Positions 1 to 64,000 of a stretch of 64,000 bases of DNA are shown here, in pieces. The stretch comes from Xiphophorus maculatus. Lineage: Eukaryota; Chordata; Actinopteri; Cyprinodontiformes; Poeciliidae. Below the pieces are notes generated by a model that was given only the letters and a program-made list of their open reading frames with translations, did not search any database and had not been told where the DNA came from. Positions within the stretch are counted from its first letter, which is position 1, and every line of letters begins with the position of its first letter. The stretch lies in the NCBI RefSeq assembly GCF_002775205.1, contig NC_036456.1, forward strand, positions 23,635,968 to 23,699,967, written 5' to 3'. Position numbers and translations under genes: made by a program.

Positions 1-31
1 GACGGTCTGAGCCGCAGAAACACAGACTCAC

Positions 32-1435
32 CCTGATCTCCTGAAGGTTGTGGAAATTGTTGCCCACTCTCACAGAGATTTTACTGGGCGTGTAACTTTC
101 ATCTGATTTATAATCGGCGTAAATACACAACATCTTCACCGTCGTCCTCCTCCTGCAGACGACCAGAGGACCAATCAGAGGCAAAGATACGACAGAAATC
201 AGAAACGTAACAAACAATAACAGTAAAACTGCAAAACTCTGCTCTAAAATCTGCTTTTCTCTAAAATTTCAGAATACGTAGAATAAGTAGGACACGTAAG
301 CATTTGTGCTTGAAGTTAAAAACTGCTTGTAGCTTTTTCATATTAAATAAAATCAAACCTACACATTTTTCTATTTCAGCCAAAACCTTCCCATAATTTT
401 TTTTAAATGAATACATGTCTGAAAAGTGTGGCATGCATTTATTTATGTGTTAGAATGGCCCAATCAAAGCCCAAAAGCTAAATCCAATAAAGAATCAATC
501 CAGTGTGACTGAGCTGGAGCTGTTTTACAAAAATCTCATCTGCTGGAGAAAAATCCCAAAAGATTTGTAGCTGTAGCTAAACGGAAAGGTGGTGCCACTG
601 ATTTAGAGCAGCATGCCACACTTTTCAGATTGTGTTACTGCTAAAAACACGGATCTTTTCCCATCAGTTCACAATTGTGACCTACTTTTAGTTGAACTAG
701 CACAAATAAATCCCAGTATAGTATATAGAAGTTTCAATGTGACAAAGTTTGAAAAGTTATTGTACGTGAATATTATTTTAAAGCACTTTAAGTTTAAAAG
801 ATTGAAAGAAATGATTCAGTAATGACTCAGTTACCAAAATTTCATATTATAATAATGAAATCTTAGTCTAATTGTTCTTTTCTTATCGTTTTCCTTCTGG
901 TTAGATTAAAGTTTGGACGACTTATGTAAAGATTAAAAGAAAAGCTACAAACTTTAGTACAGAGTAGAGTACTGACAGTGATGTATTGAGATTATTTGTA
1001 TGTATAAATGTACATTCAACATGATTTCTAACAGATTTTTAACAATTTTACACATAAATAGGGAAGGAACTGGGTTTATATAAAAGCCAGCATGAATCTG
1101 AAGTAAGAAGAGACCCGATGTGATTGAGAAGGATTTTCCAGAAATACCTGAACTGAATGTTGACCAGGTGCGGCTGGGATCCATCTGACTGCCAGTAGGT
1201 CTCCAGGTTGTCATCCCTCAGCTGATCCACTCCAAACCCTGCGCACAGGACGCGTGTTTTCCACAGAAAACACTCCTCTAAATGTGTGTGTTCCTGTAGA
1301 TCCGGTGCCGCGGTTCCTACCTGGTTTACAGGAGGACAGCGACCACACCGCCTGGGAGCCGATCTCCCGGACCGTCCCGGTCCGCTCAAGCTGCTTCGGG
1401 TCGGCACCGGGTGGGGTCTTGCTCGGGGTGGCCAT
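32..1435 (-). CDS. anapc10: APC10/DOC1 subunit of the anaphase-promoting complex (5' part, runs off left edge)
   Basis: Three coding exons on the minus strand: 1435-1321 (ATG at 1435), 1238-1148 and 152-32, joined in phases 1, 2 and 0 to 109 codons. The N-terminus ([20 protein letters not shown]) and the blocks [20 protein letters not shown] and [20 protein letters not shown] are near identical to vertebrate APC10. The family is about 185 aa, so roughly 75 C-terminal residues lie left of the window. APC10 is a one-domain (DOC, jelly-roll) subunit that, with the co-activator, forms the degron receptor of the APC/C ubiquitin ligase and promotes processive ubiquitination of cyclin B and securin. 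All splice sites are GT-AG; the exon at 152-32 ends just before a GTGAGT donor. It is transcribed divergently from abce1, as in human. Confidence 0.96.
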
Positions 1436-2085
1436 CCTGCAACTATGGAGACGGAAGAGAAGCGATATGTAGTTGCGTTTTGCTCTAATACGCAAAGCGA
1501 AAGACGGATGTCTTGTAAATTTTTTTAAAACTAATTTACACATAAACTACTATAAGCACATTAGATGATCAGTTTCAGGATCTGAACACGTTTATTAAGA
1601 TATTGCGAACAATTCGCCATGTCAGATATAATTACCAACCACTTATTTCGACCGAAACACAAAATAAACAAATTGCCGCAGCTAGCGGCTCGTACCTGAA
1701 GTTTTCACACCAAAACTCCTCTAAAACCGCTAAAACTCAGTTTAAAACAAAACCATCCCAGCGGAACTCACAATAAGCGTTAATATATTCCTCAAAAGAC
1801 ACCGTGTCAATACATGAGATGGTATTTTATTAAAAAAAACTTAGAAGAAAAGCCTAAAAGAAATTATTGCTGCTATTTTCCTGCTCTGCGTCGCTTCTTG
1901 TAAACGTCACAACAGCACCGCGTCGCACCAAAATGTGCGTCACTCCCGCCATCTTTCCAGCCGGCTTCAAGTGAAACACGTTGCTGAGGAAAAAAACAAG
2001 TTTTACTCCCAAATATTTGTTTCTAATCGGCTGCTATACTTAATTTTCACCGAAGGCGGGTTAGGGGAGCCGAAGAGGGGTGAGT
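1436..2085. promoter_or_regulatory. Shared divergent promoter region of anapc10 and abce1, with probable abce1 5'UTR exon
   Basis: The anapc10 ATG (1435, minus) and the abce1 transcript start region face away from each other. A YY1-type site lies at 1946-1955 (CCGCCATCTT on the plus strand, AAGATGGCGG on the minus strand) in a locally GC-rich patch. A strong donor (GTGAGT at about 2080) would end a non-coding abce1 exon starting near 1900 and splice to the acceptor at about 3971, 40 bases before the abce1 ATG. There is no clear TATA box. The exon limits are inferred from splice signals only. Confidence 0.6.
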
Positions 2086-3970
2086 TTTCAACCTGTCACC
2101 CAGGATTTTGTTTGGTTTTCTCTGTTTGTTGCTGTAGAATGAGCAGCTGTCACGGTGCGGGCCTCAAGCTAACCGCTAACTGTTAGCGTCCCCTACTGAC
2201 TGTATCTAGTCACTCTTTCTAGCTTTACTTTGAGGATTTAAAATTGATGATTTATCCGTTTTAATTCTCAATGAGAGCTTATTGGTTAGCAGAAACCAAA
2301 TATTTCTTACTAGGCTGTAAAAACGGAAGGGTAATCTCCCGAACTCCGCTTGGTTTCTAATGAATTTAACATTATATTCACAATTTAACAACCTAACACA
2401 TATATTAGAGCACATATTTCTGTGTTTTAACAAGCAACTGGATCAGTTGATGATTTCGGCTTATGTTTGATTTGATATTTGTAAATGGATTCTGGAGTAA
2501 ATCCACCTCAGATGCTGGTCGCCACCGCCCGTCACGTTTCATTTGGACGCAGAAAACCTGAATGCGTCGTCAGTGATTCGGAGTTAAATGTTGGTCAATC
2601 ATGTCTGGTGGTTTTGAACAGTTACAGGCCCGGTCCAACATGCAGGCGTGACCGAGGCTGCAGAGGAACCACCAGACGTCAGAAAGAAACCGTTTAGTGT
2701 TTGGGTTTATCAGAACCGGACAGGATCAGATGCTGCAGCTGAAAATCCTGATCCAGCCTAAAAATAACTTTCCTCTCTGTCAGGGTCTGAACTAAGAAGC
2801 TGCAGGTCAAATTTTGAAGGATTTGGCATCAGACAATCTGGTTGAAACACATTAATGTTCATCATGCTGGTTTCTTCCATCTGTTCCTCACGGAGTTCAA
2901 ACTCTTTGAAATTCTTAAATTTCCCCTTAATTTACTCATTTTAGATTCTAATATTCTCCCAGGAAAAACTAAAGTGTGTTTTTATCTTTCAATAAATGTG
3001 AGGATCTATTACCTACCACAAAATAAATGTAAATTAGGGCCACGACCAACAGTTATTGTATCGGTCAATCGATTATTAAGACGATTAATCAAATTTAAAA
3101 ATTGGCACATAATGTAGATTTTTCATTTAAGCTTTTCTTAAATATTATAGTATATTAGGATACATTTAAAGATGCAAATAAACAAATAATTTATTTTTAA
3201 AATAAGAAAATAATGATTTATTGCCTAAATGCAATAATATATTTGCAGACAAGTTGTTGTTGTTTTTTTTTATCTTAAATGCAAAATAAATAAATTGTAT
3301 AGTTTTGGCTTAAACATTGTTCTGATTACGTTGTTCTTTAGAGTCTGTATAGTCCAGTTAATGATTAATTGATTACTAAATCAGTTGATTATTTCAATAA
3401 TCGATTAATCACGATTAATTGTTTTAACCCTACTGTAAATGCAGGTCTATCATTCATTTTTTACATCGTATAAATGCACAAAACCTGCTCATTAACTCAC
3501 AGTGACAGTCTTCAGTCAGAGGCCTCAGCAGGAGAGCTGTAAGAACTACAGACTGCTACAGGAGGTTATTCCTGTCATCAGCCTCTACAGCAACTCTGAG
3601 GAAATCTTAAATGAATATGAGTTATAATATTAAAAGTTTAATCTTTAATTCTGTGGGACATAAACTGTTGGACTCTTCCAGTTTTTCCTGTTTTATTGAA
3701 TGAAAAATATTTTACATCCAGCTTGAATTCAGTTGTTTTGTTTCCTATATTAGTTTCCTTTCCAACTCTTTGATTTTGTTTCCTGTTCTGTTAGTTTAGC
3801 GCTTCTTTTTTTAGCGTCGCTGAGTTAAATAGAGGAAGCCTGAGTTCAGCTTCACACAGACCTGGAATCAGCTGAATGAACTCAGCAGTTCTGTCTCTGC
3901 TGCTGCAGTAAAGATTAAAGGTTTGATTCTTTTCCTTCGTCTTCTCTCCTCTGTCTGCCTCCTCCTTCCA
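2086..3970 (+). other. Probable abce1 5'UTR intron, no coding sequence
   Basis: I see no supported coding exon here. The stretch is ordinary AT-rich sequence plus one interspersed repeat (3037-3433, listed separately). It would be the intron between the non-coding first exon and the first coding exon of abce1. Confidence 0.55.
3037..3433. repeat. Dispersed repeat with CGATTAATC-rich ends, copy 1
   Basis: The two ends contain inverted CGATTAATC/GATTAATCG-type motifs around an AT-rich core, bounded by GGGCC and CCCTA. A related copy lies at about 25660-26260 in an otud4 intron. The layout fits a non-autonomous DNA transposon common in fish genomes; the exact family and ends are uncertain. Confidence 0.5.
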
Positions 3971-4010
3971 GCTCCGCAGGCGCTAGCGTCCGTCATTCCA
4001 GCCCTCCAAC

Positions 4011-12237
<8,227 letters not shown>

Positions 12238-12373
12238 AGCCGCCGTCCGGCGTGACTGACTGCCACCTCCCGGCTGCGGGCCGTCGCCCCGGCAACGCGT
12301 CGCCTCCACGTTTACAGCCGGGTCGCGTTTCACCCCCAACGTGATAAAAAAAACAAACATAAGAATCAACAAA

Positions 12374-12558
12374 AATAAAACGCATCAGCCTTTCTGTACA
12401 GAGCTGCGTTCAGTATCCAGCCATGTTGTGACGTGTCAGATGATGAAGAAGTCTGCGTGGCGTCGGCCCGACCGTGTGGGCGGAGCTAACCAGGCAGCGG
12501 CGTTGTGGAACATTCAGCAGCGTATTTTATCACTCATGCATTTACAAGTCATAATAAA
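12374..12558 (+). terminator. abce1 polyadenylation signals
   Basis: AATAAA hexamers at 12374-12379 and 12553-12558 follow the abce1 stop codon (12235-12237). The distal one gives a 3'UTR of about 340 bases. Confidence 0.6.
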
Positions 12559-12629
12559 AAGACGCTTCCGGACCTGGAAATGACTCCTCATCTTTTCTAC
12601 TGATTATTATTCCATAGATTTATGGACTA

Positions 12630-13060
12630 TAAAACAATTTTTTCACAAAATCGTTCTTAGAAAAGTCTGATCAGTTCTGCCTATTTCCTTTATTTTAGGG
12701 GATCTTGTCACTTTAAATCCAGATAAGCTGCTGCTGGCCACTCCCCCAACTCAACATTTAGCATAAAAATGGCTGCAACAGATCCAGAATTATGCAACTA
12801 TGCATCTTTGAAAAGTATTAGTAGAGCCTCCTTCACAACCAACCATAATGCAGCAAGTGTCTTCTGGATGGTAAATCAACAAAACACTTTGCTTTTCCAG
12901 CAGGTAAAACCAGCTGTACTGTGCTGGGGTTGCTAGGTAACGGCACAGTGCCCTTGAATGTGACTCAACTGGAAGCTTTTTGAAATGGGTTATTTTCCAG
13001 ACACTAAAAAAAAACATTTGGCTGTTTTTAGAAGCAGTAAAACCAAAGTGGATGTACAAA
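12630..13060 (+). repeat. Dispersed repeat family R1, copy A
   Basis: A block containing TTTGAAAAGTATTAG, GAGCCTCCTTCACAACCAAC, CTTTTCCAGCAG and GGTTGCTAGGTAAC in this order. The same ordered words occur in inverted orientation at 47240-47960 and in direct orientation at 61490-61745, so this is an interspersed repeat about 430 bp long. It has no coding capacity that I can see. It lies in the intergenic space between the convergent abce1 and otud4 genes. Confidence 0.75.
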
Positions 13061-13880
13061 AATGTGAAAAAAGTTAATTTTCCACAATAAATCCTTTTTA
13101 AGACTTGAGAAAATTCAAAATGGCAACTGCAGGTCTGAGCTGTAGCTTGTAATCGTTTAGAGAGTTAGCCTGACGTTTCTACGCAGAATGAAAGGTTTGA
13201 TTCTGGATCAGCATAAAATCAAAATTTCAGTTCCAGCTTTTATCTGTTATGTTTTTTCCAGGCAACTCTTCTTCAAAAACTGAACATCAACTGTAAATAA
13301 AGCAGAAGTTTTATTAAAACACAGAGAAACTGCCCAGATTAAACCACAGCTATAAAAACTACAGCAGCAGACCTGGAGTCAGACAAACGAGCCTCTTATG
13401 TGATTGGAGCAGCAGCTGGACAGTCGTCCAATCAGAGAGCAGAAGAGAAGCAGGAAAAGTTTCAGGAATTCTGCACCAGCCAATCAGAATGCTTTAATTT
13501 TTAGTTCCAAAATAACTTTTCTTTCCCCTCCCCTCGAACTACACGTTTACTCCTTTTAATATGTTGAAAACATTTTAAAAAATTGTAATTATATTTTTAA
13601 AATTTTATTAAAATACTAAGTATTGAACCAAGAATTGATCCCTGTGGTATATCACAACTTGATCAAAGTTGATAAGTTTCCAGTTTTATTTCACATGATC
13701 AGTTTTTCACTTTTGCAGGATTTTTGTAGAAAACACTTGAACTAGCTCGTAAACTATTATAAGATTTTAATTGGTCTTTGTACCATTGTTATACATGAAT
13801 GTCATATTTTTATGTTTGATATTTTCTGAAGCATTTAAAAAAAATGTTATGTTGACTATCAACATTAAAAGAAGCCAACT
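13061..13880. other. abce1-otud4 intergenic spacer
   Basis: No gene is supported in this stretch between copy A of the R1 repeat and the otud4 3' end. It is AT-rich and contains a few stretches that look repeat-derived, but there is no second copy in this window. Confidence 0.5.
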
Positions 13881-13899
13881 AAAGTTTTGAACCAAACTT

Positions 13900-14059
13900 T
13901 TTATTTAACCACATAGAAAAATCCAAGGCAGACATTCTTTGTTCTGTACAGCAGTGTTCCTCACCAAATAAAAGTAGCAAACTTAAGGCACTGATTCCTC
14001 AGAGTTTAGATCTAAAGTGAAGAAAGAAGGTGAAACCAGCAGCAAACACAGAAACAAAC

Positions 14060-14101
<42 letters not shown>

Positions 14102-14470
14102 GGCGCTGAATAAAACCTGAGCCCTACAAACGCATCACCCAGACGCCACAACTAATGTTCAGGCGCTACGATGCATTGAAGTGACAGAAAGACGGTGGGA
14201 AATTGGAGTTTTGGAGGGGAGACAGGTTTTTCTCAGCATGGAGAGGCAGCAGCGCTTCGCATTAAACAGGAGGGAAAACAGAGCAAATTATTTCCAATGG
14301 GTTCCTCGTCCCCACGTTAATTTAATGTTACATGGATTTTAGACGCCGCCCCGCCCCTTTAATTCTTACATTCAGCCGTTCAGAGACGTAAACTTCAGAT
14401 TGTACATGCAGAGCGGAAGAAGCAGAACGAAAACATAGTGTTCGAGATGCTGCTCTCTCATTGGCTGAAG
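13900..14470 (-). terminator. otud4 3'UTR with polyA signal and CA repeat
   Basis: The otud4 stop codon is at 14473-14471. On the minus strand an AATAAA lies at 13905-13900, giving a 3'UTR of about 570-590 bases. The UTR contains a perfect (CA)n tract at 14062-14098. Confidence 0.6.
14062..14098. repeat. (CA)n microsatellite
   Basis: About 18 uninterrupted AC units in the predicted otud4 3'UTR. Confidence 0.95.
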
Positions 14471-17400
14471 CTAGTAGCCCCTCTCCCGACCCCGCGCCCT
14501 GAAGGAGGAGTTAAAGAAATTAGTCCCCGCCCCCTGGTCGCTGTGGCGACGCCTGCCCCTCCCCGGGTCATAGCTGCTCCTGCCCCTGGGCCCCCGCCCC
14601 CGGTAGATCTTCCTCTGCCCGCCGTAGCCCATGGCGAACGGATCCAGCTCGAAGTCGTCCTCCGTGCCACACGCCACCGACAGCGACTCCGACATGCTGA
14701 CGGCCGGCGCGAACACCAGCTGGCCCGGGTCGCCGGGGACGACGGGAACGCCGTACGGCTTGGGGCTGGGGAAGTGTTTGCGGGCGCCTCGGTAGGTAGA
14801 CGGGGAGGCGGGGCTGCTGCCGGACCGCAGGGCGGCGTCGTTCAGGTCGGGGTCGGACACCACGGCGAGCTGAGACAGAAAGACATTCAGACAACTACTG
14901 ACCCCTAGTGGACAAAACGGTAATTAGTACATCATGTTCTGCTTTAAGGCAGTGGAAGCTTAGTCCGCTCCACAGGTCTTTAGAGAGTTTTTCAAAGTTT
15001 TTCTTTAAATCACAGGTGTCAAACTCCAGTCCCTGCAACGTTTAGATGTGCCTCTGCTGCATCACCTGAGTAATTAGGTCATTACGGTTCTGGAGAACTG
15101 ATCTACACCAGGAGGAGGTAATGAAGCCACTTGGCACATCTAAAACCTGCAGGACTGCGGCCCTCAAGGACTGGAGTTTGAGACTCCTGCTTTAAATTAA
15201 TCAGATTAATTAAAATAACTGACTAGGCACAAAGCATCAATTTGCTGAAAAAACCAACATATTCAGAGCAGTAATTAAGCCAAAACTGTACAAAACCTGC
15301 ATTTTGCATTTATAATGGAAAAGACCGTCTTTGTAAATATGTTTTAGATTCACCTGGTTGAAATTCACTAAAAGAATTAATAAATTTTATTATTTAAAAA
15401 TTATGTGCAACTTTTAATGCATTTCAGATACTGTATAAAAAGACTTAAATGTAAATATATCAAATTTTCTAGATACTGTGACGGAATAGTGCTTTAGCGT
15501 CAGTTTCCACTAACTTAAGTTAAGGCGAACGCGCTACTCTAATAAAGTATTTAGCGAGAGCTAATCTTTGGCACTGTACCAAAACTAATGCTAAAGTGTT
15601 ATGGTAACATGGTATCTAGCAAAAGCTAATGCTAAATCACTAAGCCAACTACCAACACTGTAGTTAAAGGTTCCCACCACTGCTGCTAACAGTTTAATCA
15701 ATCATCTCTATGTTATTGCAATGTTTTTATTTAGTTCTATGTCATTTTAATGTTTTTAGCATTAGCAGAGCTCAGGTAGCATGCTGTACGTACTATGGGC
15801 TTGTTGTTGAGTGGGGGGTCCACCAGCAGCACCGTCCGGGTCAGGCCCTCTAAAGCCTCCTTCTTCATGGCTGAAGGGGGAAAAGTTCTGTTATAAGTTG
15901 CATTGAGATATTTACACATTAGCGCCCCCTGGTGTAGAAGCTGTGAAACTGCTGTCATCTGCTGCTGAGAACAAAAGCCACTTACTGTAGTTGGTAGTAA
16001 CCACAATACTTCTGTTGCTGTTAGCGTTAGCCATGCTAACAGTGGGCGGGGCCTCCAGCGGACCCAGGACCCGGACGTGTCCGTGGCTGTGGACGGGGTC
16101 CGGGTTGGCGGGCTGCAGCTGCTCCATGGCCGCCTGGCTCACCTGGAGCTCTTCGGGGGCCGACGGCGGCTGGTACCCCAAGGAGAAGGGCGGGTACGGG
16201 TACAGCGAGTGCACCGTCGCCTGACCCGGGTGGTACCCCTGAGAGGACGGCGGGGCGTTGGAGTACGGCGGCGGAGGCGAGGGGTATCCCACAGGACACG
16301 GCGGCGGGTTTCTGGGCGGAGGCCACGGCAAAGAGGCACAGGGCATCCTCTGCGGTGGCGGAGGCTGGGAGACCGGCGGGTACGGATTCTGGTTGAACTG
16401 GGTTTCAGCGGGGCGGAGGGGCTCCGCCGGGGGACTGTGGTGGTCATACTGGGGGGAAGAGGAGGGCACGGGGTACGGGGTCGGATGGTAGGGATCCTGC
16501 AGCTTGGTGGGGGGACTGGAGCAGGGGTAGTGGGAGGACGGGGCGTGGGGCTTCATCTGCATGGTGGAGTACTGCTGCAGCGGGAAGAGGTACACGTAGG
16601 GGGAGAACATAGGCATGGAGTACGCCTGGAACAGAAAACAGTCAAAAAGGTTTATTTTAGTTACCGTATTTTCCGCACTATAAGCCACACCACATTATAA
16701 GGCGCACCTTCAATGAATGGCCTATTTTAAAACTTTTTTCATATATAAGGCACACCGCATTATAAGGCGCATAGAATAGACGCTACAGTAGAGGCTGGGG
16801 TTACGTTATGCATCCATTAGATGGAACTGCGCTAAAGGGAATGTCAACAAAATAGTCAGATATTTCAGTCAAACTTTATTAATAAATTACAAACCAGCGT
16901 TCTGAAAACTCCGTTCATTCCCAAAATGAATTGTTTTATTATTTTCCCCGAGGTAAAGTCAGTGACGTGGTATTTTCGTGACACAGTTTATCTTTTAACA
17001 GCAGCAAGGTATAACATATAGTGGAGGGGAACTTTTCCTCGATTCAATAAACACGTAAAAAACAGTCTGATGCTGTTACGGTAAATCAAACGTTAGTGCA
17101 ATCACAATATATATCCACTTCCGCTATAACCATTGATTCGTTCATGTTAAATTCTCTGGCTGCTGCTCTGTTCCCGTGTTTCTACTGTGTCACTGATCAC
17201 CTTGAGCTTAAACTCTGCATCGTAGGAGTGTCTCTTAATAGGAGCCATTTTGGGGTCTTTACACAAAACCCAGCATGCACCGCGCGCTTCTTCTTCTACG
17301 GGGGAAATGAAGTCGGTGGCTGCTTACCGTAGTTGTGAGACCAGTTGTGGTTCAATATTGGTCCATATATAAGATTATAAGGCTCACTGTCAGCTTTTGA

Positions 17401-20400
17401 GAAAATTGAAGGTTTTTAGGTGCGCCTTATAGTGCGGAAAATACGGTAAACTGTAAACAAGACACGTTTCTGAAATAAGTAACTTTAATGAGACTTTTTA
17501 CCTTGACGCCCAAGTTGAAGAAAAACCTCAAAATGTTGATGTCTGGAGGGGAAAAAATATATACATTTAGGAAAAATAAATCCTCTTTATTGATATGAAC
17601 AAGAAAAAAAAACAATATTATTCAGGCTCCTAAATAATTTATTCAATTTTAGTGTTTTTCATAGTTGATTTTTTTTTTGTTAGGATTAACCAAAGCAGAT
17701 CATCTCCTATTTCCTCCTTCTCTTCACAGATGAAACGTCTGTTGGCTCATCTATCGTGTTTCCAAATCCGTCCAACCTATTGACGATTCTTCACGTGTCA
17801 AACAATCTCAATCTTTCCTCCCACCTTGTTTCTAAGCATCTAAACCAGCTCATTTTAATCCTCTCTATTTTTATCCCAGCCAATGAACATCTACACAGTT
17901 TCTTTTTCGTTAATTCTTAATATAGATCACAACGGTCTTCCTGCCAAAACAAGGTAAGTCTAAGATCTTGTCCCAGATAGATATAATCAGAAGATCACAC
18001 TAAATTGATCCATCACTCCAACCGTACACCTCACCACTGTCTCACTGCCCTTCCACAGTATCCTGAAATACTTTTCTGGGTACTTTTCAAGGTTACTTTT
18101 TCACCAATTCCCAATATAGACCACAGTATCATCTGCAAACAATATGATCCATGAAGACTTCAGCCCCATTTCTTCAGACGTCCTGCAAGAACAAGCTGGA
18201 GATCTTAACCCAGATGTTTTCAGCTGTCTCGTTGTTCTGCCACACCCTCCAAACATTTTCTGCCACCACAGGACTTGTCATCCTTTTTTCTCTCGTGGTG
18301 AAACCTGACTGCTGCTCAAAGGTTGTCTTCCCCAGATTATTACCCTATATTCGTCGCATACCTGATGATCTCTTGTCAAGTACAAACTAAATGCCACATT
18401 CAAGGAGTCGTGTGCTTCTGTAATATGTTCTCACCTTTCGGCAGGTCGTCTCCAGACTTGCTAGTGGAGAACGGCGGGATATGAGCGACCTCTCCTTTCT
18501 CTCCCTGGGGGAAGCCGGGGAACAGGGGGTCCTGGTAGAGCTGGGACAGCTGCTGCAGGGGGACGGCGCCATGGATGGAGTGAGGGAAGTGAGGTTGTAA
18601 CTGGGGAAGAGTGGCAGGGGCAGCAGGCTGTGACTGCTGAGAGGCAGGAGGAGAATCAGACTTTGGAGGCTCCGGGTCTTCTGGACTCTGAACGCTGGGG
18701 GATTGTTCAGAGGACTGAGGGGAGCGAACCGGGGTGCCGTCAGACTGCGGCTGGAGTGTTTGCGGTTCTGAAGACACCTCAGTTAGGGACTGTAGCTGTT
18801 TCTGGGGGGAGGAGACCTCGGTCTCAGGCTTGATCTGGATTTGTGGTTCTTGACTTTGGGTCTGGATTTCCTGTAAAGAGTGTTGGGTTGTTCCTTCTGC
18901 CTGAGGCACCAAAGCTTTAATCAGGTTTGGAACAACTTGAGGAAGACTCTGAGGGACGGACGTCTCACTCTGTTGAGGCTGAGGCGCCGGAAAACTCGTC
19001 TCAGTTTTTGGTAAAACATCTGGAAATACAGAAAAATCAGCATGAAAACATCATCTGCATAGAATATAACACGACAATCTGCTTGAATGGACTAACTCAC
19101 CGGTGTGGGCTGGTGGAGCTTCTTTGGGTTGAGCAGCAGGTGGGCTCAAGGTGGGGGAGGGAGAGAGAGGACTGGGCGAGCGAGGCAGCGCGGTGAGCGG
19201 GGAGAAGGGGCGGGTGAAGCCCTGAGCCGCTGTCGGACTCGGAGCGATAGGGGCGATGAACGTCGGAGCGGCAGCCGACGGTAACGGCGGAGAAGATGCA
19301 GCAAATGAGGAAGATGGAGGATGATGAGGAGCTGGAGAGGCAGCAGGGAGAACCGGGGTGATGAAGGAGAAGGATAAAGGAGCCGGGGGCTTAATGCCCG
19401 GCGGAGGGGAAACCGGCACGGCCGCGGCGGAGGCGTAGGACTGGCCGTTTGACTTAGTCTCTGGAGCAGCACAGGTGGGCGGGAGAACGGAGGCGGAGCC
19501 TGATGCAGCGCCGGCGGCCATGTTTACATTCACAGAGCTCCGCCCAGCTGAGTCTGAGTTAGCAGCAGGAAGAGAGGAGATGGTGACAGCAGCTGGAGGC
19601 GGAGTGGAGGAGTTCGGTCTGTCGCCTGCAGAGGGCGACAGCGCTCTCATGTCTTCAACTGGACTCTTCTATAAACAAAACACGGAAGATTAAAAATATA
19701 TTTTTTATTGTTTAAATGTCCAGCACTGCCCAGGATGTAAACTAAAGGAATGTTTTTATTGTGTTTTATGAAAAGCTAAGTAAGATAAAATGTTTATCTT
19801 ATTTTAAAAAGTTATTTGTTTATTTGCATCGTTTTGCTGTACATCTTTAGTTGTAGTTCTGGTGTGAACTCACCGTCTTGTTTCTCTGAGATCGCCTCTT
19901 GTCTCCAGTTTTCTTCCTGCCTGATTCAGCCTGAGTCACAGTCTGACTCTGAGGGGAGAAAAAAATTATGCCACAATTTAATAACACCTGTTCTCCAAAA
20001 GAGATGAACAGATCCACCGGCCAACTATTATTAAAGACACACTCTGGTTTTATTCCCCAGATTCTATGACTCACTTCCCAAAGGGAATCTGGAACCATGA
20101 TGTAGGTTTAGTATTTGGTACATAACACATTGTGTGGATGCTAAGAAGCAGGATTTTCAAGATAAATCAGAGAATCAATCTGTAAAGGTGATGGACTCAC
20201 GCCGAGGGCGGGGAAGCTTTTCTCGTCTCTGAGCTGGATCTCCATCAGCGCCACGTTTATCTCCTCCTCCTCCTCTCTGGCCAAACGTTCCCGCTCTGTC
20301 AACCTGAAAGACGGCTCTGCTGCGCCCAGCGACTTCCTGGACAGAAACACCGCCGTCAAACCAGCGATCCACCAGAACACATTCCTCACATCCGTCCTGT

Positions 20401-23400
20401 TTTATCTCTCTTTTTAAAGTTTATGTCTGAATTCACTAGGAAGTGAAGGATTTCAGAAAGAAAGAAATCATAACTGCTCTTCTGCAATTTTCACAGAATA
20501 AAGTCAATGCTGACAGAAGAAAAACATAAATTAAATAATTTAAGACTGAATTAAAAGAGAAATGATCATTTGATTGATCAGGGTGAAGTGATGTGAACTC
20601 TGACCTGCTGGGCTTCCCCTGCTCCTCTACGGTGGCCTGCGGGGGCCACGAGTGTTGCTTCTGCATGCGCCCACTGGAGCCCACAGCGGTTGCCTGGGAA
20701 ACGGAGGAAGAGGAGGATGCTGGGATGGGCTTCCCTCGTCCTCTTCCTCTCCCTCGCCCCTCCCACTCTGTAAGAGAAGAAAACGCCTCAAACATCCAGG
20801 AAACAGAAACAAGCAGGACTGGTCAGACATTTATCGCATCGTTTATCACAATAAGTTTCTGATTTATTGTCACAATAAATTCCTATTAATGATGGTTAAA
20901 AACCTGAAAATGTCGTTATTATCAGAATTGTCACCAGTTTACCTGGATCTATTAATGCATTTCTAATAACATCGTTGTTTGCTTTATTTTAGGTTTTTTT
21001 TTTAGAAATTGCTCCGTTTGTGTTTTTTGTTGCTGCAGGTTTCAGCTTCACCTCCGTGTCCGTTGCTCAGCCTCTTGTCCCGGTTGGTGACGGTGGTCCA
21101 GCTGTTCTCGTCCTTCAGCGGCCGGATGTTCCACAGCGGCACCAGCCTGCACACCAACACACACCGTTAACACACTCCGTTAACACACACCGTTAACACA
21201 CACCGTTAACGCTCAGCGCGGAGCTCCTGCGGCGCTGCGACCTACTTCTTCCCCAGCTCCTCCACCTGGACTGCCACATGGCTGTTGTCGGGGGGAACCT
21301 CTTTGATGGTGGCCTTGTAGGTCCGGCCGTTGTCCAGGCGAACCTGGACGTTTTACACAAACATAAAAATCACGTTTGAGTTCAAACAAGATGGGCGAAC
21401 CTACAGCGGACGTCACAGACCTGACAGCGATCCCCAACAGAGAACTGCATCCCTGCAGCGATGGAGTAATCCATCTTCTGCTGGGCTGCAAGGAAACACA
21501 GAAACACCGGAAATCACTGATTCTTCTGATTCAATATTAAAAACAAAGTTAATTAAAGCTTTTAAACTGAACATACATCATTTCCACAATGCAAAAATGC
21601 AGACAGTCACAGAATTTAATAAACAAAAGGATAAACAGTAGCTTCTGTTGTGTTTTGCTTGACATATCTACTTAAAGCTAAAGTTATTTAAAGGTATCAA
21701 ATTGTTACTTGTGTAAAAAACTGATTTTTTAAAAACGTATTTATTGAAACTGTCACCGTGTCGTGAAAGTTTGTTATCAGTGTGAAAAAAAAAACGAGCT
21801 CCTCTGTCTTCTCCCACTGCTAACTAGCAAAGCGATGACAATGATGTCAGATTAATGGTTTTCCTTCAATGTAACTTGTTTCTCCATCATTAGCGCATTT
21901 AGCAGCGCATACTTAAGGATGATTGGCAGTGCCAAGCCCCTCCCCCTGGCTCTGATTGCTTGTTTTTGGTTGGGAGCTGCACATTTCTTCAGACACTAAT
22001 AAGAGCCAAATGAATCTTTTCATGATTATCTGCTTTGTATTAATTAGTCACAAAATGGTAACAGTTTTAGCAAATAAGGGAAAAAAAATAAAAGTTACGT
22101 ACTGCACCTTTAAGACAAAAAAAGGAAACTAATTTCACTCATTTGTGGTAAAGTAATGCAAACCACAGGAGAGAAGCTACAAATCAAAACACCGACTCAT
22201 TACTCCAGTGGAGATTCATGCGACTGTTTTTTTTTTTTTTCAAAGTATTTTGAGTTCGACTCAAACATTTTTAAAAAGGGAAATTTTCTTTTACAAATTT
22301 TTTCCTTTTGCACAAAACATGAGGGAGAAACTTTTAAACAATTTGTAAAGCTGATGTTTTGTTTAATCACATCAGTTTGCTTAATTTGTGACGCAGAATA
22401 ACAGGAAACATTGACCTCCAGCTGTTGATTTGCGTATTATTTTCTCCATTCAGACCACAACTACACACCTTTTGGGTTAATAAATACGTTTAAATGGGAG
22501 AAAAAGTGGAGAATAACGAGACAGATTTCATATCAGGCAGCAGCAGTCTGAACGTTTAAATCTGCTGCTCGAGAAGCGCTTCAGATAAACGAGTTTCCAG
22601 CTCCTGCTGTTTGCCTCGTTACCGTCGGCGACGCAGCTGCCACATAAACGGCCACCTGGAGTCTCAGCCGTAAAGCAACGCGACTCGGCAGCAGACATTT
22701 TAAATATTAATGCCTCAGTTTCCCTCATCTGTCTGAACCAGACGCCACATTATCTGCTCTCCTTCCAACAACAAACCATCTCAGTCTGACGTCAGTTTCA
22801 GCTTAAACAACCTGCAACTGGCTCACGTGCAATTTGGAGGTGTGCGTACACATCTGCCCAGAATGGAGCTTTTTTTGTTTGTTTTTCCTATTAAAGAATC
22901 TTATTATTTGTTGTTAAAATAGCTCATGTTTAGTTTATTGTTGCGCAGGCAAAAAATAAAAAGATGTTTAGTTGTTTAGGAAAAAAAAGTGACAGAAAAA
23001 CTGATAAAATCTTACAAAATCCTTAAATTACTGAAAAAAACTCATAGTCCAGAATAATCTGATGGAACTAAATGCTCCGATTTTCATCTTGCAAACTCAG
23101 GAAAACAAAAACATTTCTAGACTCAAACTCTTCAGTTGTGTTTGTGGAAACACTAGCATGCAAGTTTTTTATATATATTTTTGTTGTTGTGTGTGTTATG
23201 TGATTTTGTCCGTTAAATAAATCAGCTTTCTCCACTATTCAGGACGGTACATTTTTCTCAATTCTTGTTAAATTACATTAAAAATCCACCAGGTGGCAGC
23301 ACCTCTCTGTAAAATACAGCATTTCCTTCCTGTAAGGTTACATCATAAATCCAGTTTTTTTTTTGGTAAATTGGCATATTATTATGTTTTTATGTGTCAA

Positions 23401-26400
23401 AATTTTTCTATTGTTGATGTTCTGATGATAAATCTGACTGCACTGCAAAAACTAAATGTTACCAAGTATTTTTATTCTAGTTTCTGGTTCAAATATCTAA
23501 ACACACCAGAAACACGACTAAACTAACGTATAAGTAACTTTTCAGCAAAATCTAAAAGCTTGTTTAGAGTCAATAACTCCTCAACATTGATGAAAAAGGA
23601 CTAGACCTATTGACAGATTATTTTACTTAAAACATGACATTTCCCATGTTATTAGTGAAATAATTTGCCAATAGAACTAGAACTTTCTCTGTAATATTAA
23701 GGAATTATTTACTTAAAATAAGCTCCTATATTTTGCTGAAAGTTAGTTTTGTCTTATTTCTAGTGTACTAAGATATTTGCACCAGAAACTCGACCAGAGA
23801 TGTTTGGTAAGAGTTTGTGGTTTTGCAGTGCAGTCAGATGTAAGTGAAGACGTAATTGAGAGTTTCTGTCTCGGCCACCTCTCTTGGTCTTGTGCCAGAT
23901 GTCGTAGTCGACGTTTCGGAGCAGAGTCGGGTTCAGGGAGCGCCTCACCCGCTCAGGCAGACTCCGGGCGCGGCCTCGGCCCTGAAACACACACACTGTC
24001 ACCCAGAGCGGGTCGGGAACCAGGCAGGAGCAGAACCCACCGGAACTTTTTAATATCAACATTAAGGAATTATCGACTTAAAACAAACTCCTTTATCTTA
24101 CTGAAAAAGACACTTTTTACTTAATGCACTTGAAGTTAAACAAAACGTTGATGTTTGCATTAGAAACTAGATTAAAATATTCTTGGTAAAATGTTATATT
24201 TTTGCAGTGTAGCAGAAAACCCAAAAAGTTACTGCAGTAATGCGAGTATTTTCTGCCCAGACGTTACCCTGTAGCTGCCGGGTCTGGAGGAAACCGAGCC
24301 GGTTCCGTTTTCCACCCTGTAACGATAAAAAGAAACGAGACGTTTTTGAGTTTCACCGGATTTCAGCCGAACAGAAACTTCATTTCTCTGCAGAGCGCCG
24401 TCTCCTCGGCGATTTCCCACCAAAGCGGCTCGTGGGTTTCCTGGTCGGACTCGTCGCTGCTGCCGCAGACGGCCATGCAGTCGTCGCTCAGCAGGTCCGT
24501 GGCCCGGCTCATCCTCTGACACGGCAGGGAGCTGCGGTCCACCCTGAAGACGCCTTCGTACAGCAGCTCGTACAAGATGGCTGCAGGACAGGAAACACAC
24601 TCTTAACACTACTGGAACTGGACTGGACAGCCTGGAGGTCAAAGGTCAGACTCTATCTGTTCATTTAATAACATACTTTAGAGGGAAAAGAGAAAAGGGT
24701 TCCTCCTCCACAGTTCACAGTATTTTATGGCCATTTTTAAAAAAAAAGAAAGTAGAAAAACCATAAGCTACAGATGTCAGGTTTTAAATATAAAACCAGC
24801 AAAAAACAGAGAAAGAAATAAAGTGAAATAGACAGAAACACAGAAAAGAAAGAAAGACAAAAAGCAAATAAGACCAAAATGAAGAAAGACAGAAAGAAAC
24901 AGAGACGAAGAAAGAAGGAACAAAAGGAAAACCACAAGAAGGAAAGAAAGACACAAGGAAGTGAAGACAAAAAGCACAAACAAGGAAACAAGGAAAGGAA
25001 GGACATGTGGACGATGACAAAGGGCACAAGAAAGGAAAGGAAGGAAGAACACAAAGAAGGAAAAAAGAACGAATATGGGAGAAAGAAACAGAGGAAACAA
25101 GGAAGAAAGGAAAAAAAGAAAAAAGGTGGAACAAAAGGGAGGGACAAAGGGCACAATGATGGACTGATGAAAGAACAGAAAGAAAGAAGAGAGGAAATAA
25201 ATGGACTTGAATTGAATTCTGCTGAGTTATTCTGTTTTGCAATTGGATCCAAGAGAAAACGGGTCAGAAAAAACCATCCGACCAACAGAACGTAAAAACC
25301 GGATTATAGTTTCTGTTTTCCTATTATTGCTGTAGGTTTGTCAACTACTGACATGAAATCCAGGAATCCTGGTATCAATCTGGTGAGTTCTTAAGAAAAA
25401 CCCGGTTCTGATCAGGAATAAACCTGGAAGCAGCAGCAGGACCACCTGCTGTGACGCTTACACTGGCAGAGAGCAGCGCTCTTCATGTGGCTGATGGGGT
25501 AAACGCTGTCGTAGTGGTTTCCATTCAGGAAGCACAACCGAACCTGGAGGAGAGGGAAACAGAACCGTTAGAGGCCGGGTTCTGACCCGGCAGGCCAGCA
25601 GCACACCGACCAGTCGGGAGATTACTGGAGATCAAATTAAAGATGCTAAAAGTTGCAACTTCTCTCACCGTTTTCACATTTTAATCCAATATTTACTAAC
25701 GATCAATCGAATTGATCACGATTAATCGATTATTGAAATTATCGTCTAGTAATTTAGTAATCGATTAATCGTTGATAAGAGAACAGGCTGTAAAAATGAA
25801 GATTTGCTGAAACACAATCAGAACTGTAATTAATCCAAAACTGAGCAAAAAATATAAACATTTTGCATTTAAAAAATATATTTTTCAGTAAATATGTTCC
25901 ACTAAAAACTCCTCAAACTACAGTTTTAGCTTCACTCTGTTCAAATGCTGTAAAAATAAATTAAGGACGTTTTATTAATCAAATTATTACCCCAAAATAA
26001 CCAACAGATCAGCAGACAGTATTTTTACCTGCTGATGCATCTTTGCTATAAATGATCATTAAGGGAATAATGTTACAACGTTTTAGGCTGAATTTTTTAT
26101 TATTGAAAAAGATTATTTGCGTCTTTAAATGTATTTCAAATATTGTCTTCAATGCTTATGTGGTTAAATTTAAAAAATCAGCAAAATGTGGAAAGTTTTA
26201 TGTCTGATTAACCGATTATTCGTCAAAATAATTGATAATTAAACAGTAAAGCCAGGATTATTTTTGCTGCTGTAGTTTTACATTTATTTGTCCCGTAGTT
26301 TGACATTTCTTAGAAATCGACTTGGAGTTGAAACCAGAGGTGAATTTAGATGTTTGAAAGCGTTTTGTTGGAATATGTCAGGTTGCGGATCCTCACTTTG

Positions 26401-29400
26401 TCCTTGAAGTTGTTGTCTGTGATGTTCACCGCCGGCTTGCCGGGTTCCTGGAAGATCAGGAAGTCTCTCCTGACGGAAAATAAAAATAAAAGAAATGAGG
26501 GGAAATCCTCACGAGTCTCTTCCAGCATCCAGAACAGAAAGTCCACTTAAAGCTGAACTTTAAACTCTGCTTTGTATTTCAGTGAGATCGCCATAGCAAC
26601 TGAGTCGCTTCATTCGTCATTCATGATGGTTTTACGTAGAGATGAATGATAACTTTTTATTTTTTAATAGTTTTCTCACTCCAAAGGCCAATAATCCCAA
26701 AACTGGACGTTTGTAGAAATGAAGCTAAAGAACATTTTTATCAGAGTCTCTAGACGACAGCGGGTGTATTTACATTACGAAGCAGCGGGTGTACTTACTT
26801 ATACATGACAGCCAGAGCGTTGATCTCCACTTCTCCCACCCATTGCTGTAAAACCGTGATGTCATCAGTTTATGTTCAGCGAAACGCTACAGAGTAAAAG
26901 AATGAATCTGAGGTTTTACCTGCGGGTCCTGCAGCTTGCTGAGGTATTCCTCAAAGTTTCCCTCGATAAACTGAAACAGAAATCAGAGCAACGAGTCCGG
27001 AGACATGAAAAACATCTGAACGCAAAGGAAATATTTATATAACGAAATGTTTTACAGTGCTGTAGCCAGAAATGTGATGACTCATTTTTAAATTTCTCTA
27101 ACTTGGTGTTTGAACTTCTGGTTTGTTTCAGTATTTAGTGCTTAAAAGGACAATCTCATGATTAGTAATTAAATGTTTTATTTTTTTATTTCTAGATTTT
27201 TCGGTCACGTTAAAAGATTATTTTAGTCTAGTTCCGAGAACGTTGGCTTTAGAGTAAAATTTATGAGACAATAAACTCATAAAGTCATTTTTTAAATAGT
27301 TTTGTTTCTCTCAAACACTTTAAATTTATTTCTTTAAATAAATCTTGTTTTTTTCCATGTTCTTATCATGTTGTTTACTAAATAAAAATGTTTTCCTTAA
27401 AACCTCAAATTAAAGCAGCCTGACCTTTTATTCAATTAAATTAAATCTCCTTATTATTGCATATAATATAATATATATAATATTAATTCCTTTATTTAAT
27501 CAGGTAAACCCCGTTGAGATCTAGATCTCATTTTCAAGAGGGACCTGAGACAAACTTCACTCCCCGTCAGGGAATCGAACCCCCGGTCTCCCGCGTGACA
27601 GGCGGGGATACTCACCACCATACTAACGAGGAGCTATGTATTCACTTTGCTTATATCCTAATAATAATCATAAATATTCATAAGATTTTTTAAAATGCAT
27701 AACATTTCTACTTTTTGTTGGTAAATTAAATATAAATTTAATCAACAATTCCTCAAAAATGCAATCATATTAAAAATATATGATTGTCTTTTTCCATTAC
27801 ATGATCTGTAAAAGCAGTAAATAAAAGACTCAAACTCCCAGAATTCATAGCATGTTATCAGTGAGTGCCTGAAAGTTGCCGGTTCAGTTCTGCAAGGCGC
27901 CCTGCAGCATTCTTACAGGAGAAAAGTCCTGATCGCCGTCAGAAAGACGCAGCGTTTATCTTTCGCTTTCAGTCCAGCTTTAAGGAAACAAACCGAGAGT
28001 CGAGTCTGAATCATTAACAGCTTTTATTCGTTCCTCCTTCATAAAGCCATTAAGCAACATTTGGCTCAGTTTCTGCTCTTTCTATCGTCAGATTCACTGA
28101 TAAAAACCTGCAATGTTTTCACCTCCTTCTGTCGTTCACTCAAACTTTGAAGATCTCCATTTTTGTTGAATTAAAATGGAAAAAATCTCACTTTGCTCAA
28201 GTTGGAGTTGATATTTTTTACTTGTAAGGCCAAAATGATGTGAAAAAATGAGTAGCACAACTGGAAACAACCAGAAACTGTTGCGACCTTACAGTCGAGC
28301 TTTATAAACAATGTTCTACATGGATTTCTGATACTCTTTGGGTGGATGTTTGTGTTGACTGAAAGTCTTTACTCCTGTTGCTTCTGCCTATTTCTATATT
28401 TTTTTTTACATTTCTGCATCTCTTCTGCAGCTGACTTCAAATGCTGCTGCAATTTTCACTAAAAATATTCAGCTTACAGTGAATTTTCACGGACTGTTTT
28501 CTTCACACACACATACAACCTGTAAATTTTATCTGCCATTATTTATGTATAATCCATTCCCTAACATTCTTGTATATTCTGTATAATCTGTATAATCTGT
28601 GCATATAGCTCCCATATTTATATTTATACAGAATATCTATATCTCTTGCTATAACCACTTATAGTCCATACATACATAGTCTTGTACATCCGTAAATAAA
28701 TATTTATATCTCATAGAGCACTTCTGGATAGATGCAAACTACATCTCGTTGCTTGTACTTGTGACAGTGCAATAACAATAAAGTTGAATTCTATTCTATT
28801 CTATTTTCACAGGAAATGCAATGATTTCTAGTTAAGTTTACTTCAGTAAATTTTGGGGGAAAAGATGCTTTGTTGTTTCACAATGACTGTGGATGCTAAG
28901 AAATATTTTACTCAATAGCAACAGAGTAAGATTTCTGACTCTACCCAGTGGGAAATAACTTTTCTGAATGAATAACAATGTACATGATATTTATGTCAAA
29001 GTGAGACCTCTTTGTTTGTTTACCATCTTTGATGTTATTTTCTATCTGCTGCATTTGGAGGTCAAGTGAACATACAGTAAACAGAATATATTGTCACTAC
29101 ATGTACTTTACCTCTAACATTTATATTATCTACTGCATGTATTAGTTTTATATTTAAGTAATTTATTGGAGAGAATTTTGTTTTATAATCATATGTACTT
29201 GCATATGTTTTAGATGTGTTATTTTTACTTTACTTTCTGGCTACTGTACTCAGCTCTGTCTAGAATCAGAATGAAATTCTGTTAGAAATGTAAAGTGTGG
29301 TTAAAGCTGGTGCTTACCGCCTCATAGCTGTCCCGGTTCTGCTTCAGGAACTCTACGCATTTGGTCCGGACCTCAGTGTGGAGGCTCTGGCTGTGCAGAA

Positions 29401-29833
29401 CCTGGGCAGGGTCAAGGGTCAACACTTAAAACAGGCAGGATTCAGCGTTATGTCACTTATAACATAAAAACATTTGTGTTATATTTTAAGTTTAGATCGA
29501 GTATTTGGGGGCAGGAAACCACACAGAGGCGTGTTAGATTTATCCTGCGGCGATCCCCGTTTGGGAAAGTTAAATTTAAACTCGGAGAAGTTGCTATCGC
29601 ACAGCAACACAACAAACACACCTCATCTGAGCGCAGCAAGCTAACTGGAGAACAACTTCCCACAAACATTTTGCCGCTTTGCCCCACTTTACCTGCTCGG
29701 CCACGGCTCGGAACAGACACGACCCATCTTTGGCAATCTTCTTCCGATGAAAACCCATCGCTTTCAAGTAGTTATCCATCTGTTTCTCCGCGTTTCGCTC
29801 CTCGTTACTCTGCATGTTTCCGCCGCTGTCCAT
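14471..29833 (-). CDS. otud4: OTU domain-containing deubiquitinase OTUD4
   Basis: Twenty-one minus-strand exons: 29833-29693, 29401-29318, 26970-26920, 26845-26799, 26469-26397, 25543-25462, 24580-24421, 24316-24268, 23981-23879, 21485-21421, 21343-21246, 21146-21052, 20767-20605, 20336-20201, 19948-19874, 19668-19101, 19019-18435, 17542-17502, 16625-15986, 15870-15794, 14869-14471. Together 3732 nt, 1243 aa; human OTUD4 is 1114 aa. The OTU domain shows AKDGSCLFRAVAEQ with catalytic Cys39 (Asp36 nearby) and NGNHYD with His142; the Cys-His spacing of 103 equals the human spacing. A Tudor-like segment (about 264-318) reads MDYSIAAGMQFSVGDRCQ then VRLDNGRTYKATIKE. Later come an acidic REEEEEINVALMEIQLRDEK helix, the conserved QLYQDPLFPGFP and NILRFFFNLGVK blocks, a Pro/Tyr-rich stretch, and an RG-rich tail. 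Known OTUD4 roles are K48 and phospho-dependent K63 deubiquitination. The donor at 24421 (TG|GTGGGA) is the only doubtful junction. Confidence 0.96.
15011..15189. mobile_element. hAT-type MITE with intact 8 bp target duplication
   Basis: A 179 bp element whose ends are inverted copies (GTGTCAAACTCCAGTCC at the left; GGACTGGAGTTTGAGACTCC at the right). It is flanked by perfect 8 bp direct repeats CTTTAAAT at 15003-15010 and 15190-15197. An 8 bp target duplication is the mark of hAT transposition; the lack of an ORF makes it non-autonomous. It lies in the last otud4 intron. Confidence 0.88.
16662..17448. mobile_element. 787 bp MITE with perfect terminal inverted repeats in an otud4 intron
   Basis: The first and last 23 bases are exact inverted copies (starting TACCGTATTTTCCGCACTAT). 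Further subterminal ATTATAAGGCGCA / TATAAGGCTCA words repeat near both ends. The outermost TA on each side could be the target duplication, which would fit a TA-inserting Tc1/mariner-like parent. No transposase is encoded. It sits between the otud4 exons at 17542-17502 and 16625-15986. Confidence 0.88.
17543..18434 (-). other. otud4 intron, no other feature
   Basis: An intron of about 900 bp between the exons ending at 18435 and starting at 17542. I see no conserved exon or RNA gene in it. Confidence 0.5.
21155..21210. repeat. Short minisatellite in an otud4 intron
   Basis: Four tandem units of the form ACACACCGTTAAC (one with ACACTCCGTTAAC) within the 99 bp intron between the exons at 21343-21246 and 21146-21052. 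It occupies over half of that very short intron, close to the acceptor of the downstream exon. Confidence 0.85.
21486..23431 (-). other. Large otud4 intron (first half), probable repeat at 21680-22115
   Basis: No exon is supported. The piece from about 21680 to 22115, running from AAAGTTATTTAAAGGTATCA to a TTACGTACTGCACCTTTAAG end, looks like a dispersed fish repeat, but no second copy is in the window. The rest is AT-rich intron. Confidence 0.4.
23432..23839. mobile_element. Palindrome-ended MITE (TGCAAAA family) next to an otud4 exon
   Basis: Perfect 19 bp inverted ends: ATCTGACTGCACTGCAAAA at 23432-23450 and its reverse complement at 23821-23839. It has no ORF. It stops only 40 bases from the otud4 exon at 23981-23879. 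Related partial copies lie at about 24055-24215, on the other side of the same exon, and at about 39070-39225. Confidence 0.8.
24055..24215. mobile_element. Partial copy of the TGCAAAA-end MITE
   Basis: A truncated relative of 23432-23839, sharing AAGGAATTAT.GACTTAAAA-like words and ending in TTTTTGCAGTGTAG. It lies between the otud4 exons at 24316-24268 and 23981-23879, so that exon is bracketed by two copies of one family. Confidence 0.65.
24725..25210 (+). repeat. Polypurine (GAAAG/GGAA) tract in an otud4 intron
   Basis: Nearly 350 bases of almost pure A/G on the plus strand, built from degenerate AAAGAAAG, GAAGG and ACAAAG units. The reading frames through it are low-complexity Lys/Glu or Phe/Ser artefacts. 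Such mirror-like polypurine tracts can form triplex DNA. Confidence 0.9.
25660..26260. repeat. Dispersed repeat with CGATTAATC-rich ends, copy 2
   Basis: It contains CACGATTAATCGATTATTG and AGTAATCGATTAATCGTTGA on one side and a weaker AACCGATTATTCGTC on the other. It is related to 3037-3433 and lies in the intron between the otud4 exons at 26469-26397 and 25543-25462. Confidence 0.5.
27560..27632 (-). tRNA. tRNA-Asp(GTC)-like gene inside an otud4 intron
   Basis: On the minus strand the 73 nt sequence starts TCCTCGTTAGTATGGTGGTG (acceptor and D arm, A box), continues CCCCGCCTGTCACGCGGGAG (anticodon stem-loop with GTC) and ends GGTTCGATTCC...GACGGGGAG (B box, T arm, acceptor 3' strand). This is the eukaryotic tRNA-Asp pattern. 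Two differences from my recollection of the usual gene matter: one extra G before the T loop and a C-to-T change on the 3' side of the T stem. These weaken the T arm, so it may be a decayed or SINE-derived copy. It is in the 2.3 kb intron after otud4 exon 2. Confidence 0.8.
28500..28805 (+). mobile_element. LINE 3' end fragment with (ATTCT)n tail
   Basis: The plus strand ends GCAATAACAATAAAGTTG followed by tandem ATTCT units. That tail form is usual for 3' ends of fish non-LTR retrotransposons. No reverse transcriptase ORF remains. It lies in the otud4 intron after exon 2. Confidence 0.6.
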
Positions 29834-30110
29834 GCTAGCGGGGCTCTAGCCGCTAAAGCTAGCTGCGTAAAGCGACGGTTATTAGGCGGTCAAAGGGGAG
29901 AAACTTGGACACAAACTGGTAAAATCACCGCTGAATGTGATCACAAAGACACATTTGTGACCTGAAGGCCCTCCGGTAAAACTAGAACTGCTTCTGGTTT
30001 CGTTTCCCGGGAAGTCCTGGGTGTCCAGCAGAGGAACCTCCTCAGCGACAGAAAGTGAAACTTTAGCCTGCCGTTAGCAGGCGAGCTAAAAACTGACAAC
30101 ACGCCCCCTT
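29834..30110 (-). promoter_or_regulatory. Probable otud4 promoter and 5'UTR
   Basis: This is the sequence immediately upstream of the otud4 ATG (29833). It is more GC-rich than the flanking region and contains GCTAGC words. No TATA box is evident. The transcript start cannot be fixed from sequence alone. Confidence 0.4.
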
Positions 30111-33100
30111 CTGGCCATGAGAGTGAAGTCACACCCAGTGTTACATATTGTTTCCGGTTTAATTTCAAAGTAAAAGCTAAACAGAGTACAATAATCTTAT
30201 GGAGAAATAATTGAATAAGACAAAAAAAACAAAAAAAAAACACTTTTAGCAAACAGTCAGGTAGCAAAAAATTCTCTCTCTTTTTTCTTAAATAACCACA
30301 ATTAAATTTCTAAATAACTTGTTGAATAAATAACATTGGTGATATCCAAAACATTTGCAAATACTGACGTTAAATAGATAAATTAATGAATTGATGTATC
30401 TATTGTGTAACATTTATTAAACATACCATTTTAATTTTTCATGTGAAAATATTTATTTCAAACATATGCGTTAAATTTTTAAAACAATTACAATCATTTA
30501 TTTATTTATTTTGATCATTTCATAGTCATGTTTTTATTTTTTCTGTACTTATTTCCTATCAACCAGCAGATTTTTCTCATATAAACTGTTTTTTCTTTAT
30601 AAACAAGCTGATTGGTCGGTAGTTGAGTTGTTGTGCAGGTTAACCAATAAGATGTTAGGGTCTATTTAATAAATTATAACTGCAGCTGAAAAGACTTCAT
30701 AATGGGCTGGAGAGCACAGGAAATACGAAATAATTGAATAATAATAATTGAAGAAATATATTCAAATAAAATAGTACATAACTTTATTGATATGGAGAAT
30801 TCAAGTTTTAGTTCCCATTATTTTAATTGATTTAAGAAACTATTGACTAAACAACATGCAAGAGTAAATATATTTAAATGTTTTCTTTACAATTCTGCTT
30901 CATTATGACAAATAATTATTTAGTCAATAATTTATCAAATAGACAAATCCAAAGTAAAAAAAAACAACACACAACTCGAACTCTCCATTTGAACAGAAGT
31001 CCTGTTCTAATATTAAATAATATGTGTTATTAAATAATTAAATAATAACAACAGAATTATTATTATTATTTAAAAATAAATAATGAAACAAATAATGGTA
31101 ATCATTAAAAATAACAATAACAATTCTAATAATAATAATAATAATAATATAAATAATTACTACTAACACGTCAAAGTCGAAACTAGTCACTGCTAAAACT
31201 TTTTGTTCTTCACTGCGTGTTGCATTTAAGTGCATTAAATTTGTTGGAAAATCCCCAGAAGTTGTTATTAACAAAATAAATCTGTGAATTTGTCACTTTT
31301 TTATTTACAGAAAATCTTAAAAGGCAAGAAAAGAGAATTATTCCAACAAAGTGAATCAGTTGCTGTTTATAAACTCGTTGCAGGTCGGCTCTTCCCTCCC
31401 TCCTCATCATCATCCTCACCTTCATCATTTCTTGTTCCTGCGTTCAGCAGCTCCAGCTCCAGCTCCAGCAGCTCCAGCTCCAGCTGCAGCAGCTGGATCA
31501 TCATTGATTTCCAGCCTTCAGAGAAGCTGCTGAGTGCAGCGGGTCGTCTGGGCCGCTGGAACATGCTGTTCTGCACTACGATTCATTCATTCATTACAGA
31601 AAAGTTTCATTTTAAAAGCTAATAATTGTATTTATCTCTAAAATTTCTTCTCCTACATCAGTTTAATTCTTATTTTGTTCCTCAAATTTCAGTTTTCAGT
31701 GGAGAAATCACAATGGATTTAAGTTCTAATGCTCATTTCATTCCATAATATGGATTATAAACACGTCTCTTCTAAGAAAAGACAAATTAATTTTTTTATT
31801 TAGCCATGCTTGAGTCAAAGGAGGTAGATTATCAGAACTTACTAATAACTGATGATGTCATACCGGACATGTTAATGTAAAATATCTTTTAGTCTTCAGT
31901 CAGGGGCTTCTTGAGATTCGTCGCGAGACTGACTGCTGCTGGAGATTGTTGGAGATTGCTGCTCTCCACAGCGTCACCATCTTCAAAGTTTCTGAAGAAT
32001 TTTTAATTAATATGAGTTTCAGCAACACTTAATTTCCCTTTTGGGATAAATAAAATGTGTTTCAATTAAATTTTCTGCAACTTTTGTTTAAATTTTCTGT
32101 CATTTCTTTGATGTCGTGTCGCAGCTTTTCTTGTGTATGGATGATATTGTATTAATAAAACATTCCTTTAAAAGTAAGGAAAGGACGACATTTCAGATTT
32201 TTAAACAATTTCTAAAAGTTTTTAACTTATGCAGTTGATATTAATAATGAAAAACTCAAGGATTCATTCACAAATTTCTAAAACGGTGATTTGGATGATC
32301 AGCCTGGATAACGACCTTACGCTACTTAGCCGTGCAGCAGGAGTCGATTCAAACAGGTTTCCACACCGCTGGCTTGTTTAATCTATAATTCATGTGGTCA
32401 GCAGGGGGACGGTAACGAGAACATGCAGCAGGCTGTACATACGGAAACGCAGCAAAGTCTAGAAAACTTTTTCTACACCGGTTGGCTAAACGGCATCAAG
32501 GTGGGACACGAGGATTCGATCAATAATCTGGGTTTCCCATCACGTTGAAAGAGATGATCAATTTAGTTTGTAATGATGTAATGTAACTGTAATGATGAAA
32601 GTTTCTGATAAAGTTTTTAAGACAGTTTAAGATTTATTAATAAAATGTTCAAATAAAAAGGAGGTTTTGTAGTGGCCTAGTCAAAGTCTGAACTGTGGCT
32701 TGACATTAAACAAAATTCTTAAAAGTAGCTAATTCAATGCAATTCTCCACAGAAATGCTGACTCATGTTCCAATAAAGTGTTTTTAAAGACACAACCAGC
32801 AGTTTCTGCCTTTAACAACTGAAATCATCATTTGGAAATCAGCTCTTCTGTCAACTCAGGTTGAATTTTTATGAAACTAAAAAATGTTGGTGAGCTGAAA
32901 AACCTAATCCAGCTCAGATTAAAACGACTTTATTTCTCCCAAAAAGAAATGCTGCCAGTTTCAGTGTGAAACTGTTATTAAGGCAGCAGAGACGATATGC
33001 CACATAGAACGATGTTAGAGGAGGAGATACGTTCCTCGCTCACTATGACTGATGGAGGAAAAGTTTTTACATCTTTCTTCTACATCAACAAAGCTTCCTC

Positions 33101-33530
33101 CTCAGCTTCTCCTGGATTTGGGGTCAGAGTTCAGGTATTCACTCAGAAACTCATAAACTTCCCAAAGTTGAAAAAAAAAAGTTTTATGTAGAAAATTTCT
33201 GAGATTAATCTCAGATTATTATTTTTTTTTTGCACATGTTCGACTTTTGGAACTCAGAGACTTCCTTGTTTTTTATAGAACATTTCTGAGATTAATAAAA
33301 AAAATTTAAAAATCCTTTTTTTTTCTGGGAAATTTTCAACTTTTGAAACTCAGAAATTCCTAATTTCTTCTGTATTTTTTTTTCCTCACAATTTTTTTCT
33401 CTTTGGCTGGTCAGAAAATTCAGATTTATTTCTAGAACATTTTTGAGATTAATCTAACACTGGAAGTTTTTTTTTCTTTCTTTTCTGCAAATTTTCTAGA
33501 ATTTTTCTGGGCCTAATCTCAAAATGTCCT
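30111..33530. other. Intergenic AT-rich spacer with simple repeats
   Basis: No gene is supported. The region contains an (ATT/TAA)n-rich patch (about 31050-31150), an interrupted (CAGCTC)n run (about 31445-31500) and a stretch of poly-T / AAATTTTC-like degenerate repeats (about 33160-33500). Confidence 0.6.
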
Positions 33531-33534
33531 CCTC

Positions 33535-34045
33535 ATCTCCCTCCCTGCGCGGCCCTCACACTCTGTCGGAGACATGTGGCATTTCTTCCATCCTCAGCTT
33601 CCTCCTCCACCTCCCGGCTCCTCTTCTTCCTCCTCCGGTGCCATTTCCTCAGATCTAATAATGACCTTTGTGCGCGGCGGAGCGCGGCCTTCGCGCTGCG
33701 GCTCGGTTCTACAGCATGCCAGGTCGCCATGGCAACGGGCGAGGAGGGGGACAGGACCCATGGCGCCTGACACTCATCCTCCCACTCGCCTGGTGAATGC
33801 GGTGCTTGACCTTCATCCCGGTTCGTCTCTGGAAACGATCCGTTTCTCTTCCCCTCCGCCTGTAGATGAATCCCGGAGCCGTTTCTCCCGCTCGGCGCGG
33901 CGTGGAGCGGAGCGGAGCGCATCGCGGCCGTCATCTTATGAAATCACTGCAGCCTTTAAACTCCCACTTTCTGCACGGCATCGCGATCCGAAAGTCACGA
34001 GAGCTGAGCAGGGGAAGGACCGGGGAGCAGAGGTGAGCCGGATGA
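33535..34045 (+). promoter_or_regulatory. Orphan GC/CpG-rich island
   Basis: About 500 bases are GC-rich with many CpGs inside an AT-rich intergenic region. On the plus strand the island ends in a good donor (GAGCAGAG|GTGAGC at about 34031), and a second donor-like site lies at about 34460 (CCAAG|GTGAGT). That would fit a non-coding first exon, but no downstream coding exons are visible on the plus strand. An open frame of 180 codons crosses it, but its composition is that of GC-rich noncoding DNA. Confidence 0.4.
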
Positions 34046-37000
34046 AATTAAAGTTTATTATTGATCATCGCAGCAGCAAACAGTTACAGGATACAGCAGA
34101 GAAACCCAGGAAATGAAAGGCGAACCACAGACAAAATGTTTCTACTATTTCATGCATCTGTGAGTAAATAAAGTGTTAAAAGAAGAGACGTGCAGAGTCC
34201 AGCACCATTGATTAGATTTCATATTAAAACACCGGTGTGCAGGTTTGTCTCGTCCTTCCTGCACATATTACTGTCTCTTCTGCACATGCGCACTGTGCAA
34301 CAAAAACATTAATAAATAAAAAGCTTAGAAATATTCAGATTGCATCTCATGAATCTGGAGCAAACCACGACAACATAAGCAGTAAAACGTGGTGAGCTGA
34401 AACATTCATATAATCACGTCCTGTTTTCAGGGAGCGAGGAAGGCTGCTCCTGTCTGTCCAAGGTGAGTTATTTTCATTACCAACCTGTTTGTAAGACATG
34501 CTGGGTCACAGAAAAGCCGCGTTACATTCAGTCTAAGCATGAAAATGAAGATACAAAAGGCAAAAAGAATAAAAACTTTTGGTACATAAAGTTATTTTAA
34601 GGGCAGTTGAAGTTCATCCAGGTTGAATCTTCGTTTAGGTTAAATTTGGAAGCAAAAAATGTCCAAATTTAAATGTATTTTTCTGCCTTGATTACAGAAA
34701 ACAAACTGATGCTAACATACCAAACAAAACAAGTTATTTAAATCCAATTTTTCCCTAAAAACAGCAAACAGACAACACACCAGATGTTGAAACAAAGATT
34801 TACGGTTTAAGTAATGGTAGGCACACTTCCTGTTACGATAACAGCTAGCTCATTTTTCATTTAGCATTTTTGCTAACATTGAAAATGTTTAGCAAATATT
34901 TTCCCCTTAATCAAAATTTTCAAGATAAATGTTAAGGCGTTAACTTGAGGTACCAATGGATGCGACCATTTCACATCAGTTGGTAGCCATTAGTGGGGGC
35001 ATAATTAGCTAATGAGCTAACAGCTAGCTATTTTACCTTTAGCGCTAACTTGGAAAGAAAGTTAGCAAAATTAAATTGAAATAAAATTGCATATCGGTTA
35101 GTATTGATAAGTGTTGGGTATAATTCTGCTAATATGTAGCTAATTTTTGGTTTAGCTCCAGAAGGTGGATTACAGGTAAATCCACTAGGAAATAGGAAAA
35201 AGGCTCTAGGAAAGTTTTATTTTGAGGGGAAAAGTGGCTCTTTGATTGCTAAATGTTGCTGATCTGTTCTAGTTATAATGAAAAGGGATATAAATTTGGT
35301 CAATCCTTATTTAACCACTTGAGAACACTCACATAATATTCTAATATAATTCCCAGATAGCCAGCTGATCCTTTATTTTGACAAAGAAAATAAAGCAAGA
35401 CGTAAATATCAGGGAAAAGTAACGTCCCGGTCATGATCCAGCAGGACACTGTGAATTTCTCGCTAATGGACCTGAACTTTGACAGCAGAAACTTTCATAA
35501 AAACACAACATGCAAACATTTGAAGACATCACAGCACCTGATGTTCCAAAATTTAGTTTCCTCATGTTTAGACCAAACAACTCAAGTGTTTTTAAAAAAA
35601 TCCCAGCATACATGGAACGACACAAAGCAGCAACAGATTAAGATTATGTATTAAAATGAATTAAGTTGAATGTGAATGGGTGTAATATAATTAACCGGAA
35701 TTGAACAACATGTATGTTTTATTTTACAAAACGTGTTTCAGAAATGTTTATAACTGAATGAGGCTTAAAGATTATAACCATTTAAAGCTAATTTTTGCTT
35801 TTGTCTTCAGTGATTCCACATAATTCCTCAGAAATTTTAAATTAAAGAGTAAATTATATAACAATTGTTTCTCAGTTTTATCTCATTAAAAATATGTTCG
35901 TCTTCCTGCTGAGTAATTAAAGAAAATTACATTTAAAAAAATAAAGTTTGTCATCTAGTGTGTTGTCTTTTGCTTTTTTCAATTAAATATTGAGTTGAAA
36001 AATTACAAAAACAGTTATTTTCTGTATTTATTCACGCTCAACACACAGCCAGGGTTTTGAAAAATAATAAAGCAAATCAAGTGACTGTTCTCTGGGGGAA
36101 GAATCACTTTCTGTCATGCCGTGATAATAAAGTCATGTGAATAAATCTATAAATAAAAATATGTAAGAAAGTAAATTGCACAATCCTCCATGTTCTGATC
36201 AACACTTTCATAAAATAACAGGGTTTGAAAAGATATGATGTTATTTGTTTTTTGCTTTGTTCAGGTAGGAAAGAGAGAAAATGTACAATATTTTAACTTT
36301 AAGTCCATCCATTTGTTTATGTCTCTATAATTCCTGATATATTTAATTAAACCGTCAATCAAATGTTAAACTGGGATATAATGTAAATATGTGGGTTTAT
36401 TTGGCTTTTTGAGTGTTTCAGTGATTGTAATAAAATAAAGAAATGTCTGAAGTGATTTCTCTCTAAAACCAACATTTTAGTGCAACTTTCGAGATGTTTT
36501 GTACTCCGTAGGGCCTCATGTTGTTATGTAAACACAAATACATCATCAATACACAACACAGGTATCAGAAATGTCATCACCGTCCTCCAGAAACAACAAA
36601 TCCTTAAAAATCCTGGAGCGACAAAGAGAAACTCCCAACAGGAAGTAGAAAAACTACAGCTGAGAATAAAAATAAAAGCACTTCCTGGATTTGATTATAC
36701 CGGTTATCTTAATAACGACAGTTAGCCCTTAATGAGTGATATATTAATTAACTAATGGAAAATCTGGATTTCTAACGTTTAACTAAAAGAAGATTAAATT
36801 TTTTAGTCTGGATTTTAGCCAATTTGTTTTCTAAGATAAGGAAAGAAAAAGTTTTTTAAATGGTTTTTATCTTGATTTCAAGTTAAAGTTGAGAGGAAAT
36901 AAAAATCAGGCAGTAAGTTTGGAGGCGACTTCACACAAAATGAGAGGAAAACAAACAGAAAGTTGGTCTTTACACTAGAAACATACGGTTATGGTATAAA

Positions 37001-38000
37001 GAGGTTATTATCATTTTATCCTCATATTATCACAACATTATTCTCAAATTATTCTGATTTTGTCGTATTAATATGATTTTATTTTCACAATATTCGCATT
37101 ATTACTCCAATTTTATTCTCGAATTATAAAGACTCTTTTATTGTATCTTTCTGAATTTAATCTTTTACTGTTACGATATTACTCTCACATTATTCTGAGT
37201 TTATTCTCAAATTATTTAACTTTATTCACATAATAGTCCAACTTTATTTTTTTATTATTACAACTATGTTGCTGTATTATTACAGTTATATTGTTGTATT
37301 AATACAACTTTGTTCTCATATTATTCCAACTTTAATCTAATATTAATGACTTTCATATGAGATAATTCTCATATCTCACAATAATAGGAGAATAAAATTG
37401 TATTTCACAATTTTACTCTTGTAATATTTGGACTTTATTCCTGAGTTATTATGACCTTATTCTTGTAATTTAATATTTTTTAAACTCCATTGTAGTTCTA
37501 AACATCAAAACTGTGATTTTTGTTTGAATTTGTTCTTTATAAAATATAAATAATGATGTTTTTCATGTCATTGTGAGGCCTGAAGTTTGTTTTATCCCGA
37601 GCAGCTGCTGTCGAAGCGTCGCTAACTTCATGATAACTTTTTCTTCTCTGAAAGACGAACTGAAAAAATGTTGCTCAGCTTGATTTTCTGTAAACTGGAA
37701 CCATCTCCTCTGATCTAATCTGACCTTTCCTTCAGTGAGTAACCAGACTTCATTCAGGAAGCTTTTTCATCCAAATAAACCTGTTTTTCACTATAAAATA
37801 ATCCGGATCTTTAGGTTCAGTATTTCTGGAGGACGAGAGACGGGCGATAGATAAATATGTCCCACAGTCACCTAGCTAAGAGTAGAGTGGCTATATGAAG
37901 GAGTAAAGCAGGCAAAACCACGAGCTTAATGCAAAAGTAGAATAAATAGAAAACATTCCCTATGTGAGCGCTGTTTGACATTCTCATACGTAGTGCTGGG
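34046..38000. other. Intergenic spacer, AT-rich, with degenerate tandem repeat at 37000-37480
   Basis: I support no gene here. From about 37000 to 37480 the sequence is a degenerate array of short words such as TTATTCTCAAATTATT and CAACTTTATTC, a known style of low-complexity repeat in fish. The rest is unremarkable AT-rich DNA. Confidence 0.6.
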
Positions 38001-38072
38001 TGACTTTACATCCATCGCTTTTTAGTCCAGAGGACGGACAGAAGGAAGGGGGGATGAGAGGAAAGCAAACAT

Positions 38073-41000
38073 TTACAAAGACGTGAGGCCGAGGTAACCC
38101 AGGAAGGAGTGTTTGTTGGAGCAGTGCGGTGAGGAAGAGGAGCAGGAGGAGAAATAGGAGCGAGGTTTCAGAGAGATGAGCGTTGTGATGGGGAGGAGAG
38201 GAGATAAATCCCTCCATCCTGTGCAGTCGGAGAGCAGCGGCTGCAGCGCAGGAAGAGGAGGAGCAGCAGGGCGAGGAAGAGAGGAGGCGGTGTGCAGCCG
38301 CCGGACGTGTTTGCTGGAGCGCTGACCGTCTCCGTGGGGGGCGTAGGTCCGGTGCGTGTGCACGTCGGCGTTAACGCCGGCGTTAGCGCTGGCATTAGCG
38401 TTAGCGTGCTTCACCTTGCAGTGCAGCCGCAGACTGTCCCGCCGCTTGGCGCTGTAGGGGCAGAGGTCGCAGGTGAACGGCCGCTCGCCCGTGTGGACGC
38501 GCACGTGCTCCACCAGCTTGTTGGCCGTCCGCGTCAGGTGGCCGCAGCGGTCGCACCGGTACTGGTTGCCCTGGCGATGACCCTGGAAGTGGGCCAGCAG
38601 CTCCGGTTGCCCGGGAAACGACCTCTGGCAGATGCGGCAGCGATGCTCGGAGGTGCTCTGCTCCGGCTGTGTTGCCACGGCGACCGGCAGAGCTCGGCTG
38701 GGGGCGGCGGGGAGAGGGGCCGGGCGTCTGGACGATGAGAAACATCCACAGCCGAACGTTATGAACTCTGTCACTTTATCGTCTTTATTTAGGATTTAAT
38801 CTGACAGAAAATCAGACAAATTCTGATTTATTTTCATTAAAGACAAAATGAAACATTTCTGGTTCCTCAGTTAGTGGCTGTGTTTTATTTTTGTGTTTTT
38901 ATGATGGACTGTCTTGTTGCTGAAATGTCATTAATTGATTGATTATCTTTTAGAAATAAAATCTCAAAAGTGTGGTGTGCATTTATTTTCAGCCCAACCA
39001 ACCAAATGTCTTTCTCAAAACAATTTAAAAAGTTTAGGAAACAAGATGTTTTTCCCACATGACAAATGAAGAAATCTGCAACTTTTCATCAATATTCACT
39101 CAAAACAAGCTCTTATGTCTTGTTGAAAAGTTACTAATAGTTTAGTTTTTTTCTGATTTCAAGTACTAATGTATTTGCACTAAAAGTGGGGAAAAATACC
39201 AGAAAACATTTTGTGTTTTTGGACTGTGTGGATTGTAACTCCAAATTATTTGTGGAAAATTTGACGACTCACATTTCTTTGTACCTAAAAAATATAAGTA
39301 CTTATTTATATTAAATGTGTCAAAGATCTGCGACGTTTAGGTAAAATTTCAAGCAGATGAACACTTCATAATGTAACAGTGAAGGGTTGGAAAAAAAAAC
39401 TTCACTGCTACAAAAATCATAAAAAAAACTTGGAAAGTTGTTACTATTTTGTTATGAAATGTTTAAACATCTCTGTTTTCTGAAAATAAAATTAAAACAT
39501 AAAGAAAACAGTTGCAGAAAAGGATGGACATGACATGTACTGACCTCATTTCTCCCGTGTCGCAGTGTACATGCGTGTCCACATGGGCCATCATCTCTGC
39601 CTCCTGATTGGTCGAATGGTCGCACCTGCAGCAGTGCAGAGAGAAGGAGCCGTGTTCCCATTGGCGGTGCTCCGTCATGTGACTCTTGAAAAGGGCGTGG
39701 CCCTCCGTCTCAAAGCCGCACACGTGACACCTAACGTGGACGAAAAGGTGAACGTATTTACCAACTAAAACAGGCTGTTGCCATGGTAACAGACCCGAGC
39801 TTTACGTCATAAATGTTGTGTCTTTCATGAGTTATATCTGACTGACAGCTTACATCGAGTCTTTTGTCCAAAATCAGCCTCTAACTCAGTAATCCGTACT
39901 AGTGAGTTCTACTCTATGCAGATGATATTGTAGTGGGCTCATTATTTTAATAAAACGCTCCAGCACCAACTGGACCTAAATGGAGCCGAGAACTACATGG
40001 GCTCTGGGTCACATAAAGGTGATATTAATATCGATATTAATTCACAACATATTTCTGTAACGTACAAAAGTAAAAAGTAAAACCAGGAGATTTCACTGCT
40101 TGTTCTGGACGATTAGGCTGAATACACCAACTAATACTACATGATACAGAAGTAATATTTGGTATTTTATAGATTTAAATACTGTTGTAAAATGTTTATT
40201 TACTAGAGATAGCACTGTACTATCCACATATACTATAAAATATAACAGAATTACTGATAAATATTTTGCTACTGCTGTTATTCCTGTAAATTATGTCAAA
40301 AAACCACCAAATTTTGAAATTTATTTTATTGTGTATTTGTGCTTTAAACAAACTCACAAATAAAACTATAAATTACAGAAACACTTCTTGGCTATGAATG
40401 CAGTTTAAATGTACATGTATAACTTTTTTTAAAAAGTTTTTGCAACAGATCAGGGAGCATCTATTTTGTGAAAAGCATTGATCTATTTAATACCATTTTA
40501 ACCTTCAGATTTAGGATAAATAAATACGTAAACAAGGAAGCTTTTCCATTTACTGGGGGTTTAGCTTCAACTCGCTAATGCACATGTCTGTTCTGTAGTT
40601 TAAGGTTAAAATGTTGACTGGTTTGGATTTTATTAGGGTTGTATTTGATAAATGCATTAACACTTATACTTTGAGATAAAACACGACATATTTTGATTTA
40701 ATGACATTCAGTTAAACGCAGTTTTTTACATTCTGATCCAGAGAAATAAAGCTAAATCAAAATTATTAAAATATGTTGGTTAAAACACTAAAAAATGAGG
40801 AATAATGGAACATATAAACCTAAATGAGGGAATTAAATGATTTGCTAAATTAATTCCAGTAATATAAATGACAAATCTAATTTAGTTTGCTTTATTTTAT
40901 GATTCCTGAAAGGACAGAATATATAAAAATTACCTGAAGAAGTAAGAAGAACCCGAGGTTTGATCTCTAACGATGCTGGTTTGCATTTCTGCAGAGAAAA

Positions 41001-44000
41001 AGGAGATATGTTCATAATCCTGCGAACAGATTCATGAATGAGTGGATTAATGATGTGAAGTTATTGTTGTCAAACCTGCCGTTGACGAGGTAATATAACT
41101 TCACTAGCATCTTTATTATAAAGCCAAAGGGCAGAGCTTCCATTAATCCATAACACAAACAACAGCAGCGCAGCAGAAGACGGTCATTAAAAACCAATAA
41201 CATCACCAATCAGAGGGACAATAAAACCACTGCAGGCGACTGGAGGAACAAATTCCCTGGCAGTTTTCATGATGACGTGTTGGATCAGACGGGAATCTGA
41301 CGGAGGATAATTATTAACAAAGTCCTCTGTCTGAACCTGCTCCTGTCCGCACTTCGGACTTCACACATGCGGAAGGCGTGAAAACTATCTGCATGTGAGC
41401 CGGGGTCACTGGGTCAGGCGTTCTTTAAATGGCGACCAGTCAGGAAGATGTGGCGCGAAAAGGAGACGCCAGGTTATCGGGGAAATGCGAGAAAACAGAA
41501 AACATGAGAAAACACGAGAAAAAACAGAAAACACGGGAAATAAATAAACAAACTGATAATTTAAATGATTCATGGATTTATCTACAGATGGAAGAAATAC
41601 AACCGACAACTTGATTGGTTATAAAACCGCTGACGAAACATCCAACCGTCATCCAACACTTATCCATCCATCCATCCATCCATCCATCCATCCATCCATC
41701 CATCCATCCATCCATCCATCCATCCATCCATCCATCCATCCATCCATCCATCCATCCATCCAGTTTTGAATTATCTCTCTTTTTGTTCTGTTTTTCTTTG
41801 TCATGATTCAATTAACACAAAAACCAAAGACGGTTTGACAGAGAGGAGGCAGGATTTGGGTCCAACAAGGAGACATTGTCTTAAACATCGATCCCTGAAG
41901 GATCATCTCTCTGTCTCAAACTCTGCTAATCATCGTCTTATAGATTCACCTTCCTTCTTTTGCTCTCCCGTTTCATAAAACCTGCTTAAATCTCCCACAG
42001 TTCCCTTGGTGAACCTGCTTTCACTTTAAATTCACTTCCATCAATATTTCAGCTCTCCTTAGCCATCGTTTCTGGCAGAATGTCACTTTTTATTATTCAA
42101 AATAAGGTCGGGAGTGGCAGGTGAGACACATCAGTGACGATGTTGACTCCATGTTTAATTAAATGTCTAATTAAAAGAAAGCAGAGCCAAGAGACTGCTA
42201 TCAACAGAGAGAGACCTACGCATCCTGAAGGAAAACCTGACGGTGCTGTGGCCTGCATCATTAGTGAAAACAGAGCCAGTGTTTTCATTCATTCAAATGA
42301 AAACACTAAATATTTACTGCTTTATCAGTAAATATCACCTGCAGAAACAGGTGAGAACAACAAAAGGTCTAACTAGGTTCAGTCAGGCTGTTACTAAGCC
42401 AAACTGGTCTCTTTTGGTTTTGGTTTCAGTTGGAACCAACATGATGAAGAGTGGCGAAGTGGAGACATTTTAATAATTTAAACATAAAGACCTACAATGA
42501 TTGTCACGAACAAGAAACGCTTATGAAAGTAACAGAAAAGAGAGAGACGATATACTGAGGAAGGAGTGGAGATTGGGATGGGAACCAGGTGAGGCAATCA
42601 GAGGAGATGTGGAACAGCTGTGGCAGAAAGAGAGCTGAGGATGGGTGGCTGTTTTCATGCCTGACAGTCCAGCAGTTATATGTTCTGTAGATACTCAAAT
42701 TTTGAGAGGATGTACTTGCATTAATATGTCATTATTATTATTATATTAGTTAAAAATGGCTTATCGCAGTAATTTCTGGGACAATTTATCATCCAGCAAA
42801 ATGTGTCATCATAACAGGCTTAATGTCAACATGTGCCTAACAACAATATACGGAGAAATTAAACATAAAACCAAAACTCCAGTGATCATAGCACACTTTT
42901 CTGTCTCAACAGAAACGTTGCTGTGTTTCTTCACTAAGTTGAGTCCGTTCTGCTTATTGGGTTTCACCAACACTTCCCCAAACCAGATCTCAGATAAACA
43001 TCAGGATTAGTTCATGTTAAAGTGAATAACATTCATAAATACCAAAACCCAAACTATCGCCAACTGTTGCCAGGGCTCATTGGTTTGGATTGTACCATAC
43101 TGGTGGTATCTCTGAAGGAATATTGGCCTGGTTCCATTCGGGTTTGTTCTGATGGTAAATAAAAGCAAAACAAACCAAAACAGAGTTTTATTACCATGTA
43201 GGGTTTCTCTGGGGCTCAACAGTGGAGAGGAAGGGACGTGGTCCATGTTGATCTTCAGAGCAGGACTACAAAGACGACAACAGACAGACAGAGTCAGTCT
43301 CATAACTGAGATTTATTTATTTATGGTGAGATTATCTGTAGGAATTATTTATGCTACCTGCTTCTGATGGGTGGAGCCATCCTCTCCACCTGCTGACAGC
43401 TGGACTTACTGACCTTCTCTGTTGACAACCAAGAAAACATTATGTCATAACTCATCAATGAAAACCCAGCCAGCATATGTTATGTCACCAGCAGGTTAAT
43501 AATGCTTTGATTGATTTTGTCAACCTTCTCAGCTGTTATTTGGATCAATAAGCTCCGATCGATGTCAATCAAAGTTGACGTGTTTTTCCAGAATGATTTT
43601 TAATTGTCTTACAGTAACATTTGAGATAAGCTGGGAAAATAATTCAATAACAATATCTGTCGTGATAGACACGTGATCAATATCAATAGATAATACATCC
43701 AATAAAATGTTCAATAATCTCACTGACTCTGATCCAGAACCGCACAGCATTCTGGGAGATTTAGCCGCTCTCACAACTTCTCACTAATCTAAGCTAGATT
43801 TGTGGAATCAACTCACTCACTCTTTGGTTACCTAGCAACTCACTCATTCTTTGGTTACCTAGCAACGACATACTGAGTAACTTGCACAGCAGTTTCAAGG
43901 AAAGATCACGGCACCAGTTTGGCAGTATATCAGATATTTAAAGGAAAAAAAAAAGAATAATTATCAATAGGCAGAAACGTTTGTATCACAGTACGTTATT

Positions 44001-47000
44001 CTACTATATCGCTCAGCTGAACCAGGCGTAATTTGAGCTTTTCTTTGTTTTCTGACATGTTATGATGTCAGGTTGTATCAAGATTTCTCTGTTTTGTGAC
44101 AAGAACAAGCAAACAGTACAAACCATAGATCTCCAGGTGCTGAACCTTCTACAGGTTGGTTTATTTCTCTAGATAGTTCACAATTTTTATCAATTATCAC
44201 AATAAATTATAGGAAGTAGAGCTGCAACAGTATAAAGCTTTGGCTAGATATGTATATCCAAAATTAATTAGCAGTTATTCCTGATATTTACTGAATTATA
44301 TGTATCTCCCTACCATTTTGCCAAAAAAAAACACGTTGCGTCTCTGATTCAGTTAAACTCCCCACAATCCTTTGCTGCATCACTATCACTGTCACATGAC
44401 CAGCCGCTTCCCCTAATGAAACTTAAATGGCACCAAGATGGAAGCAAACATTGGTTATCAATATCGGACCAATACGCTAAAACATGGGCATTCCCAATAG
44501 AAAAAGTTAAAACCTCAAATGTAATTTAATCTATTTTTATTTCTACACCCAATTTCTCCTGAGTTTGGTTCTGATCTCCACTTGGGTCGGTTAAATCTTA
44601 TGACTCCTGATCAAACCAGAACATCGCGGTCATGTGACAGTGAATTTAACCAGCCATTAAATTCATCAGCTCAACCGTAGTTTGTCAGTCAGTAACTGTT
44701 TTCTTTAGAGGTTTCCATTTTAGGGTTGCACTGGAGTCACATTGACCCTGGAGAATAAAAGTTGCTCTATATCTGAAGAAAAGCAACATATTGACCTGAA
44801 AACGACCAGGGATTAATTAGCTTACCGGAGAGCTGATGCAGTAGCGTAGAGGCCAGGTTGACGGACATGTCCTGCCACAGGACCGCTCTCAGGCACTCGT
44901 CCTCCATCTTGGCTCCAAAGAGAAAGTGCTCCTCTATTTTCGCTCCAGAGAAAACCTGAGCGGCCATCTTGGCTCCAGAAACAACCCCGTTCTCCAACAT
45001 GGCCGCTGAAGGAAACTGGCTCTCCTTCGTGATACCAGAGAAAAACTTGTTGCTCATCTTAGCTCCATTGAACGGTTTCTCTGAAATCTTTGCATTGACA
45101 GGACGAAGGTTGTCCATCTTGGCTCTGGGATGAAGGAGGTCCTCCACCGCGGTTTCAGGAGCTGAACAATCCTCCAGTTTCACCTGAAACTGAAAACCGT
45201 TTGATGCGTTCAAGAAGCAGTCTGCTGGGTGAGAGGAAGAAAATCCATCTCCTGCGTTAAGACCAAAGCTGTACTGGTCCACCATATTGGCTCCAGGGTG
45301 CAACTGTTCAGCTGGGTTATTCCTGGTGAGGAACTGGTTTTCTGGTTTTACATTGAAGAGATGGTGGTTCGTCATCCTTAAGGTGGAATGAGTCGTCTCC
45401 TTGACGACCAGCTGACTTGGGGTCATGGCGTCGACCTCCAGAGGCTCCTCTTCCTCTTTGAGCCTCAACATGTGGCCGCTGACATCCTGGCGCTCTGTAA
45501 CACCAGGAGAACATGGCAAAGTGTTCTTAATTATCTCTGAACATGGTGACGTTTCTGTAACGTTTGTCAGTCTGTCTGTACCTGCCAGTTTCCTGAGCAG
45601 GTCTGAGGCCAGGGTGTCTGTGACGGCGTTTCCCTCCGGGGTGTGGGTCAGCGACGGCGGCTCGGGACTCGCACCGGGACCGTCCGGCGACAGGGCGACG
45701 CCGGGTTCGTCCTGCTGCTCCGCCTCCTCCTGGCTCCCAGGATGCATCTGGGCCTTCTGGGTGGCCTCTGAAGGGAGTGAGAGAGAGTTCAGCTGACAGG
45801 ACTGACTTGACCCCTGAAAGGCTAAAGGTCGGCAGAGATCCTGACGATACCATGACATAATAGGGTGATAGCATCCAGTTTTCTGGGATTTTATTCCACT
45901 TTACCCAAATTATGCTGATTTATTCTTTGGTTGTCATCAGATTTTTTTCTTTCATTTTATTAGTTTGATATTATTTTTAAATGTAGCCTCCATTGTCCCA
46001 CCAGACTGTAATTTAGATGCTAAAGTTGCCACCAATGACCAGCCAAGCAACTGGATTATCCTGTGGTAGATTGGCCTGGTGGGGGTATACCGCCAACCTT
46101 TAACCTTTGACTTCTGAAGACTTGTAGTAAATCTTGGTGCTGATTGGCTGAACGATTAAAGGCAGAAATAAGGAAAACTTGACATTAGTTTCTGCTGTAG
46201 AGCTAAGATGTTTTCCACTGCATGTATTAATGCATATTAAGGTATATTTGGTGTCTGAACCATTAAGACAGGCAGTTATCAACTGAATCTCTCATCTGCT
46301 TCTCTAATTAATGATCCATGTATTTGTTTCCATCCACTATCTTTCCACTTTCTATCCAAAAAGGTTAAAAAGTTCAAGTTGTGTGAAAAGTTGTGCAATA
46401 TTCCATATAAATTCAGTAGCTTTCCAAAGCTCAAAGAATCCAACTTGGCTGGGCAGAGAATACAAATAATCACACAGCGTTCCTCTGCTATTTTTAGGGA
46501 ACGTTTCTGGATCCAGCAGGTTTGGGTGATGAAATAATTTTAGATTATTTTAGGTTTGGTAATTTAACAGGTCTCCAAATAAATGCCACTCTGTACCAAA
46601 GATTTTCCCCTAATCCTCTATAAGTCTGAAGAATTTGCATGCGCTCGATTGAGATGACAGCTTTCTTCGATGGATGCTGCTGCTTTGCCTGTCTGCCGGA
46701 TCGTTTTCAGTTACAGCTGGAATAAATTGGCTGCACTTGGGCCTCAGAGTCAGCAATATTTCATTAAATCAGGTAACTTTTCCCAATTCCTCCCCATCTG
46801 TTGCCGCTCTGCAGCAGACATGTTGACAGGTTAAGCTTCCCTTTGCCCAGATAGCCCAAATTTTAATGATTTTTAACACTTTCTCTAAAATCAGAGCTTT
46901 TTCTGCTTTCTTTAAAGCATGTGTGTTAAACTCGTGGTGCAGGGGCCAAATCCAGCGCACTGTAGCACTGGCCCTCTAAACTCTATAAATATAACTTTCA

Positions 47001-50000
47001 AGATAACAGTTGTGTGCTTAAATATTGTTTTATCAATTAAGTCAAAGCAGTTTTTAATCTGTAATCTGTTTTAATCCCTCCTTTCTTACTTTTACTACAC
47101 TGTTGCATTAGCCTCACTGGATGCCAAGTTATAATCCGTGATCGATGTGCCGAGTAACAAACAGTCATGTTTACCCTCAAACATAACTATACTGCAAATA
47201 TTTCTGAATTAGATCTTCCAGTTGGGTTTCAACTGCTTCTAAAAACAACCAAAGCGCTTGAAAAAAAAAATCACCCAGGTGTTTTTTGGTGTCTGGAAAA
47301 TGAGCCATTTCAAAAACCTCCTGATTGTTACATCTCATTCCAGGGGCTCTGCGCTGTTACCTAGCAACCCCAATGGAACTCCATCTGTCACCTAGCAACC
47401 CAAGCTGAGCTCCAGCACATTTGGTCAGCTGGTTTTACTGCTGTACAACGGCTGCTGGAAAAGATGAGTGTTCTGTTGTTGACTTACTAAATCTGAAACA
47501 CTGATTTCCTTAGAGTTGCTTTTGAACCATAATAAATGGAACATTGAACAACACGTTGATGATTTTAATGACGGTACTTGACAAAATTTAATGTATGTTA
47601 TTGGTTTTCACAATTGTTGATGATCTGTTTATGATGGAAAGCCGTTTGATCTGCTATATTATTGAAATATGCTACAAATAAACTTGATTGATTGATTGGT
47701 TGATTACCATCCAGAAACCACTTGCTGAATTGTTGATTGTGCAGGAGGCTCCACTTCTGCTTTTCAAAGATGTATGGTTGTATAATTGTGCATCTGTTTG
47801 CAGCCATTTTCACAGTCGTGTGTAAACGTTGAGCTGGGGGGCGTGGCCAACACCAGCTTACTTAGATTTAAAGTGACAGAGGCCCTAAAACAAGTCATTC
47901 TGAAACAAAATCTTAGAATGATTTTGTGCAAAAATATTTAATTTTAATGTTTTGCACACATAGATCTGTTCAAGAAAGTATAATAGCTCACCTTTAATGG
48001 GTTTTATCTATACATTCTGGCACAATTTGAGAACATTTGTGATCTTGAAATGTCTGAAAATGAAAATGATTGACTTTAAAGTCAGTGAAAAAAGGTTAAA
48101 TCCTGGAGAAGTGAAGAAACAAAGCTCACCGTGTAAACGGATGAATCTGTGTGTGTGACTACCTGAAAGCCTGATGAGGAGGTCAGACGCCATCTTGGTG
48201 CTGACATCAGGGCTGAACAGAGAGGTGGCTGCTGGGAAGGGACTCGAACCTGCGGCGCGCGCGTCACACACACTCATCGACAAAGCCTCATCACCGGAGT
48301 GTGTCTTTGTCAGTGCGGGGTGTGTGTGTCGTTTGGCTGCATCAGAGGGAGGCTGCAACACACTCGACCCACGCTTCATCTCACAAGAGTGTATGCGTGT
48401 GTGTTTGACGGAGAAAAAAAAAACAAAAAAATAAATAAAATAGGAAAAATCAAGAGTCAAAACTCAGAGAAAGAGAGAAGGGCAAGAGAGAAAGAAGAGG
48501 AAGAGAAAGAGGAGGAGGAGGAAGGCAGCGCTGCTAAAATAAGAAGACTAACGTATGGAAGAGAGGAGATCATGGTGGAGAAGAGAGGAGAGGGAGGATT
48601 TGCTCTTCACAGCGAGCTGTTGCTGACTCTCATTGACCTGAAAGACAGAGAAGAAGAGGAGAGACGGATGGAGGGGAGCGAGGTGAAGCCGGGGAGAGAG
48701 GAAGATGAGCAGGGAGGAGGACGAGGGTGAGAAAGAAGAAGAACACGAACAAAGTGAATCTGTGAATGAATCAATTATTAAACAGATAGAGCCTAATAAT
48801 AATAAGAGGATAAATCTTTCCTGTTACCGCCATGGTAACAAACCCTGCTGTGTCATCTCCCGCCCTGACCTTCCCACCGACAAGCAATCATCAATTACGA
48901 TCAATAATCGTCACTTCAGCCTGCCACCCTCTGTTAGTCTTGATCTCTTCATGCACTGCCATCCTGCCTCTGTCCTAAACACCAGGAGCTACATGCAGAC
49001 ACTATATGTACATTTAACTAACTGTATACCCATGAAATAGAAAATACTATTTTAAAAATATTCAAAATATCTCATAACAATTAAACTCTAACATGAAATA
49101 AAAATCTAACTATAATAAGGAATCACAATAGAATAATTTATAATTTTTTTAAAATGTTTAGGTTTACTTTCTGTCATTATGACCCTTCAGTTCAATTATT
49201 AACTAATTAAACCAATAAGATAATACATTTCTAAGATAAACTAACAAATTAGGTAAATATAAATAACAAAATAAAATAACATGTAAATTAAAAAATATTA
49301 ATTATGCTAATTTGTAAAAACTGGTAAAAAAAAAGGGTACAAAAAATAGCAAAAATATCAAATAAAAATTTTATTCAATATATTAAGGTAAAAAAAAAAT
49401 ATTAAAACAACATATATTAAATAAAACATTATTAAAATTTGATTAATAACTCAATTAACAGAAATAAATACAAAGTAATATGTAAGTTAAATTTAAAAAT
49501 AACAATGAATATAGTTAAATTCATTATTACAAATATAAGCAATGTATTTAAGACATAAAATGACAATAAATAAGAAATAAATATTTGTCAATGGGATTTT
49601 TTTTCAAGAAAACTAATTTTGTAAAATTATAATGAACATTTGCAAATACTATAATACAAAGAAATAATTTTTTTTTAAAAAAATCTTTTTAAGCAAAAAA
49701 AAATTAAGCAGATTGTTTTACAAAGTTACATTCATAAAATTTAATGCATTTAAAAAAAATTATTCTTAAAGAAGATACAAATATTTAAAGAGAACATTCA
49801 CCCCAAACATGTTGCTTTAAGTAAAATAGTGAACATCCAAACGAAGTAATTTTTCCGTAATAGCTCAGAATAACGGGAACATGTTGTGTTCTTTCGCCTC
49901 GGTGTTCTCGCTACCCTCGACCCCGTTTCCTCCAGCCTCTCGCCCCTGTCTCTAGGCGACACCATGCGGGCTGCTGCCGCCGCATCCGGCAGGGGAGCGA

Positions 50001-50320
50001 GAATCCACCGGACACCAGTTTCACCACAACCCCCCTCCTCTTCGCTCCCCTCCCCTCCGGTCCCCTCGGTGTTGGTCGGTCGGTCGGTCGGTCGGTGTCA
50101 GAGCCCCCCGGAGCCCCGCTGTGTGTTAGCTGGTCGGTTACCTCTCTCCCTCCGTCTCCCTGCTGCTGCAACATGGCTGAACGGCGCTCACGCTCCCCGG
50201 CACGCCGAGTCAGAAAGTCATCTCGCGGGGCTTTGGGATGTTCAGTTCCGAACGGCTCTAACGGTTTCCGCTCGCGCTGCCTCTCGTTACCGGGAACAGG
50301 GGCATGTGTCAGCGCGCGAC

Positions 50321-50351
<31 letters not shown>

Positions 50352-50647
50352 TTACACACACACACACACACACAGTTACACACACACACCTCCGCTCCTC
50401 TTCCCTCTCGCCCCCTCTCCTGCAACATGGCTGAACGGTAACCCGACCTCACAAGACCTCAGAAGTCATTTTCACGGGTCAGTTAGCATCAGCGCCCGGT
50501 CATAGCCGGGACCAACCCGCCCCGGGACGAGTCGATCCCCGGCTTTTCCCTCCGTGACTTACCGGTACCATGAGGGCAGATGGTGGCGGCGGCGGCGGTG
50601 GTGCAGTCCGGGGCATAGCCTATATATAGACTATAGATCTCGTCCAT
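38073..50647 (-). CDS. znf827: ZNF827-like zinc finger protein, short form with five C2H2 fingers
   Basis: Nine minus-strand exons: 50647-50563, 48231-48163, 45767-45582, 45494-44826, 43418-43358, 43265-43195, 40988-40934, 39730-39545, 38727-38073; 2037 nt, 678 aa. Homology to ZNF827 follows its order: [20 protein letters not shown], then [49 protein letters not shown], and the paired fingers [10 protein letters not shown]... and CCRCDHSTN.... Three further fingers follow in the last exon (CRICQRSF..., CDRCGHLTR..., linker [15 protein letters not shown]...). Human ZNF827 is about 1080 aa and starts with an RRK motif that recruits NuRD; here the N-terminus is [15 protein letters not shown] and the first finger block is absent. 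ZNF827 acts in nuclear chromatin, including at ALT telomeres. The start exon is phase-compatible and has a clean donor, but is the least certain exon. Confidence 0.85.
39070..39225. mobile_element. Partial TGCAAAA-family MITE in a znf827-like intron
   Basis: It shares ACTCAAAACAAGCTCTTAT and GTTGAAAAGTTACTAATAG style words with the repeat at 23432-23839. It is truncated at both ends. Confidence 0.5.
41270..43190 (-). other. znf827-like intron with simple repeat, no other feature
   Basis: Between the exons at 43265-43195 and 40988-40934 I see no further exon. The intron holds the (CATC)n array at 41662-41761 and otherwise AT-rich sequence. The open frames here run through simple repeat or lack homology. 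Confidence 0.5.
41662..41761. repeat. (CATC)n microsatellite
   Basis: About 25 uninterrupted ATCC units, essentially perfect over 100 bases, within a znf827-like intron. The long HPSI / DGWM repeat frames on both strands are by-products of it. Confidence 0.98.
43800..43870. repeat. Tandem duplication in a znf827-like intron
   Basis: The unit CAACTCACTCA(C/T)TCTTTGGTTACCTAG is present twice back to back. It includes the GGTTACCTAGCAAC word that also occurs, as GGTTGCTAGGTAAC in reverse, in the R1 repeat. Confidence 0.7.
47240..47960 (-). repeat. Dispersed repeat family R1, copy B, split by a nested insertion
   Basis: Read on the minus strand it matches copy A (12630-13060) in order: CACTTTAAATC, GGCTGCAAACAGATGCACAA, CATCTTTGAAAAGCAG, GTTTCTGGATGGTAATC, then CTTTTCCAGCAGC, GGTTGCTAGGTAAC, TTTTTAGAAGCAGT. 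Between the GGATGGTAATCAAC and CTTTTCCAGCAG blocks, which are adjacent in copies A and C, lies an extra ~230 bp (about 47465-47705) ending AAATAAACTTGATTGATTGA on the plus strand, which resembles a LINE 3' tail. Confidence 0.75.
48433..48735 (+). repeat. Polypurine GA-rich tract
   Basis: About 300 bases of mostly A/G on the plus strand (GAGAGAAAGAAGAGGAAGAG words) just upstream, on the transcribed strand, of the second znf827-like exon. The open frames through it are low-complexity artefacts. Confidence 0.75.
49031..49860. repeat. Very AT-rich stretch in the first znf827-like intron
   Basis: About 830 bases made almost only of A and T with runs of AAATA and TTAAA. No feature can be recognised. 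It abuts the GC-rich promoter region that starts at about 49890. Confidence 0.7.
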
Positions 50648-50660
50648 ATTAAATCTCCCG
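49890..50660 (-). promoter_or_regulatory. GC/CpG-rich promoter region of the znf827-like gene
   Basis: CpG-rich sequence around the predicted first coding exon (50647-50563). It contains a (GGTC)n run at about 50072-50098, (CA)n runs at 50322-50346 and 50355-50389, and two copies of GCAACATGGCTGAACGG (50168-50184 and 50422-50438). The sharp change from the AT-rich flank at 49860 marks the island edge. Confidence 0.55.
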
Positions 50661-53600
50661 ATTTTACTTCTTCATTTCATCCATCCTCCCGTTGTTACTC
50701 CCGTTTCTGCATCCAGTGTTATATAAAGTAGAAGGGAGAGAAGCGAGGAGAAGATCCGTCTCCTCCCGGTTCCTGAGGATGACGGGTCGGTCACCGAGCA
50801 GGGCAGATGGAGGTTTCCGCCTCCTCTCTTTCTTTCTCTCTCTCCCTCTCTGTGTGTGAGAGTAACACAGAGGAGAAGCAGTGTTTCTTGTACATGTAGT
50901 CCTGGGTTCATACAGTTCCCACCATGAAGAAACCCAGAAAATACCTGAAACCCTTGCAGACATGATCACGTAACTCTTTGAAATGATTGTTCGGGCTGTA
51001 AGCTGTTCATTGCATCCATTAACCATAAAACTGCGCAACCTGAAATAACGAAAATAAATCCACTTACTAGAAACAAGCCAATTTAGCAAAAAATAACGTC
51101 ACTTTTTTAAAAAAGTTTTTGTGCTAAGATAATGTGTTTTTTTGGCAGTATCAAAATCGATGTATTTGGCAGAGCTGAGATGGAAACACTTTTTTTCCGC
51201 ATCATGAGTCACGTGATCCATAGCCGGATGTTACTCCTGGCGAAAACCACGAAGAAATGCAACTGGAAGTAGTCTTTTTTCTGGATAATGTGCAGCTGGC
51301 TTCACTAAAGCTCTTCTGGCACAGTTCATGAAAAGTTGTGTCATCTAAACGGGTTCAATCATAGTTTTTCTGTAAAATCTCCCCTAAACTCTACATACTT
51401 AGCCATTTGCAGGTAGAAAGGGCTTGTCACTCCAGCGCCTTTATAAAACCCAGATGTTTCCTCTGATGGTTGATGGATGACATTAGTGGAACAAGGGTGT
51501 TGAGGCTACTGGTAACTAGCTGCTGATGTACCATTGCTAGCTAGTTAATTAGCTTTGTTCTGTCTGTCAAAGAGTAAGTGCAAATTTATCTGGATGACGT
51601 TCATTTTTACCATTGACTCACTGCAGTTGCCATCAGATATGAGGCTAGATGCATGACTAGAAGAACTCTCAGGCACAACAAACAGGTTTGGTCGTACAAT
51701 GTGTGGTGGTGAGCCAAACAATTTTATTCACCAACATTCAAATGTCAGACCTCCAGAGACCAAATGTGAGTTCAGAGTAAACAAACATGGCTGACAAGGA
51801 AGAAGCAGTGGCAATAGTTTGTAGACTATGTTTAACAAGGAATATTAATTTTTTTAAAAAGATGTCTCCAACATCCACCGGACTTTCTGATGCACCATTC
51901 AGTTGATTTGTCTTCAGGTTTAGACCAAAATGCCTAAAATAGCATCATAAACATGGCATGCTAGTTTGTCTTGTGTTTGGCGCAAGCAGTGACATTTTTC
52001 TGTCTCCAAATCAGTGGACTGTGTTGTGTGACACCAGCCAAACTATCCTTCTAAGGTACCAAACCATTGTCCTTTGAACCTGCAGCTGAAGGGGTCCAAA
52101 TTTTGTGGAAGGGGTTGGTTGTATGGGCTATTTTTAGAGTAGAACCAGACAATATACTGTACCAAACCACACCGACACATGCCATATGGAAAAGAGACAG
52201 CAGAGTTTATTAGAGGACAATTAGCATCAAAAATACCAAGAGATACAACAGAAAGGTCACAAAAAGGTTTGATGTTCACATCCAAATTGACAAGCTGTGA
52301 AGGAGAGCATTAATCAGAGAAGAAGACACGAGACCCATAGATCCACAGTTCCAGCTAACAGACTACTGACAGGCCAACTGTTAGCTGCGCACTTGACAAG
52401 TCTGGCATCGATGGAACAAAGCCATAACAACGCTACTGATTGTAGCTTCCCACAGTTCTACAAAGTCTAGAAAGTATTGACACTTGTTGGGAGGTACAGA
52501 TCTAGAGGAATGAAGCAACACTTAGCTGTACCTTTGACAACTCCAGGCTACTGATGTTAAGGCCACATTTGCATAATGTCAAACTAAGAGCCAATCATGA
52601 AAAGGTTAGAAAGTTTAAAAGATTCCTTTAGAAAAATGCAAGGAAGATTGGACTGGCTTTCAGCTGGGAAAGCAGTCACCATTTCAGGGTATTGTTCTGT
52701 CAAAAAGGTGAAGAAGGTTAGTCTGAGTAACAGGAATGTTTTCAGAGGAGAAAAGTTTACTGTAGAGATCCAGAGGGAACACTGGAAGAGGACAGGCAGG
52801 TGAGTTGATATGATGAGTGCTAAACAGCTTTTACTGAAGAAACAAAAGCCCAACAGAGGAATCACAGAGATTGGCTGGAGCAAGGAGAATATGAGTGGGC
52901 AAATCTTGGAAGGCTTCAACGAAACAGAGATCCAAGAACAGAACATGCAAACAGTTGCTGAGGAGCTCAACAGCCTAATTACTCTAAACAACAACCTGAT
53001 GGAGGACACAGGCTTCAGCTGGTCGTTATGTGCTGGTAGGCTGATCAGATGATGATTAGCATGTGTACCCGATGCCTTGAGCGACAACAGGAGTGCACCC
53101 AACAACCACGACCTACTCTGGCCTGACAGGTAACAGCAGGTGAGCAGAGAACAGGGCAATACAGGCGACAGCTTGGGTATTACAGCATCAACAATAAAGA
53201 GTTGCACCTAAAGAATCAACTAGAGTTCATGTTCTAGTTGTACCAGTTTCAATTATAGAATTAGAAAAGAAATTCTGCAATAAGTCTGGTGGAAAAAAAA
53301 GAAAAACTGACCATGAGGAGTTTGTTTGTTGTTCCGATTACTGTTTCTTGTTAATCCCCATGATAAGGGCCTGATTAGGGGTATTGAGACATTTCTAAGG
53401 CTTTTGGAAGCAAGAATCACAATGTTCCTTCCCAGGAGGGGCTGGACTACGAACTATCTTCAAGAATGCATTGACGATTCATCCAGAAGGTCACTAAGAA
53501 CCCAGATCCACTTACTTGCCTCAATTAAGGACAGAAACCGAGAGAGACTGGGCAGAAATGGAAGAGTCCTGGTCAAAAATCACTGCTCACCAAAAACCCC

Positions 53601-54440
53601 CACAAAATCTCCTCTCACGTTTGCCAAAAAAACGTCTTGATGATCCCAAAACTTTGGGCTGATGAGACAAGAATGGACCTTTTTGGAAAGTGTTTGTCTC
53701 ATTACCTAAAATTAAAGCCTTTAAGAAACAAACCGTCACAGTGACAGTCAAACACGGAGGTGATAAATTAAAACAATTCTGCAAAGAAGAGATCACTAAC
53801 TTTCCTCCATAATGATGCAGATGTCAGTTGTTGCTGCCACAACCTCAGAGTAATTACTTTCCACATCAGGACAGGTTTGCTTTTGTAGCTTTTGCTTTTG
53901 ATAAATGAAATGATCATTTAAAAAGTTAATTTTCTTAATTTTAATCAGGTTATTTCTGATAGTGGTTCATTCACAGACGTCTAGAAGGGTGCAGTTTTTT
54001 ATTTCAGCCAGCAGAGGGAGACAGAGTCAGCCATTTATGCAAAGACCTTTCACTACAAGAAGTATCAGTAAAAAGAGAAAAAAAGTGTAAAAAAAACAAC
54101 GTTTTATTTAAGACATGCAATAAATTTCATCTTAGGGAGAAACCGGATTCATTTGTTGTTACATTTTAACATGACGAAGGGAAAAGAGGAACGGAGACTG
54201 AAACTTTTAACCAGCTAGCATCACTTTAAGATGCTAGCTAAAGAGAAACCTGAGCACAACTTTCATAAAAACATGATAAAAACCAAACATATGTTGAAGT
54301 AATTCATATTTAAAAATGTTTGTAACATATTAAACACACAAAATCCCTGATAACAGATCAAAACACACCTCTGTTGTAGTGAACTAGAGCAAAACTGTAA
54401 CTGTAACTCTTTAGTGCAATTTTATGTACGAACATGATAA
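50661..54440. other. Spacer upstream of the znf827-like gene, rich in transposon debris
   Basis: I find no supported host gene. The part at about 51970-53210 has a different, less AT-rich texture and looks like a repeat of unknown family. 53330-53760 is a decayed Tc1/mariner copy (listed separately). The remainder is AT-rich. Confidence 0.5.
53330..53760 (+). pseudogene. Decayed Tc1/mariner transposase fragment
   Basis: Plus-strand frames with several breaks still read as Tc1-type transposase. There is an HTH-like part (GIETFLRLLEARITMF...), then the typical FAKKTS / LDDPKTLG region, then WADETRMDLFGK, which matches the catalytic SDET/TDET-type motif context of Tc1-like enzymes. In-frame stops and frameshifts (for example the TGA after FAKKTS at about 53638) make it inactive. 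Terminal inverted repeats were not found. Confidence 0.65.
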
Positions 54441-54444
54441 CATG

Positions 54445-54450
54445 TTTATT
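54445..54450 (-). terminator. PolyA signal of the lectin-like gene
   Basis: AATAAA on the minus strand about 145 bases after the stop codon (54597-54595). Confidence 0.5.
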
Positions 54451-54594
54451 TTTAATTGACCATTGATCAGATAAAACAATTTTGAACTTGGAAAAAAAAA
54501 ACTAAAAGAGAAATGTTTTCATTCAAGTCCAGAATAATCTGGTAAATATTCCTGCTTTGAAAATATGCAATGTGTGAGCTGAACTCTGAGGAAG

Positions 54595-57500
54595 CTATAA
54601 AACATCAGCCCTGATGTGGATTTCTTCATCATCTTCATCCTCACAGCTCCTGCAGCAGAATAAAAACATTTAGAGACTCTTCATCACATCAGTTGCACAG
54701 ACAGACCTGCTTGTTTCTTACACATATTTATGGAGGCTCTTCTGATTCATCATGTGCTCCCTGAAGATGGCGATTGCTTTATGGACGTCCATTTCATCCT
54801 GGTACTCCTCCACCACCGCTTTGAATCTGCCAAATGCAGATTAAACAACAAAGTATAAACTTTTTTTATAGTTTCTAGAAGGAATTTGTCCAGAGAACCA
54901 ACAAGTCCTTTGGATTTGGTGTCTACCAACTTTGTACGTCTACAGACAGAAATATTTGTCAGTCGTATTGGACGGGGAGGATTTGTAATCATCAGTTTAG
55001 AATTTTGCTACAGGTTCTTTATTAGATCTTAGTTTTTGTATTTGACTAGGCCATTTAAACACTTGAATATATTTGATATAAACCAGGGGTTATCAAAGTT
55101 TTGGAAAGTTTGATGGTTCATTTGTACGTTTCATTGATGTTGTGGGATTTACCTGCTATAGTTTGGCGTCATCTACATTGATAAAAGTATAAACAACTTC
55201 CTGTTGTGATCAGAGTTCATTTAGCCTCCTGTCATAAAAATACTGGTGTTTGGTCATCAAACATCATTAGCTAGCACCTCTTAGCAGACCAAACCAGCTG
55301 CTTTTCCATTACAAATGTACTTCATTAAAGTAGAAAAAAAAACACAATTTTGCAATTTAGCGGCATTTCCATTAAATAAGAAATCACACATGAATAAGTT
55401 TATTCATGTGAGAAGTTATTAAAAATCAAGCCGCAGCATCATCTTCCAACTACTTCCTGTTGTCCTCTTCTTTGTGGTTTCTGCCAGTAGCAACATCCAG
55501 TTGTTAATCATACAACTCGTGTGATGTGTGATTTCCTTAAGCAGATTTGTTTTCAAAATATCAAATTGTGCAATCATATGGTCAATAGAAATGTTTACTG
55601 TGGCAGTGAAGCATCTTCAGATCCAGCCCATATAAATCCAAACTTTAAATAATCATGGTCTCACTTTAGTTACTAAAAGTCTATCCAGTTTGTGTCTGGT
55701 AGAGGCTTGGTGAAGTTGGCTAAATGTTTGAAGTTTCTGGTTAATTTCAGGTCCAAACGTAGTTGGACTGATTACGCTGAAGCAGTTCACACCTACCTCT
55801 TAACCCAGACAAAGTCCACGTTCTCCCTCCTCCACATCTGGTAGAAACTGTTCTTTTTCAGGCTCGGAACCTGTGACCCGAGTTCCTGATGCAGCTTCTG
55901 AGCCACAAAGTCCTGCAGGCAGGCCCGGGCCGACAAAGCCAGGAGCCAGTACACCGGGTCGTCCAGAACCACCCGGTGGAAAGACTGCAGGGACCACTGG
56001 AGCCACTGTGGGGCCGGGGAGGAAAGATGGAGGCTCTGCAGGAGGAAGAATGAAGGTTAACCAAAATTCATCTTTTCATTCTGAATGCAGTTTGGAGTCA
56101 TTAGCAGAGACATTGGTGGTAATTTATCTGTAATCTGTTCTGGTCACCTGCTTTCCTGTCCCGTATCGTCTGAATGTGTCCAGCAGCAGCGACCTAATTT
56201 TACTGTGTTCATGGAGACGCCCAACCAGAACCTGCCCAATGAAACAAGAGGAAAAAACATGACTGAGCTGCTTCAGACGATGATTTTTATTCAGTCTCTT
56301 ATTTAATGGAAACACCACCATTGAAAATTTGTGGTTTTTCAAAACAAAACTGACAAAAGTTTTGTGGACATTTGTAACAGAAACGCAGCTACAGATAAAG
56401 ACGCTGTCCACCGTGACAGTGTCTTTATCGCCTTTTCCATATGAATGTAAGAAAGTAAATGTTCAAATGATTCGACTGAGTAAAACATGAAAAAATTCAA
56501 GGACAAAATTAGCAAATATTTTTTAAAAGGTGGTAACTCCCTCTTTCAGAAGACACTTTGAAACCAGGTTGTGCTAACTGCTCTGTGGGTTCGTGGAGCT
56601 TTTTGTCTGCTGGTCGCCATGGCAACGGGTCTGTTAAATTAAGCTATAACTTATATGGTTCGCATAGGAAATAAGGGCGCTGCGACCAGTTTTGTGACAG
56701 ATTACTGCTCATGCCGTATTGGGACATCGTCGCTAGCTGTAGCGGCTAACAGGCGAAGTTCAATCCAGTGATATACATCAGTGGCTGTACCATTTAGTGG
56801 AAATGAGGCTCAATAAGTGTACGATGGTATAACAGTGGTGACCTCTGACCTCAAGTGTGCTTCTGACTCTGAGCAGGTAAGTCTCCTCCTGCTGCATGAA
56901 TGTGTTGTAGCAGCGTTCCGTCAGATTGCCAGACCTCAGGCCTCTGAGCAGCGAGGATGAGAAGAAAATCTCCTTGGCTTGAGTGGAGCTGGAGTCCCAG
57001 ACGACGTCGAACAGAAGCACCCCGGGGACGAGCCCTGGGCAAGAAGAGACGCAGACTGAGGGGCAATTTACAGGCTGGAGCGATACGCACTGCAATGTCC
57101 AGATGAAGACTCTACTGATCACTGAGGGCGACTTAACATTCACCTAAAGCTGACCTGCTATCTGAACAGGTTAGGGTGGGTTTTGGGTGGATGGGTTTTA
57201 CAAAACATGTTGATCACATTTTTTGCCCAGATAATAAGAGTTTAATCTGATCATTTCTTCTATTTTTTGGTTTTAGGACAACCTCACCTGGTTGAAGCAG
57301 CTTGTTTCTGCTGAGGTCAGCGGAGGTAAACCTGAAAGTAAACAAACACAAAACTGAAAGACTAGAAGCTGTTAGCAACTCTCCACTGAATGATCACATA
57401 CAACTGCTGCTGCCATGAACTTTGTGTCCTCTCTGGGATTGTTTCTTGTTGCAGGTGTGCCTGGCCCAGTGTTTGTGCATTGGTCTGTGTCTCTTTCCAG

Positions 57501-59269
57501 TTTGAGTTTTTGACAGAATTACGCCTCCCACAAACTGCACTCAGTTTTACCTTTCCATAAAAAATACTCCTGACTCAGTTCTTAACTGTTCGCTGAGTCT
57601 CTGCGTTTAACCATTTATTCTCTCTTTGTTCTTTCCAACTGAAAGTAAACCAGGCCCAGTTCGTCTTGGTTTCTCAGAAAACCTCTGGTATAGAGACTCT
57701 CCGTTGAAGGAGCTGAAATGACTCCCAATGAGATCACTTCTCAACTTTGGCCTACCTCGGTGAAGTGGTGCAGATGTAGAACCGAAGTTCTCCACAGGGG
57801 GCGCTCTGCAGCTCTCCAGCTAGAAACAAAGACACATTAAGTGCTTTCAGTCCAATTTAACTTAAATATGGTTCACATGAGTTTCTAAATTTAATTTATA
57901 TTGGAACCATATAAATCTTAAAGTATTTGATAGGTCGCTCCAGCACTTTTCCTTCTTCCTTCCTCCATATCCACTCTTTGTTTGGTGCTAATGACATCAT
58001 TGGGGCTTTAAACTTACTAGTCTGTATACTACTTGTATGTACTAGTATATGGATTTTACACTTAGGCTGCTGGATGAAAAACTTTAGTTTTCTTCACTGT
58101 TTCACCAACCAGAACAGGCAAGTATTGGCACAATTTGGAGGCGTGTGCGCACTTCTAGATATAGGGAGCCCAGTTCAATCCTACCTGTGGAAGGGGCCAT
58201 TGTTTCTAGCCATGGCATCTACGGAGTATTCACCAGCACCACCTTATGGATATGGTGCATCTGGTGAACCGTTTTCTCCCTTTCGTTTTCAGAGGACACA
58301 TGTTGAAATTATTAGGAATTCACACAACCGCCCCAGAGGCATTTTGCTCCAGTTCGATGCAGAACTGGTCCGTCATGAGTGTTTGGAACAGCATTGTTCT
58401 TTAAAGATGTGCCTCAACCAAACCCGGTAACAACTATCAATAGTTTGATTTTAAATGTAGTGAAGTGTTAATCCAGCTTGGAAGGAGTTTTTGTTTTTAC
58501 TTGCATCTGATGGAATGAGACGTAATACATTAACAAGCTTTTAAAACAAGTGGGTAAATATGTTAAGACTTCTAACGCATCAGGTGTTAAAGGTAAACTG
58601 GTGAGATGTAATAGTAGCTGTTTGCTCTATAAATATTGCATTCATGCATTTTGTTTACTTTTGGGTATCATTTCCATGCAGAGTCCAAACTCTTTGGTCT
58701 TTTCGTCCATCTGGTTGGTCTGGTTGTTAAGCAGATAGTCGTCACTCCAAATCCTTGATCCATTCTGTCAGAGAGAGAAAAACAAAGATGGAGATAAGAG
58801 TACTGTTGAAATCAGGTGTAAAACACATAAATCTGACGCCTCTCCTCACCTGGTGTTTACCCAGCCACACAGGTGTGCTGGTGTTGGTCAGTTGGAGGAC
58901 AATTTGCCTTTCCTCCGGGTTGTGGAGCAACATGAGGTTCCCACCGGTCTCAGAGCATAAAGTCTAAGACCAGATACTCAGATTACACACAGGAGTGACA
59001 GAGTGGGACAGAGAAAGCAAACGTTGGCTCTTACTTACACTGGCACTGGTCCAAGAGCTCCACACGGGGAAGAAAGCAAAACATCTCCGTCCGAAGAGGA
59101 GCCACCCGGGTTGACACTGAGGGGAAACGCCCACTCCTGTAAATTACACAAATGTGAAAAACTCTCGCATTGGTGACACTTTTTACTGTTATAATAGAAA
59201 CAAGTCATTCGTACCTGAAGACGATGCAGAGAAGGACCAAAGCAGCAGATAAACTGACACGGTTAGCAT
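54595..59269 (-). CDS. Secreted C-type lectin-like protein with unrecognised C-terminal domain
   Basis: Eleven minus-strand exons: 59269-59215, 59136-59039, 58963-58850, 58764-58659, 57819-57756, 57331-57288, 57034-56850, 56231-56148, 56035-55797, 54826-54722, 54649-54595; 1149 nt, 382 aa, all GT-AG and phase-consistent. Residues 1-18 (MLTVSVYLLLWSFSASSS) form a signal peptide. Residues about 26-141 are a C-type lectin-like fold with the six long-form cysteines (C26-C37, C54-C141, C118-C133 by family pairing) and the WLG core at 84-86. Neither EPN/QPD nor WND is present, so calcium-dependent sugar binding is unlikely. Sequons at N78, N90, N103 and N197 fit secretion. Residues 147-382 are predicted mostly helical, without a convincing membrane segment, and end in an acidic CEDEDDEE stretch; I recognise no family. 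I give no symbol. Confidence 0.82.
54827..55796 (-). other. Intron of the lectin-like gene, no other feature
   Basis: The intron between the exons at 56035-55797 and 54826-54722 is about 970 bp. No exon, RNA gene or clear repeat is seen. Confidence 0.5.
57820..58658 (-). other. Intron of the lectin-like gene carrying an unexplained plus-strand open frame
   Basis: The intron falls inside the lectin-domain coding region. A plus-strand open frame of 167 codons (57927-58430) crosses it. It shows no domain I recognise and no splice-consistent extension. It may be part of an old insertion. Confidence 0.4.
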
Positions 59270-59289
59270 CTTCCAGCTGTAACACACAG

Positions 59290-61480
59290 GCAGAAGGTTA
59301 AAGCCAATGGGAGCTGCAGTACGCAGCGTTCCTACAACCATTCATCCGTTCATTCATCCATAATCTACAGTTACCTCAACAAAGACCCTGACACTTTCCA
59401 CCAGGAGGGTCAGCCACAAAAGCACACAAACTGGTTGTTCACAAAGTGTTGCATCCAAGTACATTAATGATGGAAAGTTGAGTGGAAGGAGAGGGGTAGA
59501 ACAAGGAGAACCTTTCCAAACAGATCCAGAGAATCAAATTGTGTTTTATCCAAGGATCAACGCCTTTGACTGTCATTTTCCAATGAAAATTATTGATCTG
59601 GAAGACTGGAGGTGAAAACGATGAACTGTCTGCCTGCTGTGACTCAGGCAACAGAAAACATGGCATCTCACTTCCTCGTTCACACAAAGCCGGTGCATCT
59701 TTCAGCTTTTCATGCAAATCATTGGACATGCAACACATCTACTTTCTAACTGCCGCTCATTCAAATGTTAAGTTTCCTAATTTGGTTCTGATGGGCTGCT
59801 ATCAAGAGGAAGAGGAGACACCAGGGGCAACGATGAAGATGAGCTGCAGGACGGTCGCTGATACAGAAACTCGAGTTTCCTTCACAAGTCAGCAAAAACA
59901 GGCTGAGATTCTCAAGTTGAAAATCCACATTTTATTGTTTTTATGCAATATTCTTGTTTTCTTTATTTAGAAATGGATATACCATTTTGTGACTGGAATT
60001 AACTTTTCTATAAGAATACTTTCTGATCAAACATGATCTTTCTGCTGAAACATCAGTCAAAAAAAAACAAAAATGTAAAGGAAATGAAACATTAACTTCC
60101 CTGAATGTAAAATTCCTACATATTTTTTCCATTATTTATTATTAATTTAATCAGGAGGAAGAAAACAGAGTGGGGGCAAAACACAACCCATCAAATTTAT
60201 TTTAATGCATGCCCATATTTATACATACATTTATGAATTAAATTAATACTTAAATATTAAAAATTATAAATATATTTACACATTTAGTTATAAATCAAAT
60301 AAATGTGCTTCCCAATTTAAAACAATAATTTTTCAGCATATTTTGAAAGTCTCAATTTAGCATTTTATGCAGTAATTAGACAGTGGAAACTAATCAAACT
60401 TTATATCAATCATACATTAATTTACTTTTCTGCTTCCTGTGTTTAAAATACATACAATAATTAACAAGGCTGATCTGTCAGGACTTAAATGTTAATTCTA
60501 AAAGTAAAAGGTAAAAGGTCCGTCTTTGTTTAATGGAAACATGAAAAAGTTTCTTCATTCAACAGGAATATATCTGGATATTCAGTCAAAGATTTATGAA
60601 CAAACTACTTTTGTCCAATAACAGCCAAGTTAGTTTCTTATTAATTAATTTTTATTTTATCTTCGTCTCTCAGGAAGTCTGAATATGATTTGCGTGTTAA
60701 ACCTGATTTTCTGCTTGTTGTTGTTTTTTCTGCTCATCTCATTTTGTGAAACTGTCCTGACGCTGCAGAGCACAAAGACACCAGTAAGTCCAGAAGAACC
60801 AGTCTGAGTGATTCACTATGCAGACTGGTGGTGGCAGCCAGTTCAGACCAACTGGCTGCTGAATTAAAACAGTGATGAAGGTTTTCATGACAATGAAGCA
60901 ACAGAAAACATTCAGTTATTACCTGACTTATCTTCACCTTTCACAGATTTAAAGAATATGTTCATGTTTTAACCAAACAACTTCAATAAAATACATAAAC
61001 AAAAAAATAACAAATAAAAATATGTCAACCTTTTCCTAACACTGAAGACCAAAAACAGAACAAATACATTTAATCTACTGTAAAATATTTGCTGCAGAAT
61101 AAAATTATGATGAATTAATAAGTACTGGACTCACCTGAGCTCAGGTAGGGACTCCTCTTCGTTACAGGAAATTATAAGCAATGCAGAGAATCTTTAATAT
61201 GTTTGTGAGCAGAAGGAGGGGCCTTTGACTAGACTGCTCATCCTGTTTCCTGGAGCATTTTTTATGTACAGCTGAACAAAAACATTCCTGAGTAGGTGTG
61301 AGGTGCACAAGTAAAAAAAATGAAGGGAAGGGAAGTTTTTTAATTATTTTTTTTATCACGCTTAAAGTAAAGCTTCATGTCAAAGATGATCTGTGACGTT
61401 TTCTTGAACAGAACATGTTTATCACATTTTTATTTGCACAAAATTATTCTTAGGTCATGAAATATTAGTCGCACATGAAA
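59290..61480. other. Upstream flank of the lectin-like gene, AT-rich
   Basis: No gene is supported. The first 300 bases probably hold the lectin-like gene's promoter, with no clear TATA box. 60130-60330 is very AT-rich. Confidence 0.5.
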
Positions 61481-61489
61481 ATTAGCTGC

Positions 61490-61745
61490 AATCAAATGCA
61501 CAATTATACAACTGTACATCTCTGAAAAGCATTAGGGGAGCCTCCTGCACAACCAACAACAATACAGCACGAGGCCACTTGGTATGTCAACAACCAAACA
61601 CTTGTCTTTTCCAGCAGCCATTGTAGAGCGCATTGAGAGACTATACCAGCTGACCAAACACGCTGGAGTTCCCCTTAGGTTGCTAGGTAACAGGCAGAAT
61701 TCTGCTGGGGTTGCTAGGTAACAGGCAGAATTCTGCTGGGGTTGT
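61490..61745 (+). repeat. Dispersed repeat family R1, copy C, with an internal tandem duplication
   Basis: It contains GAAAAGCATTAGGGGAGCCT, CACAACCAACAAC, CTTTTCCAGCAGCC and GGTTGCTAGGTAACAGGCAG in the family order. The last block, ending GAATTCTGCTGGG, is present twice in tandem (from 61677). Confidence 0.75.
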
Positions 61746-64000
61746 TATTTTTTAAGCGCCTGTTTTTTAATTAATGCATAATAACCAGTTATTAATGATT
61801 TAGAAAGTCAGATGAATTAATAAACTACATATGAACTATTTAGTAGCTTTATTGTAAAGCGGTGCCAAATTATTTTCTTTTTCAAGCCAGTATGGATTGA
61901 TTTTAATTGATCAAACATTAGTTATTTGCCGATTGTGGCGATTAAATCGCTAAAAACATAAAAAACAATCATATGTCCAGTCCAGGACAGCCAATGTCTG
62001 CTAACCGGCTGCTTGGTTCTCTGTTGCTCCTCCACAGTGGAAAATATCTGTTCATTTGGCTCAACTTTTTCTTTTTTCTCTCTCTGAGTCTTAATCTCCA
62101 CCCTTTCTTTCTTTTTTGCATGTTGGTTAATGTGACCCACTCCTCTTTGTTCCTGCCTTTTTCATGTCTCCCCCTGTGTTTGCATAACATCAGCCTGACC
62201 CAGACTGATGTTTCACTGCCTGTTAAAAAAAGGCTGTGCAGTCGGCCTGATGCGCTTTATTAAATTGGGTTTAAAAATAAAATAAAACAAAACAAAAAAT
62301 TACACATTCCGACTAGCGGATGCTTCCCCAGCCTCCCGTTGGACGGATCTGCGCCTGAATCCATTCATCCGTCCAGAAAACGTTGTTTCTTTTCTCTCTG
62401 CTGTGTTTGGTTGCGCTGAAACGCTTCTCCATCACTGTTACGGCAGATAATCCACCGCCAGCTTTCTGCTCTGGAGCAAAATGAGCTCAGAAAGAAGATC
62501 AACAGAAACGTCCAGGAGATCCTGGAGGCAGCCGGCTGCAGCTGGCCAACATCCTGAAGATTATCCCGTAGAGATAAATCACCTAGAACTCGAAGAGTCA
62601 CATTTCTTCTGAAGAAACGCTCCACAGTCCACATTTTTAATCTTATGAGTGAGTTAAAGTTTATTTTTGTTTATAAAATCTTTACAAAGTGATTAGATGG
62701 TTATTTGCATCAACAAAATGATAAATTGAGTTATACACTGCAAAAACCACAATCAATAATTGTAATAATTTATCTATCAATTGCATTTCACTTATTTGTG
62801 CATCGGCTCAAAATTACTAAGTAAAATGTAATTATATTTTATCAGTAAAGTTAAAGATGAATAATGAACAGAAAATTAACTAAATTTGTCTCAAGGCAAA
62901 ACACTTAAGTTTCAGATCATGTTTCACATTGGTAATATGCAAATTTATTGCTTTGATTCTTTTCTAAACTTCATGATGTTTAGATAGACCAGCGTTCGGG
63001 TAGATTCTGCAGTTCTACTGGTTCTGGTTCTATGTGCCTGGCTCCAGCGGATCCTGTGAAATCCTGAAGTTCTCCTCTTTACTCCCAGATCGGATAAAAC
63101 CGTCAGTAGCAGAGCTGGAGGGGAAACGCGCTGCAAGGTGAGGAGGCTCCTGGGTCATGATACCGTCCTGCTGCTTCATCATCTTCATTTACAAGACATG
63201 TAAAAGTCTAATGTTTATTTTAATGCAACTTATTTCAAATTTCATTGTTTATTTTAAATGTAACTTAAAAAAAATACTGTTTACTTTAAATGTAACTTAT
63301 TTTAAATTGTATTTATTTTTTATTTAACTTATTTTAAAAATTATTCATCTATTTTAAATTTCATTGTGATATAACTAAATCAAAGACAAGCAGGATAACG
63401 TGAACAGAGACATAAAAAATAAATAAATTGTGTGCACAGAAGGAACAGAGTCCAGAGTCCTCTGGGTTTTGTTACAAAAATCCCTCTGATTCCCATATAG
63501 AGTCTCTGAATTAATTGGCCAGTTCTACTCTTACTCTGCTCTCTGTTGGTATAATTTCTAATTGCAGTAATTATGCAGGTTTAATGATGTCATCCAACCT
63601 CCTCCTTTGGGGCGGAGCTGTGCTGTTATGCTCCATGGTTTGGCCCATCGTATGTTTCTCCCACGGAGCGAGTCTCACTTCCTGTCAGGAGATGATTCCT
63701 GGACACATCCGCGCTCATCCCCTGGACCCGAAGCACAGCTTCATCACCTTACACACCTCATCATCCTCATACCTGCCTGGGCAGTTAATAACAGGTATCA
63801 AGTAACTCAGTTATTTAGAAGTTTGTTTTGAAAAGTAGTGTCGTGTGTTAACAGGAAAGCTAATAGGCAACATTGTCAAGCTAACAATGTTTACCTCAGA
63901 GTTTACCTAAAATTAATAATCTGCTAACATTAAACTGTTTCCAGTTAGCATAGCAATAAGACTGGAGCTATCAATAAACTGAGGCTAGCACAGTCCAGCT
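61746..64000. other. Right-edge region without a supportable gene
   Basis: AT-rich sequence. Two plus-strand pieces have exon-like borders: about 62450-62560 (acceptor TTACGGCAG, then IIHRQLSALEQNELRKKINR...) and about 63008-63138 (acceptor TCTGCAG, frame FYWFWFYVPGSSGSCEILKF..., donor AAG|GTGAGG). I cannot join them into a convincing gene or name a family. Confidence 0.3.

Follow-up and report, generated by a model that had tools for sequence, protein, structure and literature searches.

Within the window, the whole 64,000-nucleotide stretch of Xiphophorus maculatus DNA analysed here, we rebuilt a minus-strand gene from the raw sequence. Its 11 exons run from 59269 to 54595 and hold 1149 coding bases including the stop codon, corresponding to a protein of 382 amino acids. 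All introns of this lectin-TenA gene model are of the GT-AG type (10/10), including those at the junctions 57756-57331 and 57288-57034, so that the original prediction of eleven exons closing in frame to 382 residues is borne out. Exon 1 (59215-59269) provides the start codon and signal-peptide-like residues 1-18 and ends in phase 1. A C-type lectin-like domain begins in exon 2 (59039-59136), continues through exons 3 (58850-58963) and 4 (58659-58764) and ends in exon 5 (57756-57819) with its last cysteine, C141. Read-through at the donor of exon 5 leads immediately into a TAG codon, and intron 5 carries an AATAAA (57614-57619) that could mark the 3′ end of a lectin-only transcript. Exon 6 (57288-57331) is a 44-base linker exon that ends in phase 1.

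The remaining exons encode the C-terminal half. Exon 7 (56850-57034) opens a TenA-like domain with VVW...GLRSGNL...QQEETYLL and holds E210 and Y213; exon 8 (56148-56231) continues the domain and ends in phase 0. The column of the catalytic cysteine falls on R287 (55925-55927) in exon 9 (55797-56035), and that of the catalytic glutamate on Q358 (54742-54744) in exon 10 (54722-54826), where the matched TenA-like stretch ends. Exon 11 (54595-54649) lies outside this stretch and contributes an acidic tail and the stop codon. Poly(A) signals follow downstream at 54456 and 54450, the latter an AATAAA on the same strand (54445-54450). GC content at codon positions 1/2/3 of the model is 0.53/0.40/0.67, compared with 0.39 in the introns, and third-position GC amounts to 0.70 in exons 7-11 and 0.61 in exons 1-5. 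The best 9-residue hydropathy of the N-terminus is 2.3, and the protein is therefore likely to be secreted; it contains four N-glycosylation sequons.

Four other features of the window, all on the minus strand, are (i) a tRNA-Asp (GTC) gene at 27559-27633, (ii) an open frame with an ANAPC10 exon at 1051-1524 (PF03256, 55.3 bits), (iii) an open frame with C2H2 zinc-finger matches at 38076-38795 and (iv) a 377-aa open frame at 44770-45900 in which short GAKM-like motifs recur and which has no Pfam match.

The lectin half

The Pfam model PF00059 matches residues 46-142 with 43.3 bits at a curated cut-off of 22.6. The lectin part contains six cysteines (C26, C37, C54, C118, C133 and C141), a number that marks the long form of the C-type lectin-like domain. 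Ca-dependent sugar-binding C-type lectins carry EPN or QPD plus WND. A motif search found none of the three anywhere in the 382-aa protein, which places it outside this group. The profile match and the motif search thus agree with the description given in the original prediction, a secreted-type six-cysteine domain without these motifs.

Genome searches covered one fish genome of 704,300,149 bases in 101 contigs. C-type lectin exons are abundant in it, with at least 150 matches scored from 510 candidates. At E ≤ 0.01, the lectin domain of the window gene finds 27 matches, five of which are the gene itself; the other 22 are only 25-36% identical, and no close copy of the domain is among them.

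A TenA-like C-terminal half and its relative on contig C9

As judged from profile comparisons, the C-terminal part is a diverged TenA-like domain, a member of the family that includes bacterial thiaminase II and zebrafish thiaminase I. The original prediction had regarded this region as an orphan and had named in advance its placement in a known family by a profile search as the outcome that would speak against an orphan. The profiles place it with the TenA/thiaminase proteins, and the orphan reading is given up; the accompanying claim of an unusually long C-terminal part behind a lectin domain stands. The suggestion that this part is the functional one holds at most as a possibility, given that its enzyme residues appear to be lost.

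Among 177,635 distinct PDB sequences, the sole match to the C-terminal part up to E 10 is 2a2m (BT3146), with a whole-sequence E of 0.027 made up of two collinear stretches, neither of which passes alone. The sole match among 18,950 NCBIfam models (E 0.052) is to positions 325-375 of NF011301, a model whose positions 325-530 are matched by a Rikenellaceae BtTenA-like protein (L010). Both matches are only leads, and we therefore built profiles and scored the C-terminal part among 4,000 of its own shuffles. A 23-member TenA profile gives 19.1 bits (best shuffle 6.1), the match lying mainly in residues 169-236 at the front of the domain. A three-member profile of the BtTenA subclass (2a2m, L010 and L048) matches in two collinear stretches, which together reach 26.6 bits (best shuffle 11.1); when the gene on contig C9 described below is added as a fourth member, a single stretch, 168-359, scores 32.9 bits (best shuffle 10.5). 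Left out of the profiles were L030-L036, judged by eye to be other PF03070-like proteins, and L049-L053 were also unused.

Single sequences are mostly too distant. Of 25 TenA-family sequences, five score above every one of 500 shuffles, led by the C9 gene and then BT3146; the other 20, including B. subtilis TenA and L010, do not. Pfam gives no match to the C-terminal part, which does not reach the gathering score of PF03070; the cut-off of 22 is also missed by the C9 gene (17.8 bits) and by L010 (16.9 bits), and PF03070 run against the fish genome yields one match of 14.8 bits, below the cut-off. A single-sequence hhalign comparison with a small mixed alignment, from which a non-TenA row (L029) was later removed, is collinear and weak (P 0.0024 global, 0.011 local, Prob 4-5), and we give it no weight.

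When the window TenA-like domain is used as the query against the genome, five of eight matches fall on the gene itself and three (L016-L018) elsewhere, with E values of 1.2-4.3; L017 and L018 were dismissed, as inspection of their open frames by eye revealed nothing TenA-like. Neither the window protein nor L010 has a relative among the viral contigs, and phages searched with L010 gave no match. Four plasmid records match the window domain at E 2, all through the same kind of chance traU match, and were likewise rejected. Directly behind the Rikenellaceae BtTenA-like gene, at 828-1226 of L010, lies an open frame of 132 aa; for gut Bacteroidetes, a BT_3145-like neighbour of 127-142 aa is described in PMC10277260.

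On contig C9, the Rikenellaceae sequence matches two exons in collinear order (31034399-31035087, E 0.0013 and 0.41). The resulting stand-alone TenA-like gene (L056, G000:C9:31031500-31037500) has three exons, including a hydrophobic first exon placed manually at the sole phase-1 donor found, and three exons are also given for the zebrafish thiaminase genes in PMC9839694. At the start of the C9 protein, QDVYEELWLNNSDLARQT is identical to a red cornetfish thiaminase I peptide at 10/18 positions. Its best PDB match is 2a2m (E 4e-10), and it keeps both the catalytic cysteine (LLPC) and the catalytic glutamate (QNEQ). About 25 kb from this gene lie two partial copies of its second exon (L059 and L060, G000:C9:31059496-31060829), 61% and 52% identical; one match among these partial copies has two internal stops.

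The window domain and the C9 protein match with a BLAST E of 1e-5 in a one-sequence search at sensitive settings, with 38/204 positions identical and 94/204 similar, and none of 2,000 shuffles reaches either the local or the global alignment score. Gene anatomy is shared in part. The intron before the TenA-like domain is in phase 1 in both genes and is followed by a shared tryptophan, 10 codons on in C9 and 12 in the window gene. The second intron of the C9 gene, in phase 0, corresponds to intron 8 of the window gene, both lying 24 residues from a D/E-D/E-P motif. In addition, two introns of the window gene interrupt the matched stretch and a third interrupts the tail.

Probable loss of the catalytic residues

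The column of the active-site glutamate (Glu205 in B. subtilis TenA) is occupied by Q358 in 3/3 broad MAFFT alignments, in 3/3 subclass alignments and in the alignments with C9, so that the domain carries a glutamine in place of the glutamate of TenA and the BtTenA subclass. The column of the cysteine (Cys135) falls on R287 in 3/3 subclass alignments and in the alignments with C9. In the broad TenA alignment, this position is taken by C289, followed by a six-residue insertion, with two of three aligners and by a gap with the third. The cysteine is most likely replaced by arginine R287, as the alignments with close relatives suggest. E210 aligns with Asp44 of B. subtilis TenA and Y213 with Tyr47, so this tyrosine is kept; the Tyr112 column holds a tryptophan in the broad alignments and a leucine in the subclass alignments. 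We take these three positions, beyond Cys135 and Glu205, to have active-site roles. Several pocket columns differ in the window domain. With an arginine in the cysteine column and a glutamine in the glutamate column, the domain is probably a pseudoenzyme, unable to cut thiamine.

Two other accounts of the replaced residues were considered. The domain might still be an enzyme, either with C289 taking over from the catalytic cysteine or with a changed chemistry. C289 lies two residues off the column, where two of three aligners place it in the broad alignment, Tyr47 is conserved and a glutamate stands in for Asp44. Close relatives, however, put R287 in the cysteine column without a gap and Q358 in the glutamate column as well, and among 48 representatives of the BtTenA subclass, PMC10277260 gives the cysteine as kept except for one serine and the glutamate except for one aspartate. 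Retained catalysis is on this evidence quite unlikely. Alternatively, the gene could be decaying, the residues having been lost through disuse of the domain. The gene has been seen in one genome only, its catalytic residues appear to be lost and contig C9 bears more partial TenA-like exons, which speaks for decay; yet the 382 codons contain no internal stop, the splice sites are all intact and third-position GC is high in both halves, which makes decay a very improbable account. A catalytically dead domain in an intact gene is the reading carried forward.

A probable fused gene and its comparison with known systems

We consider it probable, from the gene model and the profile matches, that the locus is a single fused gene encoding a secreted C-type lectin-like domain, a short linker exon and a catalytically dead TenA-like domain of the BtTenA/fish thiaminase subclass. 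The lectin exons and exons 7-10 are supported by homology, and exon 6 between them has none. The competing possibility is that of two products, a soluble lectin that stops behind exon 5 alongside a TenA-like protein with a different, unseen first exon, the fusion being a model artefact or a minor isoform. The exon 5 donor (57755) runs straight into TAG and the AATAAA at 57619 follows about 140 bases on, so that a lectin-only form may also be made; the other start could lie in an upstream ATG frame, whose donor at 58110 is weak. A stop is, however, often expected at a phase-2 donor, and exon 7 has no start codon of its own. Of nine ATG frames between exons 5 and 7, with a best hydropathy of 1.3, none resembles a signal peptide and a single one carries a weak donor. 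In 59200-57034, three ATG frames pass a hydropathy filter, only one of them with a donor, which matches 6/9 consensus bases. Exon 6 has intact splice sites, and its inclusion leaves the frame closed. Two separate products thus seem unlikely, and the single fused gene is retained.

Such a gene could have arisen by exon shuffling, with lectin exons inserted at the phase-1 intron of a TenA-like gene in place of its signal-peptide exon, an exchange that would explain the gene anatomy. The lectin domain might anchor the protein on an extracellular glycan or protein surface. The apparently dead TenA-like domain is probably a binding module: its helical fold would bind a small molecule uncleaved, perhaps thiamine or a related pyrimidine, or might instead multimerise the lectin. 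On native gels, recombinant zebrafish thiaminase I migrates at 25-100 kDa, a pattern interpreted by the authors as oligomers (PMC9839694). We put forward as a long shot the full proposal that exon shuffling turned a fish thiaminase into an extracellular protein that is guided by its lectin and binds vitamin B1 or its analogues without cutting them, for nutritional immunity or vitamin supply. If it were true, the gene would encode a thiaminase recruited as a pseudoenzyme and would hint at the purpose of animal thiaminases; the physiological role of thiaminase I is quoted as a long-standing unsolved problem in the discussion of PMC9839694.

A domain of a fish secreted protein that Pfam missed now has a family, TenA/thiaminase, and the lectin-joined copy points to an extracellular, surface-directed setting. 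An apparently dead lectin-joined copy and a stand-alone gene with catalytic residues in one genome offer a natural comparison of binding and cutting. In the open-licence papers searched, we found no report of a fusion between a lectin and a thiaminase or TenA domain. Reports of animal TenA-like genes date from 2023 (PMC9839694, PMC10277260). In PMC10277260, fish TenA-like proteins are assigned to the BtTenA subclass and 115 fish proteins with some homology are mentioned, among which orthologues of the window gene may be found.

With C-type lectin-like domain proteins (PF00059), the window protein has the domain profile and the six cysteines in common, whereas its TenA-like partner is peculiar to it as far as the open-licence literature shows. 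BtTenA (BT_3146, PDB 2a2m) ranks first in the PDB for the window domain as well as for the C9 gene; it is bacterial, consists of a single domain, keeps cysteine and glutamate and has demonstrated thiaminase activity (PMC10277260), in contrast to the lectin-joined window domain that appears to have lost these residues. The fish TenA-like thiaminase I (zebrafish NP_001314821.1, PMC9839694, represented here by the C9 gene) shares with the window gene the homologous domain, the secreted type and introns of the same phase. The C9 gene stands alone, has three exons and keeps cysteine and glutamate, whereas the window gene is joined to a lectin, has more introns and appears to have lost both residues.
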